A stretch of 34,546 nt of DNA. Origin: a virus. Below, piece by piece: positions 1 to 34,546 of this stretch; positions within the stretch are counted from its first letter, which is position 1, and each line of letters starts with the position of its first letter. The notes beneath the pieces were generated by a model. That model did not search any database and had not been told where the DNA came from. It saw only the letters and a list, made by a program, of their open reading frames with translations. The translations under genes were made by a program, and so were the position numbers. The stretch is from IMG/VR virus record IMGVR_UViG_3300027754_000255, positions 1-34,546 of that record; one strand, written 5' to 3'.

Positions 1-1583
1 TTGTAGGCAACAAAATCATGCGTGCTGTCCTGATTCGTCTTCATGTATGAAACCGCATTCGACGGGTCAGCAAGTTCTCCTGTTCGCGTTTGCCCTGATG
101 CAGTAAAGTTCCCAACGCAATAGATATTTCTGAAACGAGTTCCGCTACTTTGCCCAATGTCGTAAGCATTATCAAGAGATGGAAGAATGTCCCCACCAAC
201 AGTCAACGCCCCGCCAATCGTAGCGGCCAATCCCACAAAGAGTTTTTTGCTCACCGCCGCGCCACCTATGACTGTCAGAGTTCCGCCAGTAGTCGAGTTG
301 GTTGCATCAGTTCCGAGAGTCAGTCCAACTGTTGAAGAGAAGGTTTGCGCCGCGCTAAATGTCTGAATCATTTGTAGCCCCGCCAAAGTCGTTGCTCCAG
401 TGGCATTTGGGAGCGTGATTGTCTGCGAAGTCGTGGACGAGGATTCAAGGGTGGTAATGATTCCTGTTCCGTTCCCACTCGCGCCAAATCGCAGGCGTTT
501 TGAAGTGTCATTTCCGTCCTGCACATTGACATAGCCCGCGCCTTTTGGGCTGAGATGCAGACCAATATTTGTGTCTGCTCCTTGAGCGTAAATGTGGACA
601 GGTAAACTAGTTACGCTCGGCTCAATAGCGACATTATTGACGCTGGATGCGACTGGGAGGAGTTCAAGAATTATTTCGTTGGCGTACGAGTTTAAGTATC
701 GAACCAGTAATTCTTCCCCAATTTTAAGTTGACTATCGATGAATGACGCGCCGTTAGTGCCTATCACTTGAATGCTGTCTCCCACATAAAGCGTTTTCGC
801 CACCGCCATCCCACCTGCCGTTTTAAGCGGAGCGGTCGTGGAATTTGTTGCGTCAGTCGTGTCGCTAAACGCTCCCGTGGTGGGCGTAATCGCCCCCAAC
901 GCAATCGTAATCGCCGCGCTGGCGGTTGGGTTCGCCACTGTGCCAGAAACGCCGTTTGCGGTCGTCACGGCGACATTGGTAACTGTGCCCGTCCCCGCGG
1001 TGTCCGCCGCCCATCGCCCAACACCTGCGCCATCGGTTTTCAACACATAAGTATCCGTGCCGTTGTCCACTGGCATCGCAAAGGTTTTGTGGACTGTGAA
1101 TGTCTGTCCAGAGTCCACGATCAGCGTCCCACTCGCCGCCGTTGGCGTTGTCCCTTCAAGCGTGTAATCTGGCAGAATTGTGCAGGTAATCGCTGGCAAG
1201 GTGGCGATCAGATTGACTGTGTCCCTGATAGAAAACGCCGCGTAATTACTCACCGCAGTGACTGTCAATAGCCACTCTCGCAACTCGGTCGAGTCGAGGA
1301 GCAGGGTGAAGGTATAAACTGTTGTGGTGGTTGATCCTGTTTTTACCGCTGTGGTCGTCTGACAGAGGTAATCGCCTGCGGTGTCATTGATCGGTTTGAT
1401 ACCGCAAATCCACGCTGGGGAGGTCAGTTCGATGACCACCCCAGACCGCACAAATTGCACAGCGAATGCGATGGAGTCTGACTGCCCCAGCACCAGATTA
1501 GGTTGCAAGGCGATTCCCCCTGCGGCGGTGGTAAACCTAAGCAGGTCAAGGTCGTAGTACAGAGGGATGGTGATGGATGCCAT
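1..1583 (-). CDS. Tail fibre protein, branch variant (3' end runs off the window)
   Basis: The gene starts at ATG 1583 (MASITIPLYYDLDLLRF) and stays open to base 1, so the C-terminus is missing. About 527 residues are visible. The N-terminal third looks like a particle-attachment domain and the rest is low-complexity and rich in Thr, Ala and Gly. Fibre modules of the type TDATNSTT...GG.AV.K.LYVG occur at least twice, followed by DNAYDIGQSSGTRFRNIY, a motif typical of phage tail fibres. It directly follows the other tail genes and has a candidate promoter just upstream. Bases 506-632 are identical to 34420-34546, after which two different continuations exist: this one and the one ending at 33656. 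The role in host recognition is inferred from the modules and gene position. Confidence 0.8.
   Translation of the reverse strand, partial: MASITIPLYYDLDLLRFTTAAGGIALQPNLVLGQSDSIAFAVQFVRSGVVIELTSPAWICGIKPINDTAGDYLCQTTTAVKTGSTTTTVYTFTLLLDSTELREWLLTVTAVSNYAAFSIRDTVNLIATLPAITCTILPDYTLEGTTPTAASGTLIVDSGQTFTVHKTFAMPVDNGTDTYVLKTDGAGVGRWAADTAGTGTVTNVAVTTANGVSGTVANPTASAAITIALGAITPTTGAFSDTTDATNSTTAPLKTAGGMAVAKTLYVGDSIQVIGTNGASFIDSQLKIGEELLVRYLNSYANEIILELLPVASSVNNVAIEPSVTSLPVHIYAQGADTNIGLHLSPKGAGYVNVQDGNDTSKRLRFGASGNGTGIITTLESSSTTSQTITLPNATGATTLAGLQMIQTFSAAQTFSSTVGLTLGTDATNSTTGGTLTVIGGAAVSKKLFVGLAATIGGALTVGGDILPSLDNAYDIGQSSGTRFRNIYCVGNFTASGQTRTGELADPSNAVSYMKTNQDSTHDFVAY
506..632. repeat. 127-bp exact repeat, copy 1 (fibre gene branch point)
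   Basis: This 127-base stretch is identical to the last 127 bases of the window. On the lower-coordinate side the sequences remain similar (368-505 against 34282-34419) but carry many substitutions, and then an 18-base in-frame length difference. The exact length is what an assembler using k=127 would leave at a branching node. The same fibre reading frame runs through both copies. Confidence 0.95.
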
Positions 1584-1591
1584 TGGTGATT

Positions 1592-1620
1592 ATTGTAGAG
1601 GGAGTTGCGGGTTTGGGCAA
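1592..1620 (-). promoter_or_regulatory. Candidate promoter of the tail fibre gene
   Basis: The minus strand reads TTGCCC, 17 bases, TACAAT. The -10 box matches the sigma-70 consensus at five of six positions and the -35 at four. The -10 box ends eight bases before the fibre ATG at 1583, so the transcript would be nearly leaderless. It occupies the small gap between the fibre gene and the gene ending at 1629. Confidence 0.45.
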
Positions 1621-1628
1621 GCGGGTGA

Positions 1629-3083
1629 CTAGCTGAGGTAGTAGAGGTGATCAACGCCAGAGCAAGTCCCCCCATTTTTTTCGTAGGTCTGCGAGCCGCG
1701 TACATTTTGCGGGTTGCTCACTTTGATCACCCCACTCGACTCGGTAAGATTTGCGATCCGAACATAGAGAGTCCCGGTGGTATTTGCTGGGGGATTTGCG
1801 CTTGAGGTCACCACATAAAAGCAATTGCTGACTGCCCCTATGCTTGTCACATTCACTGTTAGGTAGCACAAAATAATCCCTTCGGTGACTGCCAATTTTG
1901 GGGCGGGGATGGTGTCAATCCTTACCGCCACTCCTCCCTCGGTGATCGTCGGCACTGATGATCCCGCAGTCACCTCGACATTGCCGCCGAATGTGCCGGG
2001 GTATGCACTGATGTACCCGGTCACTCCCGCCGGGTAGATGTTGAGCGGGAGCGGGGTAAAGTAATCGACCACCTGCTCCTCTCCCCACTCCATCAGTTGC
2101 CCCCAGCAGTTATAGGTCATCCTGCGCGTGAGTAGCACTGGAGCGTCACCAGTTGCCACCCCTATCGTGGACACTCGCAGAGGTACTCCACTGACTCCGT
2201 AGCAGAGTTGATTATTGGTATTGAGGATTGGAACATCCTGCTTCCAAATGTCTGGAATCGCTCCGCTTACGCCAGTCGTCCCGGCGGTGATCTGATCGCG
2301 TGATCCTCCGTAATATCCGTATGGGTTAGGGTTTCCTGAAGTGGCATTTGCCCCCCATTTAAATGCTCCCATCGAGTAGCGGTTCGATGATCGAGCGATG
2401 ATGTATTTGAATTGCTCATTGGGGTCTTGCGCTGAGACATCGACCAGCAGGCCATTCGCGTCGTAGGTCACCTCTCTGCGTTGCACTCCCCAATACATCC
2501 CCATAGCGTTTGTCTCAGTGTTGAGGTAGCTGAGTCCCGTTGTACTGCTGAGATTGGGCGAGGGAGTCCCGCTCCACAGCGTCTCCAGATACTTCACCCG
2601 TACCCCATCGTGGAGCGCACCACAGGGACTACCCGTTGCAGATATTGCCGAGCGGGGTACTCGCTCCCTGTTATAGGTGTCCATCCGAGCGTAACTAACA
2701 TTCGTCCCGGCGGTGATCCTGCCACCCGTCGCAATCACCTCCTGCCCACCCGTATATCCTGCGTCACTCACCCCACCCCACTGCCCTAGAGTGCCACCAC
2801 CACCCGTGTAATTGCCTCCAGTGTCCACTGCCGCCGGGTTGCTTCCATATTGGGCGTTACCCATTGCATACGGGTTGTTTGCGCCTGCGTAGGCTATGGG
2901 GCGCAGGGGAGCGGAAATGATCCTGCCTTGATTGGAGGATTGGATGGTCACCCCATCCCCGGCGAGGGGTGTTTGACTCACCACATACGCCACGAAATCG
3001 TTGAGCTTCTTCGCGCGGAGTTGATCCTCCAGAGTTTTCCCCGATTCAAATTTGGGGATTCTCGGGTCTGGAAAATTGCTCAT
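1629..3083 (-). CDS. Tail tip or fibre-associated structural protein, unknown family
   Basis: The protein has 484 residues. It begins MSNFPDPRIPKFESGKTLED and has an N-terminal part rich in Gly, Tyr and Asn (about residues 60-130). Longer beta-rich stretches follow with many Thr, Val and Gly. No catalytic motif is recognisable. It abuts the gene upstream (start 3083, neighbour's stop at 3084) and lies between two small tail proteins and the fibre gene, so a tail-tip or fibre-attachment role fits. That role is inferred from position and composition only. Confidence 0.7.
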   Translation of the reverse strand: MSNFPDPRIPKFESGKTLEDQLRAKKLNDFVAYVVSQTPLAGDGVTIQSSNQGRIISAPLRPIAYAGANNPYAMGNAQYGSNPAAVDTGGNYTGGGGTLGQWGGVSDAGYTGGQEVIATGGRITAGTNVSYARMDTYNRERVPRSAISATGSPCGALHDGVRVKYLETLWSGTPSPNLSSTTGLSYLNTETNAMGMYWGVQRREVTYDANGLLVDVSAQDPNEQFKYIIARSSNRYSMGAFKWGANATSGNPNPYGYYGGSRDQITAGTTGVSGAIPDIWKQDVPILNTNNQLCYGVSGVPLRVSTIGVATGDAPVLLTRRMTYNCWGQLMEWGEEQVVDYFTPLPLNIYPAGVTGYISAYPGTFGGNVEVTAGSSVPTITEGGVAVRIDTIPAPKLAVTEGIILCYLTVNVTSIGAVSNCFYVVTSSANPPANTTGTLYVRIANLTESSGVIKVSNPQNVRGSQTYEKNGGTCSGVDHLYYLS

Positions 3084-3476
3084 TTACCGCTCCACCCCGT
3101 AGACCAAAACATTGCAGGCGGCGGTGTTCGCCTTCGCAGTGACTGCGGTCACCGCAGAGTTGAGGCAGGCGAGAAAACTGCCTCCGAGAACATTGGTCGA
3201 GGTGGCCGGGTAGAGGCGGATGGGGAATGTCAAATCCCCATTGAAATCGATGTCCACATAGTTGGTCGCGTCCACATTTTGAATCATCACAGTGCCCACC
3301 GCAGTCACCGCCATGTCCTGACCAAATTTGATCTGGGTGGCGGTTGTGCCAATGAGTTGCGTTGATTGAATGATATTCGTGCCAGTCACCGAGACAGTCG
3401 AATTGGAGTTCGCGATCAAGGAAATCGATGCCTTGTTGTAGGAGAAATTTGTCTGGATTGAGAGTTCGTTTGCCAT
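3084..3476 (-). CDS. Small tail protein, unknown family
   Basis: The product has 130 residues. It is rich in Ser, Thr, Val, Asn and Ala with short alternating hydrophobic stretches, which suggests a beta-sandwich. The motif NVDATNYVDIDFNGDLTFP resembles decoration or tail-tip beta domains. There is no signal peptide or transmembrane segment. It lies 12 bases after the 300-residue tail gene and directly before the 484-residue one, with no room for a separate promoter. Function is inferred from the tail-gene context. Confidence 0.65.
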   Translation of the reverse strand: MANELSIQTNFSYNKASISLIANSNSTVSVTGTNIIQSTQLIGTTATQIKFGQDMAVTAVGTVMIQNVDATNYVDIDFNGDLTFPIRLYPATSTNVLGGSFLACLNSAVTAVTAKANTAACNVLVYGVER

Positions 3477-3488
3477 ATTGGTTGTGGA

Positions 3489-4391
3489 TTAAGCGTCTGC
3501 GCCTGCCTGAGTTATGTCGTTTGCGGTGAGTGCCGAGGGGTCGCCGTCGGTAGCTTGATAGAGCAGTGCGTTCCACCCCCCGATCCCGCTCATCTGGTAG
3601 TCCTGCGAGATGGTCACCAGATTACCCTGCACCTTCCAACTGAGTGAGTTGTAGAGCAGGTTGCGCTTCTGCGAGCTTAAGCACTGCTGGATGTTGCCGA
3701 TATTTGGGTTTGCCGAGGCGGGGATGACTTTGCCCAGAAAATTGTAGATGTCGGGGGCGATGACTGTATCCACATAGGATTGTTTGTAGCTTCCTCCCAC
3801 TGAGAGGTACGACTCAATCCCCTGCCGCTTAAGCATATAGTAGAGTCGCCCCACCTGAGTACTCTTGTGGGTCGATCCAATTGCGCCAATAGCGGGAGCG
3901 TCCCCATTGAATTTTGCCTGAACGATAAAACTGGAGTTTTTGGTGTAGGCGGCGTTGGTCTTGAGGATCGTATCGATGGCGGCGATTTCACCCCCGTTGA
4001 TCATTGGGTTGGGGAAACTTAGCCCCAAATCTGCGGAGGGATTCCCGCAGAATTTCGGGTGGGTGAGGATCGGGTCTTGAGTGAGGGCGAGCGCAAACTC
4101 GACCACCGCCTGTTGCCGGGTACTCCCATTCGCCACCCCTTTGTAGGTAGAGATTACCTTCATTAGTGATCCCGCCTCCCTGCTCGCCTTCGTCTCCCAA
4201 AGCAGGAGGGAGGGGAAATCGGGGTGAGGTGATCCAAACTGTGGGAGTGAACGAATCGTGAACCCGCTTGCGGGGATGGTCGTGGTCACTGTTGCCGTGC
4301 AACTCCCATCCGCTCCCACCGAGATATCGTACCCGGTAGGGGAGATTGGTTTGGTGGCGAGGGCCGCTGATCCGTAGATAGTTGCACTCAT
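3489..4391 (-). CDS. Tail protein after the tape measure, possible distal tail component
   Basis: The product has 300 residues. It follows the tape measure gene with two bases between stop and start. In lambda-like gene order this is where minor tail and distal tail proteins lie. The sequence is not clearly homologous to lambda gpM, gpL or gpJ. The N-terminal half is beta-rich (VGADGSCTATVTTTIPASGF) and the second half is mixed. AAGGA sits about eight bases before the ATG, one of the few Shine-Dalgarno-like sequences here. Function is inferred from position. Confidence 0.65.
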   Translation of the reverse strand: MSATIYGSAALATKPISPTGYDISVGADGSCTATVTTTIPASGFTIRSLPQFGSPHPDFPSLLLWETKASREAGSLMKVISTYKGVANGSTRQQAVVEFALALTQDPILTHPKFCGNPSADLGLSFPNPMINGGEIAAIDTILKTNAAYTKNSSFIVQAKFNGDAPAIGAIGSTHKSTQVGRLYYMLKRQGIESYLSVGGSYKQSYVDTVIAPDIYNFLGKVIPASANPNIGNIQQCLSSQKRNLLYNSLSWKVQGNLVTISQDYQMSGIGGWNALLYQATDGDPSALTANDITQAGADA

Positions 4392-4393
4392 AA

Positions 4394-6271
4394 TTAATCC
4401 TTCATCAATCGTTCACCACCCGGCGCCGGGGCGGTCGTGAGTTTCTCCCTGATTACCGCCAGATCATCCGCCGCCGCCCGTGTGTTTCTTGCCGTCTGGG
4501 CGGCGTTCTGCGCCTGTATATCCATCCCCACATACATTGATCCCCCACCGCCCCCGATCTTGCCTAGAGAGGTCGTTATGCGCTCGAGCGGGGTCGCTGT
4601 AAGGATGTTGTTTACCTGCGGTGGTCTGACTGGTTCGTTTGCGGTCGCCACCCCCGCTTTTCTCGCCTTGTCCACAATTGCTTGCGCGGTGGATCGGCTT
4701 TCCTCTAGTCCACTAATAAACCCCTCCATCCCCCCGGCGATCCCCGAAATTCCCTTCCCTGAGTTTGCTTGAGCGGCGGAAAACTCCGCTCCCGCCTTCG
4801 CCATCGATGCGTTTGCCTCTGCGTATTTTGAGGTGTTTTTAATCGCCTCAATTTGATCGCCAAACATACTATTCCCTCGCACAGCATTCGCCTCTGGATA
4901 TTCCGCATCAAACTTTGCAGATGCTGTTTTCTCCGCCTCGTCCATGAACGCCTGACTGTTCGATTTGTTGTCAAATCGAGCCATCGTCATCTGAGATTCC
5001 ATGAATCTCTGCTTAATAGCGGGACGCTCAAAATCCTCGTTGGTTTTCTCATAAGCCTCTGAACCCACGAACTTTTGCGTCTTGAAATTTTCACTGCGGA
5101 ATCTCGCAATCGTCATCTGATCCGCAGTCAACGCGCTAAAATTCCCCTTGTTGAACGAGACATCCGCCTGAAGCATTGTCATGTTCGCTTTTTGGCGGTC
5201 GAGCGCAATTTGCGCCATTTCAATGTCGTCAGCATTCCCGCTTTTTTTGGCAGCGACATAGGCTTTGGTCGCAGACTCCAAATCACCCATATTTTTGGTG
5301 ATTTGCTCCTCGGCACTATTGATATTTTTCCTCTCAGTTGATCCCACAATGCCTGCCGCTTGTGCCTTGTACCCGGCCTCAAACGCTTCCTGCAACTTGC
5401 TCGAAATGTAGGTTGCTCCGTACTCAAAAACGCTCCGTAAAATCGATCCAAACGCCTGCAAAATCCCCCCGAATCCCTTGAAGCTCTCGTTAAAATAAGC
5501 GGAGATACTTTTGATCACCTCGTTGAGTTTTTTTGCGCCATCGATGAGAGCAATTTTAATCAACGCACCTACCACCTCACCGAAATTTCCCTCGCTCGCC
5601 CCGCCTTTGAGGATGTTGATGAGGTCACTCACTTTCTTGCCTAGCGACACCCCAAATTCCGTGGTCGAGAAGCTATTTTTGAGCAACACCAGTAGGTCGT
5701 TCATTGGCGTTGCCACCTGACTGACGAACCCAATGAAAAACCCGTTTAAGCGGTCTTTAAACGCCGAGAAATTGCTAGTCATCACTGCCATCGTCCCTGC
5801 CCCTGCATTGATTGCGTCGGCGATTGATCCGTAGTCCGCTTTCGCCTCCTTAATTGCGCGCGCCGCTTCTTCTGGGGATGACCAAATCTCGGTGAGTTTC
5901 ATCCCCTGATCGCTCATCTGCTTCATCGCCCCGAGTGCCTCATCTGCGCTCATCCCACTCTTCTCCAACGCCTTCAACCACAGGAAATTCTCGCCTGTGC
6001 TGATTCCCTTAAATTTCTGCGCCGCCTGATAGGCGGAATTGCCGAACGCCACCGCCCCGGCGATCCCATCGCTGAGGAATGATCCCAGACTCTTGAACGC
6101 CATCGCCACCGCCAGCACCCCGCCACTCGCCACAATCATCGCCGACGCGGCGATTGCCGCGCCTGCTACCACCGAGGTCGTGAATGCCTTAGACGCGGAT
6201 TTACTCGCCTCTAGTGCCGCCAGAAAAGGCGCGTTATTCAGTTCAAGAACTCCTGTTACTTTGGCGGCCAT
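4394..6271 (-). CDS. Tape measure protein
   Basis: The product has 625 residues and is mostly alpha-helical with long Ala, Lys, Glu and Gln-rich stretches. A hydrophobic segment spans about residues 31-78 (VVAGAAIAASAMIVASGGVL), as tape measure proteins commonly have. It follows the frameshifted chaperone pair and one small gene, the usual place. At roughly 0.15 nm per residue, a rule from other siphoviruses, the tail would be just under 100 nm. With no sheath gene nearby this points to a long non-contractile tail. A TATAAT box lies immediately upstream. Confidence 0.88.
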   Translation of the reverse strand: MAAKVTGVLELNNAPFLAALEASKSASKAFTTSVVAGAAIAASAMIVASGGVLAVAMAFKSLGSFLSDGIAGAVAFGNSAYQAAQKFKGISTGENFLWLKALEKSGMSADEALGAMKQMSDQGMKLTEIWSSPEEAARAIKEAKADYGSIADAINAGAGTMAVMTSNFSAFKDRLNGFFIGFVSQVATPMNDLLVLLKNSFSTTEFGVSLGKKVSDLINILKGGASEGNFGEVVGALIKIALIDGAKKLNEVIKSISAYFNESFKGFGGILQAFGSILRSVFEYGATYISSKLQEAFEAGYKAQAAGIVGSTERKNINSAEEQITKNMGDLESATKAYVAAKKSGNADDIEMAQIALDRQKANMTMLQADVSFNKGNFSALTADQMTIARFRSENFKTQKFVGSEAYEKTNEDFERPAIKQRFMESQMTMARFDNKSNSQAFMDEAEKTASAKFDAEYPEANAVRGNSMFGDQIEAIKNTSKYAEANASMAKAGAEFSAAQANSGKGISGIAGGMEGFISGLEESRSTAQAIVDKARKAGVATANEPVRPPQVNNILTATPLERITTSLGKIGGGGGSMYVGMDIQAQNAAQTARNTRAAADDLAVIREKLTTAPAPGGERLMKD

Positions 6272-6282
6272 AATGTGGGTAA

Positions 6283-6310
6283 ATTATAGCGGGGGAATGA
6301 GTTTCTGCAA
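6283..6310 (-). promoter_or_regulatory. Candidate promoter before the tape measure gene
   Basis: The minus strand reads TTGCAG, 16 bases, TATAAT. The -10 box is a perfect consensus match and overlaps the stop codon of the preceding gene. It ends 11 bases before the tape measure ATG. The -35 box is weak. The box could arise by chance from the codons at the end of the upstream gene (CCG CTA TAA), so support is moderate. Confidence 0.35.
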
Positions 6311-6748
6311 AGCGTCCCGGTATCGAGATTCCAGACGCGCGGCGGCGATATCCGCCGGGTGAACTTTCGCATCCACGATTTGAGCGTACCCCACCGAGTC
6401 CTTGATGAAATACCTCAGCCCGGTCTTCGATTTTTCAAGCCTCCAAAATTTCCACCCCTTTGCGAATGTGCCCCGAACTTTGATCCGCCGCTTCAACTCA
6501 GCTTCTTCCCTCTGATGCTGAGGGAGCTTTGTCCGCACCTTCCCTCGGTACTTTATCCGCCCTGCCAGAGACGCAAATTTGCTCCTGATCGCATCCTCGG
6601 TGGGAGCAGATTTCATCGCCACCTGCTTCGTGTTTTGAACGAAATATTTGCCGAATTTTTTGACCAGTGCCTCCGATTTTGTGGCGAGTTTTACCCGCGC
6701 GTCGGCGAGGGCGGTATCGAAGGAGGAGGAGTCAAATGAGAGTTTCAT
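6284..6748 (-). CDS. Small basic tail protein between chaperone and tape measure
   Basis: The protein has 154 residues and is strongly basic (many Lys and Arg, for example RIKYRGKVRTKLPQHQRE). Helices are predicted in the first 50 residues. The ATG overlaps the stop of the frameshifted gpT extension as ATGA, so translation is coupled to the chaperone pair. The family is not recognised. A minor tail or tail-completion role would fit its position and size. The basic charge might reflect nucleic-acid or tape-measure contact, but that is speculation. Confidence 0.65.
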   Translation of the reverse strand: MKLSFDSSSFDTALADARVKLATKSEALVKKFGKYFVQNTKQVAMKSAPTEDAIRSKFASLAGRIKYRGKVRTKLPQHQREEAELKRRIKVRGTFAKGWKFWRLEKSKTGLRYFIKDSVGYAQIVDAKVHPADIAAARLESRYRDALQKLIPPL

Positions 6749-7337
6749 AGTCCGTCAAATTCCTGCTCTTCGTTCACCGCGTCGCTGAGGAGCATCGTGG
6801 GGATGTTGTTCATCACATAGAGTGCGTGAATGTACGCCCACCCCCGCACCAGTGGCAACTCCCAGAGTATGTAGTGTTCGTCCCATCGAAAATACCGCGC
6901 TAGAGTTGTCACATAGGCGGCGCATGACGATGGGACTACCCGTTTGGGTCTGGGGTGAAGTCTAAGTTGTCGTTTTCCGAGCGGGGTTTCACTGCGATGG
7001 TTTTGTTTTTCTCGGTCTGGGCGAGGATCGCACTCACCGCCTCAAGTGCCTCTTTGCTATCAGTTTCCGAGTACTCCACGCGGTTGATCCAATCGCAGAC
7101 TGCTTTGTCCCAGCGTGGCAAATTCCGCTTCGCCGCCAGAATCTCCGCCTCCGAGCAGATGCACCCGTAGAGGAATCCTGCCACATCGATGATCTGCGGG
7201 TTGGCGAGGTCAACGAGGGAGAGAATGCACGCCCGTCGAGCGTAGGAGGGCGGCTTGATCACCACCCCTTTGAAGGTGATCTGATCAAGGGTGAGGAAGG
7301 ATTCGTCGTCGAGGTAGGTTATGTCAGGTTGGTTCAT
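6745..7337 (-). CDS. Tail assembly chaperone GT, -1 frameshift product
   Basis: The zero-frame gene ends at TAG 6936. A -1 shift at the heptamer CCCAAAC (6948-6942) lets translation continue to TGA at 6745. The added part reads RVVPSSCAAYVTTLARYF, then WELPLVRGWAYIHALY and ends EEQEFDGL. The heptamer fits the X XXY YYZ rule in the correct frame (CCA AAC to CCC AAA). Lambda and many other long-tailed phages make G and GT this way, both needed for tape-measure-directed tail assembly and absent from the virion. The extension has no plausible start of its own over most of its length and ends by ATGA overlap with the next gene. Confidence 0.85.
6936..7337 (-). CDS. Tail assembly chaperone G (unshifted product)
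   Basis: The product has 133 residues, beginning MNQPDITYLDDESFLTLDQI. It is acidic and helical with a low-complexity tail (EKNKTIAVKPRSENDNLD). Its position between tail tube genes and tape measure, and its -1 extension, identify it as the gpG counterpart. Most ribosomes are expected to stop at TAG 6936 and make this short form in excess over the GT fusion. No sequence motif alone would identify it. Confidence 0.82.
   Translation of the reverse strand: MNQPDITYLDDESFLTLDQITFKGVVIKPPSYARRACILSLVDLANPQIIDVAGFLYGCICSEAEILAAKRNLPRWDKAVCDWINRVEYSETDSKEALEAVSAILAQTEKNKTIAVKPRSENDNLDFTPDPNG
6942..6948 (-). promoter_or_regulatory. Programmed -1 frameshift site (CCCAAAC)
   Basis: The minus strand reads GAC CCA AAC GGG TAG in the zero frame. 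Both tRNAs can re-pair after a -1 slip (CCA to CCC, AAC to AAA). The stop codon begins three bases after the heptamer. The -1 frame is open from the codons just upstream of the site to 6745. Confidence 0.8.
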
Positions 7338-7348
7338 TGGGTATGTCG

Positions 7349-7783
7349 TTAACTATTGCGAAGCAGGGATTTGAAATAATCCCTCGTCTTCTTTGAGGTT
7401 CGTTCGCCGATCAAAATCGTCTTGCTCCCGTGGGTGATGATCCGCATCGGCGGGACATCTTTCCTAATCCAGTTGAGAAGCACCTCCCTGTTGTCCAACA
7501 CCCCTTTCATCCAATAAATTGGGTTCTCTGGGTCGAGGGAAAAATCTGTCCAATCCTTTGATTTCTCGTAGGTTGTGACTGCGGTCATCAACTTCTTCTC
7601 CTCGTCGCCCCCGGCGACAATCTCAAACCAAAATGTGTAGGATTTGTTGTCTCGCCCGTCTGCGGTTTTACTGATGACGCAGGTCACCGGGTCGTTGTGC
7701 CGGGTGTTGATCCCCAGCGAAATGAGGATCGCCGCGAGACGGATATCAGAGGTCTGGAATACACCAGAGGAAGAGGTAATCAT
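7349..7783 (-). CDS. Unknown protein between tail tube and chaperone genes
   Basis: The product has 144 residues and begins MITSSSGVFQTSDIRLAAIL. The opening pattern, FQTSDIRLAAILISLGI, resembles a small family of uncharacterised phage and bacterial proteins (DUF5659-like), but I cannot confirm that. The remainder is charged and mixed alpha/beta. It is an extra gene where lambda goes directly from the tube protein V to G. It may be a tail completion factor or an unrelated insertion. Confidence 0.6.
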   Translation of the reverse strand: MITSSSGVFQTSDIRLAAILISLGINTRHNDPVTCVISKTADGRDNKSYTFWFEIVAGGDEEKKLMTAVTTYEKSKDWTDFSLDPENPIYWMKGVLDNREVLLNWIRKDVPPMRIITHGSKTILIGERTSKKTRDYFKSLLRNS

Positions 7784-7826
7784 TGTATGTCGTGGGGTAA
7801 GTCTCAGGCGGAATCGCCTGCCGAAA

Positions 7827-8198
7827 TTAGGCGAGAATCAAGGGGCGTTGGGTAGCGTTGACGCTGATTTTCTGCCAGTCGGTGTTGGTTTTCTGGATGT
7901 CAACATCGTCCGTGAGAATCAGTCCCGTGATCACTCCGTTCCCTGAGGCGGTGTTGACGAGAGTCAGCACTGCGCCCACCGACGCGGTGGCGATCCCGCC
8001 TGCTCCGCCAGTCATCACTCCTGCCACTGCGTAGGTTTTGGTGGGGTTGTAAAATGCAATGGCGACGAACTCGCCTGCCTCGTTCCTCACCTCGTTTTTT
8101 TCGATGGAAGTTTTCGCCCCAACAGTCTGGACGAGAATGCCCACCTCGGCAGACAATCCCCAGACGCACCCGGTAGTTCCTTTTGTGATTACAGCCAT
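7827..8198 (-). CDS. Probable major tail tube protein
   Basis: The protein has 123 residues and is rich in Val, Thr, Ala and Gly with alternating hydrophobic pattern. Its start reads MAVITKGTTGCVWGLSAEVG. It sits where the tail tube protein is expected, after head-tail connection genes and before the chaperone pair. It is short for a tube protein. It has its own strong promoter candidate (8283-8311), in keeping with a product needed in many copies. The assignment rests on position, promoter and composition; another tail protein is possible. Confidence 0.6.
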   Translation of the reverse strand: MAVITKGTTGCVWGLSAEVGILVQTVGAKTSIEKNEVRNEAGEFVAIAFYNPTKTYAVAGVMTGGAGGIATASVGAVLTLVNTASGNGVITGLILTDDVDIQKTNTDWQKISVNATQRPLILA

Positions 8199-8282
8199 AA
8201 ATAGTAGAGTATGAGGGTTAAAAAACTGAGCAGTAGAATGAACGAGAGAAGAGTGATTTCCGTTAGCGATTAGCTGCTTAGA

Positions 8283-8311
8283 ATCTTAACCTTACCCCCG
8301 CAGAGCGTCAA
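8283..8311 (-). promoter_or_regulatory. Promoter of the putative tail tube gene
   Basis: The minus strand reads TTGACG, a 17-base spacer, TAAGAT. The -35 box matches consensus at five of six bases. The intergenic gap is 121 bp and the predicted start of transcription is about 75 bases before the ATG at 8198. The same boxes, with a 16-base spacer, occur at 14253-14280 inside the protease-scaffold gene, which supports a real promoter family. Confidence 0.65.
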
Positions 8312-8319
8312 GGAGGGGT

Positions 8320-8760
8320 CTAGGTGTTGTCGCGCGGCATACAGTAGAGGCAGACTATCGTCTCGTAGACATAAGCCTTGTTTTCCGCGTCCACCTCCAT
8401 CCGCCCACTCTCCTCCACGAATCCGTGGCAGTGAAAATTCAGCACCGAGGACAGCAGGGAGGTTGGGGTGGTACTGATGAAATTCATCACCCGCTGAATT
8501 GCGTCGGTACGCTGATCGGTCGAGGTTTCTTTGATGTGACTCTTGAAGGTGAGCATCACCTCCACCTTGTAAATCCCGCTGTTCGGGGTGATTTCCTCGG
8601 TGGCATTCGTCGCGTGGATAACAAGGAAAGGCATTGGTTCTTTCACCAACGATTCATCCGAAATATACACCTGTCCCTCGATGATGCTCCCATCGAGGTA
8701 GGGCAGGAGGATCGAGTAAATCGCGTTTTCGGCGGCGACGAGGATGGAGTTCGTGTTCAT
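8320..8760 (-). CDS. Probable tail terminator or neck protein
   Basis: The protein has 146 residues, beginning MNTNSILVAAENAIYSILLP. A mixed alpha/beta sequence contains PFLVIHATNATEEITPNSGIY and later TFKSHIKETSTDQRTDAIQR, the pattern of small proteins such as lambda gpU or HK97 gp10 that cap the tail tube or join it to the head. It lies two to four bases after the FII-like gene and before the tube gene. The family is a positional inference. Confidence 0.6.
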   Translation of the reverse strand: MNTNSILVAAENAIYSILLPYLDGSIIEGQVYISDESLVKEPMPFLVIHATNATEEITPNSGIYKVEVMLTFKSHIKETSTDQRTDAIQRVMNFISTTPTSLLSSVLNFHCHGFVEESGRMEVDAENKAYVYETIVCLYCMPRDNT

Positions 8761-8763
8761 TTT

Positions 8764-9117
8764 TTACGCGCCTTTCACAGTCAGGGTGAGGGATGATCCG
8801 TCTGCCGAGGTCACCGAGGCGATGACGATTTTTTTGCGATTGATCACTCCTCCTACAACCGCTGGGTTCGGGTCTTGCAGGGTAATAATTGATCCTAGTT
8901 GGAGGGAGGGTAAATCGGCGGTCTTGAAAATTACCTGCAAATTATTGCCGACCATCGCTCCACCTAATTCGTCCACCTCCTCCTCTGCATTGTCATTCGT
9001 CAGCACAGTGTATGTACGAGTGTCCCCGTTGATCGTGATTAAGCAGGTAGTGGGGAGGTCGTAGGTGAATAACGACGCGAAGTCGGCGGCGAGGGCGAGT
9101 TGGAGTGCGGATGCCAT
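8764..9117 (-). CDS. Head-tail joining protein (gpFII-like)
   Basis: The product has 117 residues. After a short helix (MASALQLALAADFASLF) it is beta-rich, with GDTRTYTVLTND, FKTADLPSLQLGSIITLQD and SLTLTVKGA. This helix plus beta-barrel arrangement is like the gpFII head-tail attachment family, and the position between head and tail genes fits. It would sit at the portal end of the head and receive the tail. Homology at family level needs a profile search. Confidence 0.68.
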   Translation of the reverse strand: MASALQLALAADFASLFTYDLPTTCLITINGDTRTYTVLTNDNAEEEVDELGGAMVGNNLQVIFKTADLPSLQLGSIITLQDPNPAVVGGVINRKKIVIASVTSADGSSLTLTVKGA

Positions 9118-9126
9118 AGGGTGAGT

Positions 9127-10722
9127 CTAGCAGTCAAGAGGGACGATGTAAATTGGCAGGAAGTAAACCAACCCGACCTCTTCCGGGGTGGGGAATAGAC
9201 TCTCGAAAGTGGTGGTGGTCGAGGATGTGCATCCGCTGGTTTTCCCTCGCTCATACACCACCGAGTCCCACCCCTCCAGGGGAAATGCATTGTCAGGAGT
9301 CGAGGTGGTCTTGAGTGCCATCCGAATTCCCCACCAGATGCGGAGTGGATCGCGCTCCAGTTTCATCCCCGCAAAAAATTTGCGATCCGCTTCGGGAATC
9401 TCTCCCTTGATCGAGAACACCACCTCCACCGCCTCCGGGGTGGTGGCCGCCGCATACCACCCATCCCGCAGAGATAGCAGGTCGTGGGGTGGAGGTGGCG
9501 GCGTATCGGCGGTGTAATCGACTAGGAGGGAAATGGTGATTGTTGGGGTCATGTCGTTGGTTCGCCCCTCCCAAAATCCTTCGATCCCCTCTCGGCGATA
9601 CTCCCGCTCATACTCGTAGGTATCGAGGTTATTCAATCTCATCACCTGCATCATCAACTCGTTCCCGCGCCACCCATACCACCCGTTATTCTGACTCCAA
9701 TACATCCGCCGGGGGCGAGGGGTAGCCGCCATCAATCTGACCATCGCCAGTGCCCTTTCTGGGTCACTGTCGGTGATGGCGTAGCAGGTGAGTAGTGCGA
9801 GTGCCTCCCGGCGGTCTGGTTGGAGGGCGAATGCTTTGGCCGCGTACTCCTTGCAGTCTTCAGTGCCTAGACTTTGGGCGATATTCAGATTCATTTCGTA
9901 CCTCTCAACGAGTCCCAGTTCGGGGATCGCCGCCAGCCCCGCTTTGCAGAGTGCGATGGTTTCCTTCCTGCGCCCCGCCTCAAACGCCTCCTGCTGAAGG
10001 TAGAAATAATTCCTCCCACTACTCTCGTTTATCCCCCGCAGGATCGTCTCGTTCCGAGTTTTTCCACCCCGCTTGCTTTGGAGCGGGGAGTGGATGATTG
10101 CCGGGGTCATCGACGAGCGGTAGCGAGTGTCTGATGTGAATGCGAGTTGCTCGTGGATCGCGTGATTCCAGTGGGAGTTTACGCGCCTGTGAACGATCCG
10201 CTCCCGCATCACTTGTTGGTTAATTTTCCCGGCCACCACTCGTACATTGTACGGGAGGATGTGGAGGTCAACTTTGTCGCTCCGCTCATCCATCAGGTAG
10301 CGGATTTGGGCGAGGAAATCCGCGTCCACAGTGTCATCCGCGTCCGCCCACATCACCCACTCCAGATCAGGAAGATTGTCGTGAAAATATTGCCACCCCA
10401 CCTGCCGCGCCCCACCAAAATCGTCGATGTGCGGGTAATCAGCGCATCGAGCGGAGTTGCGATAGTGGAGGATGGTGAATGGGATACCCTGCGCCCCGCA
10501 GGCGGCGGTGATAAGACTCTCCGTAGCGTCGGGTGGAGTTGCGCCCGTGGCAATCGTGAAAACCATATGCTGACAACACCCGGCGAACGCGGTGATGAAT
10601 CGCTCGATCACCTCCTCCTCGTTCCCAACGATTACCGAGAGGCAAATCGAGGGAGGGGATGGTGGTATTGATTCGGTGGGAGGATCGTCGCTAGGTGGCA
10701 ATGTGGGCAAATCTGCGGTCAT
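9127..10722 (-). CDS. Family 2 glycosyltransferase with TPR-like repeats and an extra C-terminal domain
   Basis: The protein has 531 residues. A Pro-rich start (1-25) is followed by a GT-A domain (about 26-225): SVIVGNEEEVIERFI at the nucleotide-binding strand, FGGARQVGW, and WADADD (125-130) as the metal-binding DxD. Residues about 225-330 are helical repeats resembling TPRs (AGRRKETIALCKAGLAAIPE). Residues about 380-531 form a beta-rich domain of unknown family ending SLFPTPEEVG. It is placed among head-tail genes, so capsid or tail proteins are possible substrates. The sugar donor cannot be told from sequence. The GT call is firm and the substrate is inferred. Confidence 0.85.
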   Translation of the reverse strand: MTADLPTLPPSDDPPTESIPPSPPSICLSVIVGNEEEVIERFITAFAGCCQHMVFTIATGATPPDATESLITAACGAQGIPFTILHYRNSARCADYPHIDDFGGARQVGWQYFHDNLPDLEWVMWADADDTVDADFLAQIRYLMDERSDKVDLHILPYNVRVVAGKINQQVMRERIVHRRVNSHWNHAIHEQLAFTSDTRYRSSMTPAIIHSPLQSKRGGKTRNETILRGINESSGRNYFYLQQEAFEAGRRKETIALCKAGLAAIPELGLVERYEMNLNIAQSLGTEDCKEYAAKAFALQPDRREALALLTCYAITDSDPERALAMVRLMAATPRPRRMYWSQNNGWYGWRGNELMMQVMRLNNLDTYEYEREYRREGIEGFWEGRTNDMTPTITISLLVDYTADTPPPPPHDLLSLRDGWYAAATTPEAVEVVFSIKGEIPEADRKFFAGMKLERDPLRIWWGIRMALKTTSTPDNAFPLEGWDSVVYERGKTSGCTSSTTTTFESLFPTPEEVGLVYFLPIYIVPLDC

Positions 10723-10758
10723 CTGGGGAGATTACTGTCCGCTGTTGGCAAAGTCTAA

Positions 10759-10786
10759 CGGGGGACAATTGCGCGATTGTCCCCCG
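10759..10786 (-). promoter_or_regulatory. Strong hairpin in the leader of the glycosyltransferase gene
   Basis: A perfect 11-bp stem (10759-10769 with 10776-10786) has a six-base loop. The arms read CGGGGGACAAT and its complement. No T-run follows on the minus strand, so it is not a standard terminator. It lies 36 bases before the ATG at 10722. It may be an RNA processing, stability or protein-binding element. Confidence 0.6.
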
Positions 10787-10803
10787 CAGAAGAAATTAAC
10801 CCA

Positions 10804-10837
10804 ATAAAAAACCCCGCTCCCTTGTGAGGAGCGGGGT
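10804..10837 (-). terminator. Rho-independent terminator after gene 10851-11069
   Basis: A 10-bp stem (10811-10820 with 10828-10837) has a seven-base loop, followed on the minus strand by TTTTTTATT. The plus-strand loop CTTGTGA is shared with the hairpins at 11211-11235 and 11713-11737. Confidence 0.85.
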
Positions 10838-10850
10838 GGATTGGTTGATG

Positions 10851-11069
10851 TTATTGCCAGCCTGATACCACCTGTTTAGCTTCATCATCTTTCTTCATTT
10901 CCTTGAGTGCCTTCGCCGCGTCCTGTCTGCACTCAGTCCTGCTGGAGTAGTAGTTCCCGTCGATCAGAGTTCCTTGAAACTTGTGATCCACTGAGTAGCA
11001 CCCCTGCGAGTCCTTGTGAATTTTCATGTCGCTGGTTTTGTATCGGTTGGTTTGTTGGTTGTTGCTCAT
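10851..11069 (-). CDS. Small unknown protein of the post-capsid cluster
   Basis: The protein has 72 residues starting MSNNQQTNRYKTSDMKIHKD. It is charged, with two Cys and a helical C-terminal half (AAKALKEMKKDDEAKQVV). ATG 11069 is chosen because the promoter -10 lies six bases upstream and the N-terminal MSNNQQT matches that of the gene at 11758-12063. It is transcribed alone, between its own promoter and a strong terminator. The function is unknown. An autonomous unit in the head gene block resembles a phage moron. Confidence 0.65.
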   Translation of the reverse strand: MSNNQQTNRYKTSDMKIHKDSQGCYSVDHKFQGTLIDGNYYSSRTECRQDAAKALKEMKKDDEAKQVVSGWQ

Positions 11070-11210
11070 GGGTGAAGATTGCTCCACTTCTCGCCTCCCG
11101 TCAAGGATTTATTTTAAGAAATCTTTTACCGAGGAATTTCGCCCTCACTTAACTGCTTGCAATTGAGCGTCTTACGCCTACGAAACTTTTTTAACTTTCT
11201 CCAATAAAAA
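11051..11210 (-). repeat. Duplicated regulatory block, copy 1
   Basis: About 160 bases covering the first codons of the MSNNQQT gene, its promoter, an A/T-rich upstream element, a TTGAGCGT motif and the T-run of the preceding terminator. It aligns to 12046-12204 in the same order. The longest identical core (plus CCCGTCAAGG to ATCTTTTAC) is over 30 bases. Confidence 0.85.
11076..11104 (-). promoter_or_regulatory. Promoter P1 of the post-capsid cluster
   Basis: The minus strand reads TTGACG, 17 bases, CAATCT. An A/T-rich element (AAAAGATTTCTTAAAATAAA) precedes the -35 box, like an UP element. The -10 box is only six bases from ATG 11069, which predicts a leaderless mRNA. The -10 box itself is weak. 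Confidence 0.6.
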
Positions 11211-11235
11211 GCCCCATCCCTTGTGAGGATGGGGC
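11204..11235 (-). terminator. Terminator after gene 11251-11460
   Basis: A 9-bp stem (11211-11219 with 11227-11235) has the loop CTTGTGA on the plus strand. The minus strand continues with TTTTTATTGG. It separates the two-gene unit 11682-11251 from promoter P1. Confidence 0.82.
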
Positions 11236-11250
11236 GATTTACGAGCATGA

Positions 11251-11460
11251 TTATTGCGGGAGTGCTTTGCCGCGTCGGCGAGCGATGGCGAGGATGCGAA
11301 TCGCCATCGCCCGACGAGTTGCGGTGGGGATGCGGTGATCCTCGTAGAGGGCGAGGTCGTTGGCGGCGGTGATGGCGGTAAATGCTTTGCAGGGATCGCA
11401 GATCATCGTCTCTCGCTCCTTCTTGCCTCCGCATGGACAGGTTGTGGATTCGTAGCTCAT
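11251..11460 (-). CDS. Small Cys4 zinc-ribbon protein
   Basis: The protein has 69 residues beginning MSYESTTCPCGGKKERET. Four Cys in CPCG-x(9)-CDPC form a small zinc ribbon at residues 8-25, followed by a helical, Arg-rich tail. Three other genes in the window (22574, 24366, 25857) have the same CxCG...CxxC arrangement. It starts 12 bases after the stop of the gene at 11473, so the two are co-transcribed. It may bind nucleic acid or protein; the function is unknown. Confidence 0.65.
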   Translation of the reverse strand: MSYESTTCPCGGKKERETMICDPCKAFTAITAANDLALYEDHRIPTATRRAMAIRILAIARRRGKALPQ

Positions 11461-11472
11461 AGGGTCAGGAGT

Positions 11473-11682
11473 TTAGGAATGAAGGAGTGCCTGCGCCGCT
11501 TTGTTCCGCTCGCAGGAATCATCCGATTCCCGCGCGATTTTCAAAAGGGATTCCCGTGCGATAAACTCGCTCAGGGACGATGAGGTTGATTCGATCATCC
11601 CTTCAAATGCGAGGGTAAGCGTGTCGTCGCTTGTGAGGGTAGTCGATGTTCCGTTGATGGTTTTTACTGTGGTTGTTTTCAT
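11473..11682 (-). CDS. Small unknown protein (hairpin-leader cassette gene)
   Basis: The protein has 69 residues. The N-terminal half is Thr/Ser-rich (MKTTTVKTINGTSTTLTSDD) and the C-terminal half is helical and charged. The ATG at 11682 follows the leader AACCTAAAATCC that also precedes genes 30767 and 30436. There is no Shine-Dalgarno sequence. No family is recognised. Confidence 0.6.
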   Translation of the reverse strand: MKTTTVKTINGTSTTLTSDDTLTLAFEGMIESTSSSLSEFIARESLLKIARESDDSCERNKAAQALLHS

Positions 11683-11737
11683 AGGATTTTAGGTTGTTGG
11701 TTGCACCTCAAAACCCCGCCCCTTGTGAGGGCGGGGT
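11680..11737 (-). promoter_or_regulatory. Hairpin-leader cassette 1
   Basis: A 9-bp G/C hairpin (11713-11721 with 11729-11737, loop CTTGTGA on plus) is followed on the transcript by the leader AGGTGCAACCAACAACC and then AAAATCCTATG. The same unit lies before genes 30767 and 30436. Hairpin and ATG are only about 30 bases apart, too close for an ordinary promoter between them. It could act as partial terminator, attenuator or processing site. Confidence 0.7.
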
Positions 11738-11757
11738 GAGGGGTGAGAGATGGTGGG

Positions 11758-12063
11758 TTATTCTGTGAGTGTTTTAGCCTCGGATTCGTTGAGGAACTGG
11801 AAGCTGAGTCCCGCCGCTTCTAGCTTTGCGATGAGCTTAGGGGTTGGTGAATACATTGATGGAATCATCTCGCCTTCATGGGAGACCGATTCCAGTCGCT
11901 TGCTTCGGTCATTCCATTTGCATGGGACAATCTCCGTCCCGTTGTTGCCGCGAGTGAGAACCCGAAGCGTTTTGTTGTAGGCCAACCCTGTGGGTGATTT
12001 GATCGCAATGTAGCGGTCAGAGGTTAGGATTGATGTGGTGGTGGTTTGTTGGTTGTTGCTCAT
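11758..12063 (-). CDS. Small unknown protein, first gene of the post-capsid cluster
   Basis: The protein has 101 residues. The N-terminus MSNNQQTTTTSILTSDRYIA shares MSNNQQT with gene 10851-11069, though the remainder is unrelated. The rest is mixed alpha/beta (RVLTRGNNGTEIVPCKWND) and ends in a helix. The promoter -10 lies seven bases before the ATG. No homologous family is recognised. Together with its neighbours it forms an independently transcribed insert between capsid and connector genes. Confidence 0.65.
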   Translation of the reverse strand: MSNNQQTTTTSILTSDRYIAIKSPTGLAYNKTLRVLTRGNNGTEIVPCKWNDRSKRLESVSHEGEMIPSMYSPTPKLIAKLEAAGLSFQFLNESEAKTLTE

Positions 12064-12204
12064 GTGGAGGAATCTAGCGAGGATTTTAATCCCGTCAAGG
12101 ATTTATTTTAAGAAATCTTTTACAGACGATTTTCCACACCCCTTAACTCCCTGCAATTGAGCATCTTACGCCCACAAAACTTTTTTCAATTTTCCCAACA
12201 AAAA
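12046..12204 (-). repeat. Duplicated regulatory block, copy 2
   Basis: This is the partner of 11051-11210. It has the same order: MSNNQQT start codons, promoter, A/T-rich element, TTGAGCAT motif (12157-12164) and terminator T-run. The differences are concentrated in the spacer and the stretch between the motif and the A/T-rich element. Confidence 0.85.
12071..12098 (-). promoter_or_regulatory. Promoter P2 of the post-capsid cluster
   Basis: The minus strand reads TTGACG, 16 bases, TAGATT, preceded by AAAAGATTTCTTAAAATAAA. The -10 ends seven bases before ATG 12063, so the mRNA is predicted to be leaderless. This is the clearest member of the TTGACG promoter family in the window. Confidence 0.7.
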
Positions 12205-12229
12205 CCCCGCTACCTTTCGGTAGCGGGGT
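12200..12229 (-). terminator. Terminator after the major capsid gene
   Basis: An 11-bp stem (12204-12214 with 12219-12229) closes a four-base loop, GAAA on the transcript. TTTTTGTT follows on the minus strand. It ends the capsid transcript 33 bases after its stop codon. Confidence 0.88.
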
Positions 12230-12262
12230 GATCGTCTGACAGTTTTCCTGCCAGAATATGGA

Positions 12263-13231
12263 CTAGGCGTAGCTAGTTGTGATGAGCGTCCCGGCGGACG
12301 AATCGATGATTTTCTCGGCGACAGTTTGCCGAACGCGGATAACATTGGATCGGCGTTCGTCAGAGCGGTAAGTCTCTGGGGTATAGAGTCCTACGGAATC
12401 TTTGCCCCACGAAATTGTGCGTCCTACGCCCCCGGCAGTGTACTCTCCGCCAGACACTTGCCCTACGAAAATGTAGGTGGGTGGGAAGACGAACGAACCA
12501 CTGTAAGCGGCGGCTTTGTTGGCCGTGTTGTAGGGAGCTTTTGCGACGAAAAGATTCTCAACTCCGAGGACATTTGCAATGTCCTGCTCAGAGGGAAGCA
12601 TCCGTTGACCAGCATTCCGAGGGACGACACCGAACACCTGATTTTGAAGGAAGGTGGTTCGGCGAATGCGATTGAACACATCCTGATTCATCACGATGGC
12701 GTTGGGGATGATGCCCTTTTTGAGGAGGAGAGTTTTTGCGGTATCAATGTCGTTGGGCACATCGATGGTAGCGAGGTTCGCGGCGGTGTAAGCGGCGGTG
12801 GGCGAAGCACCTGCACCAAAGGTCGTGGTGTTGAAGATTGCAGCAGCAACACGAGCCTCGTAGGAGATCTTAAGCGAACGCTCGAGCAACATTGCTTCGG
12901 TCGCTTCCAAATTCATGAAACGCTCCACCTCAGCTTCGTAGGAGTCGTCAACGACAGACTCCAGACCATACTCCTGACAGTCGTAGGTGTCGGTATCGAA
13001 GCGGCGATTCACCCGGTTGTAGCCTGCGCCACCTTCGCGAGGAAGTGCGTCGGCGTTGAGGAGTTCGGCGTTGGCGAGGTTCGCCTTCATGTAGATGCCC
13101 CGGCGAGCGTCTTCCACCTTTGGAGGGAGAATCAGATCACCAATGAAGAGTTTGTTGAAATCGGCGTTTGCTTGCTGGACGAGGGCGTGAATATCCGCTC
13201 TAGGCGTCGCCTGTGCATTTGTGTACGGCAT
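12263..13231 (-). CDS. Major capsid protein
   Basis: The product has 322 residues. It follows the protease-scaffold and decoration genes, as lambda gpE follows gpD. Features seen in gpE-type capsid proteins include an N-terminal helix (IHALVQQANADFNKLFIGDL), central DTAKTLLLKKGIIPNAIVMN, IRRTTFLQNQ, and the C-terminal ISWGKDSVGLYTPETYRSDE. The length is typical. A strong terminator follows, and an internal promoter upstream (14253-14280) could drive high expression. No Shine-Dalgarno sequence is seen before ATG 13231 (AACTCCTTATG). Confidence 0.88.
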   Translation of the reverse strand: MPYTNAQATPRADIHALVQQANADFNKLFIGDLILPPKVEDARRGIYMKANLANAELLNADALPREGGAGYNRVNRRFDTDTYDCQEYGLESVVDDSYEAEVERFMNLEATEAMLLERSLKISYEARVAAAIFNTTTFGAGASPTAAYTAANLATIDVPNDIDTAKTLLLKKGIIPNAIVMNQDVFNRIRRTTFLQNQVFGVVPRNAGQRMLPSEQDIANVLGVENLFVAKAPYNTANKAAAYSGSFVFPPTYIFVGQVSGGEYTAGGVGRTISWGKDSVGLYTPETYRSDERRSNVIRVRQTVAEKIIDSSAGTLITTSYA

Positions 13232-13271
13232 AAGGAGTTACAGGTATTGGGTTGAGTTTTGGGTTGGTTGA

Positions 13272-13661
13272 TTAGGTGACGATCCGTCCCGTAGGGGCGA
13301 GGAGGATTTCGGCGACATTGCCTGCCGCCGCACCGACAGTGCCGAGTGCAACACCGAGGCGAGGGAAGGTAGTGGCGGTGTAGACTCCGAGGTAACCATT
13401 GGTCACCACTGCGTATGGGCTGCCTGCGGTAATCGCGGCGGCGGAGGTGAACGCGCAGAGGAACGATCCTGCTCCCGTCCAGAGCTTTACCTGCCCGTAG
13501 CCAGCGTCAGCGACATCCTGTTGGAGAACGCCGATTCCTTGTGCCACTCCGCCTGCGGCGGCCTTGATCGTGCCATCCGTTTGGATGTCCACGACGATGA
13601 ATGCGCTCAGTGCGCCAGAAGACTGGAAGGTTCGGAAACCATTGTCGTTTTGTGTACTCAT
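13272..13661 (-). CDS. Capsid decoration (cement) protein
   Basis: The protein has 129 residues and is Ala, Gly and Val-rich and beta-stranded. It has the pattern of DUF2190/gpD-like cement proteins: AAAGGVAQGIGVLQQDVADA, then VVTNGYLGVYTATTFPRLGVALG. Its position between scaffold and major capsid genes is the lambda D position. It is expected to bind the outside of the expanded shell and stabilise it. Confidence 0.78.
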   Translation of the reverse strand: MSTQNDNGFRTFQSSGALSAFIVVDIQTDGTIKAAAGGVAQGIGVLQQDVADAGYGQVKLWTGAGSFLCAFTSAAAITAGSPYAVVTNGYLGVYTATTFPRLGVALGTVGAAAGNVAEILLAPTGRIVT

Positions 13662-13693
13662 AGTTTTAAGTGATTGAAATTAAGCGGGTTGAA

Positions 13694-14212
13694 TTAGCGG
13701 ATGTTGCGAGATTGAGCGTATTCCTTCGGGTGATTTTTGATGGAGAAAAGCATCGCGGCGGTGGCGTCCCCGTTCATCCGCTTCGTCTCGTCGCTGACGA
13801 TTTCGCTGAACGAACGCGCCTTCGGCGTGGAGGATGGATAACCACTAGAGGGGAGGACGACTCCCATTTTTCCGCTGAGGTGGCGGATGGCAATTTCTGC
13901 GCCGAGGCGCGCGGCTTTGGTCAGTGCTTTTTCTGCCTCAGCTTCGGCGGGAGTGTCCTTGTCAACGACAAGAACCCCGTCCTCCATGTTTGAGGTTTTG
14001 ACAAGCGGGTCGACAGTGATTGGTTGACCTTCAGGAGGAGTGCCAGATGAGGTGTCATTCACCTCCTGCATCGAGGTTTTGAAATTGTTGTAGTCCGCCA
14101 TGTGATCAGTGAACGCCTTGAGCAACTGCGCCAAATCGGCAGGTTCATCTTTTTTGATTACGGGGTCTTCCATTGGGAGAATTTCGGGGATTGCGGTTTC
14201 GAGTTTTTTCAT
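13694..14212 (-). CDS. Nested scaffold protein (internal start)
   Basis: ATG 14212 is codon 298 of the protease gene (MKKLETAIPEILPMEDPVIK) and would give a 172-residue protein in the same frame. A promoter with TTGACG and TAAGAT lies 41 bases upstream. The bases between it and the ATG encode a Ser/Pro/Lys linker. The product is acidic and helical with DLAQLLKAFTDHMADYNNF, as expected for scaffolds. Lambda Nu3 is made in the same way. The internal start is an inference. Confidence 0.6.
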   Translation of the reverse strand: MKKLETAIPEILPMEDPVIKKDEPADLAQLLKAFTDHMADYNNFKTSMQEVNDTSSGTPPEGQPITVDPLVKTSNMEDGVLVVDKDTPAEAEAEKALTKAARLGAEIAIRHLSGKMGVVLPSSGYPSSTPKARSFSEIVSDETKRMNGDATAAMLFSIKNHPKEYAQSRNIR

Positions 14213-15103
14213 AAATTGAGTTAAGGAAGTTTTCTTCAAACTTGATGGGTTAATCTTAGCGGGTGAGGGAGTTGCGTCAAGTGGAGCAGGGATGGAGAAC
14301 AGGGATGCGTTGGCGGCGGGATCGCTAACGAGGGCGGCGGTCAGCACCTCAGTGCATCGTGCGTAGCAAACTTTTTCCATCGGGTCTTCCTGATCGACGC
14401 CCAAAAACTCCAGAGAAATCCCCATGTGCTGTGGGTTTTTCTCGGCGATTTCAAAGATGCGTTGTGCCTCGGGTTCGGCGTCGTAGATGTGGAGGTTTGC
14501 GATCACCTTCCCATCCCCCAATCCGAATCCATCCACGAATCCAATGGTGGAGAGAATCCCGCTCCCGTGGTCAAGTTTCACTTTCACCGATCCCATTTCA
14601 CAACAGCAGTCGTACACCTCTTGCAGGGTGGTTTGATCGACCATCAGTTTCATGCCTGACTCAGTGGATCGATGGCCGCGCGCCTCCCCGGTAGAGATCA
14701 GACTGACTCCAGAAATTGTCTTTTCTTCCGCGTCGATGGTTGGTGGGTTCATATCGTATTTTGAGAGTTTTTCGCCTGACTGAATTTTCTCTGCCTGCCT
14801 GTCGAACCAATCCCGCGCGGGTTGAGGATCGAGCGGATTAATTCCCCAGAGGAAATGCGCCACCGCCCCGGCGCCGGGGTAGTCGGGGTCTTTGGGGTTG
14901 GAGTTGTTGGGTGATTCTAAATCCACTTTGTGCCTCGCTCCCCACGCGCTCGCTTTGATGATTTTCTCATCACTGATTTCACCCGCCGCCATCTTCCGCG
15001 CGGCGGCTTTCGTCCCCTCGGTCAGACCATCACCCCCCTTGCCTGCTCTGAGCAGTTCTAGCCCCCTTTCTGCCGCGTCACTGATGTATTGAGGGGGTTT
15101 CAT
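13694..15103 (-). CDS. Head maturation protease fused to scaffold
   Basis: The product has 469 residues. Residues 10-110 form an N-terminal domain with GLELLRAGKGGDGL and PGAGAVAHFLWG. Residues about 120-265 are a serine protease domain: the candidate His179 lies in VKLDHG and Ser230 in MGISLEF, with Asp261 nearby. Residues about 298-469 are helical and acidic and look like scaffold. This parallels lambda C with nested Nu3. The gene overlaps the portal stop by four bases. Catalytic residues are assigned by eye from the pattern of prohead proteases. Confidence 0.82.
   Translation of the reverse strand: MKPPQYISDAAERGLELLRAGKGGDGLTEGTKAAARKMAAGEISDEKIIKASAWGARHKVDLESPNNSNPKDPDYPGAGAVAHFLWGINPLDPQPARDWFDRQAEKIQSGEKLSKYDMNPPTIDAEEKTISGVSLISTGEARGHRSTESGMKLMVDQTTLQEVYDCCCEMGSVKVKLDHGSGILSTIGFVDGFGLGDGKVIANLHIYDAEPEAQRIFEIAEKNPQHMGISLEFLGVDQEDPMEKVCYARCTEVLTAALVSDPAANASLFSIPAPLDATPSPAKINPSSLKKTSLTQFMKKLETAIPEILPMEDPVIKKDEPADLAQLLKAFTDHMADYNNFKTSMQEVNDTSSGTPPEGQPITVDPLVKTSNMEDGVLVVDKDTPAEAEAEKALTKAARLGAEIAIRHLSGKMGVVLPSSGYPSSTPKARSFSEIVSDETKRMNGDATAAMLFSIKNHPKEYAQSRNIR
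14253..14280 (-). promoter_or_regulatory. Internal promoter for scaffold, decoration and capsid genes
   Basis: The minus strand reads TTGACG, 16 bases, TAAGAT, inside the protease coding region at the codons for the inter-domain linker. It has the same two boxes as the promoter at 8283-8311. It lies upstream of the nested scaffold start at 14212 and of the two major head protein genes. Confidence 0.6.
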
Positions 15104-16851
15104 TTCCCCTCCTTCTCTTTGTTGATTCTCGCCTCCACCTCGTTGAGTAACTGAGTGCGGGTTTTGTTCTCGTCGTAAATCGTGTAGGCGGCGGCAACTG
15201 CCTGATCGTGAGGGAGTTTGTCGAGCAGTAACCCAACGAGTTCGCGCAGGGTGGCGGCGCGCAATTCAGCAGGAGTCACCCCGGCGGCGAATTCGTTGAG
15301 TGTCGATGTCGCCTCTGCCGCGTCGGCAGGCGGTGGAACAGTGACTGAGGTAGACTCGGTAGCGGAGGTGGGTTTCGCCATCCCTGCACCGAAAACTTCC
15401 TCCACCGAAAACCCGGCGGCAAGTGCCTTGTCCCGCTTGATCTTCGCCCAGCGAACCATATCGTCCGCCACCTTCTCCGGGTCTTGCGCATCCTCACTCC
15501 AGTAGCTCATTGGGTTCAGTAATCCTGACTGGAACAGGTTGATGTTGCTGGATGATTCCTTGCCGATATCGGGTTGCGGATGGGGTCGATAAGACCACCG
15601 ACCACGGGTGATTCTGTTGGTGGTCGATACCGGGAAAATTCCCTTGCTGATCGCATCGATGAGGGCGGCGTTCTTCATGCGGTGGGCGAGGGGTTCTAAC
15701 ACCTTTTGCCCACGGGTGAATTCCGCTTTGGCCTGCTCGCTTTCCAACCTGCTACTCACTCCACCGAGTTGAGTTGCGTCCAGCCCAAAGGAGTAGGGGA
15801 GGTTGTAGCTCATGCAGGTCAATTTGAGCATCAGGGTGATGAGAAATTGCGTCTCGGGTGAGGGCGAGGAAGTGTCTGGGAACTTGATGTCCATTCCCTC
15901 GGTGAGGTGGTTGATCTGCCCATACTGAATGTCCTGAGCTTGACCACCTTGTTGATTCGCAAATTGAGTGGACGCATACCCATCCATCGCCCCGCTCCCC
16001 ACAGATGCGCCTGTGGAGTTGGTGAAGATGGTTAAAGCACTGGCGAGCTTCGCTTTGCCTTTCGAGAACTCCAGAATCTCATACAAATCCCGCAGTGCAG
16101 ACACCGCGGTATCGAGCTTGCTCACCCCTCGGTACGCATCAATTTGCATTGGATCGAGGTAGTGAACGAACTGATGAGCAGGGACATCAACCGGGTCAGT
16201 GTATTGCCCTGCCGCCATCCCCCGGCGGAATACCCGGTACGCTACTGGTTCACCATATTTTCCGAGGAGAATCCCGGCGATATAATCCTCGCTCACCACA
16301 TTTTGGTACACCCCACCGAGGCGATCACTCTCCACCGCCTGTAGCTTGAGCGGGAGTTTGACGAGGTCGTCAAAACTCATCCCCGCCTCACTCGTTGGGC
16401 GAACGAATGCCCACCCGTAATCTCCTCCCCTGTTCATCCCCAACACCCCGAATTCTAGCATCCTAAAGAAGTCGCATCGATTGCTCAGATCACAGTTTGG
16501 AAACCACTCGTTGTTGAGGTACTCCTCCACCTCAGTATCAAGGATGTGATCCCCGCTCTGCGAGTGATACGCCTGCGGGGTCACGAACATTGCGTACTTG
16601 CGGTTGAGCGTCTTAGCGGCGGCGAAATTGTTTTCGAGGTCAGTTGCTTCCCTCAATAATTGGAGGCGATCCCGCTGAACTTGATAGCTATTTGGGGCGA
16701 TTTGAGCGGGGGCGTTTGCCCGGCGATTCGTAAATGATGCCCCATCGTATTTGAACTTGTGGAGTGCCTCCCTCGCCTCTAATCGGCGGATGCCTGCGGT
16801 GGGTGATGCCCACCCGATTAGAGAGTCTAGCAGTGTCGATTTGGTCGCCAT
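15100..16851 (-). CDS. Portal protein (lambda gpB family)
   Basis: The protein has 583 residues. Features of the lambda-type portal family include RANAPAQIAPNSYQVQRDRL near the start, DTEVEEYLNNEWFPNCDLSN, QAVESDRLGG, VAYRVFRRG, VPAHQFVHYLDPMQIDAYRG and GVSRLESEQ-like text (GGVSSRLESEQAKAEF). The charged C-terminal tail is helical. It follows gpW and precedes the protease gene with a four-base overlap. A dodecameric ring at one capsid vertex, through which DNA is packaged, is the known role of the family. Confidence 0.92.
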   Translation of the reverse strand: MATKSTLLDSLIGWASPTAGIRRLEAREALHKFKYDGASFTNRRANAPAQIAPNSYQVQRDRLQLLREATDLENNFAAAKTLNRKYAMFVTPQAYHSQSGDHILDTEVEEYLNNEWFPNCDLSNRCDFFRMLEFGVLGMNRGGDYGWAFVRPTSEAGMSFDDLVKLPLKLQAVESDRLGGVYQNVVSEDYIAGILLGKYGEPVAYRVFRRGMAAGQYTDPVDVPAHQFVHYLDPMQIDAYRGVSKLDTAVSALRDLYEILEFSKGKAKLASALTIFTNSTGASVGSGAMDGYASTQFANQQGGQAQDIQYGQINHLTEGMDIKFPDTSSPSPETQFLITLMLKLTCMSYNLPYSFGLDATQLGGVSSRLESEQAKAEFTRGQKVLEPLAHRMKNAALIDAISKGIFPVSTTNRITRGRWSYRPHPQPDIGKESSSNINLFQSGLLNPMSYWSEDAQDPEKVADDMVRWAKIKRDKALAAGFSVEEVFGAGMAKPTSATESTSVTVPPPADAAEATSTLNEFAAGVTPAELRAATLRELVGLLLDKLPHDQAVAAAYTIYDENKTRTQLLNEVEARINKEKEGK

Positions 16852-16859
16852 ATATGTCG

Positions 16860-17126
16860 TTATTGGAATCCGCTACCCCGCCCAATTGAGGGGTTGAAAT
16901 TTGCTCGCACATTCATCGAGGTCGCCCCGCTCAATTTCGCGGCGGCGAAGTTCGCCTCTAGCAATAGTTGCTGTGCGTCGGCGATTGAGGGGAATCCGAA
17001 ACTCCTCCCGGCGATGGAGTAATTCACCCCGCGCACATTGTTCGCGAGGATGCAGGCGAGTGCCGCGCTCCGCACCGAGGTAAGTTCCGCACTGGTCAGA
17101 CCAACGAGAGTTCCTTTGACAGCCAT
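16860..17126 (-). CDS. Head-tail connector, gpW-like
   Basis: The product has 88 residues. It opens with a helix, LTSAELTSVRSAALACILAN, followed by a short beta hairpin (GVNYSIAGRSFGFPS) and a second helix (IADAQQLLLEANFAAAKL). This helix-hairpin-helix layout is that of gpW, and the gene lies exactly between terminase and portal, as lambda W does. It would plug the portal after packaging. Identification by layout and position, moderately strong. Confidence 0.75.
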   Translation of the reverse strand: MAVKGTLVGLTSAELTSVRSAALACILANNVRGVNYSIAGRSFGFPSIADAQQLLLEANFAAAKLSGATSMNVRANFNPSIGRGSGFQ

Positions 17127-17137
17127 AGACCATCATT

Positions 17138-19006
17138 CTAGCCAGACTCCTCCACCCCATCAAGTGGAGGGGGTTCGGTGGTTGCGTCACTTAAACTCTC
17201 TCCACTGAGGAGGATACCCCTTAGCCGGGGATCGAGGAGCGCACCCACAATCGTCATCTGATCGCAGTCCAGAAGATGGTTCGCTTTTTTGTGCGCCACC
17301 TTCCACCTCCACCGCTTGTTCCCGGCCTTGTCCACCTCCTGCCGCTTGAATTCCACCGAGGTCTGTTGCTGGTATTCGTTGCTCACATCCTGCGGGACAG
17401 TGAGGCGGTAACTGCTCATCCCTCCTCTCATTCGGTGGTACATATTTTTGATGGGTTCGTTGCACCAAAAATAGTAACGCGCCTGCCGAATCTGCCCTGA
17501 TTTTCCGAGTCCGCTGTGCCCAATGTTGACGCTCGAGAACGGGTATTTGCGAACCACCCGTTGCCCGTTAAAAAGTTCGTGGTGAGGGAAATCCCGGCGG
17601 TTCGTCGTGTCGCCCCATAGTCCCTGCCACCCATAGCGAACGCAGACTTCCTGCACGGCCTGAGTGTCGTAGGCGATATCGACCAGCACCCGAATCGGCT
17701 CAACTCCGAGTTGAATCCGCAACTCCTCCAACTCCTCCCAACTGACGATCCGCCCCTCATCAATCACCCGGCTTTCTGAGTGCCCAAATGCTCGGCAGAC
17801 ATACCACCTGTGCGCCCCCTCGCCTTTGGACGCGCGCCCCGCCTGATTGTCGATGCACAGGAATCGCCCCACCTCGCCATCGAATAAATCCCTTTTCAAG
17901 TACCCGCCTTTGATCCTCTCAAACTCCACCTGACTAGCATCATCACTCGGCGATTCGTCCCACGCGAGTGCCCTGCGCTTTTGGATGTAGTCGCGCAGGG
18001 GTTCGATTGATCCGCCTTTCGCCGCGCGGCTTGCCTTGATCTTTTCCATCAGGATGCTTCCCAAATCAAAATAATGGATGGCGGTTGCCTCCCAATGAAA
18101 GGATCGGTGATGCGCCGGGGCGGAAAGGTTTGTCCTGACGAATCGCCCCCTGAGTGCCTGCGAGCGTCGAGCAGACTCAGATGCGTCCCAGTCAGTTCCG
18201 CAGTGGAGGCAGTTGTATGTGACGAGAGGGAGAATCGCAGACCATAGCCACTCCCCCGACTCGGTGATCGTCTGTTCGTTCCGAGGAAATCTCAACCTAT
18301 CTTTGTCGTCGGTCATCCGCTGGAATTGGTTGCACGCCGGGCACGGCACTTCCCACTCTTCGCAACTCCCGCTGAGGAACGCGGTATCAGACTCGTCGCC
18401 CAACACGCTCCCCGTCGAGAGGGTGAGGATTTTGGAGTTCCTCACTCCCTCAACCCGTTTCTCAAATGCGCTCATTATCCCCGGTCGATACATATGGGGT
18501 TCGTCCATCGTCAGGTACTTCACCCGTTTGCTTTGGGCGTTAGAAAGGTTTGCGCCGACGCAGTAGAAACTCATCGAGGGAAGGACGATCTTCTGCACTC
18601 TCTGCTTGTGCCTGTCGTTGGGCATTTTGCGGTTTAGGAACTCGTTCTCCTTCAGCATCGGCGCGATCCGATCCTCCAACCAATCCGCCGCGTCGGGGTC
18701 ACTCTGCGCCACCATATAGTACATCCCGGCGTCGCACTCGATGCACCACGCCAGATGCATCTCGGCGATCAGAGATTTCGCCGATCCCGCCGATCCCCGC
18801 ACATCCACCCGGCGGATTGCCGGGTCACTCATCGCCCGGAGGGGTTCTAATAGCCACGGGGATTCCTCGGCGATATAGACGGGGTAGCGGGTCGAGGATG
18901 GGATGCGGAGCGCGCCGTTAAATCTATCCACGATAGTCCCCTCAAATTTCTCGGGGATTGCAGAGTCCCAGATTTTCGCCAACCACTCAATGTCGATGGC
19001 GTTCAT
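17138..19006 (-). CDS. Terminase large subunit (GpA type)
   Basis: The protein has 622 residues. Walker A is GSAGSAKS (71-78) and Walker B VKYLTMDE (162-169). A zinc ribbon follows with CPAC (222-225) and CLHC (266-269), as in many GpA-type terminases. The nuclease domain contains FLCIDNQAG (Asp386) and LVDIAYDT (Asp443 and Asp447). It packages DNA into the prohead using ATP and cuts at cos. The start at 19006 overlaps the stop of terS by four bases. Confidence 0.95.
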   Translation of the reverse strand: MNAIDIEWLAKIWDSAIPEKFEGTIVDRFNGALRIPSSTRYPVYIAEESPWLLEPLRAMSDPAIRRVDVRGSAGSAKSLIAEMHLAWCIECDAGMYYMVAQSDPDAADWLEDRIAPMLKENEFLNRKMPNDRHKQRVQKIVLPSMSFYCVGANLSNAQSKRVKYLTMDEPHMYRPGIMSAFEKRVEGVRNSKILTLSTGSVLGDESDTAFLSGSCEEWEVPCPACNQFQRMTDDKDRLRFPRNEQTITESGEWLWSAILPLVTYNCLHCGTDWDASESARRSQALRGRFVRTNLSAPAHHRSFHWEATAIHYFDLGSILMEKIKASRAAKGGSIEPLRDYIQKRRALAWDESPSDDASQVEFERIKGGYLKRDLFDGEVGRFLCIDNQAGRASKGEGAHRWYVCRAFGHSESRVIDEGRIVSWEELEELRIQLGVEPIRVLVDIAYDTQAVQEVCVRYGWQGLWGDTTNRRDFPHHELFNGQRVVRKYPFSSVNIGHSGLGKSGQIRQARYYFWCNEPIKNMYHRMRGGMSSYRLTVPQDVSNEYQQQTSVEFKRQEVDKAGNKRWRWKVAHKKANHLLDCDQMTIVGALLDPRLRGILLSGESLSDATTEPPPLDGVEESG

Positions 19007-19446
19007 TTCATCGCCGCCTTTGCGGTGGACACTCGTACCTTCTCTTTCTCGGCCTTCACCTTCCGCCAGTGGGGTTTCTCGGGTGGGGTGACCTCCGCGT
19101 CGGTAGGAGTTTTCACCGCCCCGAAACTCTTGCTTAGGTAGTGCTTCATCTCTTTGCAGATCGCGGTGTAGAGCGGGGCGTCGAGAGATTTATCAAGGAT
19201 GGTGAAAAGCTGAGTGATGTGGGTCGCCCACTCGCTCGCCACTAGGTCACGATCAATCACCTTGCCCCGCGCGCGGTCGAGTTCCAGTTCCGCCTTGAGG
19301 GTGATCGCGGCGAGTTTTCTGCTCTCCATCTCCGCGTCGCTCACCACCAGATTGCTGGGAGTCGGCGAGTCTGATTGCGGTCGATTCCCCTCCACTTTTT
19401 TTCGCCACCCCTTCGGTCTGCCTGCGGTTTTTTTTGCTGGATGCAT
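19003..19446 (-). CDS. Terminase small subunit
   Basis: The product has 147 residues. The basic N-terminus (AKKTAGRPKGWRKKVEG) is followed by a long helix, ESRKLAAITLKAELELDRAR, then GKVIDRDLVASEWATHITQL and DKSLDAPLYTAICKEMKHYL. This helical middle with a conserved GKVIDRD-like turn is found in Nu1-like small subunits. It overlaps terL by four bases. It should bind the repeats just upstream (19548-19601) and recruit TerL. Confidence 0.85.
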   Translation of the reverse strand: MHPAKKTAGRPKGWRKKVEGNRPQSDSPTPSNLVVSDAEMESRKLAAITLKAELELDRARGKVIDRDLVASEWATHITQLFTILDKSLDAPLYTAICKEMKHYLSKSFGAVKTPTDAEVTPPEKPHWRKVKAEKEKVRVSTAKAAMK

Positions 19447-19547
19447 TCACCGACGCTACCGCGTCTCGTTGGCGATGGCAAATCGCCAGCAGAGTATGGG
19501 AATTATTGCGGAGTACCCATCATGGGACATAGAGACAACCACGCTGA

Positions 19548-19601
19548 ACCTTAACCTAGGCTAGGGTCAAAAACAGATACCTTAAGGCGGCATGGGGTCA
19601 A
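19548..19601 (-). repeat. Pair of 23-bp direct repeats before terS (cosB-like)
   Basis: Two units with the pattern ACCTTAA-N9-GGGTCAA lie at 19548-19570 and 19579-19601, 31 bases apart, close to three helical turns. They sit in the gene-free gap upstream of terS, where cos phages carry the terminase-binding cosB site. On the minus strand each unit also reads TTGACC with an ill-defined -10, so promoters are an alternative. Confidence 0.6.
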
Positions 19602-19612
19602 GGCTAGGGGTA

Positions 19613-20605
19613 TTACCTAGACTGGAGCAGTAGACTCAGTTGCGGATGCTTAATCTTGTCAGATTTGTTCAGGTTGTCTCGCACAAGCAGTGGTTGGAAG
19701 TTTTGCCAGTTGCAGGCGATCAGCAGTTGATTTCGGTCTGTCAGATCAAACTTTGATAGTGGGTAAATGTGATCTAGATGCCATGTTTTGCCATGATTTG
19801 CCCATGTCATTTTATTCGTAAACTGCCTTTCGATGTGCGCTCTAAAGGCGTTGGAAGTTGTTCCATACTTAAGATTAAATCGATTAGATTTTTTCTTCAT
19901 AAAGTGAACTGTTAACTTGCGAATAGCGTTCATCCTTTTTCTTTTAGGAGTTTCCCCTCGTTTTGATCGATAAATTTTACGAACTGCCTTAGGTCTTGCC
20001 ATCCTTAAGTCGAACAACTTAGAGAGATAAATCTCTGGTTGAATCCCCATCCTTCTCGCTCTTGCCCCTTGCATTTTAGTTAGTCCAATTCGAGTAACTC
20101 TTGATGCGTAACTGCCCCAATCTTCCCTTTTCTTCTTGATCGTTATTTCCTCAGTACGAACACCCTTCTTGATCTGATACTCTATCTGGCCTCTTGTGCA
20201 ATTGAGTTTGGTTGCTAACTCTTCAAGCGGATGAACCTGCTTAGGCTTGTACAATTTGAACCGACAAGTCCTCTCTGTGTCGTGAATCTGATCCTCCCGC
20301 ACTCCGAGTTGCTTTGCTAACTCGGATTTTTTCTTTTGGATTATGTTGGATGATCTGGATGCCCAACTAAGTCCCAGCATCCTTGAATCGTGCTTAACCA
20401 CTTGCTCAGTGCATCCCAAAATCTTAGCGGCGATCTTAATCGTTAAGGTTGCGTCTTGACTGGCAAACAAGGATCGCAATCCAATGTGCAGTTCCGCCTT
20501 TCTGTCTGATATACTACCCAGACGAAGACTCCTTTTATCGAAACTAAGCGTCTCGCCTTGCTCCTCAGCGCGCTCTGCCCATCGTCCCCTCACCGCCCCA
20601 TCCAA
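19613..20605 (-). CDS. HNH endonuclease with helix-turn-helix modules
   Basis: The product has 330 residues. Two or three helix-turn-helix-like units fill residues 40-180 (IKIAAKILGCTEQVVKHDSR; KSELAKQLGVREDQIHD; LATKLNCTRGQIEYQIKKGV). The HNH nuclease follows at about 270-320 with TWHLDHIYPLSKFD and LIACNWQNFQPL. Base composition is clearly richer in A/T than the flanking genes. The start overlaps the end of the glycosyltransferase gene by 16 bases. It may be a homing endonuclease or, as in some cos phages, an HNH protein helping terminase; composition and HTH modules favour the first. Confidence 0.85.
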   Translation of the reverse strand: MDGAVRGRWAERAEEQGETLSFDKRSLRLGSISDRKAELHIGLRSLFASQDATLTIKIAAKILGCTEQVVKHDSRMLGLSWASRSSNIIQKKKSELAKQLGVREDQIHDTERTCRFKLYKPKQVHPLEELATKLNCTRGQIEYQIKKGVRTEEITIKKKREDWGSYASRVTRIGLTKMQGARARRMGIQPEIYLSKLFDLRMARPKAVRKIYRSKRGETPKRKRMNAIRKLTVHFMKKKSNRFNLKYGTTSNAFRAHIERQFTNKMTWANHGKTWHLDHIYPLSKFDLTDRNQLLIACNWQNFQPLLVRDNLNKSDKIKHPQLSLLLQSR

Positions 20606-21363
20606 TCTATCCTGATTCCGAGTTGTTTCGCCTCCGCCGCGTCCCGCTCGTAAATCTCTCCTCGTCCCTGCACATACTCCTTGTACTCGTCGGTGGCGGT
20701 CTGACTGCCTCCGTCGAGGTGGAGTACCCTGCTACTCCCAGAGATTCCCCATCCTCGGTTGCAATCGAGGATAGTATCGAGGAGGTGGTTGTCCCCGAAC
20801 CACCATTTGAGAGTTGTCGGAAAATGGTAGTTGCTCTGCTCGACCCAACTCCCTCTGAGAAGGAACGCGAACCCGGCGCCTCCGCATTTGTCGCGGTCAC
20901 TGCTCCCATTCGATAGACACTCATAGGCATTCACCCGCCGCGACTCCTGCGGTCTGGAGTCGTAGGAGGGAGAGATGGCGGCGAAGAAGGTCAATGCTTC
21001 CATCTCCTCAATCATTGGGACGAGGGATTGGATGATCTGCACATCATTGTTGAGGATGAACACGAAATGCTCATCGAGCGTCCCGCTCGGTGAATTCTTC
21101 CTGATCATCCCCAGTCCCTGCTCCCACATAGCGTTGATACCGCAGTCCCCGTCACTCTCCACCACCTTCACCAACTCATTCCCGCCCAGCAGGTCGGTGA
21201 GCAGGGAGCGTTCGTCGGCGGTCGATCCATTGTCGATGAGGATGATGCGCCCAATCTGCTCTGGGGTGAGCCGGGCGAAATCGACGAGGAGTTCGGCGAC
21301 GAGTTGCATCGTCATTCTGATCTTTCCCCGAAAGGGGATGATCGCTGAGATTTTGTAGGTCAT
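20590..21363 (-). CDS. Family 2 glycosyltransferase
   Basis: The protein has 257 residues. The GT-A fold starts at once: KISAIIPFRGKIRMTMQL, IILIDNGSTADERS (donor-binding strand) and FILNNDVQII (101-110, DxD equivalent). Later GGAGFAFLLRGSWVE and WWFGDN fit the acceptor half of the family. It could glycosylate modified DNA bases, virion proteins or host envelope sugars; the sequence does not say which. It lies between the PD-(D/E)XK nuclease and the HNH gene. Confidence 0.85.
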   Translation of the reverse strand: MTYKISAIIPFRGKIRMTMQLVAELLVDFARLTPEQIGRIILIDNGSTADERSLLTDLLGGNELVKVVESDGDCGINAMWEQGLGMIRKNSPSGTLDEHFVFILNNDVQIIQSLVPMIEEMEALTFFAAISPSYDSRPQESRRVNAYECLSNGSSDRDKCGGAGFAFLLRGSWVEQSNYHFPTTLKWWFGDNHLLDTILDCNRGWGISGSSRVLHLDGGSQTATDEYKEYVQGRGEIYERDAAEAKQLGIRIDWMGR

Positions 21364-21371
21364 GGTATAGG

Positions 21372-21914
21372 TCAGGGGTTGCTCCTCGGTGTGGGGAAAA
21401 TCAATCTGATATGTCGCTGAATGTCAACCTCCACCATCCGCATCATGTCGCGCGGGTCACCCCGATCCTTCCTCCCCTGCATAATAACCTTGATGGGTCG
21501 CAGGGTGGAATCCTGCGGGATCGGTAGCACGATCACCCCGAGAGGCTCGAGATTATCTGCCGAGGCGGCGGTGAGTGACCACGGGGATTTCCACCTGATC
21601 AGCAGGTAGACTGGCAGGCCCGTGGATATTGCCAGTTGAGAATTACTGATCAGTTTTTTGAGGGAGAGGATGATGGTGGGATATTTGGTATGGGTGATCG
21701 TCCTCGCCTTCACCTCAATATACCCGCAGGGTCTGCCATTGCAGAGGATCGTAAAATCAAACTCCTCAAATGGATTCGCCTTCAATAATGAATATCGAAT
21801 ATCGATTCCCTCTGCGATTGGCAGGCGGCTTAAGAACTGCCGGGCGATGATGGTTTCATTGATGCGATCCACCTCAGTTTCGTAGTTTGGGGATTTGATG
21901 GGATTGCTGGTCAT
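21372..21914 (-). CDS. PD-(D/E)XK nuclease-like protein
   Basis: The protein has 180 residues. The motif NPFEEFDFTILCNGRPCGYI followed by EVKART gives the D-x(n)-E-x-K core (Asp53, Glu67, Lys69) of the PD-(D/E)XK fold, preceded by a helix with Glu20. The N-terminal segment YETEVDRINETIIARQFLSR is typical of the first helix. The 3' half has strands and SLKKLISNSQLAI. A role in recombination, DNA repair or host DNA breakdown is possible; an active nuclease is likely since all three residues are present. Confidence 0.72.
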   Translation of the reverse strand: MTSNPIKSPNYETEVDRINETIIARQFLSRLPIAEGIDIRYSLLKANPFEEFDFTILCNGRPCGYIEVKARTITHTKYPTIILSLKKLISNSQLAISTGLPVYLLIRWKSPWSLTAASADNLEPLGVIVLPIPQDSTLRPIKVIMQGRKDRGDPRDMMRMVEVDIQRHIRLIFPTPRSNP

Positions 21915-21962
21915 TAGGTGGGGTTTGTGGGTGTATGGGTTGTTTTGCGGTGAAAGTCAACG

Positions 21963-22110
21963 CTAGGGGTCAAAGAATCGCAAAGCGTAGCGATCAACCG
22001 CGAAGTTTGGCGGTTGAATTTGATAATGGCGTCGAAAATCCTCGTGAATCTACTCCGCTGGTTAAAGCGGAGTATACTTATAAGTAAAGGAGTATACTTA
22101 GGAGTATAGG
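21963..22110. other. Hairpin and iteron block, candidate replication origin or operator
   Basis: This gene-free stretch holds three inverted repeats: ATCGC/GCGAT (21977-21994), TCAACCGC/GCGGTTGA (21994-22017) and TACTCCGCT/AGCGGAGTA (22051-22074). Next come direct repeats GGAGTATACTTA at 22069-22080 and 22089-22100, with GGAGTATA at 22101-22108. CTAGGGGTCAAA at 21963-21974 resembles half of the terS-proximal repeats. It lies downstream of the helicase and a possible replication gene. Confidence 0.5.
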
Positions 22111-22140
22111 ATAAAACCGCGCGCGCGAGTGATAGTATTT

Positions 22141-22581
22141 TCAAGGGGTGGAAAGGGAGTCCCATGCAGGTGTTCCCCAGAGGATGAGGTCTTGAGCGGG
22201 AGGAGGGGTGAATTGATCGAAATTAGGGGGGTGGATGAGGACGAAATTTGAGGAGAATCGATATTCAGAAATCCCTCGGTTGTCCATCCCCTCATCGTAA
22301 ATCCACAATGGAGAATAAGATGAGCGGATTGTATTCATCGAAATATCCTCACCAGTATATTCGTTATATTCTTTGCATAGCCAACTTGCTCCTTTGAAAA
22401 TACGCCCATCGCTATTTGAGTATTTATTTAAGGTCATATCGTTGAGGTAGGTACGATAGACACTCCGCCAGAGGGCGATCCACGCCCGGCGGATGGGAGG
22501 CGCGCAGGAGGTGAATTGGGGGTGGGCGATGAGGGTGGTCAGGTTGTAATCCTGCATCGAGGGCGGGGTGGATTTACTCAT
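22141..22581 (-). CDS. Unknown protein downstream of the helicase
   Basis: The product has 146 residues. It starts MSKSTPPSMQDYNLTTLIAH, followed by a helical part (RRAWIALWRSVYRTYLNDM) that could be winged-helix-like. The C-terminal part is aromatic and Pro-rich. It starts eight bases inside the end of the zinc-ribbon gene and precedes the hairpin-iteron block. The position suggests a replication initiator or helicase partner, but no family is recognised. Confidence 0.6.
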   Translation of the reverse strand: MSKSTPPSMQDYNLTTLIAHPQFTSCAPPIRRAWIALWRSVYRTYLNDMTLNKYSNSDGRIFKGASWLCKEYNEYTGEDISMNTIRSSYSPLWIYDEGMDNRGISEYRFSSNFVLIHPPNFDQFTPPPAQDLILWGTPAWDSLSTP

Positions 22582-22912
22582 CTAAAAAGGTGTCGTCTGG
22601 GCGGTTGAAGGCCGTGAATGGGTCGCTCTCGTCGTACCCGTCTGCGGATATTGTCTCCCCTTTGGCGGCGGGAAATGATGGCGAGAGAGTGAACCCCTCA
22701 ATCTCTCCGCCGGGGGAGCGGGATCGGGGCGAGTCGCCATCGCCCGCCTCCTTTTGCCTCGCCTCAATCTGATAGCATCGCTCGCAGATCAGAGTGCGAA
22801 ATTTGATCCGTGTTGCCCTGTTCCCGCAGTCGCATTCCTCCCGTAGGGTCACGCCCTTCAGATTGCCAATTATCCCGGTGGTGTCGATTTTGACGGGTTT
22901 TGGGGTGGTCAT
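22574..22912 (-). CDS. Cys4 zinc-ribbon protein
   Basis: The product has 112 residues. After a short basic start comes REECDCGNRATRIKFRT, then LICERCYQIEARQKE, giving CDCG-x(13)-CERC at about residues 27-46. The rest is Ser, Pro and Asp-rich and looks disordered, with an acidic end (ESDPFTAFNRPDDTFLDE). It overlaps the helicase by four bases and the downstream gene by eight. It may couple DNA to a partner protein; the function is unknown. Confidence 0.7.
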   Translation of the reverse strand: MTTPKPVKIDTTGIIGNLKGVTLREECDCGNRATRIKFRTLICERCYQIEARQKEAGDGDSPRSRSPGGEIEGFTLSPSFPAAKGETISADGYDESDPFTAFNRPDDTFLDE

Positions 22913-24345
22913 TGTTGAGCGGGTGATTCTGGAGGAATTTCCCCCAATAATTCACCTAAGTCACTGCGGGTCATCCTCGCCATCATTTTTTTCGCGAATC
23001 CTCCTCCTGATTTCTCGCTCATCGGCGGCGAGTTCTCGTCTCGGCTTTTGAACAGGGTGAGTTCGGCGATATACTCGCAGGGGGCGAACACATTACTGCT
23101 CCCGCTCCGTTGCATTTCGACGAGGATTTCCCGCTCCTGACTCGCTTTATCAACGATGATTTTCAAGACGATATTCGCATCCATCCCCAAACTCCTGCTC
23201 TCCCTCAACTCTCCGTTGTCGTTGAGTTGACTCAGTGCAACTACGACGATCCCCAATTCCGCCGCCAATCGTTTCAACGCCCGGCTGACTCCCGCCACAG
23301 ACTCTTGCCGGGTGGAGTTTTTTGCCTGCTCCGTGTCGATCAACTGCACATAGTCAATCACCACCAAATCAAGGGGAGTGCGTTTGTGCGCGGCCTTGAT
23401 GAACGCGGTGATCTGATCCGCCGCGAATAGGTCGCTCACCACCTCCAGACGCCCCGACGCGCGCCCCAGCGTCATCGAGGCGGTCGCCAGACGAGAGTAC
23501 TCGCCTGTGGTCATTTGCTTTGGGGTCAGTGATGACGAGGGAATCTTGCTCTCCATCGAGAGGAGGCGCCCGGCGATTTCCACGGGTGACATTTCAAGCG
23601 ATACCATCAGGCAATTTTTCTCCTGCGTGGTCACCGCGTCCCGCAGGATGGAGAGTGCCAACGAGGTTTTGCCGCCTTTCGCGGCGCCCCCGATCACCAC
23701 CAGATTCCCCTTCTGCATCTTCACCACCTCGTCCAATCCCTCAATCCCACTGAGGATATCCGCGCGGGTCGCCTCGCCAGACTCAATCTGGGCGAGTGCC
23801 TGCTCCATCGCCTCCATAAATGTGATCCTGTGGGTCTGCTCGACCACCAGAGGCGGGATTTTGCTCACCCGATCACCCATCTCCTCCAACAGGAGTGCTG
23901 TGGGCGTTTTCTCCCTCTCCATCGCGAGGATCGCGGTGGCCGTGGCGATGATGTCCCTGCGGGTCATCACCTCTCGCAGTTGCTCGATGTACCGAGGGAG
24001 TTGCGTAATTAGCCCCGCGTCCAGTACCATTTCTAGCAGATAGTGCGCTCCACCCAACTCATCGAGGCGGGAGGCGAGGGATTGGGTGATCGAAATGCAA
24101 TCGTGGGGGATAGGGGTGGTGATCACCGCCACAATCTCCTCCCAGATCACTTTGTGGGCGGGGTAGACGAATGCATCCACCCCGATCCCCGCAGTCACAA
24201 GCAGGGTGTAGGTCGAGAGGGGGTTGCGGGAGAGGAGGAGTCCCAACACCGATTTCTCCACTCCCACTGCCGAGGGGAGCAGGTGGTGAGTGGTAGCGTC
24301 GGCGGATTGGTGGTGGGACATTAGGAGTGAGTCTAGGTTGTTCAT
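22909..24345 (-). CDS. Replicative DNA helicase, DnaB type
   Basis: The protein has 478 residues. The N-terminal DnaB domain covers about 24-135 (GVEKSVLGLLLSRNPLSTY, YLLEMVLDAGLITQLPRYIE). The RecA-like core has Walker A GGAAKGGKTS (219-228), SLEMSP (249-254), Walker B LVVIDYVQLI (327-336, Asp331), VSRALKRLAAELGIVVVALS and the sensor region SQLND. The C-terminal tail is divergent. It unwinds DNA at the fork as a hexamer. No primase or helicase loader is recognised nearby. Confidence 0.93.
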   Translation of the reverse strand: MNNLDSLLMSHHQSADATTHHLLPSAVGVEKSVLGLLLSRNPLSTYTLLVTAGIGVDAFVYPAHKVIWEEIVAVITTPIPHDCISITQSLASRLDELGGAHYLLEMVLDAGLITQLPRYIEQLREVMTRRDIIATATAILAMEREKTPTALLLEEMGDRVSKIPPLVVEQTHRITFMEAMEQALAQIESGEATRADILSGIEGLDEVVKMQKGNLVVIGGAAKGGKTSLALSILRDAVTTQEKNCLMVSLEMSPVEIAGRLLSMESKIPSSSLTPKQMTTGEYSRLATASMTLGRASGRLEVVSDLFAADQITAFIKAAHKRTPLDLVVIDYVQLIDTEQAKNSTRQESVAGVSRALKRLAAELGIVVVALSQLNDNGELRESRSLGMDANIVLKIIVDKASQEREILVEMQRSGSSNVFAPCEYIAELTLFKSRDENSPPMSEKSGGGFAKKMMARMTRSDLGELLGEIPPESPAQQ

Positions 24346-24365
24346 TGCTATTTATGGAGAGGGAT

Positions 24366-24584
24366 TTAGGGGAGGGATTTGCCGGGTAGATGCACCGAGT
24401 AGGTAATCCCCGGCGAGGGATGGAAATCTCGTCCAGAGATTGAGAGAAAATTGGAGTTGCGGATGTAGTCCTTCCTTGTCCTCTCGAGAGTGTGACATCG
24501 GAGGCAAATCATTTCTCGCCCCTCGAAAATGGGGATTTCGCCGGGGTTTCCGCAGTCACAATCTTTGGATTTGGGTTGTTTCAT
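24366..24584 (-). CDS. Cys4 zinc-ribbon protein
   Basis: The protein has 72 residues. DCDCGNPGEIPIFEGRE followed by MICLRCHTLERTRKDY gives CDCG-x(14)-CLRC. It is closely similar in layout to the ribbons at 22574 and 25857. The ATG overlaps the stop of the RusA-like reading frame by four bases. The function is unknown; presumably binds nucleic acid or a replication protein. Confidence 0.7.
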   Translation of the reverse strand: MKQPKSKDCDCGNPGEIPIFEGREMICLRCHTLERTRKDYIRNSNFLSISGRDFHPSPGITYSVHLPGKSLP

Positions 24585-24975
24585 TTGGGGATTTGTTGGT
24601 GGATTTTTTCCCTGACTCGGGTGATGGATTCTGGGGTGGGATAGGTGAGGTAGACTAGAGTGCCCTCTTCTTCCTCCTGACCACTCGTCGGGTCTTTGAG
24701 GGGTTTCCTCTGCTCAATTTGGTAGATGATTTCTTCCGCGCTATCGTCGCGTAAAAAACCTGCATTCCGCAGACAATCTGTGAGTGATTTACCCGATAAA
24801 TTGTCAGGATCGATGAGGCGTTTTCTGACTGAGACAAGGCGCACATGAACGCGGTTCGGGTTTCCTGTCGCCCCTTCGCCCGTTGATAATGGTGGGCGTT
24901 GAGGATCGCGTTCCAACTCGGTAGTTTGATGGGGAATTTTAGGCATATGGTGAGTGGAAAATTATCTGACGCCAT
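24581..24975 (-). CDS. RusA-like Holliday junction resolvase, reading frame broken
   Basis: The N-terminal half is read from ATG 24975: LTICLKFPIKLPSWNAILNA and HHYQRAKGRQETRTAF, like the start of RusA-type proteins. The catalytic half is in the -1 frame, ending at 24581: RLIDPDNLSGKSLTDCL and LRDDSAEEI, which supply the Asp and Lys residues. The switch must occur around 24830-24890, where a GGGG run (AAG GGG CGA) is a candidate. The in-frame ATG at 24946 would give only a nonsense-like N-terminus. It is either a programmed -1 shift, a real one-base loss or an assembly error. Confidence 0.6.
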
Positions 24976-25225
24976 AGCCCATCTCCTTGTATTTTTCCTG
25001 CGTTGCGGCGAGGTGTTTTGCGCTTGCTTTGACTCGCCATTTCGTGCCCACTTTCATCACTCGATAGAGTTCGTTGATGGTCAATCCGTTGGCCTTCACC
25101 GCCTCCATCATCCACGGGGTTTTTTCAATCCGCTCGAGAATCATCTCGTACATTATCACCGCGTCCCGGCGGGTTTTGTAGACTCCGTCAAAGTGCAGGT
25201 AGGTTGGGTCGTTGGTGTTGCTCAT
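24962..25225 (-). CDS. Small unknown protein
   Basis: The protein has 87 residues and is basic. It starts MSNTNDPTYLHFDGVYKTRR, with helices RDAVIMYEMILERIEKT and NGLTINELYRVMK. The stop overlaps the RusA-like start by 14 bases, and the start overlaps the Mom-like gene by four. The helical, basic character and place in the recombination block suggest DNA contact. No family recognised. Confidence 0.6.
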   Translation of the reverse strand: MSNTNDPTYLHFDGVYKTRRDAVIMYEMILERIEKTPWMMEAVKANGLTINELYRVMKVGTKWRVKASAKHLAATQEKYKEMGYGVR

Positions 25226-25860
25226 AAAAGTTCAAGTTGGGTTTCTTCCTCAATCTCTAAGTTGATGCTGACATTGTCTGAAGTGATCTTTGGTTTAAGT
25301 CGGTATTCCCACCGAATTTTGTTGGCAAGACTCTGCTCCTTGCTTCGTTGTCGCGTGTTGGTTGTCCATGATGTGCCTTTGTTTTGCGCCGCAACTTTCC
25401 ACCCGCTTGCCCGATAAATCGTGCCAGCGTGGACATCGGTATCTTGATAGCTAATCAGCATCGTGATGTGTGGCATTTCCCTCGCAATTATCCTCCTCAT
25501 AATTCCAATCATCCTGCTCGCTAAGTTTTTTGGGGCGTTTTCACAGATTGCCATTCGACGCAGTTCCAGCGAGGTTTTGCCTTCCCTTAGTCGATTGGCT
25601 GCGATTGGGCTTGACCATATTGCCACCGCATAAGCGATACCATCGTACTCTGCTACATAGCAGACATAGTCCTGATTTCTCACCACATTTGACCAATCTA
25701 TCTTTGGGAATCGCGAGTGCCATAGTGCATTGAGTCCGCACGCGCGAACCACCTTGCATCGACGAATCTGAAGTTGGAGCGCAGAGGTAGGAGTTGCACC
25801 CCCTCGTCCGCTTCGGAAAAGCGGTATGCTGTCTGTTACATCATCTGCGCAAAAACTCAT
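25222..25860 (-). CDS. Mom-like GNAT-fold protein, candidate DNA modification enzyme
   Basis: The protein has 212 residues. The core runs YVAEYDGIAYAVAIWSS, LELRRMAI (98-105), ENAPKNLASRMIGIMRRII and SYQDTDVHAGTIYRASGW (137-154). This arrangement resembles the phage Mu Mom group, GNAT-fold proteins that hypermodify adenine, and related unstudied phage proteins. The N-terminal 30 residues and basic C-terminal tail look additional. It is richer in A/T than its neighbours. No companion methylase is seen. The fold call is good; base modification is an inference. Confidence 0.65.
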   Translation of the reverse strand: MSFCADDVTDSIPLFRSGRGGATPTSALQLQIRRCKVVRACGLNALWHSRFPKIDWSNVVRNQDYVCYVAEYDGIAYAVAIWSSPIAANRLREGKTSLELRRMAICENAPKNLASRMIGIMRRIIAREMPHITMLISYQDTDVHAGTIYRASGWKVAAQNKGTSWTTNTRQRSKEQSLANKIRWEYRLKPKITSDNVSINLEIEEETQLELL

Positions 25861-26114
25861 TCGGTCTTTTTTCTGCCGGGCATTATCACCCGGTATGGGG
25901 TTGTTTCGCTCTCACTCTCGCCTTTAATCTCCAGAGATTTGCGGTCGTTCTCTAGCTCAATCTCAGTGCATTTTTGGCAAATTCCCTGCCGCCATTTGCG
26001 GAAATTCGTCGCAGGTTTCCCGCACTCGCAGTAGAGGTTTTTCGGCGAGCAGTAGCGTCGGTGGGTTGAGGTATCTGCTCGTTTCCCGCAGATTGGGCAC
26101 TCGTTGCTACTCAT
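25857..26114 (-). CDS. Zinc-binding protein with two Cys clusters
   Basis: ATG 26114 is preferred: it lies 16 bases after the upstream stop and gives 85 residues starting MSSNECPICGKRADTSTHRR. Two metal sites appear: CPICG...HRRYC, and CECGKPATNFRKWRQG...CQKC, the second matching the family at 22574, 24366 and 11251. The C-terminal end is charged and basic. A longer reading from 26234 would overlap the neighbour. Function unknown. Confidence 0.7.
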   Translation of the reverse strand: MSSNECPICGKRADTSTHRRYCSPKNLYCECGKPATNFRKWRQGICQKCTEIELENDRKSLEIKGESESETTPYRVIMPGRKKTE

Positions 26115-26130
26115 TGCCGGGTTGATTGAC

Positions 26131-26481
26131 TTACAGGCGGCGGTGATCCTGCTCATCGCATTCCTCGTCTTTTTTGCGAGGATGCTCGTCGAAAAATGGA
26201 CAATAGGGTTCGGGTAATGCATCGACCGCATCATCGAATTTCTGGTCGTTGATGATGCAGGAATTCCACATTTTGGAGTATTGCCGAGGGGTCAGTTTGC
26301 GGATTTTTTCGTACCGAATTGCGGCGATCAGGATATTAGGGTTGCTCATTGTGGTTGGGTTGGGGTTGGTGGCAATGGTAGCCAGAGGTTTTGCTGTCTC
26401 TCCGAGGAAAGATTGGCCTAAAATAATTTTAAGGACATCTCTTTGCTCTTGATCAATGATCCCTGTGAATTTAATTTTCAT
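26131..26481 (-). CDS. Small unknown protein with a possible internal start
   Basis: The full reading gives 116 residues from ATG 26481, overlapping the stop of the DUF3310 gene as ATGA. A second ATG at 26349 gives a 72-residue form (MSNPNILIAAIRYEKIRKLT). Each ATG is preceded by the identical C/A-rich sequence (a 26-bp repeat), 132 bases apart and in frame. The C-terminal part is very acidic and polar. I cannot tell which start is used; a duplication or insertion created the arrangement. No family recognised. Confidence 0.6.
   Translation of the reverse strand: MKIKFTGIIDQEQRDVLKIILGQSFLGETAKPLATIATNPNPTTMSNPNILIAAIRYEKIRKLTPRQYSKMWNSCIINDQKFDDAVDALPEPYCPFFDEHPRKKDEECDEQDHRRL
26346..26371 (-). 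repeat. 26-bp start-codon repeat, copy 1
   Basis: Identical to 26478-26503. On the minus strand it consists of a CCAACCCCAACCCAACC-type leader ending in the ATG at 26349. It lies inside the reading frame that begins at 26481. Confidence 0.9.
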
Positions 26482-26503
26482 TGTGGTTGGGTTGGGGTTG
26501 GTG
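26478..26503 (-). repeat. 26-bp start-codon repeat, copy 2
   Basis: Identical to 26346-26371. It encodes the last residues of the upstream DUF3310-Sel1 protein (TPTQPQ and stop) and supplies the overlapping ATG at 26481. Confidence 0.9.
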
Positions 26504-27077
26504 ACGAAACAGATTTCGTGACCAAAAAACTAAGTGCCTTCTGTGCCTCCGCATTACCCTGCGCCGCCGCGAGCATCCACCACTCTTTCGCGTGATCTAA
26601 ATCCTGAGGCATCCCCTCGCCAGTCGCGCACATATTGCCCATCTCGTATTGCCGCCGCGCGGTTGATTGCTGATCCCTCGGGAAATCCTCGGGTGGTAGT
26701 CCGTCTAGACTCCCTCTCTCCAGATTATCGAGGATGTTGTGCGCCATGCGCCTCGCCTGATCATCGCCCCGCCCGGCGGCGATCAGGAGTGCCCGGAGGT
26801 TGAGCCACCGGGAGTAATCCACGGGTTTCTCTGCGGGTTCTGCGAACTCGATTTCGCTAATGGTGTTCGCCGCGTTGATCCGCCGGGTGATTTCGCGCTC
26901 GATGTACCACCCCGCTTTTTTAAGGTCGTCGAGGGGTGCGCCCTTCTCGTCCGCTCGCCACAAATATTTGATCGCGTTCCCAATGTTGAACGAAAATCCC
27001 TCGGTGATTTCGATGCACTCCACCCCGCTCGGGTGGGAGGTGTAGTGGGGTGGGTGGTTGATTTTGTCGGTGATCAT
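26478..27077 (-). CDS. DUF3310-Sel1 repeat fusion protein
   Basis: The product has 199 residues. Residues 1-65 match the DUF3310 pattern found in many phage nucleotide kinase-like proteins: INHPPHYTSHPSGVECIEIT, then FSFNIGNAIKYLWRADEKG, DDLKKAGWYIE. Residues about 75-130 form a helical linker. A Sel1-like repeat follows: ARRQYEMGNMCATGEGMPQD and HAKEWWMLAAAQGNAEAQKA. Sel1 repeats usually mediate protein contacts. The start overlaps the previous stop by four bases. The fusion is unusual to my knowledge. Confidence 0.8.
   Translation of the reverse strand: MITDKINHPPHYTSHPSGVECIEITEGFSFNIGNAIKYLWRADEKGAPLDDLKKAGWYIEREITRRINAANTISEIEFAEPAEKPVDYSRWLNLRALLIAAGRGDDQARRMAHNILDNLERGSLDGLPPEDFPRDQQSTARRQYEMGNMCATGEGMPQDLDHAKEWWMLAAAQGNAEAQKALSFLVTKSVSSPTPTQPQ
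27055..27077 (-). repeat. 23-bp repeat flanking the DGQHR gene, copy 1
   Basis: Identical to 27894-27916. This copy is the start of the DUF3310 gene and encodes MITDKIN. Confidence 0.9.
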
Positions 27078-27877
27078 AGGATTTTTGTGATTACCTTTGG
27101 AAAGTTAATCATTTTCCCATCTTTTTGTTCCAGCTTGAGGACGAATACTTTCGTCCCCCTGACAAAGTGATTGAATGCAAGAATAAAAAGAGCAAAAATG
27201 TAGGGATTACTGAGTTTGCTCTTACTTAACCCGTTAGCAACAAGCCTCTCCCGTAATGTGTGAACTGGAGACCCCTTCTCCAACCCAGTTCCCTGACTCA
27301 ACTGAGTAAAGAACCGTTCAGCTATGAACTTAGATGTTTTACGGAATAAATAATTGCAAGTAGCTATAACAGCAGGAGTTGCCAATCCGTTGAGTCCCTT
27401 GCTTTTAAAAATTGATTCTCGCATATCTGGATGTTCCACCAGCATTTTTTCAATATCTGTTGTAGAGCATAAAGTGAATGTCTCAACTGTCCCGCAGTAA
27501 TATTCATTCAGCAATCTGAGCGAGGAAGCTAATGTCGTGGTGTTTTTTTCTCCCCTGCAGGAAAGAGTGTCCGCCACTGTTCGCTTCTTGCCGATATCAA
27601 TCGTGCCAAACACATCGTCGTCCAGCCCCACAATAACCCACGATTCAATCGTGGTCTGTGATTTAATCACAGCGTGGAGTCTGTGCTGTCCGTCAATTAT
27701 TTTTCCGCTGTTGGCGATCTTGATCGTGTCCCCATTGATTTTCCAATCTCCCTCCATCATTGCTCTGGAAAGAGTTGCAATGTGGCGCAATTTCAATGGT
27801 CGATTCGTGTAGTTTTTGTGCAAAAAACTCTCAGCTAATCCGGGGGTAATTGTAAGTATCGATGCCTGTTGTTTCAT
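27074..27877 (-). CDS. DGQHR/ParB-like domain protein
   Basis: The protein has 267 residues. RPLKLRHIATLSRAMMEGDW leads to GKIIDGQHRLHAVIKSQT, the DGQHR signature of a ParB-like nuclease or DNA-binding superfamily, followed by VGLDDDVFGTIDIGKKRTVA. The remainder is helical. Members occur in phages and in DNA modification loci, where their roles are mostly unknown. The gene is more A/T-rich than its neighbours and is bounded by a 23-bp direct repeat, which suggests it was inserted. No ParA partner is seen. Confidence 0.78.
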   Translation of the reverse strand: MKQQASILTITPGLAESFLHKNYTNRPLKLRHIATLSRAMMEGDWKINGDTIKIANSGKIIDGQHRLHAVIKSQTTIESWVIVGLDDDVFGTIDIGKKRTVADTLSCRGEKNTTTLASSLRLLNEYYCGTVETFTLCSTTDIEKMLVEHPDMRESIFKSKGLNGLATPAVIATCNYLFRKTSKFIAERFFTQLSQGTGLEKGSPVHTLRERLVANGLSKSKLSNPYIFALFILAFNHFVRGTKVFVLKLEQKDGKMINFPKVITKIL

Positions 27878-27893
27878 ATGTTGCTATTTCGGA

Positions 27894-27916
27894 TGGTTGA
27901 TTTTGTCGGTGATCAT
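27894..27916 (-). repeat. 23-bp repeat flanking the DGQHR gene, copy 2 (fossil start)
   Basis: Identical to 27055-27077. On the minus strand an ATG at 27916 opens a ten-codon frame, MITDKINHPK then stop, an apparent remnant of the DUF3310 gene start. It overlaps the end of the gene at 27913-28104. Confidence 0.85.
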
Positions 27917-28104
27917 TCGGATTTGATGGGGATGAATTGCATATTTTCTGGAAGAGGTTCAGGCGAGGTGAAGAGGACGCTAGTGATCTTGCGAGTGTCG
28001 CCGGGATAGGTCACAGCTTTACCTAGAAACTGCGCCACAACTCCGTCTGAGAAGGTGATAATTAAGCACTGCATTTCCTGAGGAATTTTGTCGGTGGTGA
28101 TCAT
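27913..28104 (-). CDS. Small unknown protein
   Basis: The product has 63 residues, starting MITTDKIPQEMQCLIITFSD. It is beta-rich with SDGVVAQFLGKAVTYPGD, and could be a small barrel. Its first codons resemble those of the DUF3310 gene (MITDKI). The ATG overlaps the stop of the gene at 28101 by four bases. No family recognised. Confidence 0.6.
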   Translation of the reverse strand: MITTDKIPQEMQCLIITFSDGVVAQFLGKAVTYPGDTRKITSVLFTSPEPLPENMQFIPIKSE

Positions 28105-28478
28105 TCGATGGGTTGTCCTCCGATGAATTTGATAATCGAGCGCAGGCGCGCGGATTCAAGGCGTTCCGCCTGTAGTGCCTCAAGCGATTTTACCAGAGCA
28201 GTTTTGGCGAGTTCAAGCGGGGTCACCGCAGGGGTGTGAGGACATTCGCCGAGGTAGTCCAGCAGAGTCGCATATTCCAGCGCAATCTGCTGGGGTGATG
28301 CGGTGTCGTAGACTGTCAGGGTGTGCCCAATGGGAGCGTCAGGGATGTATCCACCCGAGTAAATGAATGCGTTGATCACCCCGCAGTGCTGGGACAAGGT
28401 CACATTAATGGCGGCGGTTTTGGTGGGGGTTTCAAGTGCGTGTTGCACCAGTTTTTCGATGAGGTCTTTGTAGGTCAT
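28101..28478 (-). CDS. Unknown protein downstream of the Erf gene
   Basis: ATG 28478 gives 125 residues (MTYKDLIEKLVQHALETPTK). It is mixed alpha/beta with a helical C-terminus (LAKTALVKSLEALQAERLES). An upstream in-frame start at 28556 lies inside the Erf gene and is not supported. Leader AAAAATCCTAATATG matches the leader type seen elsewhere. Possibly DNA-related by location; no family recognised. Confidence 0.6.
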   Translation of the reverse strand: MTYKDLIEKLVQHALETPTKTAAINVTLSQHCGVINAFIYSGGYIPDAPIGHTLTVYDTASPQQIALEYATLLDYLGECPHTPAVTPLELAKTALVKSLEALQAERLESARLRSIIKFIGGQPIE

Positions 28479-28493
28479 ATTAGGATTTTTGGT

Positions 28494-28513
28494 TGTGAAT
28501 AAGTTGTGAATAA
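28494..28513 (-). promoter_or_regulatory. Two tandem DnaA-box-like sites
   Basis: The minus strand has TTATTCACA twice, at 28513-28505 and 28502-28494, 11 bases apart and on the same strand. Both match the DnaA-box consensus TTATNCACA. They occupy the 38-base gap after the Erf gene. Such tandem boxes could recruit host DnaA for replication or regulate the downstream operon. Confidence 0.55.
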
Positions 28514-28516
28514 CTA

Positions 28517-29104
28517 CTAGAATGGGATGTCGTCTTCCGCTTCGGTCGCGCTCCACGGGGCGGATTTTCCTTGAGAGTCGGCGATGGAATCCTGATCAAG
28601 GAGGTCTTCCAGCCCCGTCGAGGGAGTCGGGGTGGCGGTGGGCTTAGGGAGGATCGTCCTCGCCATTGGGGTCGCAGATTTCGCCGGGGTCGATGTTCTT
28701 GCTGGGGTCGAGAAATTCATCGCTGAATTGCCATCGTCGTCCGAGTCCCCACAGAGTCCCACCATCGCCTGCAGGCCACCCCGACGCGCGTAGGTGTAAC
28801 TGCTCATAATTCCGTGAGGATCGAGTTTGCCGGGTTGGATGTAGCATCGACCACTGATCCACTCCCCTGACGAGTGGAGGAGGATCGTCTCCACATAGTA
28901 CTGCCCTGCCTCGCAGGAGGGGAGTTGCACCACCGAGAGTCCATTGGTGTGCAGGAAATATTTGCACGCGTCCCAGAGGGATTCCAGATCAGCATATTTC
29001 GATTTAAAGTGCGGATTGGTGGATGACATCTGCGCTTTGCCCATCGCTCCCTGAGCGAGGGAGAGTGCTTTGGCGAGATTGGCGATTGATTCGGATTTGC
29101 TCAT
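28517..29104 (-). CDS. Erf-family single-strand annealing protein with SSB-like tail
   Basis: The product has 195 residues. The ERF core is SIANLAKALSLAQGAMGKA, then NPHFKSKYADLESLWDAC, NGLSVVQLP, LLHSSGEWI and SYTYARRGGLQAMVGL, up to about residue 120. A Thr, Pro and Ala-rich linker follows, and the protein ends AEDDIPF, almost the acidic tip of bacterial SSB (DDDIPF), which binds repair and replication partners. Erf proteins anneal single strands in phage recombination and end-joining. The tail suggests it could also contact SSB-binding host enzymes. Confidence 0.85.
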   Translation of the reverse strand: MSKSESIANLAKALSLAQGAMGKAQMSSTNPHFKSKYADLESLWDACKYFLHTNGLSVVQLPSCEAGQYYVETILLHSSGEWISGRCYIQPGKLDPHGIMSSYTYARRGGLQAMVGLCGDSDDDGNSAMNFSTPARTSTPAKSATPMARTILPKPTATPTPSTGLEDLLDQDSIADSQGKSAPWSATEAEDDIPF

Positions 29105-29106
29105 AA

Positions 29107-29331
29107 TTACTTGCGTTGAATGGTTTTGCCGTTACCGAGGATTGGCATTTGGGTTTTCGCTTCACGCTCCTCTTTGGAGGAGTCCTGCTTGACGATGTAG
29201 TCGCCGAACTCGCTGTTCGGGGTTTCGATGAGGACGAGGTTGACGAAGCAGGCTTCCGCCCCGTTTTTGCGGGTCATTTTTTTCAGCTTTGCCTTGTTGA
29301 GGAGTAGGAGGTCGATGGATAGGGTGATCAT
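29107..29331 (-). CDS. Small conserved-looking protein next to the Erf gene
   Basis: The product has 74 residues: MITLSIDLLLLNKAKLKK, then GAEACFVNLVLIETPNSEFG, KEEREAKTQMPILGNGK. I recall similar short proteins (LVLIE.PN...KEERE...PILGN) beside single-strand DNA-binding and annealing genes in other phages, function unknown. It starts within an ATGA overlap and is followed two bases later by the Erf start. A role in single-strand DNA handling is a guess. Confidence 0.65.
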   Translation of the reverse strand: MITLSIDLLLLNKAKLKKMTRKNGAEACFVNLVLIETPNSEFGDYIVKQDSSKEEREAKTQMPILGNGKTIQRK

Positions 29332-29630
29332 ATATTATTGGTGGATGGTGGTTTGGTTGATCTGGGAGAGAAGATGTTTTCTAGAGGGCAAAGAATCGAT
29401 TTGCGGGGTGATGGAGCGGGATTAAGCTGAGGTGGTTTTACGAATTGATGTTGGAGGAAATGAGAGGTGAATTCTCCCAACTCCCTCACCCCGCTCGGTG
29501 ATCCCGCATCGATCCACGCCTGCTCCATCCCCGGCGTTATCGCGCGGATGGCCGTCATCGAGAGGAGTCGGGTGGTTGTCCATTTTTCGAGGGGTGAGGG
29601 TTCGGGGGTTAAGGAAGTGGTTCTCCCCAT
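29328..29630 (-). CDS. Small unknown protein
   Basis: The reading from ATG 29630 gives 100 residues, basic and Pro/Ser-rich at both ends. A later ATG at 29561 (MTAIRAITPGMEQAWIDAG) would avoid the 22-base overlap with the membrane protein gene. The stop forms an ATGA overlap with gene 29107. The low-complexity character makes it the least certain gene of this operon. Function unknown. Confidence 0.5.
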   Translation of the reverse strand: MGRTTSLTPEPSPLEKWTTTRLLSMTAIRAITPGMEQAWIDAGSPSGVRELGEFTSHFLQHQFVKPPQLNPAPSPRKSILCPLENIFSPRSTKPPSTNNI

Positions 29631-29860
29631 TGGCGCACGATCCTCATGCCGAGGTAGATGGTGAGGAAGAACCAGACCAAAAACATAACATAGGATGTTA
29701 AGAAATTGGTGAGGTGAGGAAGGAAGGTCACCGCCATCCCCGTGAAAAAGAATGTCGCGTGGGCGATGATCGCTTGCTCGGTGGTGATGCGGCGGCGCGC
29801 CGGGGTGGACGCGATCAAGTGGGTCTGATCTGCGGTGTCGCGTGGGAGTAGATTATTCAT
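29609..29860 (-). CDS. Small membrane protein with two predicted segments
   Basis: The protein has 83 residues. Two hydrophobic segments can be seen: AIIAHATFFFTGMAVTFLPH (about 31-52) and SYVMFLVWFFLTIYLGM (about 55-72), with Arg-rich ends. It overlaps the helix-turn-helix gene by eight bases. It might be a superinfection exclusion or holin-like protein, though the lysis cassette is elsewhere. Confidence 0.65.
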   Translation of the reverse strand: MNNLLPRDTADQTHLIASTPARRRITTEQAIIAHATFFFTGMAVTFLPHLTNFLTSYVMFLVWFFLTIYLGMRIVRQWGEPLP

Positions 29861-30188
29861 TTGTGAGGGTGGTGATGGTGGGGGATTTGGTTGGGCTTTT
29901 CTTTTTCACGCCGCGCGGCGATCCCGTGGGGATCGGCGTGGTGTCGAATCTGTCCTTCATTTCGATCACCTCCAGCAGAGGGATGAGGTAGCGTCGGTTT
30001 GGGGTCACGCCTCGTAGCCAATTGTGGATGCAGGTAGGTGAGGTCTGGAGGTACTCGGCGAGTCTGCTCACCAGTCCCCGGTTGATCGCTCCATTGGTCG
30101 AGTGGATCGCGCGGATTGCGCGGATTGCGTGGGTGGTTGTGGGGAAGTCGGCGTGGATAGTCTGTAGGTGAGTCGGAATCTTAATCAT
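29853..30188 (-). CDS. Helix-turn-helix protein, possible regulator
   Basis: The product has 111 residues. INRGLVSRLAEYLQTSPTCI followed by HNWLRGVTPNRRYLIPLLEV fits a Cro/YdaS-type helix-turn-helix (about residues 35-75), with the C-terminal tail basic and Thr/Pro-rich (VKKKSPTKSPTITTLT). It lies early in the early operon, overlapping its neighbour by four bases. It may bind the TTGAGCGT palindrome at 31352-31375 or the early promoter, but this has no direct support. Confidence 0.68.
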   Translation of the reverse strand: MIKIPTHLQTIHADFPTTTHAIRAIRAIHSTNGAINRGLVSRLAEYLQTSPTCIHNWLRGVTPNRRYLIPLLEVIEMKDRFDTTPIPTGSPRGVKKKSPTKSPTITTLTNE

Positions 30189-30436
30189 AGTCGTGAAGCG
30201 TGATGAGCGGCGGTTCTGGCGTTGAATGCCTGCGTTTCTCTATCCCAGTCCGCCTGAGTGAGGGCGGGTAGTCCGAGGCGAGCGCGCTGAAGGTTGCTCA
30301 TGTGGAGGCGGATGAACTGCCGCGCCTCGTAGCTAGTCCAGACAGGGTCTGGGGTGGATGCCTCGTAGGCCTCGACCGCCGCCGCGCGGTCGAGGTTGTG
30401 CTGGGAAGGCGGTTTGGGTTTATAGTGGGGATTCAT
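30185..30436 (-). CDS. Small unknown protein (hairpin-leader cassette gene)
   Basis: ATG 30436 gives 83 residues, MNPHYKPKPPSQHNLDRAAA, helical and charged. A GTG at 30463 is rejected because it lies in the conserved cassette leader. The leader AACAAACCACCTAAAAAATCC matches cassettes at genes 11682 and 30767. The stop overlaps the HTH gene start as ATGA. Function unknown. Confidence 0.62.
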   Translation of the reverse strand: MNPHYKPKPPSQHNLDRAAAVEAYEASTPDPVWTSYEARQFIRLHMSNLQRARLGLPALTQADWDRETQAFNARTAAHHASRL

Positions 30437-30494
30437 TGGATTTTTTAGGTGGTTTGTTTGCACCTCGAAACCCGCCCCCTTTTGAGGGGAGGGT
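30434..30494 (-). promoter_or_regulatory. Hairpin-leader cassette 2
   Basis: Hairpin arms 30470-30478 and 30486-30494 form four plus four G/C pairs with one internal mismatch and the loop CTTTTGA on plus. The leader AGGTGCAAACAAACCACC and AAAAAATCCAATG follow on the transcript. The unit also includes CGAGAGGGTTGAGGG (plus) upstream of the hairpin, as in cassette 3. Confidence 0.7.
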
Positions 30495-30518
30495 GAGGCG
30501 AGAGGGTTGAGGGGTGAG

Positions 30519-30767
30519 TTAAAAAGCTACGCAGGTAACTGCGAGACGGAAATCTGCTCCACCGATTGCTGTTCCGTAAATGTCATAAACAGTGCCCTCG
30601 TCACCATAAATCCCCGTGTAGTCCCACGATTCAGTGGAGGTGTGTAGGCAAGCGACGAGGTCAGTAAAGCTACCCATAAATGTTGCCTCCACAATCTCGG
30701 TGTACATTGTGGATTTACTGATTGCTGTGTCGATTGATGCTGTAGGAATTGCTGCGGTTGCGCTCAT
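30519..30767 (-). CDS. Small unknown protein (hairpin-leader cassette gene)
   Basis: The protein has 82 residues, MSATAAIPTASIDTAISKST. It is acidic, Thr and Ala-rich, with YTEIVEATFMGSFTDLVACL and a Gly/Tyr-rich end. No homology is recognised. It lies between two hairpin-leader units and has leader AACAACCTAAAAAAATCCTATG-type in front. The function is unknown. Confidence 0.6.
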   Translation of the reverse strand: MSATAAIPTASIDTAISKSTMYTEIVEATFMGSFTDLVACLHTSTESWDYTGIYGDEGTVYDIYGTAIGGADFRLAVTCVAF

Positions 30768-30826
30768 AGGATTTTTTTAGGTTGTTTGGTTGCACCTAGA
30801 AACCCGCCCCCTTGAGAGGGGCGGGT
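30765..30826 (-). promoter_or_regulatory. Hairpin-leader cassette 3
   Basis: A perfect 9-bp hairpin (30802-30810 with 30818-30826, plus loop CTTGAGA) is followed on the transcript by TTCTAGGTGCAACCAAAC and AAAAAAATCCTATG. It agrees with cassette 1 (11680-11737) and cassette 2 (30434-30494) nearly throughout. Confidence 0.75.
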
Positions 30827-30849
30827 GGGTCGAGAGGGTTGAGGGTGGA

Positions 30850-31092
30850 TTAGAAAAGGTCGTGGGAAGTTTGCGAGCACCAGATGCTATACGCGTCCCG
30901 GCGGGTGTCGCTATCGTCTGCGGTGATGAGGTCGTAGAGGTCGACCATCTCCTCTGCGCTGTTGCAGATGTAGCAGTCACCAGTGCTGTCGTCCTTATAC
31001 ACGCATTGTTTGGTCACCTCGCTCCATTCGGAAAAGAGGAACTGGGCGGCGATGGCGATTTGGTCTGCGGTGGTTCTGATCGTGGTTGTCAT
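30850..31092 (-). CDS. Small acidic protein, first gene of the early operon
   Basis: The protein has 80 residues, MTTTIRTTADQIAIAAQFLF. It is acidic with four Cys, including DCYICNSAEEMVDLYDLI. Two Cys pairs do not make a classic ribbon. It directly follows the early promoter at 31146-31174. It could be an early host-takeover protein; many such are small, acidic and unmatched. That is inference from position. Confidence 0.62.
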   Translation of the reverse strand: MTTTIRTTADQIAIAAQFLFSEWSEVTKQCVYKDDSTGDCYICNSAEEMVDLYDLITADDSDTRRDAYSIWCSQTSHDLF

Positions 31093-31145
31093 TAGGATTT
31101 TTTAGGTTTGGATTTTTCCTCGGCGTGGTTCGCTTTGGTGAGATC

Positions 31146-31174
31146 AATCTGACGCAGACCATTGCAGAGGTCAA
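31146..31174 (-). promoter_or_regulatory. Early-operon promoter
   Basis: The minus strand reads TTGACC, 17 bases, CAGATT. The upstream A/T-rich element (AAAGATTTATTGAAAAAAG) matches the one at promoters P1 and P2 (AAAAGATTTCTTAAAATAAA). The predicted transcript starts about 45-50 bases before ATG 31092. Confidence 0.6.
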
Positions 31175-31792
31175 CATCTTTTTTCAATAAATCTTTAAAC
31201 CATCAGTTTTCTCCCTCGTAGAAATTCGCATAACTCCACTCAAATCAACCACTTACGAGGGGTGATCCCTATGCAAAAATAATTTGAAAAATCTTTTAAA
31301 AAGCGAATTTTTCCTCGGAATTTACGAGGTTTTTACCTGCAAATTTCTCCTTTGAGCGTAGTCGCTGACGCTCAAGGGTTTACTAAGATTTCTCCTCGGT
31401 AATATGCTGAGAATCAACGGGTTAACCTTGCTCGTAAACCACCTGCGATACGCCCCCCTATCATCCCCCCCAGAGGAATTTAATTAATTCCTCGGGGTAC
31501 TCGCCGCCATCAGGGGTAGTTCGCGTCCTAGCCACTGACCTTGAGGAGTTTGCAGGTCACCAAAATACCTGCTACCCCCCGAATTATCTCACTTATGTAG
31601 GAGGGAGAGGAGGAGGCGAAAAATCCCTTAAACGCCTCCCCCTCAAAGCGGGAGAACTGAGGGATGAACTGATCGAGCGGAACAACTCGCTAGACCACAT
31701 CCACTCCCCGTTTCTCCCACCCCCTTTCACCACAAAAGTTTCACTGATGGGATTTACTGACTCGCCCAAACTAGGTCATCCCGCGCGGCAAG
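31175..31792. other. 618-bp gene-free regulatory region between lysis and early genes
   Basis: No gene is supported here. It contains several inverted repeats: TTGAGCGT-N8-ACGCTCAA at 31352-31375 (extended by weaker pairs to 31349-31378), an 8-bp GAGGAATT hairpin extended by CCCC/GGGG across a bulge (31468-31497), and GGAGGCG/CGCCTCC at 31612-31639. On the minus strand a further A/T-rich AAAAGATTTTTCAAATTATTT lies near 31265-31290. A weak TTGACT-N17-TAGTTT lies at 31768-31796. Base composition is richer in A/T around 31180-31340. It may hold an origin, operators, or a small RNA. Confidence 0.6.
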
Positions 31793-32410
31793 TCAAACCG
31801 CAGGGATTAGCCTGTACCCCTGCGCCACAACACCGGGGTAAAAGGTGTAGCGGAATCTTTTGTCGTCAGTGCCCCCGGTCTTTGGGTCTGAGTTAATTCC
31901 AAAGAATTCAGCGAGCGCAATTGATCCCTCACCGAGCTTATCTTTCGGGCCGAAGTCTCCAACCACCGCATCACAACTCTTTGTTGTCCGTAGGTCATAG
32001 ACCACGCAGTGACACCCCAGAACCACCCCACGCGCCTCTGCTCGCCAGTGGCGAGGGAGGACGATGAATCGATCCACCGCCGCGTCAAGATATCGAGCGG
32101 GATCGGTAGCGAGTTTGCCGGGGTGAGTGTAGGATGTCGTGGAAATGTAGTAGCCGGGGGCGGGGTCGTCGGCGGTCTGTTTGATCGGGTTTCCCTGCTT
32201 ATCGACTACGATCCCCCACCAGTTTCCCGCTCCCCCGGCGTTGGCGAGGTAGTCGAGTGGTTGCGTCCCGTTTTTCCCATCCGCGTAAGCCGCGCGCCCA
32301 CTCCCATCGTGCCCATTCGCCCCGTCCGCATCGATCCGCATCCCTGCGGTGAATGTGTACCTCTGGACATTCGCGTCCATCGGTGGGAGTGGGATGGGAG
32401 GATTACTCAT
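31793..32410 (-). CDS. GH75-type (chitosanase-like) glycoside hydrolase, probable endolysin
   Basis: The product has 205 residues. The core reads DPAPGYYISTTSY, ARYLDAAVDRFIVLPR, GVVLGCHCVVYDL, CDAVVGDFGPKDKLGEGS and IALAEFFGINSDP. This is the GH75 pattern, with Asp152 (VGDFGP) and Glu161 (GEGS) at the positions known as catalytic in fungal GH75 chitosanases. There is no signal peptide. It ends a membrane protein, lipoprotein, hydrolase cassette and overlaps the lipoprotein gene by four bases, which fits an endolysin acting on cell wall glycan. Substrate inferred. Confidence 0.75.
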   Translation of the reverse strand: MSNPPIPLPPMDANVQRYTFTAGMRIDADGANGHDGSGRAAYADGKNGTQPLDYLANAGGAGNWWGIVVDKQGNPIKQTADDPAPGYYISTTSYTHPGKLATDPARYLDAAVDRFIVLPRHWRAEARGVVLGCHCVVYDLRTTKSCDAVVGDFGPKDKLGEGSIALAEFFGINSDPKTGGTDDKRFRYTFYPGVVAQGYRLIPAV

Positions 32411-32814
32411 TTGGGGAGTGCAACATATCCGTTGAGGAGTGCCGCCTGATTGATTGCCGAGGCGATAGCGTCTGCCACCTGCGCCTTCTGTTTGGAGTTG
32501 ATCGGTCTAGCAATCTGGTAAGCCGTGGAGGTAGCTACAGCGAGTTTTGGTAGATGATCAGCACTCCACGCATCGGCAATGCGTCTGATTGCTCCTGAGC
32601 TAACTGCAACACTCCCCTGCTCCCACATTCCCTTTGCCATCGCGTGCCCAAAATCCACTTTTTTATCTGTGGAAAACGATTGGATGGCGGCCTTGAAAAT
32701 TATCCCCCAAATCTCGTCGAGGATCGCTTTGGTGGTGTTGCTTTGCATCCACTCCATTGAGCAGGAGGAGAGGAGGAAAACGCAGGGTAGCAGGAGGAGT
32801 GTTTTTGGTTTCAT
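32407..32814 (-). CDS. Lipoprotein of the lysis cassette
   Basis: ATG 32814 overlaps the stop of the upstream membrane gene as ATGA and gives 135 residues. MKPKTLLLLPCVFLLSSC is a clear lipoprotein signal with lipobox LSSC at 15-18 and Ser at +2, which favours the outer membrane in Gram-negative bacteria. The mature part is helical and Ala-rich. It could be an outer membrane spanin-like component, though far longer than Rz1, or a host-surface modifier. Longer in-frame starts upstream are rejected because they remove the signal peptide from the N-terminus. Confidence 0.7.
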   Translation of the reverse strand: MKPKTLLLLPCVFLLSSCSMEWMQSNTTKAILDEIWGIIFKAAIQSFSTDKKVDFGHAMAKGMWEQGSVAVSSGAIRRIADAWSADHLPKLAVATSTAYQIARPINSKQKAQVADAIASAINQAALLNGYVALPK

Positions 32815-33014
32815 GGTGTTGGTTGGGTTGGAGTGGTGTTGTCGCGGATGACTCGCAGAAGCAGGGTCGCAATTGCCCCGGCAATGAACACCCGTTGCTT
32901 CCACTCGGGAGGGATGATTGTAGCCACCTCGCCGAGGGAGTAGGGAGCGGCGGCAAGGGCGGTGAGCAGACTCATTACAATTGATCCGTATCCCGCGAGG
33001 TTTTTCGTGTTCAT
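32811..33014 (-). CDS. Small membrane protein, holin candidate
   Basis: The protein has 67 residues. Two hydrophobic segments: YGSIVMSLLTALAAAPYSLG (about 9-28) and QRVFIAGAIATLLLRVI (about 40-56), with a short polar C-terminus. Size and topology fit a class II holin. It overlaps both neighbours by four bases and lies two genes before the lysin. Function from position and topology. Confidence 0.6.
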   Translation of the reverse strand: MNTKNLAGYGSIVMSLLTALAAAPYSLGEVATIIPPEWKQRVFIAGAIATLLLRVIRDNTTPTQPTP

Positions 33015-33328
33015 AATTCGTGGGAGTCACCGGGTTTCCGCTTCGGAAAATGACTCTCCGCTTTAGCCACCCGCATCCACTCCGCCGCCGCCTCCTCATC
33101 GCGCAATCGTTTGCGTTTCAACTCTTTTTGCGCCCCCCAAAAATTCCAAACCAGCACGATCAACCCGCTCACATACATAGTGGTCTGTAGCCACATATTC
33201 AACTCCGCGTGGACGAGCGGAGTTAGGATTCCGAGGGTCGTTACGCTCACATTCACTGTCACTCTCTGGTAAAATCCATCCCACTCGTTCGCGAAAAACC
33301 GCCCCATCGCTGGGAGTAAATCGTTCAT
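33011..33328 (-). CDS. Membrane protein of the lysis cassette
   Basis: ATG 33328 gives 105 residues, MNDLLPAMGRFFANEWDGFY. Two hydrophobic segments (VTVNVSVTTLGILTPLV; LQTTMYVSGLIVLVWNFWG) are followed by a highly charged helical tail (AQKELKRKRLRDEEAAAEWM). It may be a holin or inner membrane spanin-like protein. A TTG start nine bases earlier is less likely. It overlaps the next gene by four bases. Confidence 0.62.
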   Translation of the reverse strand: MNDLLPAMGRFFANEWDGFYQRVTVNVSVTTLGILTPLVHAELNMWLQTTMYVSGLIVLVWNFWGAQKELKRKRLRDEEAAAEWMRVAKAESHFPKRKPGDSHEL

Positions 33329-33337
33329 GGGCAACAA

Positions 33338-33652
33338 TCAAACTGGGGTCACAATCGGGGGCGTTGGGAAGAGCGCGTTAAACTCGGCGGGAGTCGTCAC
33401 ACTCACCCCGGCGAGCAGGTTAGCAACCGCCTGTGCCGCCGCAATTTGCGCGTCCAGTGTGCTTTGATCACTCACTCCTCTTCGCAAATATTTTGCCAGC
33501 ATTTCCACTCCATAATTCTCTGCGGTGACTGGGTTTGGGTTGCCGTCCACAACTGGATTCCACCCGCCTGAGCGAGCGAATAAAAGCGTGGCGGCGTCTC
33601 GCTGTTCCGTTGTGAGGAACGCGACATCAATGGTGATAGTGGTGGTACTCAT
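33338..33652 (-). CDS. Unknown protein downstream of the fibre gene
   Basis: The product has 104 residues, MSTTTITIDVAFLTTEQRDA, with DGNPNPVTAENYGVEMLAKY and a helical DAQIAAAQAVANLLAGV. It starts four bases after the fibre stop. Position suggests a fibre assembly chaperone or a virion tip component. No homologous family is recognised. Confidence 0.6.
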   Translation of the reverse strand: MSTTTITIDVAFLTTEQRDAATLLFARSGGWNPVVDGNPNPVTAENYGVEMLAKYLRRGVSDQSTLDAQIAAAQAVANLLAGVSVTTPAEFNALFPTPPIVTPV

Positions 33653-33655
33653 AAA

Positions 33656-34546
33656 TTATATGATGCAGGGGATGCGGTAAACCTGCCCCGTGGAGTCTGT
33701 GATGGTCAGGGTTGCGTTTGTGGTCGCGGCGAGGACACCCGGTGTTAGTCCTGTGGTCGCGGCGTTTCCGAGCTTTAACGCTTGCCCAGACGCAATTGTT
33801 ACGCCTCCATTTGCGGTCAATAATCCCGTAAGCGTTGTTGCCCCAGTCACCGCAAGAGTTCCACCCATTGCAATCGCCTTATTGCTCGTCACAGTCAGAG
33901 CAATATTTCCACCAGAATCCTTTAGTCCTCCACTCGGCGCCAACGCAATATAAGAGCAGTTCAATTCTGCCTTATAGCAATTAATGCTTGCAGGCGCTCC
34001 GTTAATTCCTCCGTAAAGTGCAGTAGTCCCATCAGCACCAAATGATCCGAAGGTAATCTGTCCCTGCCCACCTCCTCCATCAACTCCGTATAGCGTTGGT
34101 TGGGATGTTGTTGTGGTAGAGGTAAAAAATGTTACTCGATGCCCGTTGCTCAAGAAAAGCGTAGTCCCTACATAGAGTTTTTTAGCCACTGCCAAACCGC
34201 CGCTAATCATCACTGCGCCTGCGGAAGATGACGTTGCGTCAGTAGCAAGCGAAAAAGTGTTCGCCCCCGTAAACGCCTGCGTCATTTGCAGTCCCGCCAA
34301 AGTCGTTGCGGTTGTTGCATTTGGGAGCGTGATCGTCTGCGAGGTCGTGGACGAGGATTCAAGGGTGGTAATAATTCCTGTTCCGTTACCGCTCGCGCCG
34401 AACCGAAGGCGTTTTGAATTGTCATTTCCGTCCTGCACATTGACATAGCCCGCGCCTTTTGGGCTGAGATGCAGACCAATATTTGTGTCTGCTCCTTGAG
34501 CGTAAATGTGGACAGGTAAACTAGTTACGCTCGGCTCAATAGCGAC
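33656..34546 (-). CDS. Tail fibre protein, C-terminal part (5' end runs off the window)
   Basis: The frame is open at 34546 and ends at 33656, giving about 296 residues. The first third (VAIEPSVTSLPVHIYAQGAD) is identical in amino acids to the other copy. Then come TLPNATTATTLAGLQMTQAF, the repeat module LATDATSSSAGAVMISGGLA with VAKKLYVG, and a distinct end (GLTPGVLAATTNATLTITDS). It is the in-frame continuation of the fibre gene that starts at 1583 when the contig is circularised at the 127-bp repeat. The internal GTG at 34438 is not a real start. Confidence 0.8.
   Translation of the reverse strand, partial: VAIEPSVTSLPVHIYAQGADTNIGLHLSPKGAGYVNVQDGNDNSKRLRFGASGNGTGIITTLESSSTTSQTITLPNATTATTLAGLQMTQAFTGANTFSLATDATSSSAGAVMISGGLAVAKKLYVGTTLFLSNGHRVTFFTSTTTTSQPTLYGVDGGGGQGQITFGSFGADGTTALYGGINGAPASINCYKAELNCSYIALAPSGGLKDSGGNIALTVTSNKAIAMGGTLAVTGATTLTGLLTANGGVTIASGQALKLGNAATTGLTPGVLAATTNATLTITDSTGQVYRIPCII
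34420..34546. repeat. 127-bp exact repeat, copy 2 (contig end)
   Basis: The last 127 bases are identical to 506-632, and the first mismatch is at 34419 against 505. Joining 34546 to 633 gives an uninterrupted fibre reading frame from ATG 1583 to the stop at 33656. Confidence 0.95.

Follow-up and report, generated by a model that had tools for sequence, protein, structure and literature searches.

Organization of the fibre locus and topology of the assembly

The window, by which we mean the whole stretch of 34,546 nucleotides analysed, comes from a mixed environmental sample and is listed in IMG/VR as a virus; the genes that can be recognised in it are encoded on the minus strand. Parts of a tail fibre gene are found at both ends of the window (Table 1): the start codon and a constant stem lie close to the left end and are continued by two different distal parts, hereafter referred to as tip A and tip B.

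Table 1. Features of the fibre locus and associated genes, with positions on the window
Feature	Coordinates	Strand	Evidence or remarks
Tip A, distal part of the second fibre allele; no stop codon, cut off at base 1	1..505	-	Open frame to base 3
Graph junction, repeat copy 1	506..632	-	127-base exact repeat; fibre coding sequence
Start codon of the fibre gene and constant stem (residues 1-317), common to both versions	633..1583	-	ORF 3-1583
ERF-family single-strand-annealing recombinase gene	28517..29104	-	Pfam PF04404, E=1.4e-17
Gene directly after the fibre gene	33338..33652	-	Homologue at 77-80% identity adjoins the fibre gene in G002-G006
Tip B, distal fibre part on the closed circle; terminated by a stop codon	33656..34419	-	ORF 33656-34546
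Graph junction, repeat copy 2	34420..34546	-	127-base exact repeat at the contig end; coding sequence same as 506..632

The two junction copies had been reported as identical in a preliminary description of this DNA, and the match is indeed exact and maximal at 127 bases (the flanking base is G at 505 and T at 34419). In a k-mer test of the whole window at k=127, a single k-mer was repeated; it constituted the sole branching node, preceded by two k-mers and followed by one, as is characteristic of a node in a de Bruijn graph at this k value. In this graph, positions 633-34546 close into a circle of 33,914 bp, which is entered by one additional branch (1-505), supporting the lasso shape proposed earlier for this assembly.

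In a published JGI command for metaSPAdes, the k values are given as -k 33,55,77,99,127 (PMC11256825), and 127-bp overlaps at the ends of SPAdes contigs have been called artefacts (PMC5923482) and have also served to indicate a circular map (PMC8104045). As the repeat has the length of the largest k in published JGI metaSPAdes assemblies and of these published artefacts, its length is an assembler parameter rather than that of a biological repeat; we infer the assembler and k used for this sample from this length and from other JGI work. The junction resembles the published cases in its exactly 127 identical bases, derived from the overlap in a de Bruijn graph. However, the two ends of circular SPAdes contigs usually match each other, whereas here the attachment of the branch in front leaves the end of the window matching an internal site. 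The stretch over which the two alleles are identical is at least 127 bases long, with no fixed upper limit, because the stem side is merged.

A common stem with two distal parts

As previously described, one upstream sequence leads into two downstream continuations, and both reading frames stay open. The version with tip B runs across the join (1583 to 633, then 34546 to 33656) as an open frame of 613 aa followed by a stop codon, in agreement with the suggestion that the fibre frame is continuous from 633 to 34546. The version with tip A is open for 527 aa and runs to base 3, where it is truncated. Over the 140 nt next to the repeat, the two tips are 87% identical; of the first 14 codons that differ, 12 encode the same amino acid. 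Such a preponderance of silent differences suggests two coding alleles subject to purifying selection and makes sequencing noise an unlikely source. This similar part is followed by an 18-nt in-frame indel. The preliminary description had correctly noted both the similarity and the indel, but it placed complete divergence from the indel onwards; at the protein level, a short module (TDATxS...GG.AV.KKL.VG) still aligns past this point, to residue 451 in A and residue 444 in B, and the tips are unrelated only beyond these residues. The sole relative of positions 1-632 within the window record is the 34251-34546 allele, and exact 30-mers from tip A and from the junction were not found among the searchable IMG/VR records, which may leave out near-identical ones.

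The fibre protein of the window had no Pfam match and no significant PHROG match. Three homologues with tips other than those of the window matched, in these tips, phrog_4636, a tail spike family of PHROG (E 7e-9 to 8e-14). A PDB profile search with five fibres gave no match, and an AlphaFold2 model of tip B, obtained without an alignment, consisted mostly of short strands, with a pLDDT of 41, and was not usable. A comparison with cultured phages yielded neither a protein match to the fibre nor a DNA match to the head region, and relatives of the portal protein were found only at 21-24% identity; no relative of the terminase was found in bacterial genomes. The position of the tips, the homologues matching phrog_4636 and precedent suggest a role in host recognition, the tips being probably receptor-binding.

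The fibre locus in related phages

Scanning IMG/VR with the fibre protein identified five contigs, and scanning with tip A identified a sixth (G006); the contigs were read in their entirety. A complete fibre gene was present in five relatives (G002, G003, G004, G005 and G006), each of which has one fibre gene with one tip. G001 is a fragment 99.9% identical to G002 but from another metagenome, and it ends inside the fibre tip. The stem of the window fibre is 90% identical to L007 over residues 1-197, and identity to L003/L004 is 75% over residues 1-493.

In every relative reaching that far, the fibre gene is followed by a homologue of the next gene on the window circle (33338-33652), and the order of tail genes, fibre gene and this homologue is the same as on the circle. 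A homologue of 32407-33099 then comes next in G002, G004 and G006. The conserved adjacency of the fibre gene and the 33338-33652 homologue provides assembler-independent support for closing the circle at the repeat. The length of the circle is close to that of relatives (33,677 bp and, for G006, 34,484 bp).

G006 carries a complete type-A tip, with a stop codon, at the position occupied by tip B on the window circle and with the same next gene. This tip shares the DILPSLDNAYDIGQ and QDSTH motifs with tip A of the window and runs about 120 residues past the point at which the latter is cut off; the stem and tip A arrangement is 69% identical to that of G006 over 524 residues. The end of the G002 fibre is 78% identical to the last 60 residues of tip B, with a different middle part.

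Sharp replacements within the fibre gene were found between relatives. G002 and G006 are largely alignable, at 77-96% identity, but have no nucleotide match in the fibre parts 16564-16784 and 17087-17847, with the alignment resuming at 17847, with the next gene. Likewise, the structural genes of G003 and G005 align at 92-94% identity, except for an unrelated block of about 460 bp within the fibre gene. A conserved stem with a replaced distal part thus occurs at one locus among the relatives, as expected for allelic tip variation, and the presence of differing tips and inner blocks at this single locus indicates that tips and inner modules are exchanged there. In the comparison of L020 with L021, phages otherwise 92-94% identical, a sharply bounded block lies in the middle of the fibre gene, at 17060-17522 of L020.

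Other features of the window

Downstream of the major head protein gene, in the direction of transcription, the region 10807-12228 contains small genes separated by four similar hairpins (CCCCGC..CCTTGTGAGG..GCGGGG type). Together with a direct repeat of 127 nt (11096 and 12090), whose copies are only 83% identical and which is unrelated to the junction, these hairpins look like duplicated terminators. A glycosyltransferase-like gene (9127-10722; phrog_13126, E=4e-15) lies inside the head-tail block and is found in four relatives, at 37-39% identity, and a second glycosyltransferase-like gene (20590-21363) gave a weak match (E=0.004). A Mom-like DNA modification protein is encoded at 25222-25860 (Pfam Mom, E=1.5e-15), suggesting that the phage DNA may be modified. 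The 26478-27077 gene encodes a single protein with a DUF3310 domain and a C-terminal Sel1-like repeat, and a perfect 26-nt direct repeat (26346 and 26478) is located at and beyond the end of this gene. Close after the fibre gene, 31793-32410 gave a weak GH75 chitosanase-like match (E=3e-4, below Pfam's cut-off), and its product is perhaps a lysis or wall-degrading enzyme. The region at 31178-31792, of about 600 bases, has no ORF of 60 codons on either strand; the rest of the genome is dense. No tRNAs or structured RNAs were found in the window.

Origin of the two tips

The window very probably combines, in one assembly, two coexisting strains with alternative fibre tips at the same locus, exchanged by recombination. 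The possibility that two strains with different tips coexist had been raised in the preliminary description, and it is supported by the presence of one tip in each of the relatives and by the occurrence of type A as the sole tip in G006; for this sample, coexistence is suggested by the branch in a single assembly. Positions 633-34546 would then correspond to the circular-mapping genome (circularly permuted or terminally redundant) of a tailed phage of about 33.9 kb, closed through the 127-mer, and the first 505 bases would be a branch contributed by a sister strain occurring alongside it, with the same fibre stem and a different tip at the same locus. Homologous recombination within the conserved modules of the stem, during co-infection, would be the most likely route by which the tips were exchanged; the ERF-type protein is a plausible helper of such mosaic recombination, and the variety of tips would most likely be maintained by selection for host recognition.

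The graph topology alone would fit just as well a single genome in which the assembler collapsed two fibre genes, or one fibre gene and a further partial tip cassette with the same 127 bases. Such paralogues are improbable, given that all the relatives spanning the locus have a single fibre gene with one tip and the next gene directly after it, and that the circle closes at the expected genome length without another cassette. A chimeric join, in which tip A came from an unrelated phage that happened to share 127 bases or the branch was an assembly error, has a slightly smaller chance still of being correct: identity is guaranteed for these 127 bases only, but the reading frame is uninterrupted at the join, A closely resembles B next to the stem, and the stem and tip A arrangement recurs in G006. 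No more credible than such a join is a single lineage that keeps and alternates two tips in a manner invisible in the assembled circle, for example if a second, short cassette had been collapsed during assembly.

Programmed switching of the tip within one phage, by DNA inversion or a diversity-generating retroelement, appears to be the least probable explanation of all. An inversion like those of Mu and P1 would yield two tips on one stem. An invertible cassette keeps the alternative tip in the genome, in the opposite orientation, and the absence of such a tip here counts against this type of cassette. Inverted repeats of at least 18 nt were not found around the fibre gene, and the window as a whole has no inverted 25-mers; the main ORFs scanned included none encoding an invertase, integrase or reverse transcriptase, and the circle yielded no further copy of tip A and no second tip cassette. 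The Mu/P1-type combination of an invertase with inverted repeats flanking the tips was therefore not found. Neither was that of a reverse transcriptase with a template repeat and adenine-directed changes, typical of diversity-generating retroelements: no reverse transcriptase was present in the scanned ORFs, and the differences between the tips, which consist of entire modules plus largely silent substitutions close to the join, are not of the adenine-directed kind. With a single gene and a single tip in five relatives, these results do not support the suggestion that one phage switches between the two tips or carries both.

In marine viromes, the C-terminal regions of tail fibres under-recruit (Mizuno 2014, PMC3909814), and there is precedent for co-present tail-fibre variants at which assemblies break (Bellas 2020, PMC7468147; PMC3909814). 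The coexistence of two strains would fit this pattern of metaviromic islands, which also have a conserved N-terminal part and a variable C-terminal fibre tip (PMC3909814, PMC7468147). Such islands have, likewise, several variants present in one sample, and assemblies break at these sites; co-presence in the window is deduced from one branch, and the window differs in that the second variant was caught on the end of one contig. The exchange of distal fibre parts in T-even phages (Tetart 1998, as cited in PMC7468147) would be similar in that adhesin tips are recombined via conserved segments of the fibre locus. However, no sequence relationship was found between the fibre of the window and the T-even fibres, and it is the comparison of relatives that points to recombination in this case.

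Fibre-tip exchange between coexisting phages is already well described, and the window most likely corresponds to the common situation of a mixed assembly, not to a switch. It provides a clear example of the way in which fibre-tip strain variation appears in metagenomic phage contigs, and it identifies 633-34546 as the likely true circular genome; the truncated alternative allele would otherwise be annotated within one linear genome.
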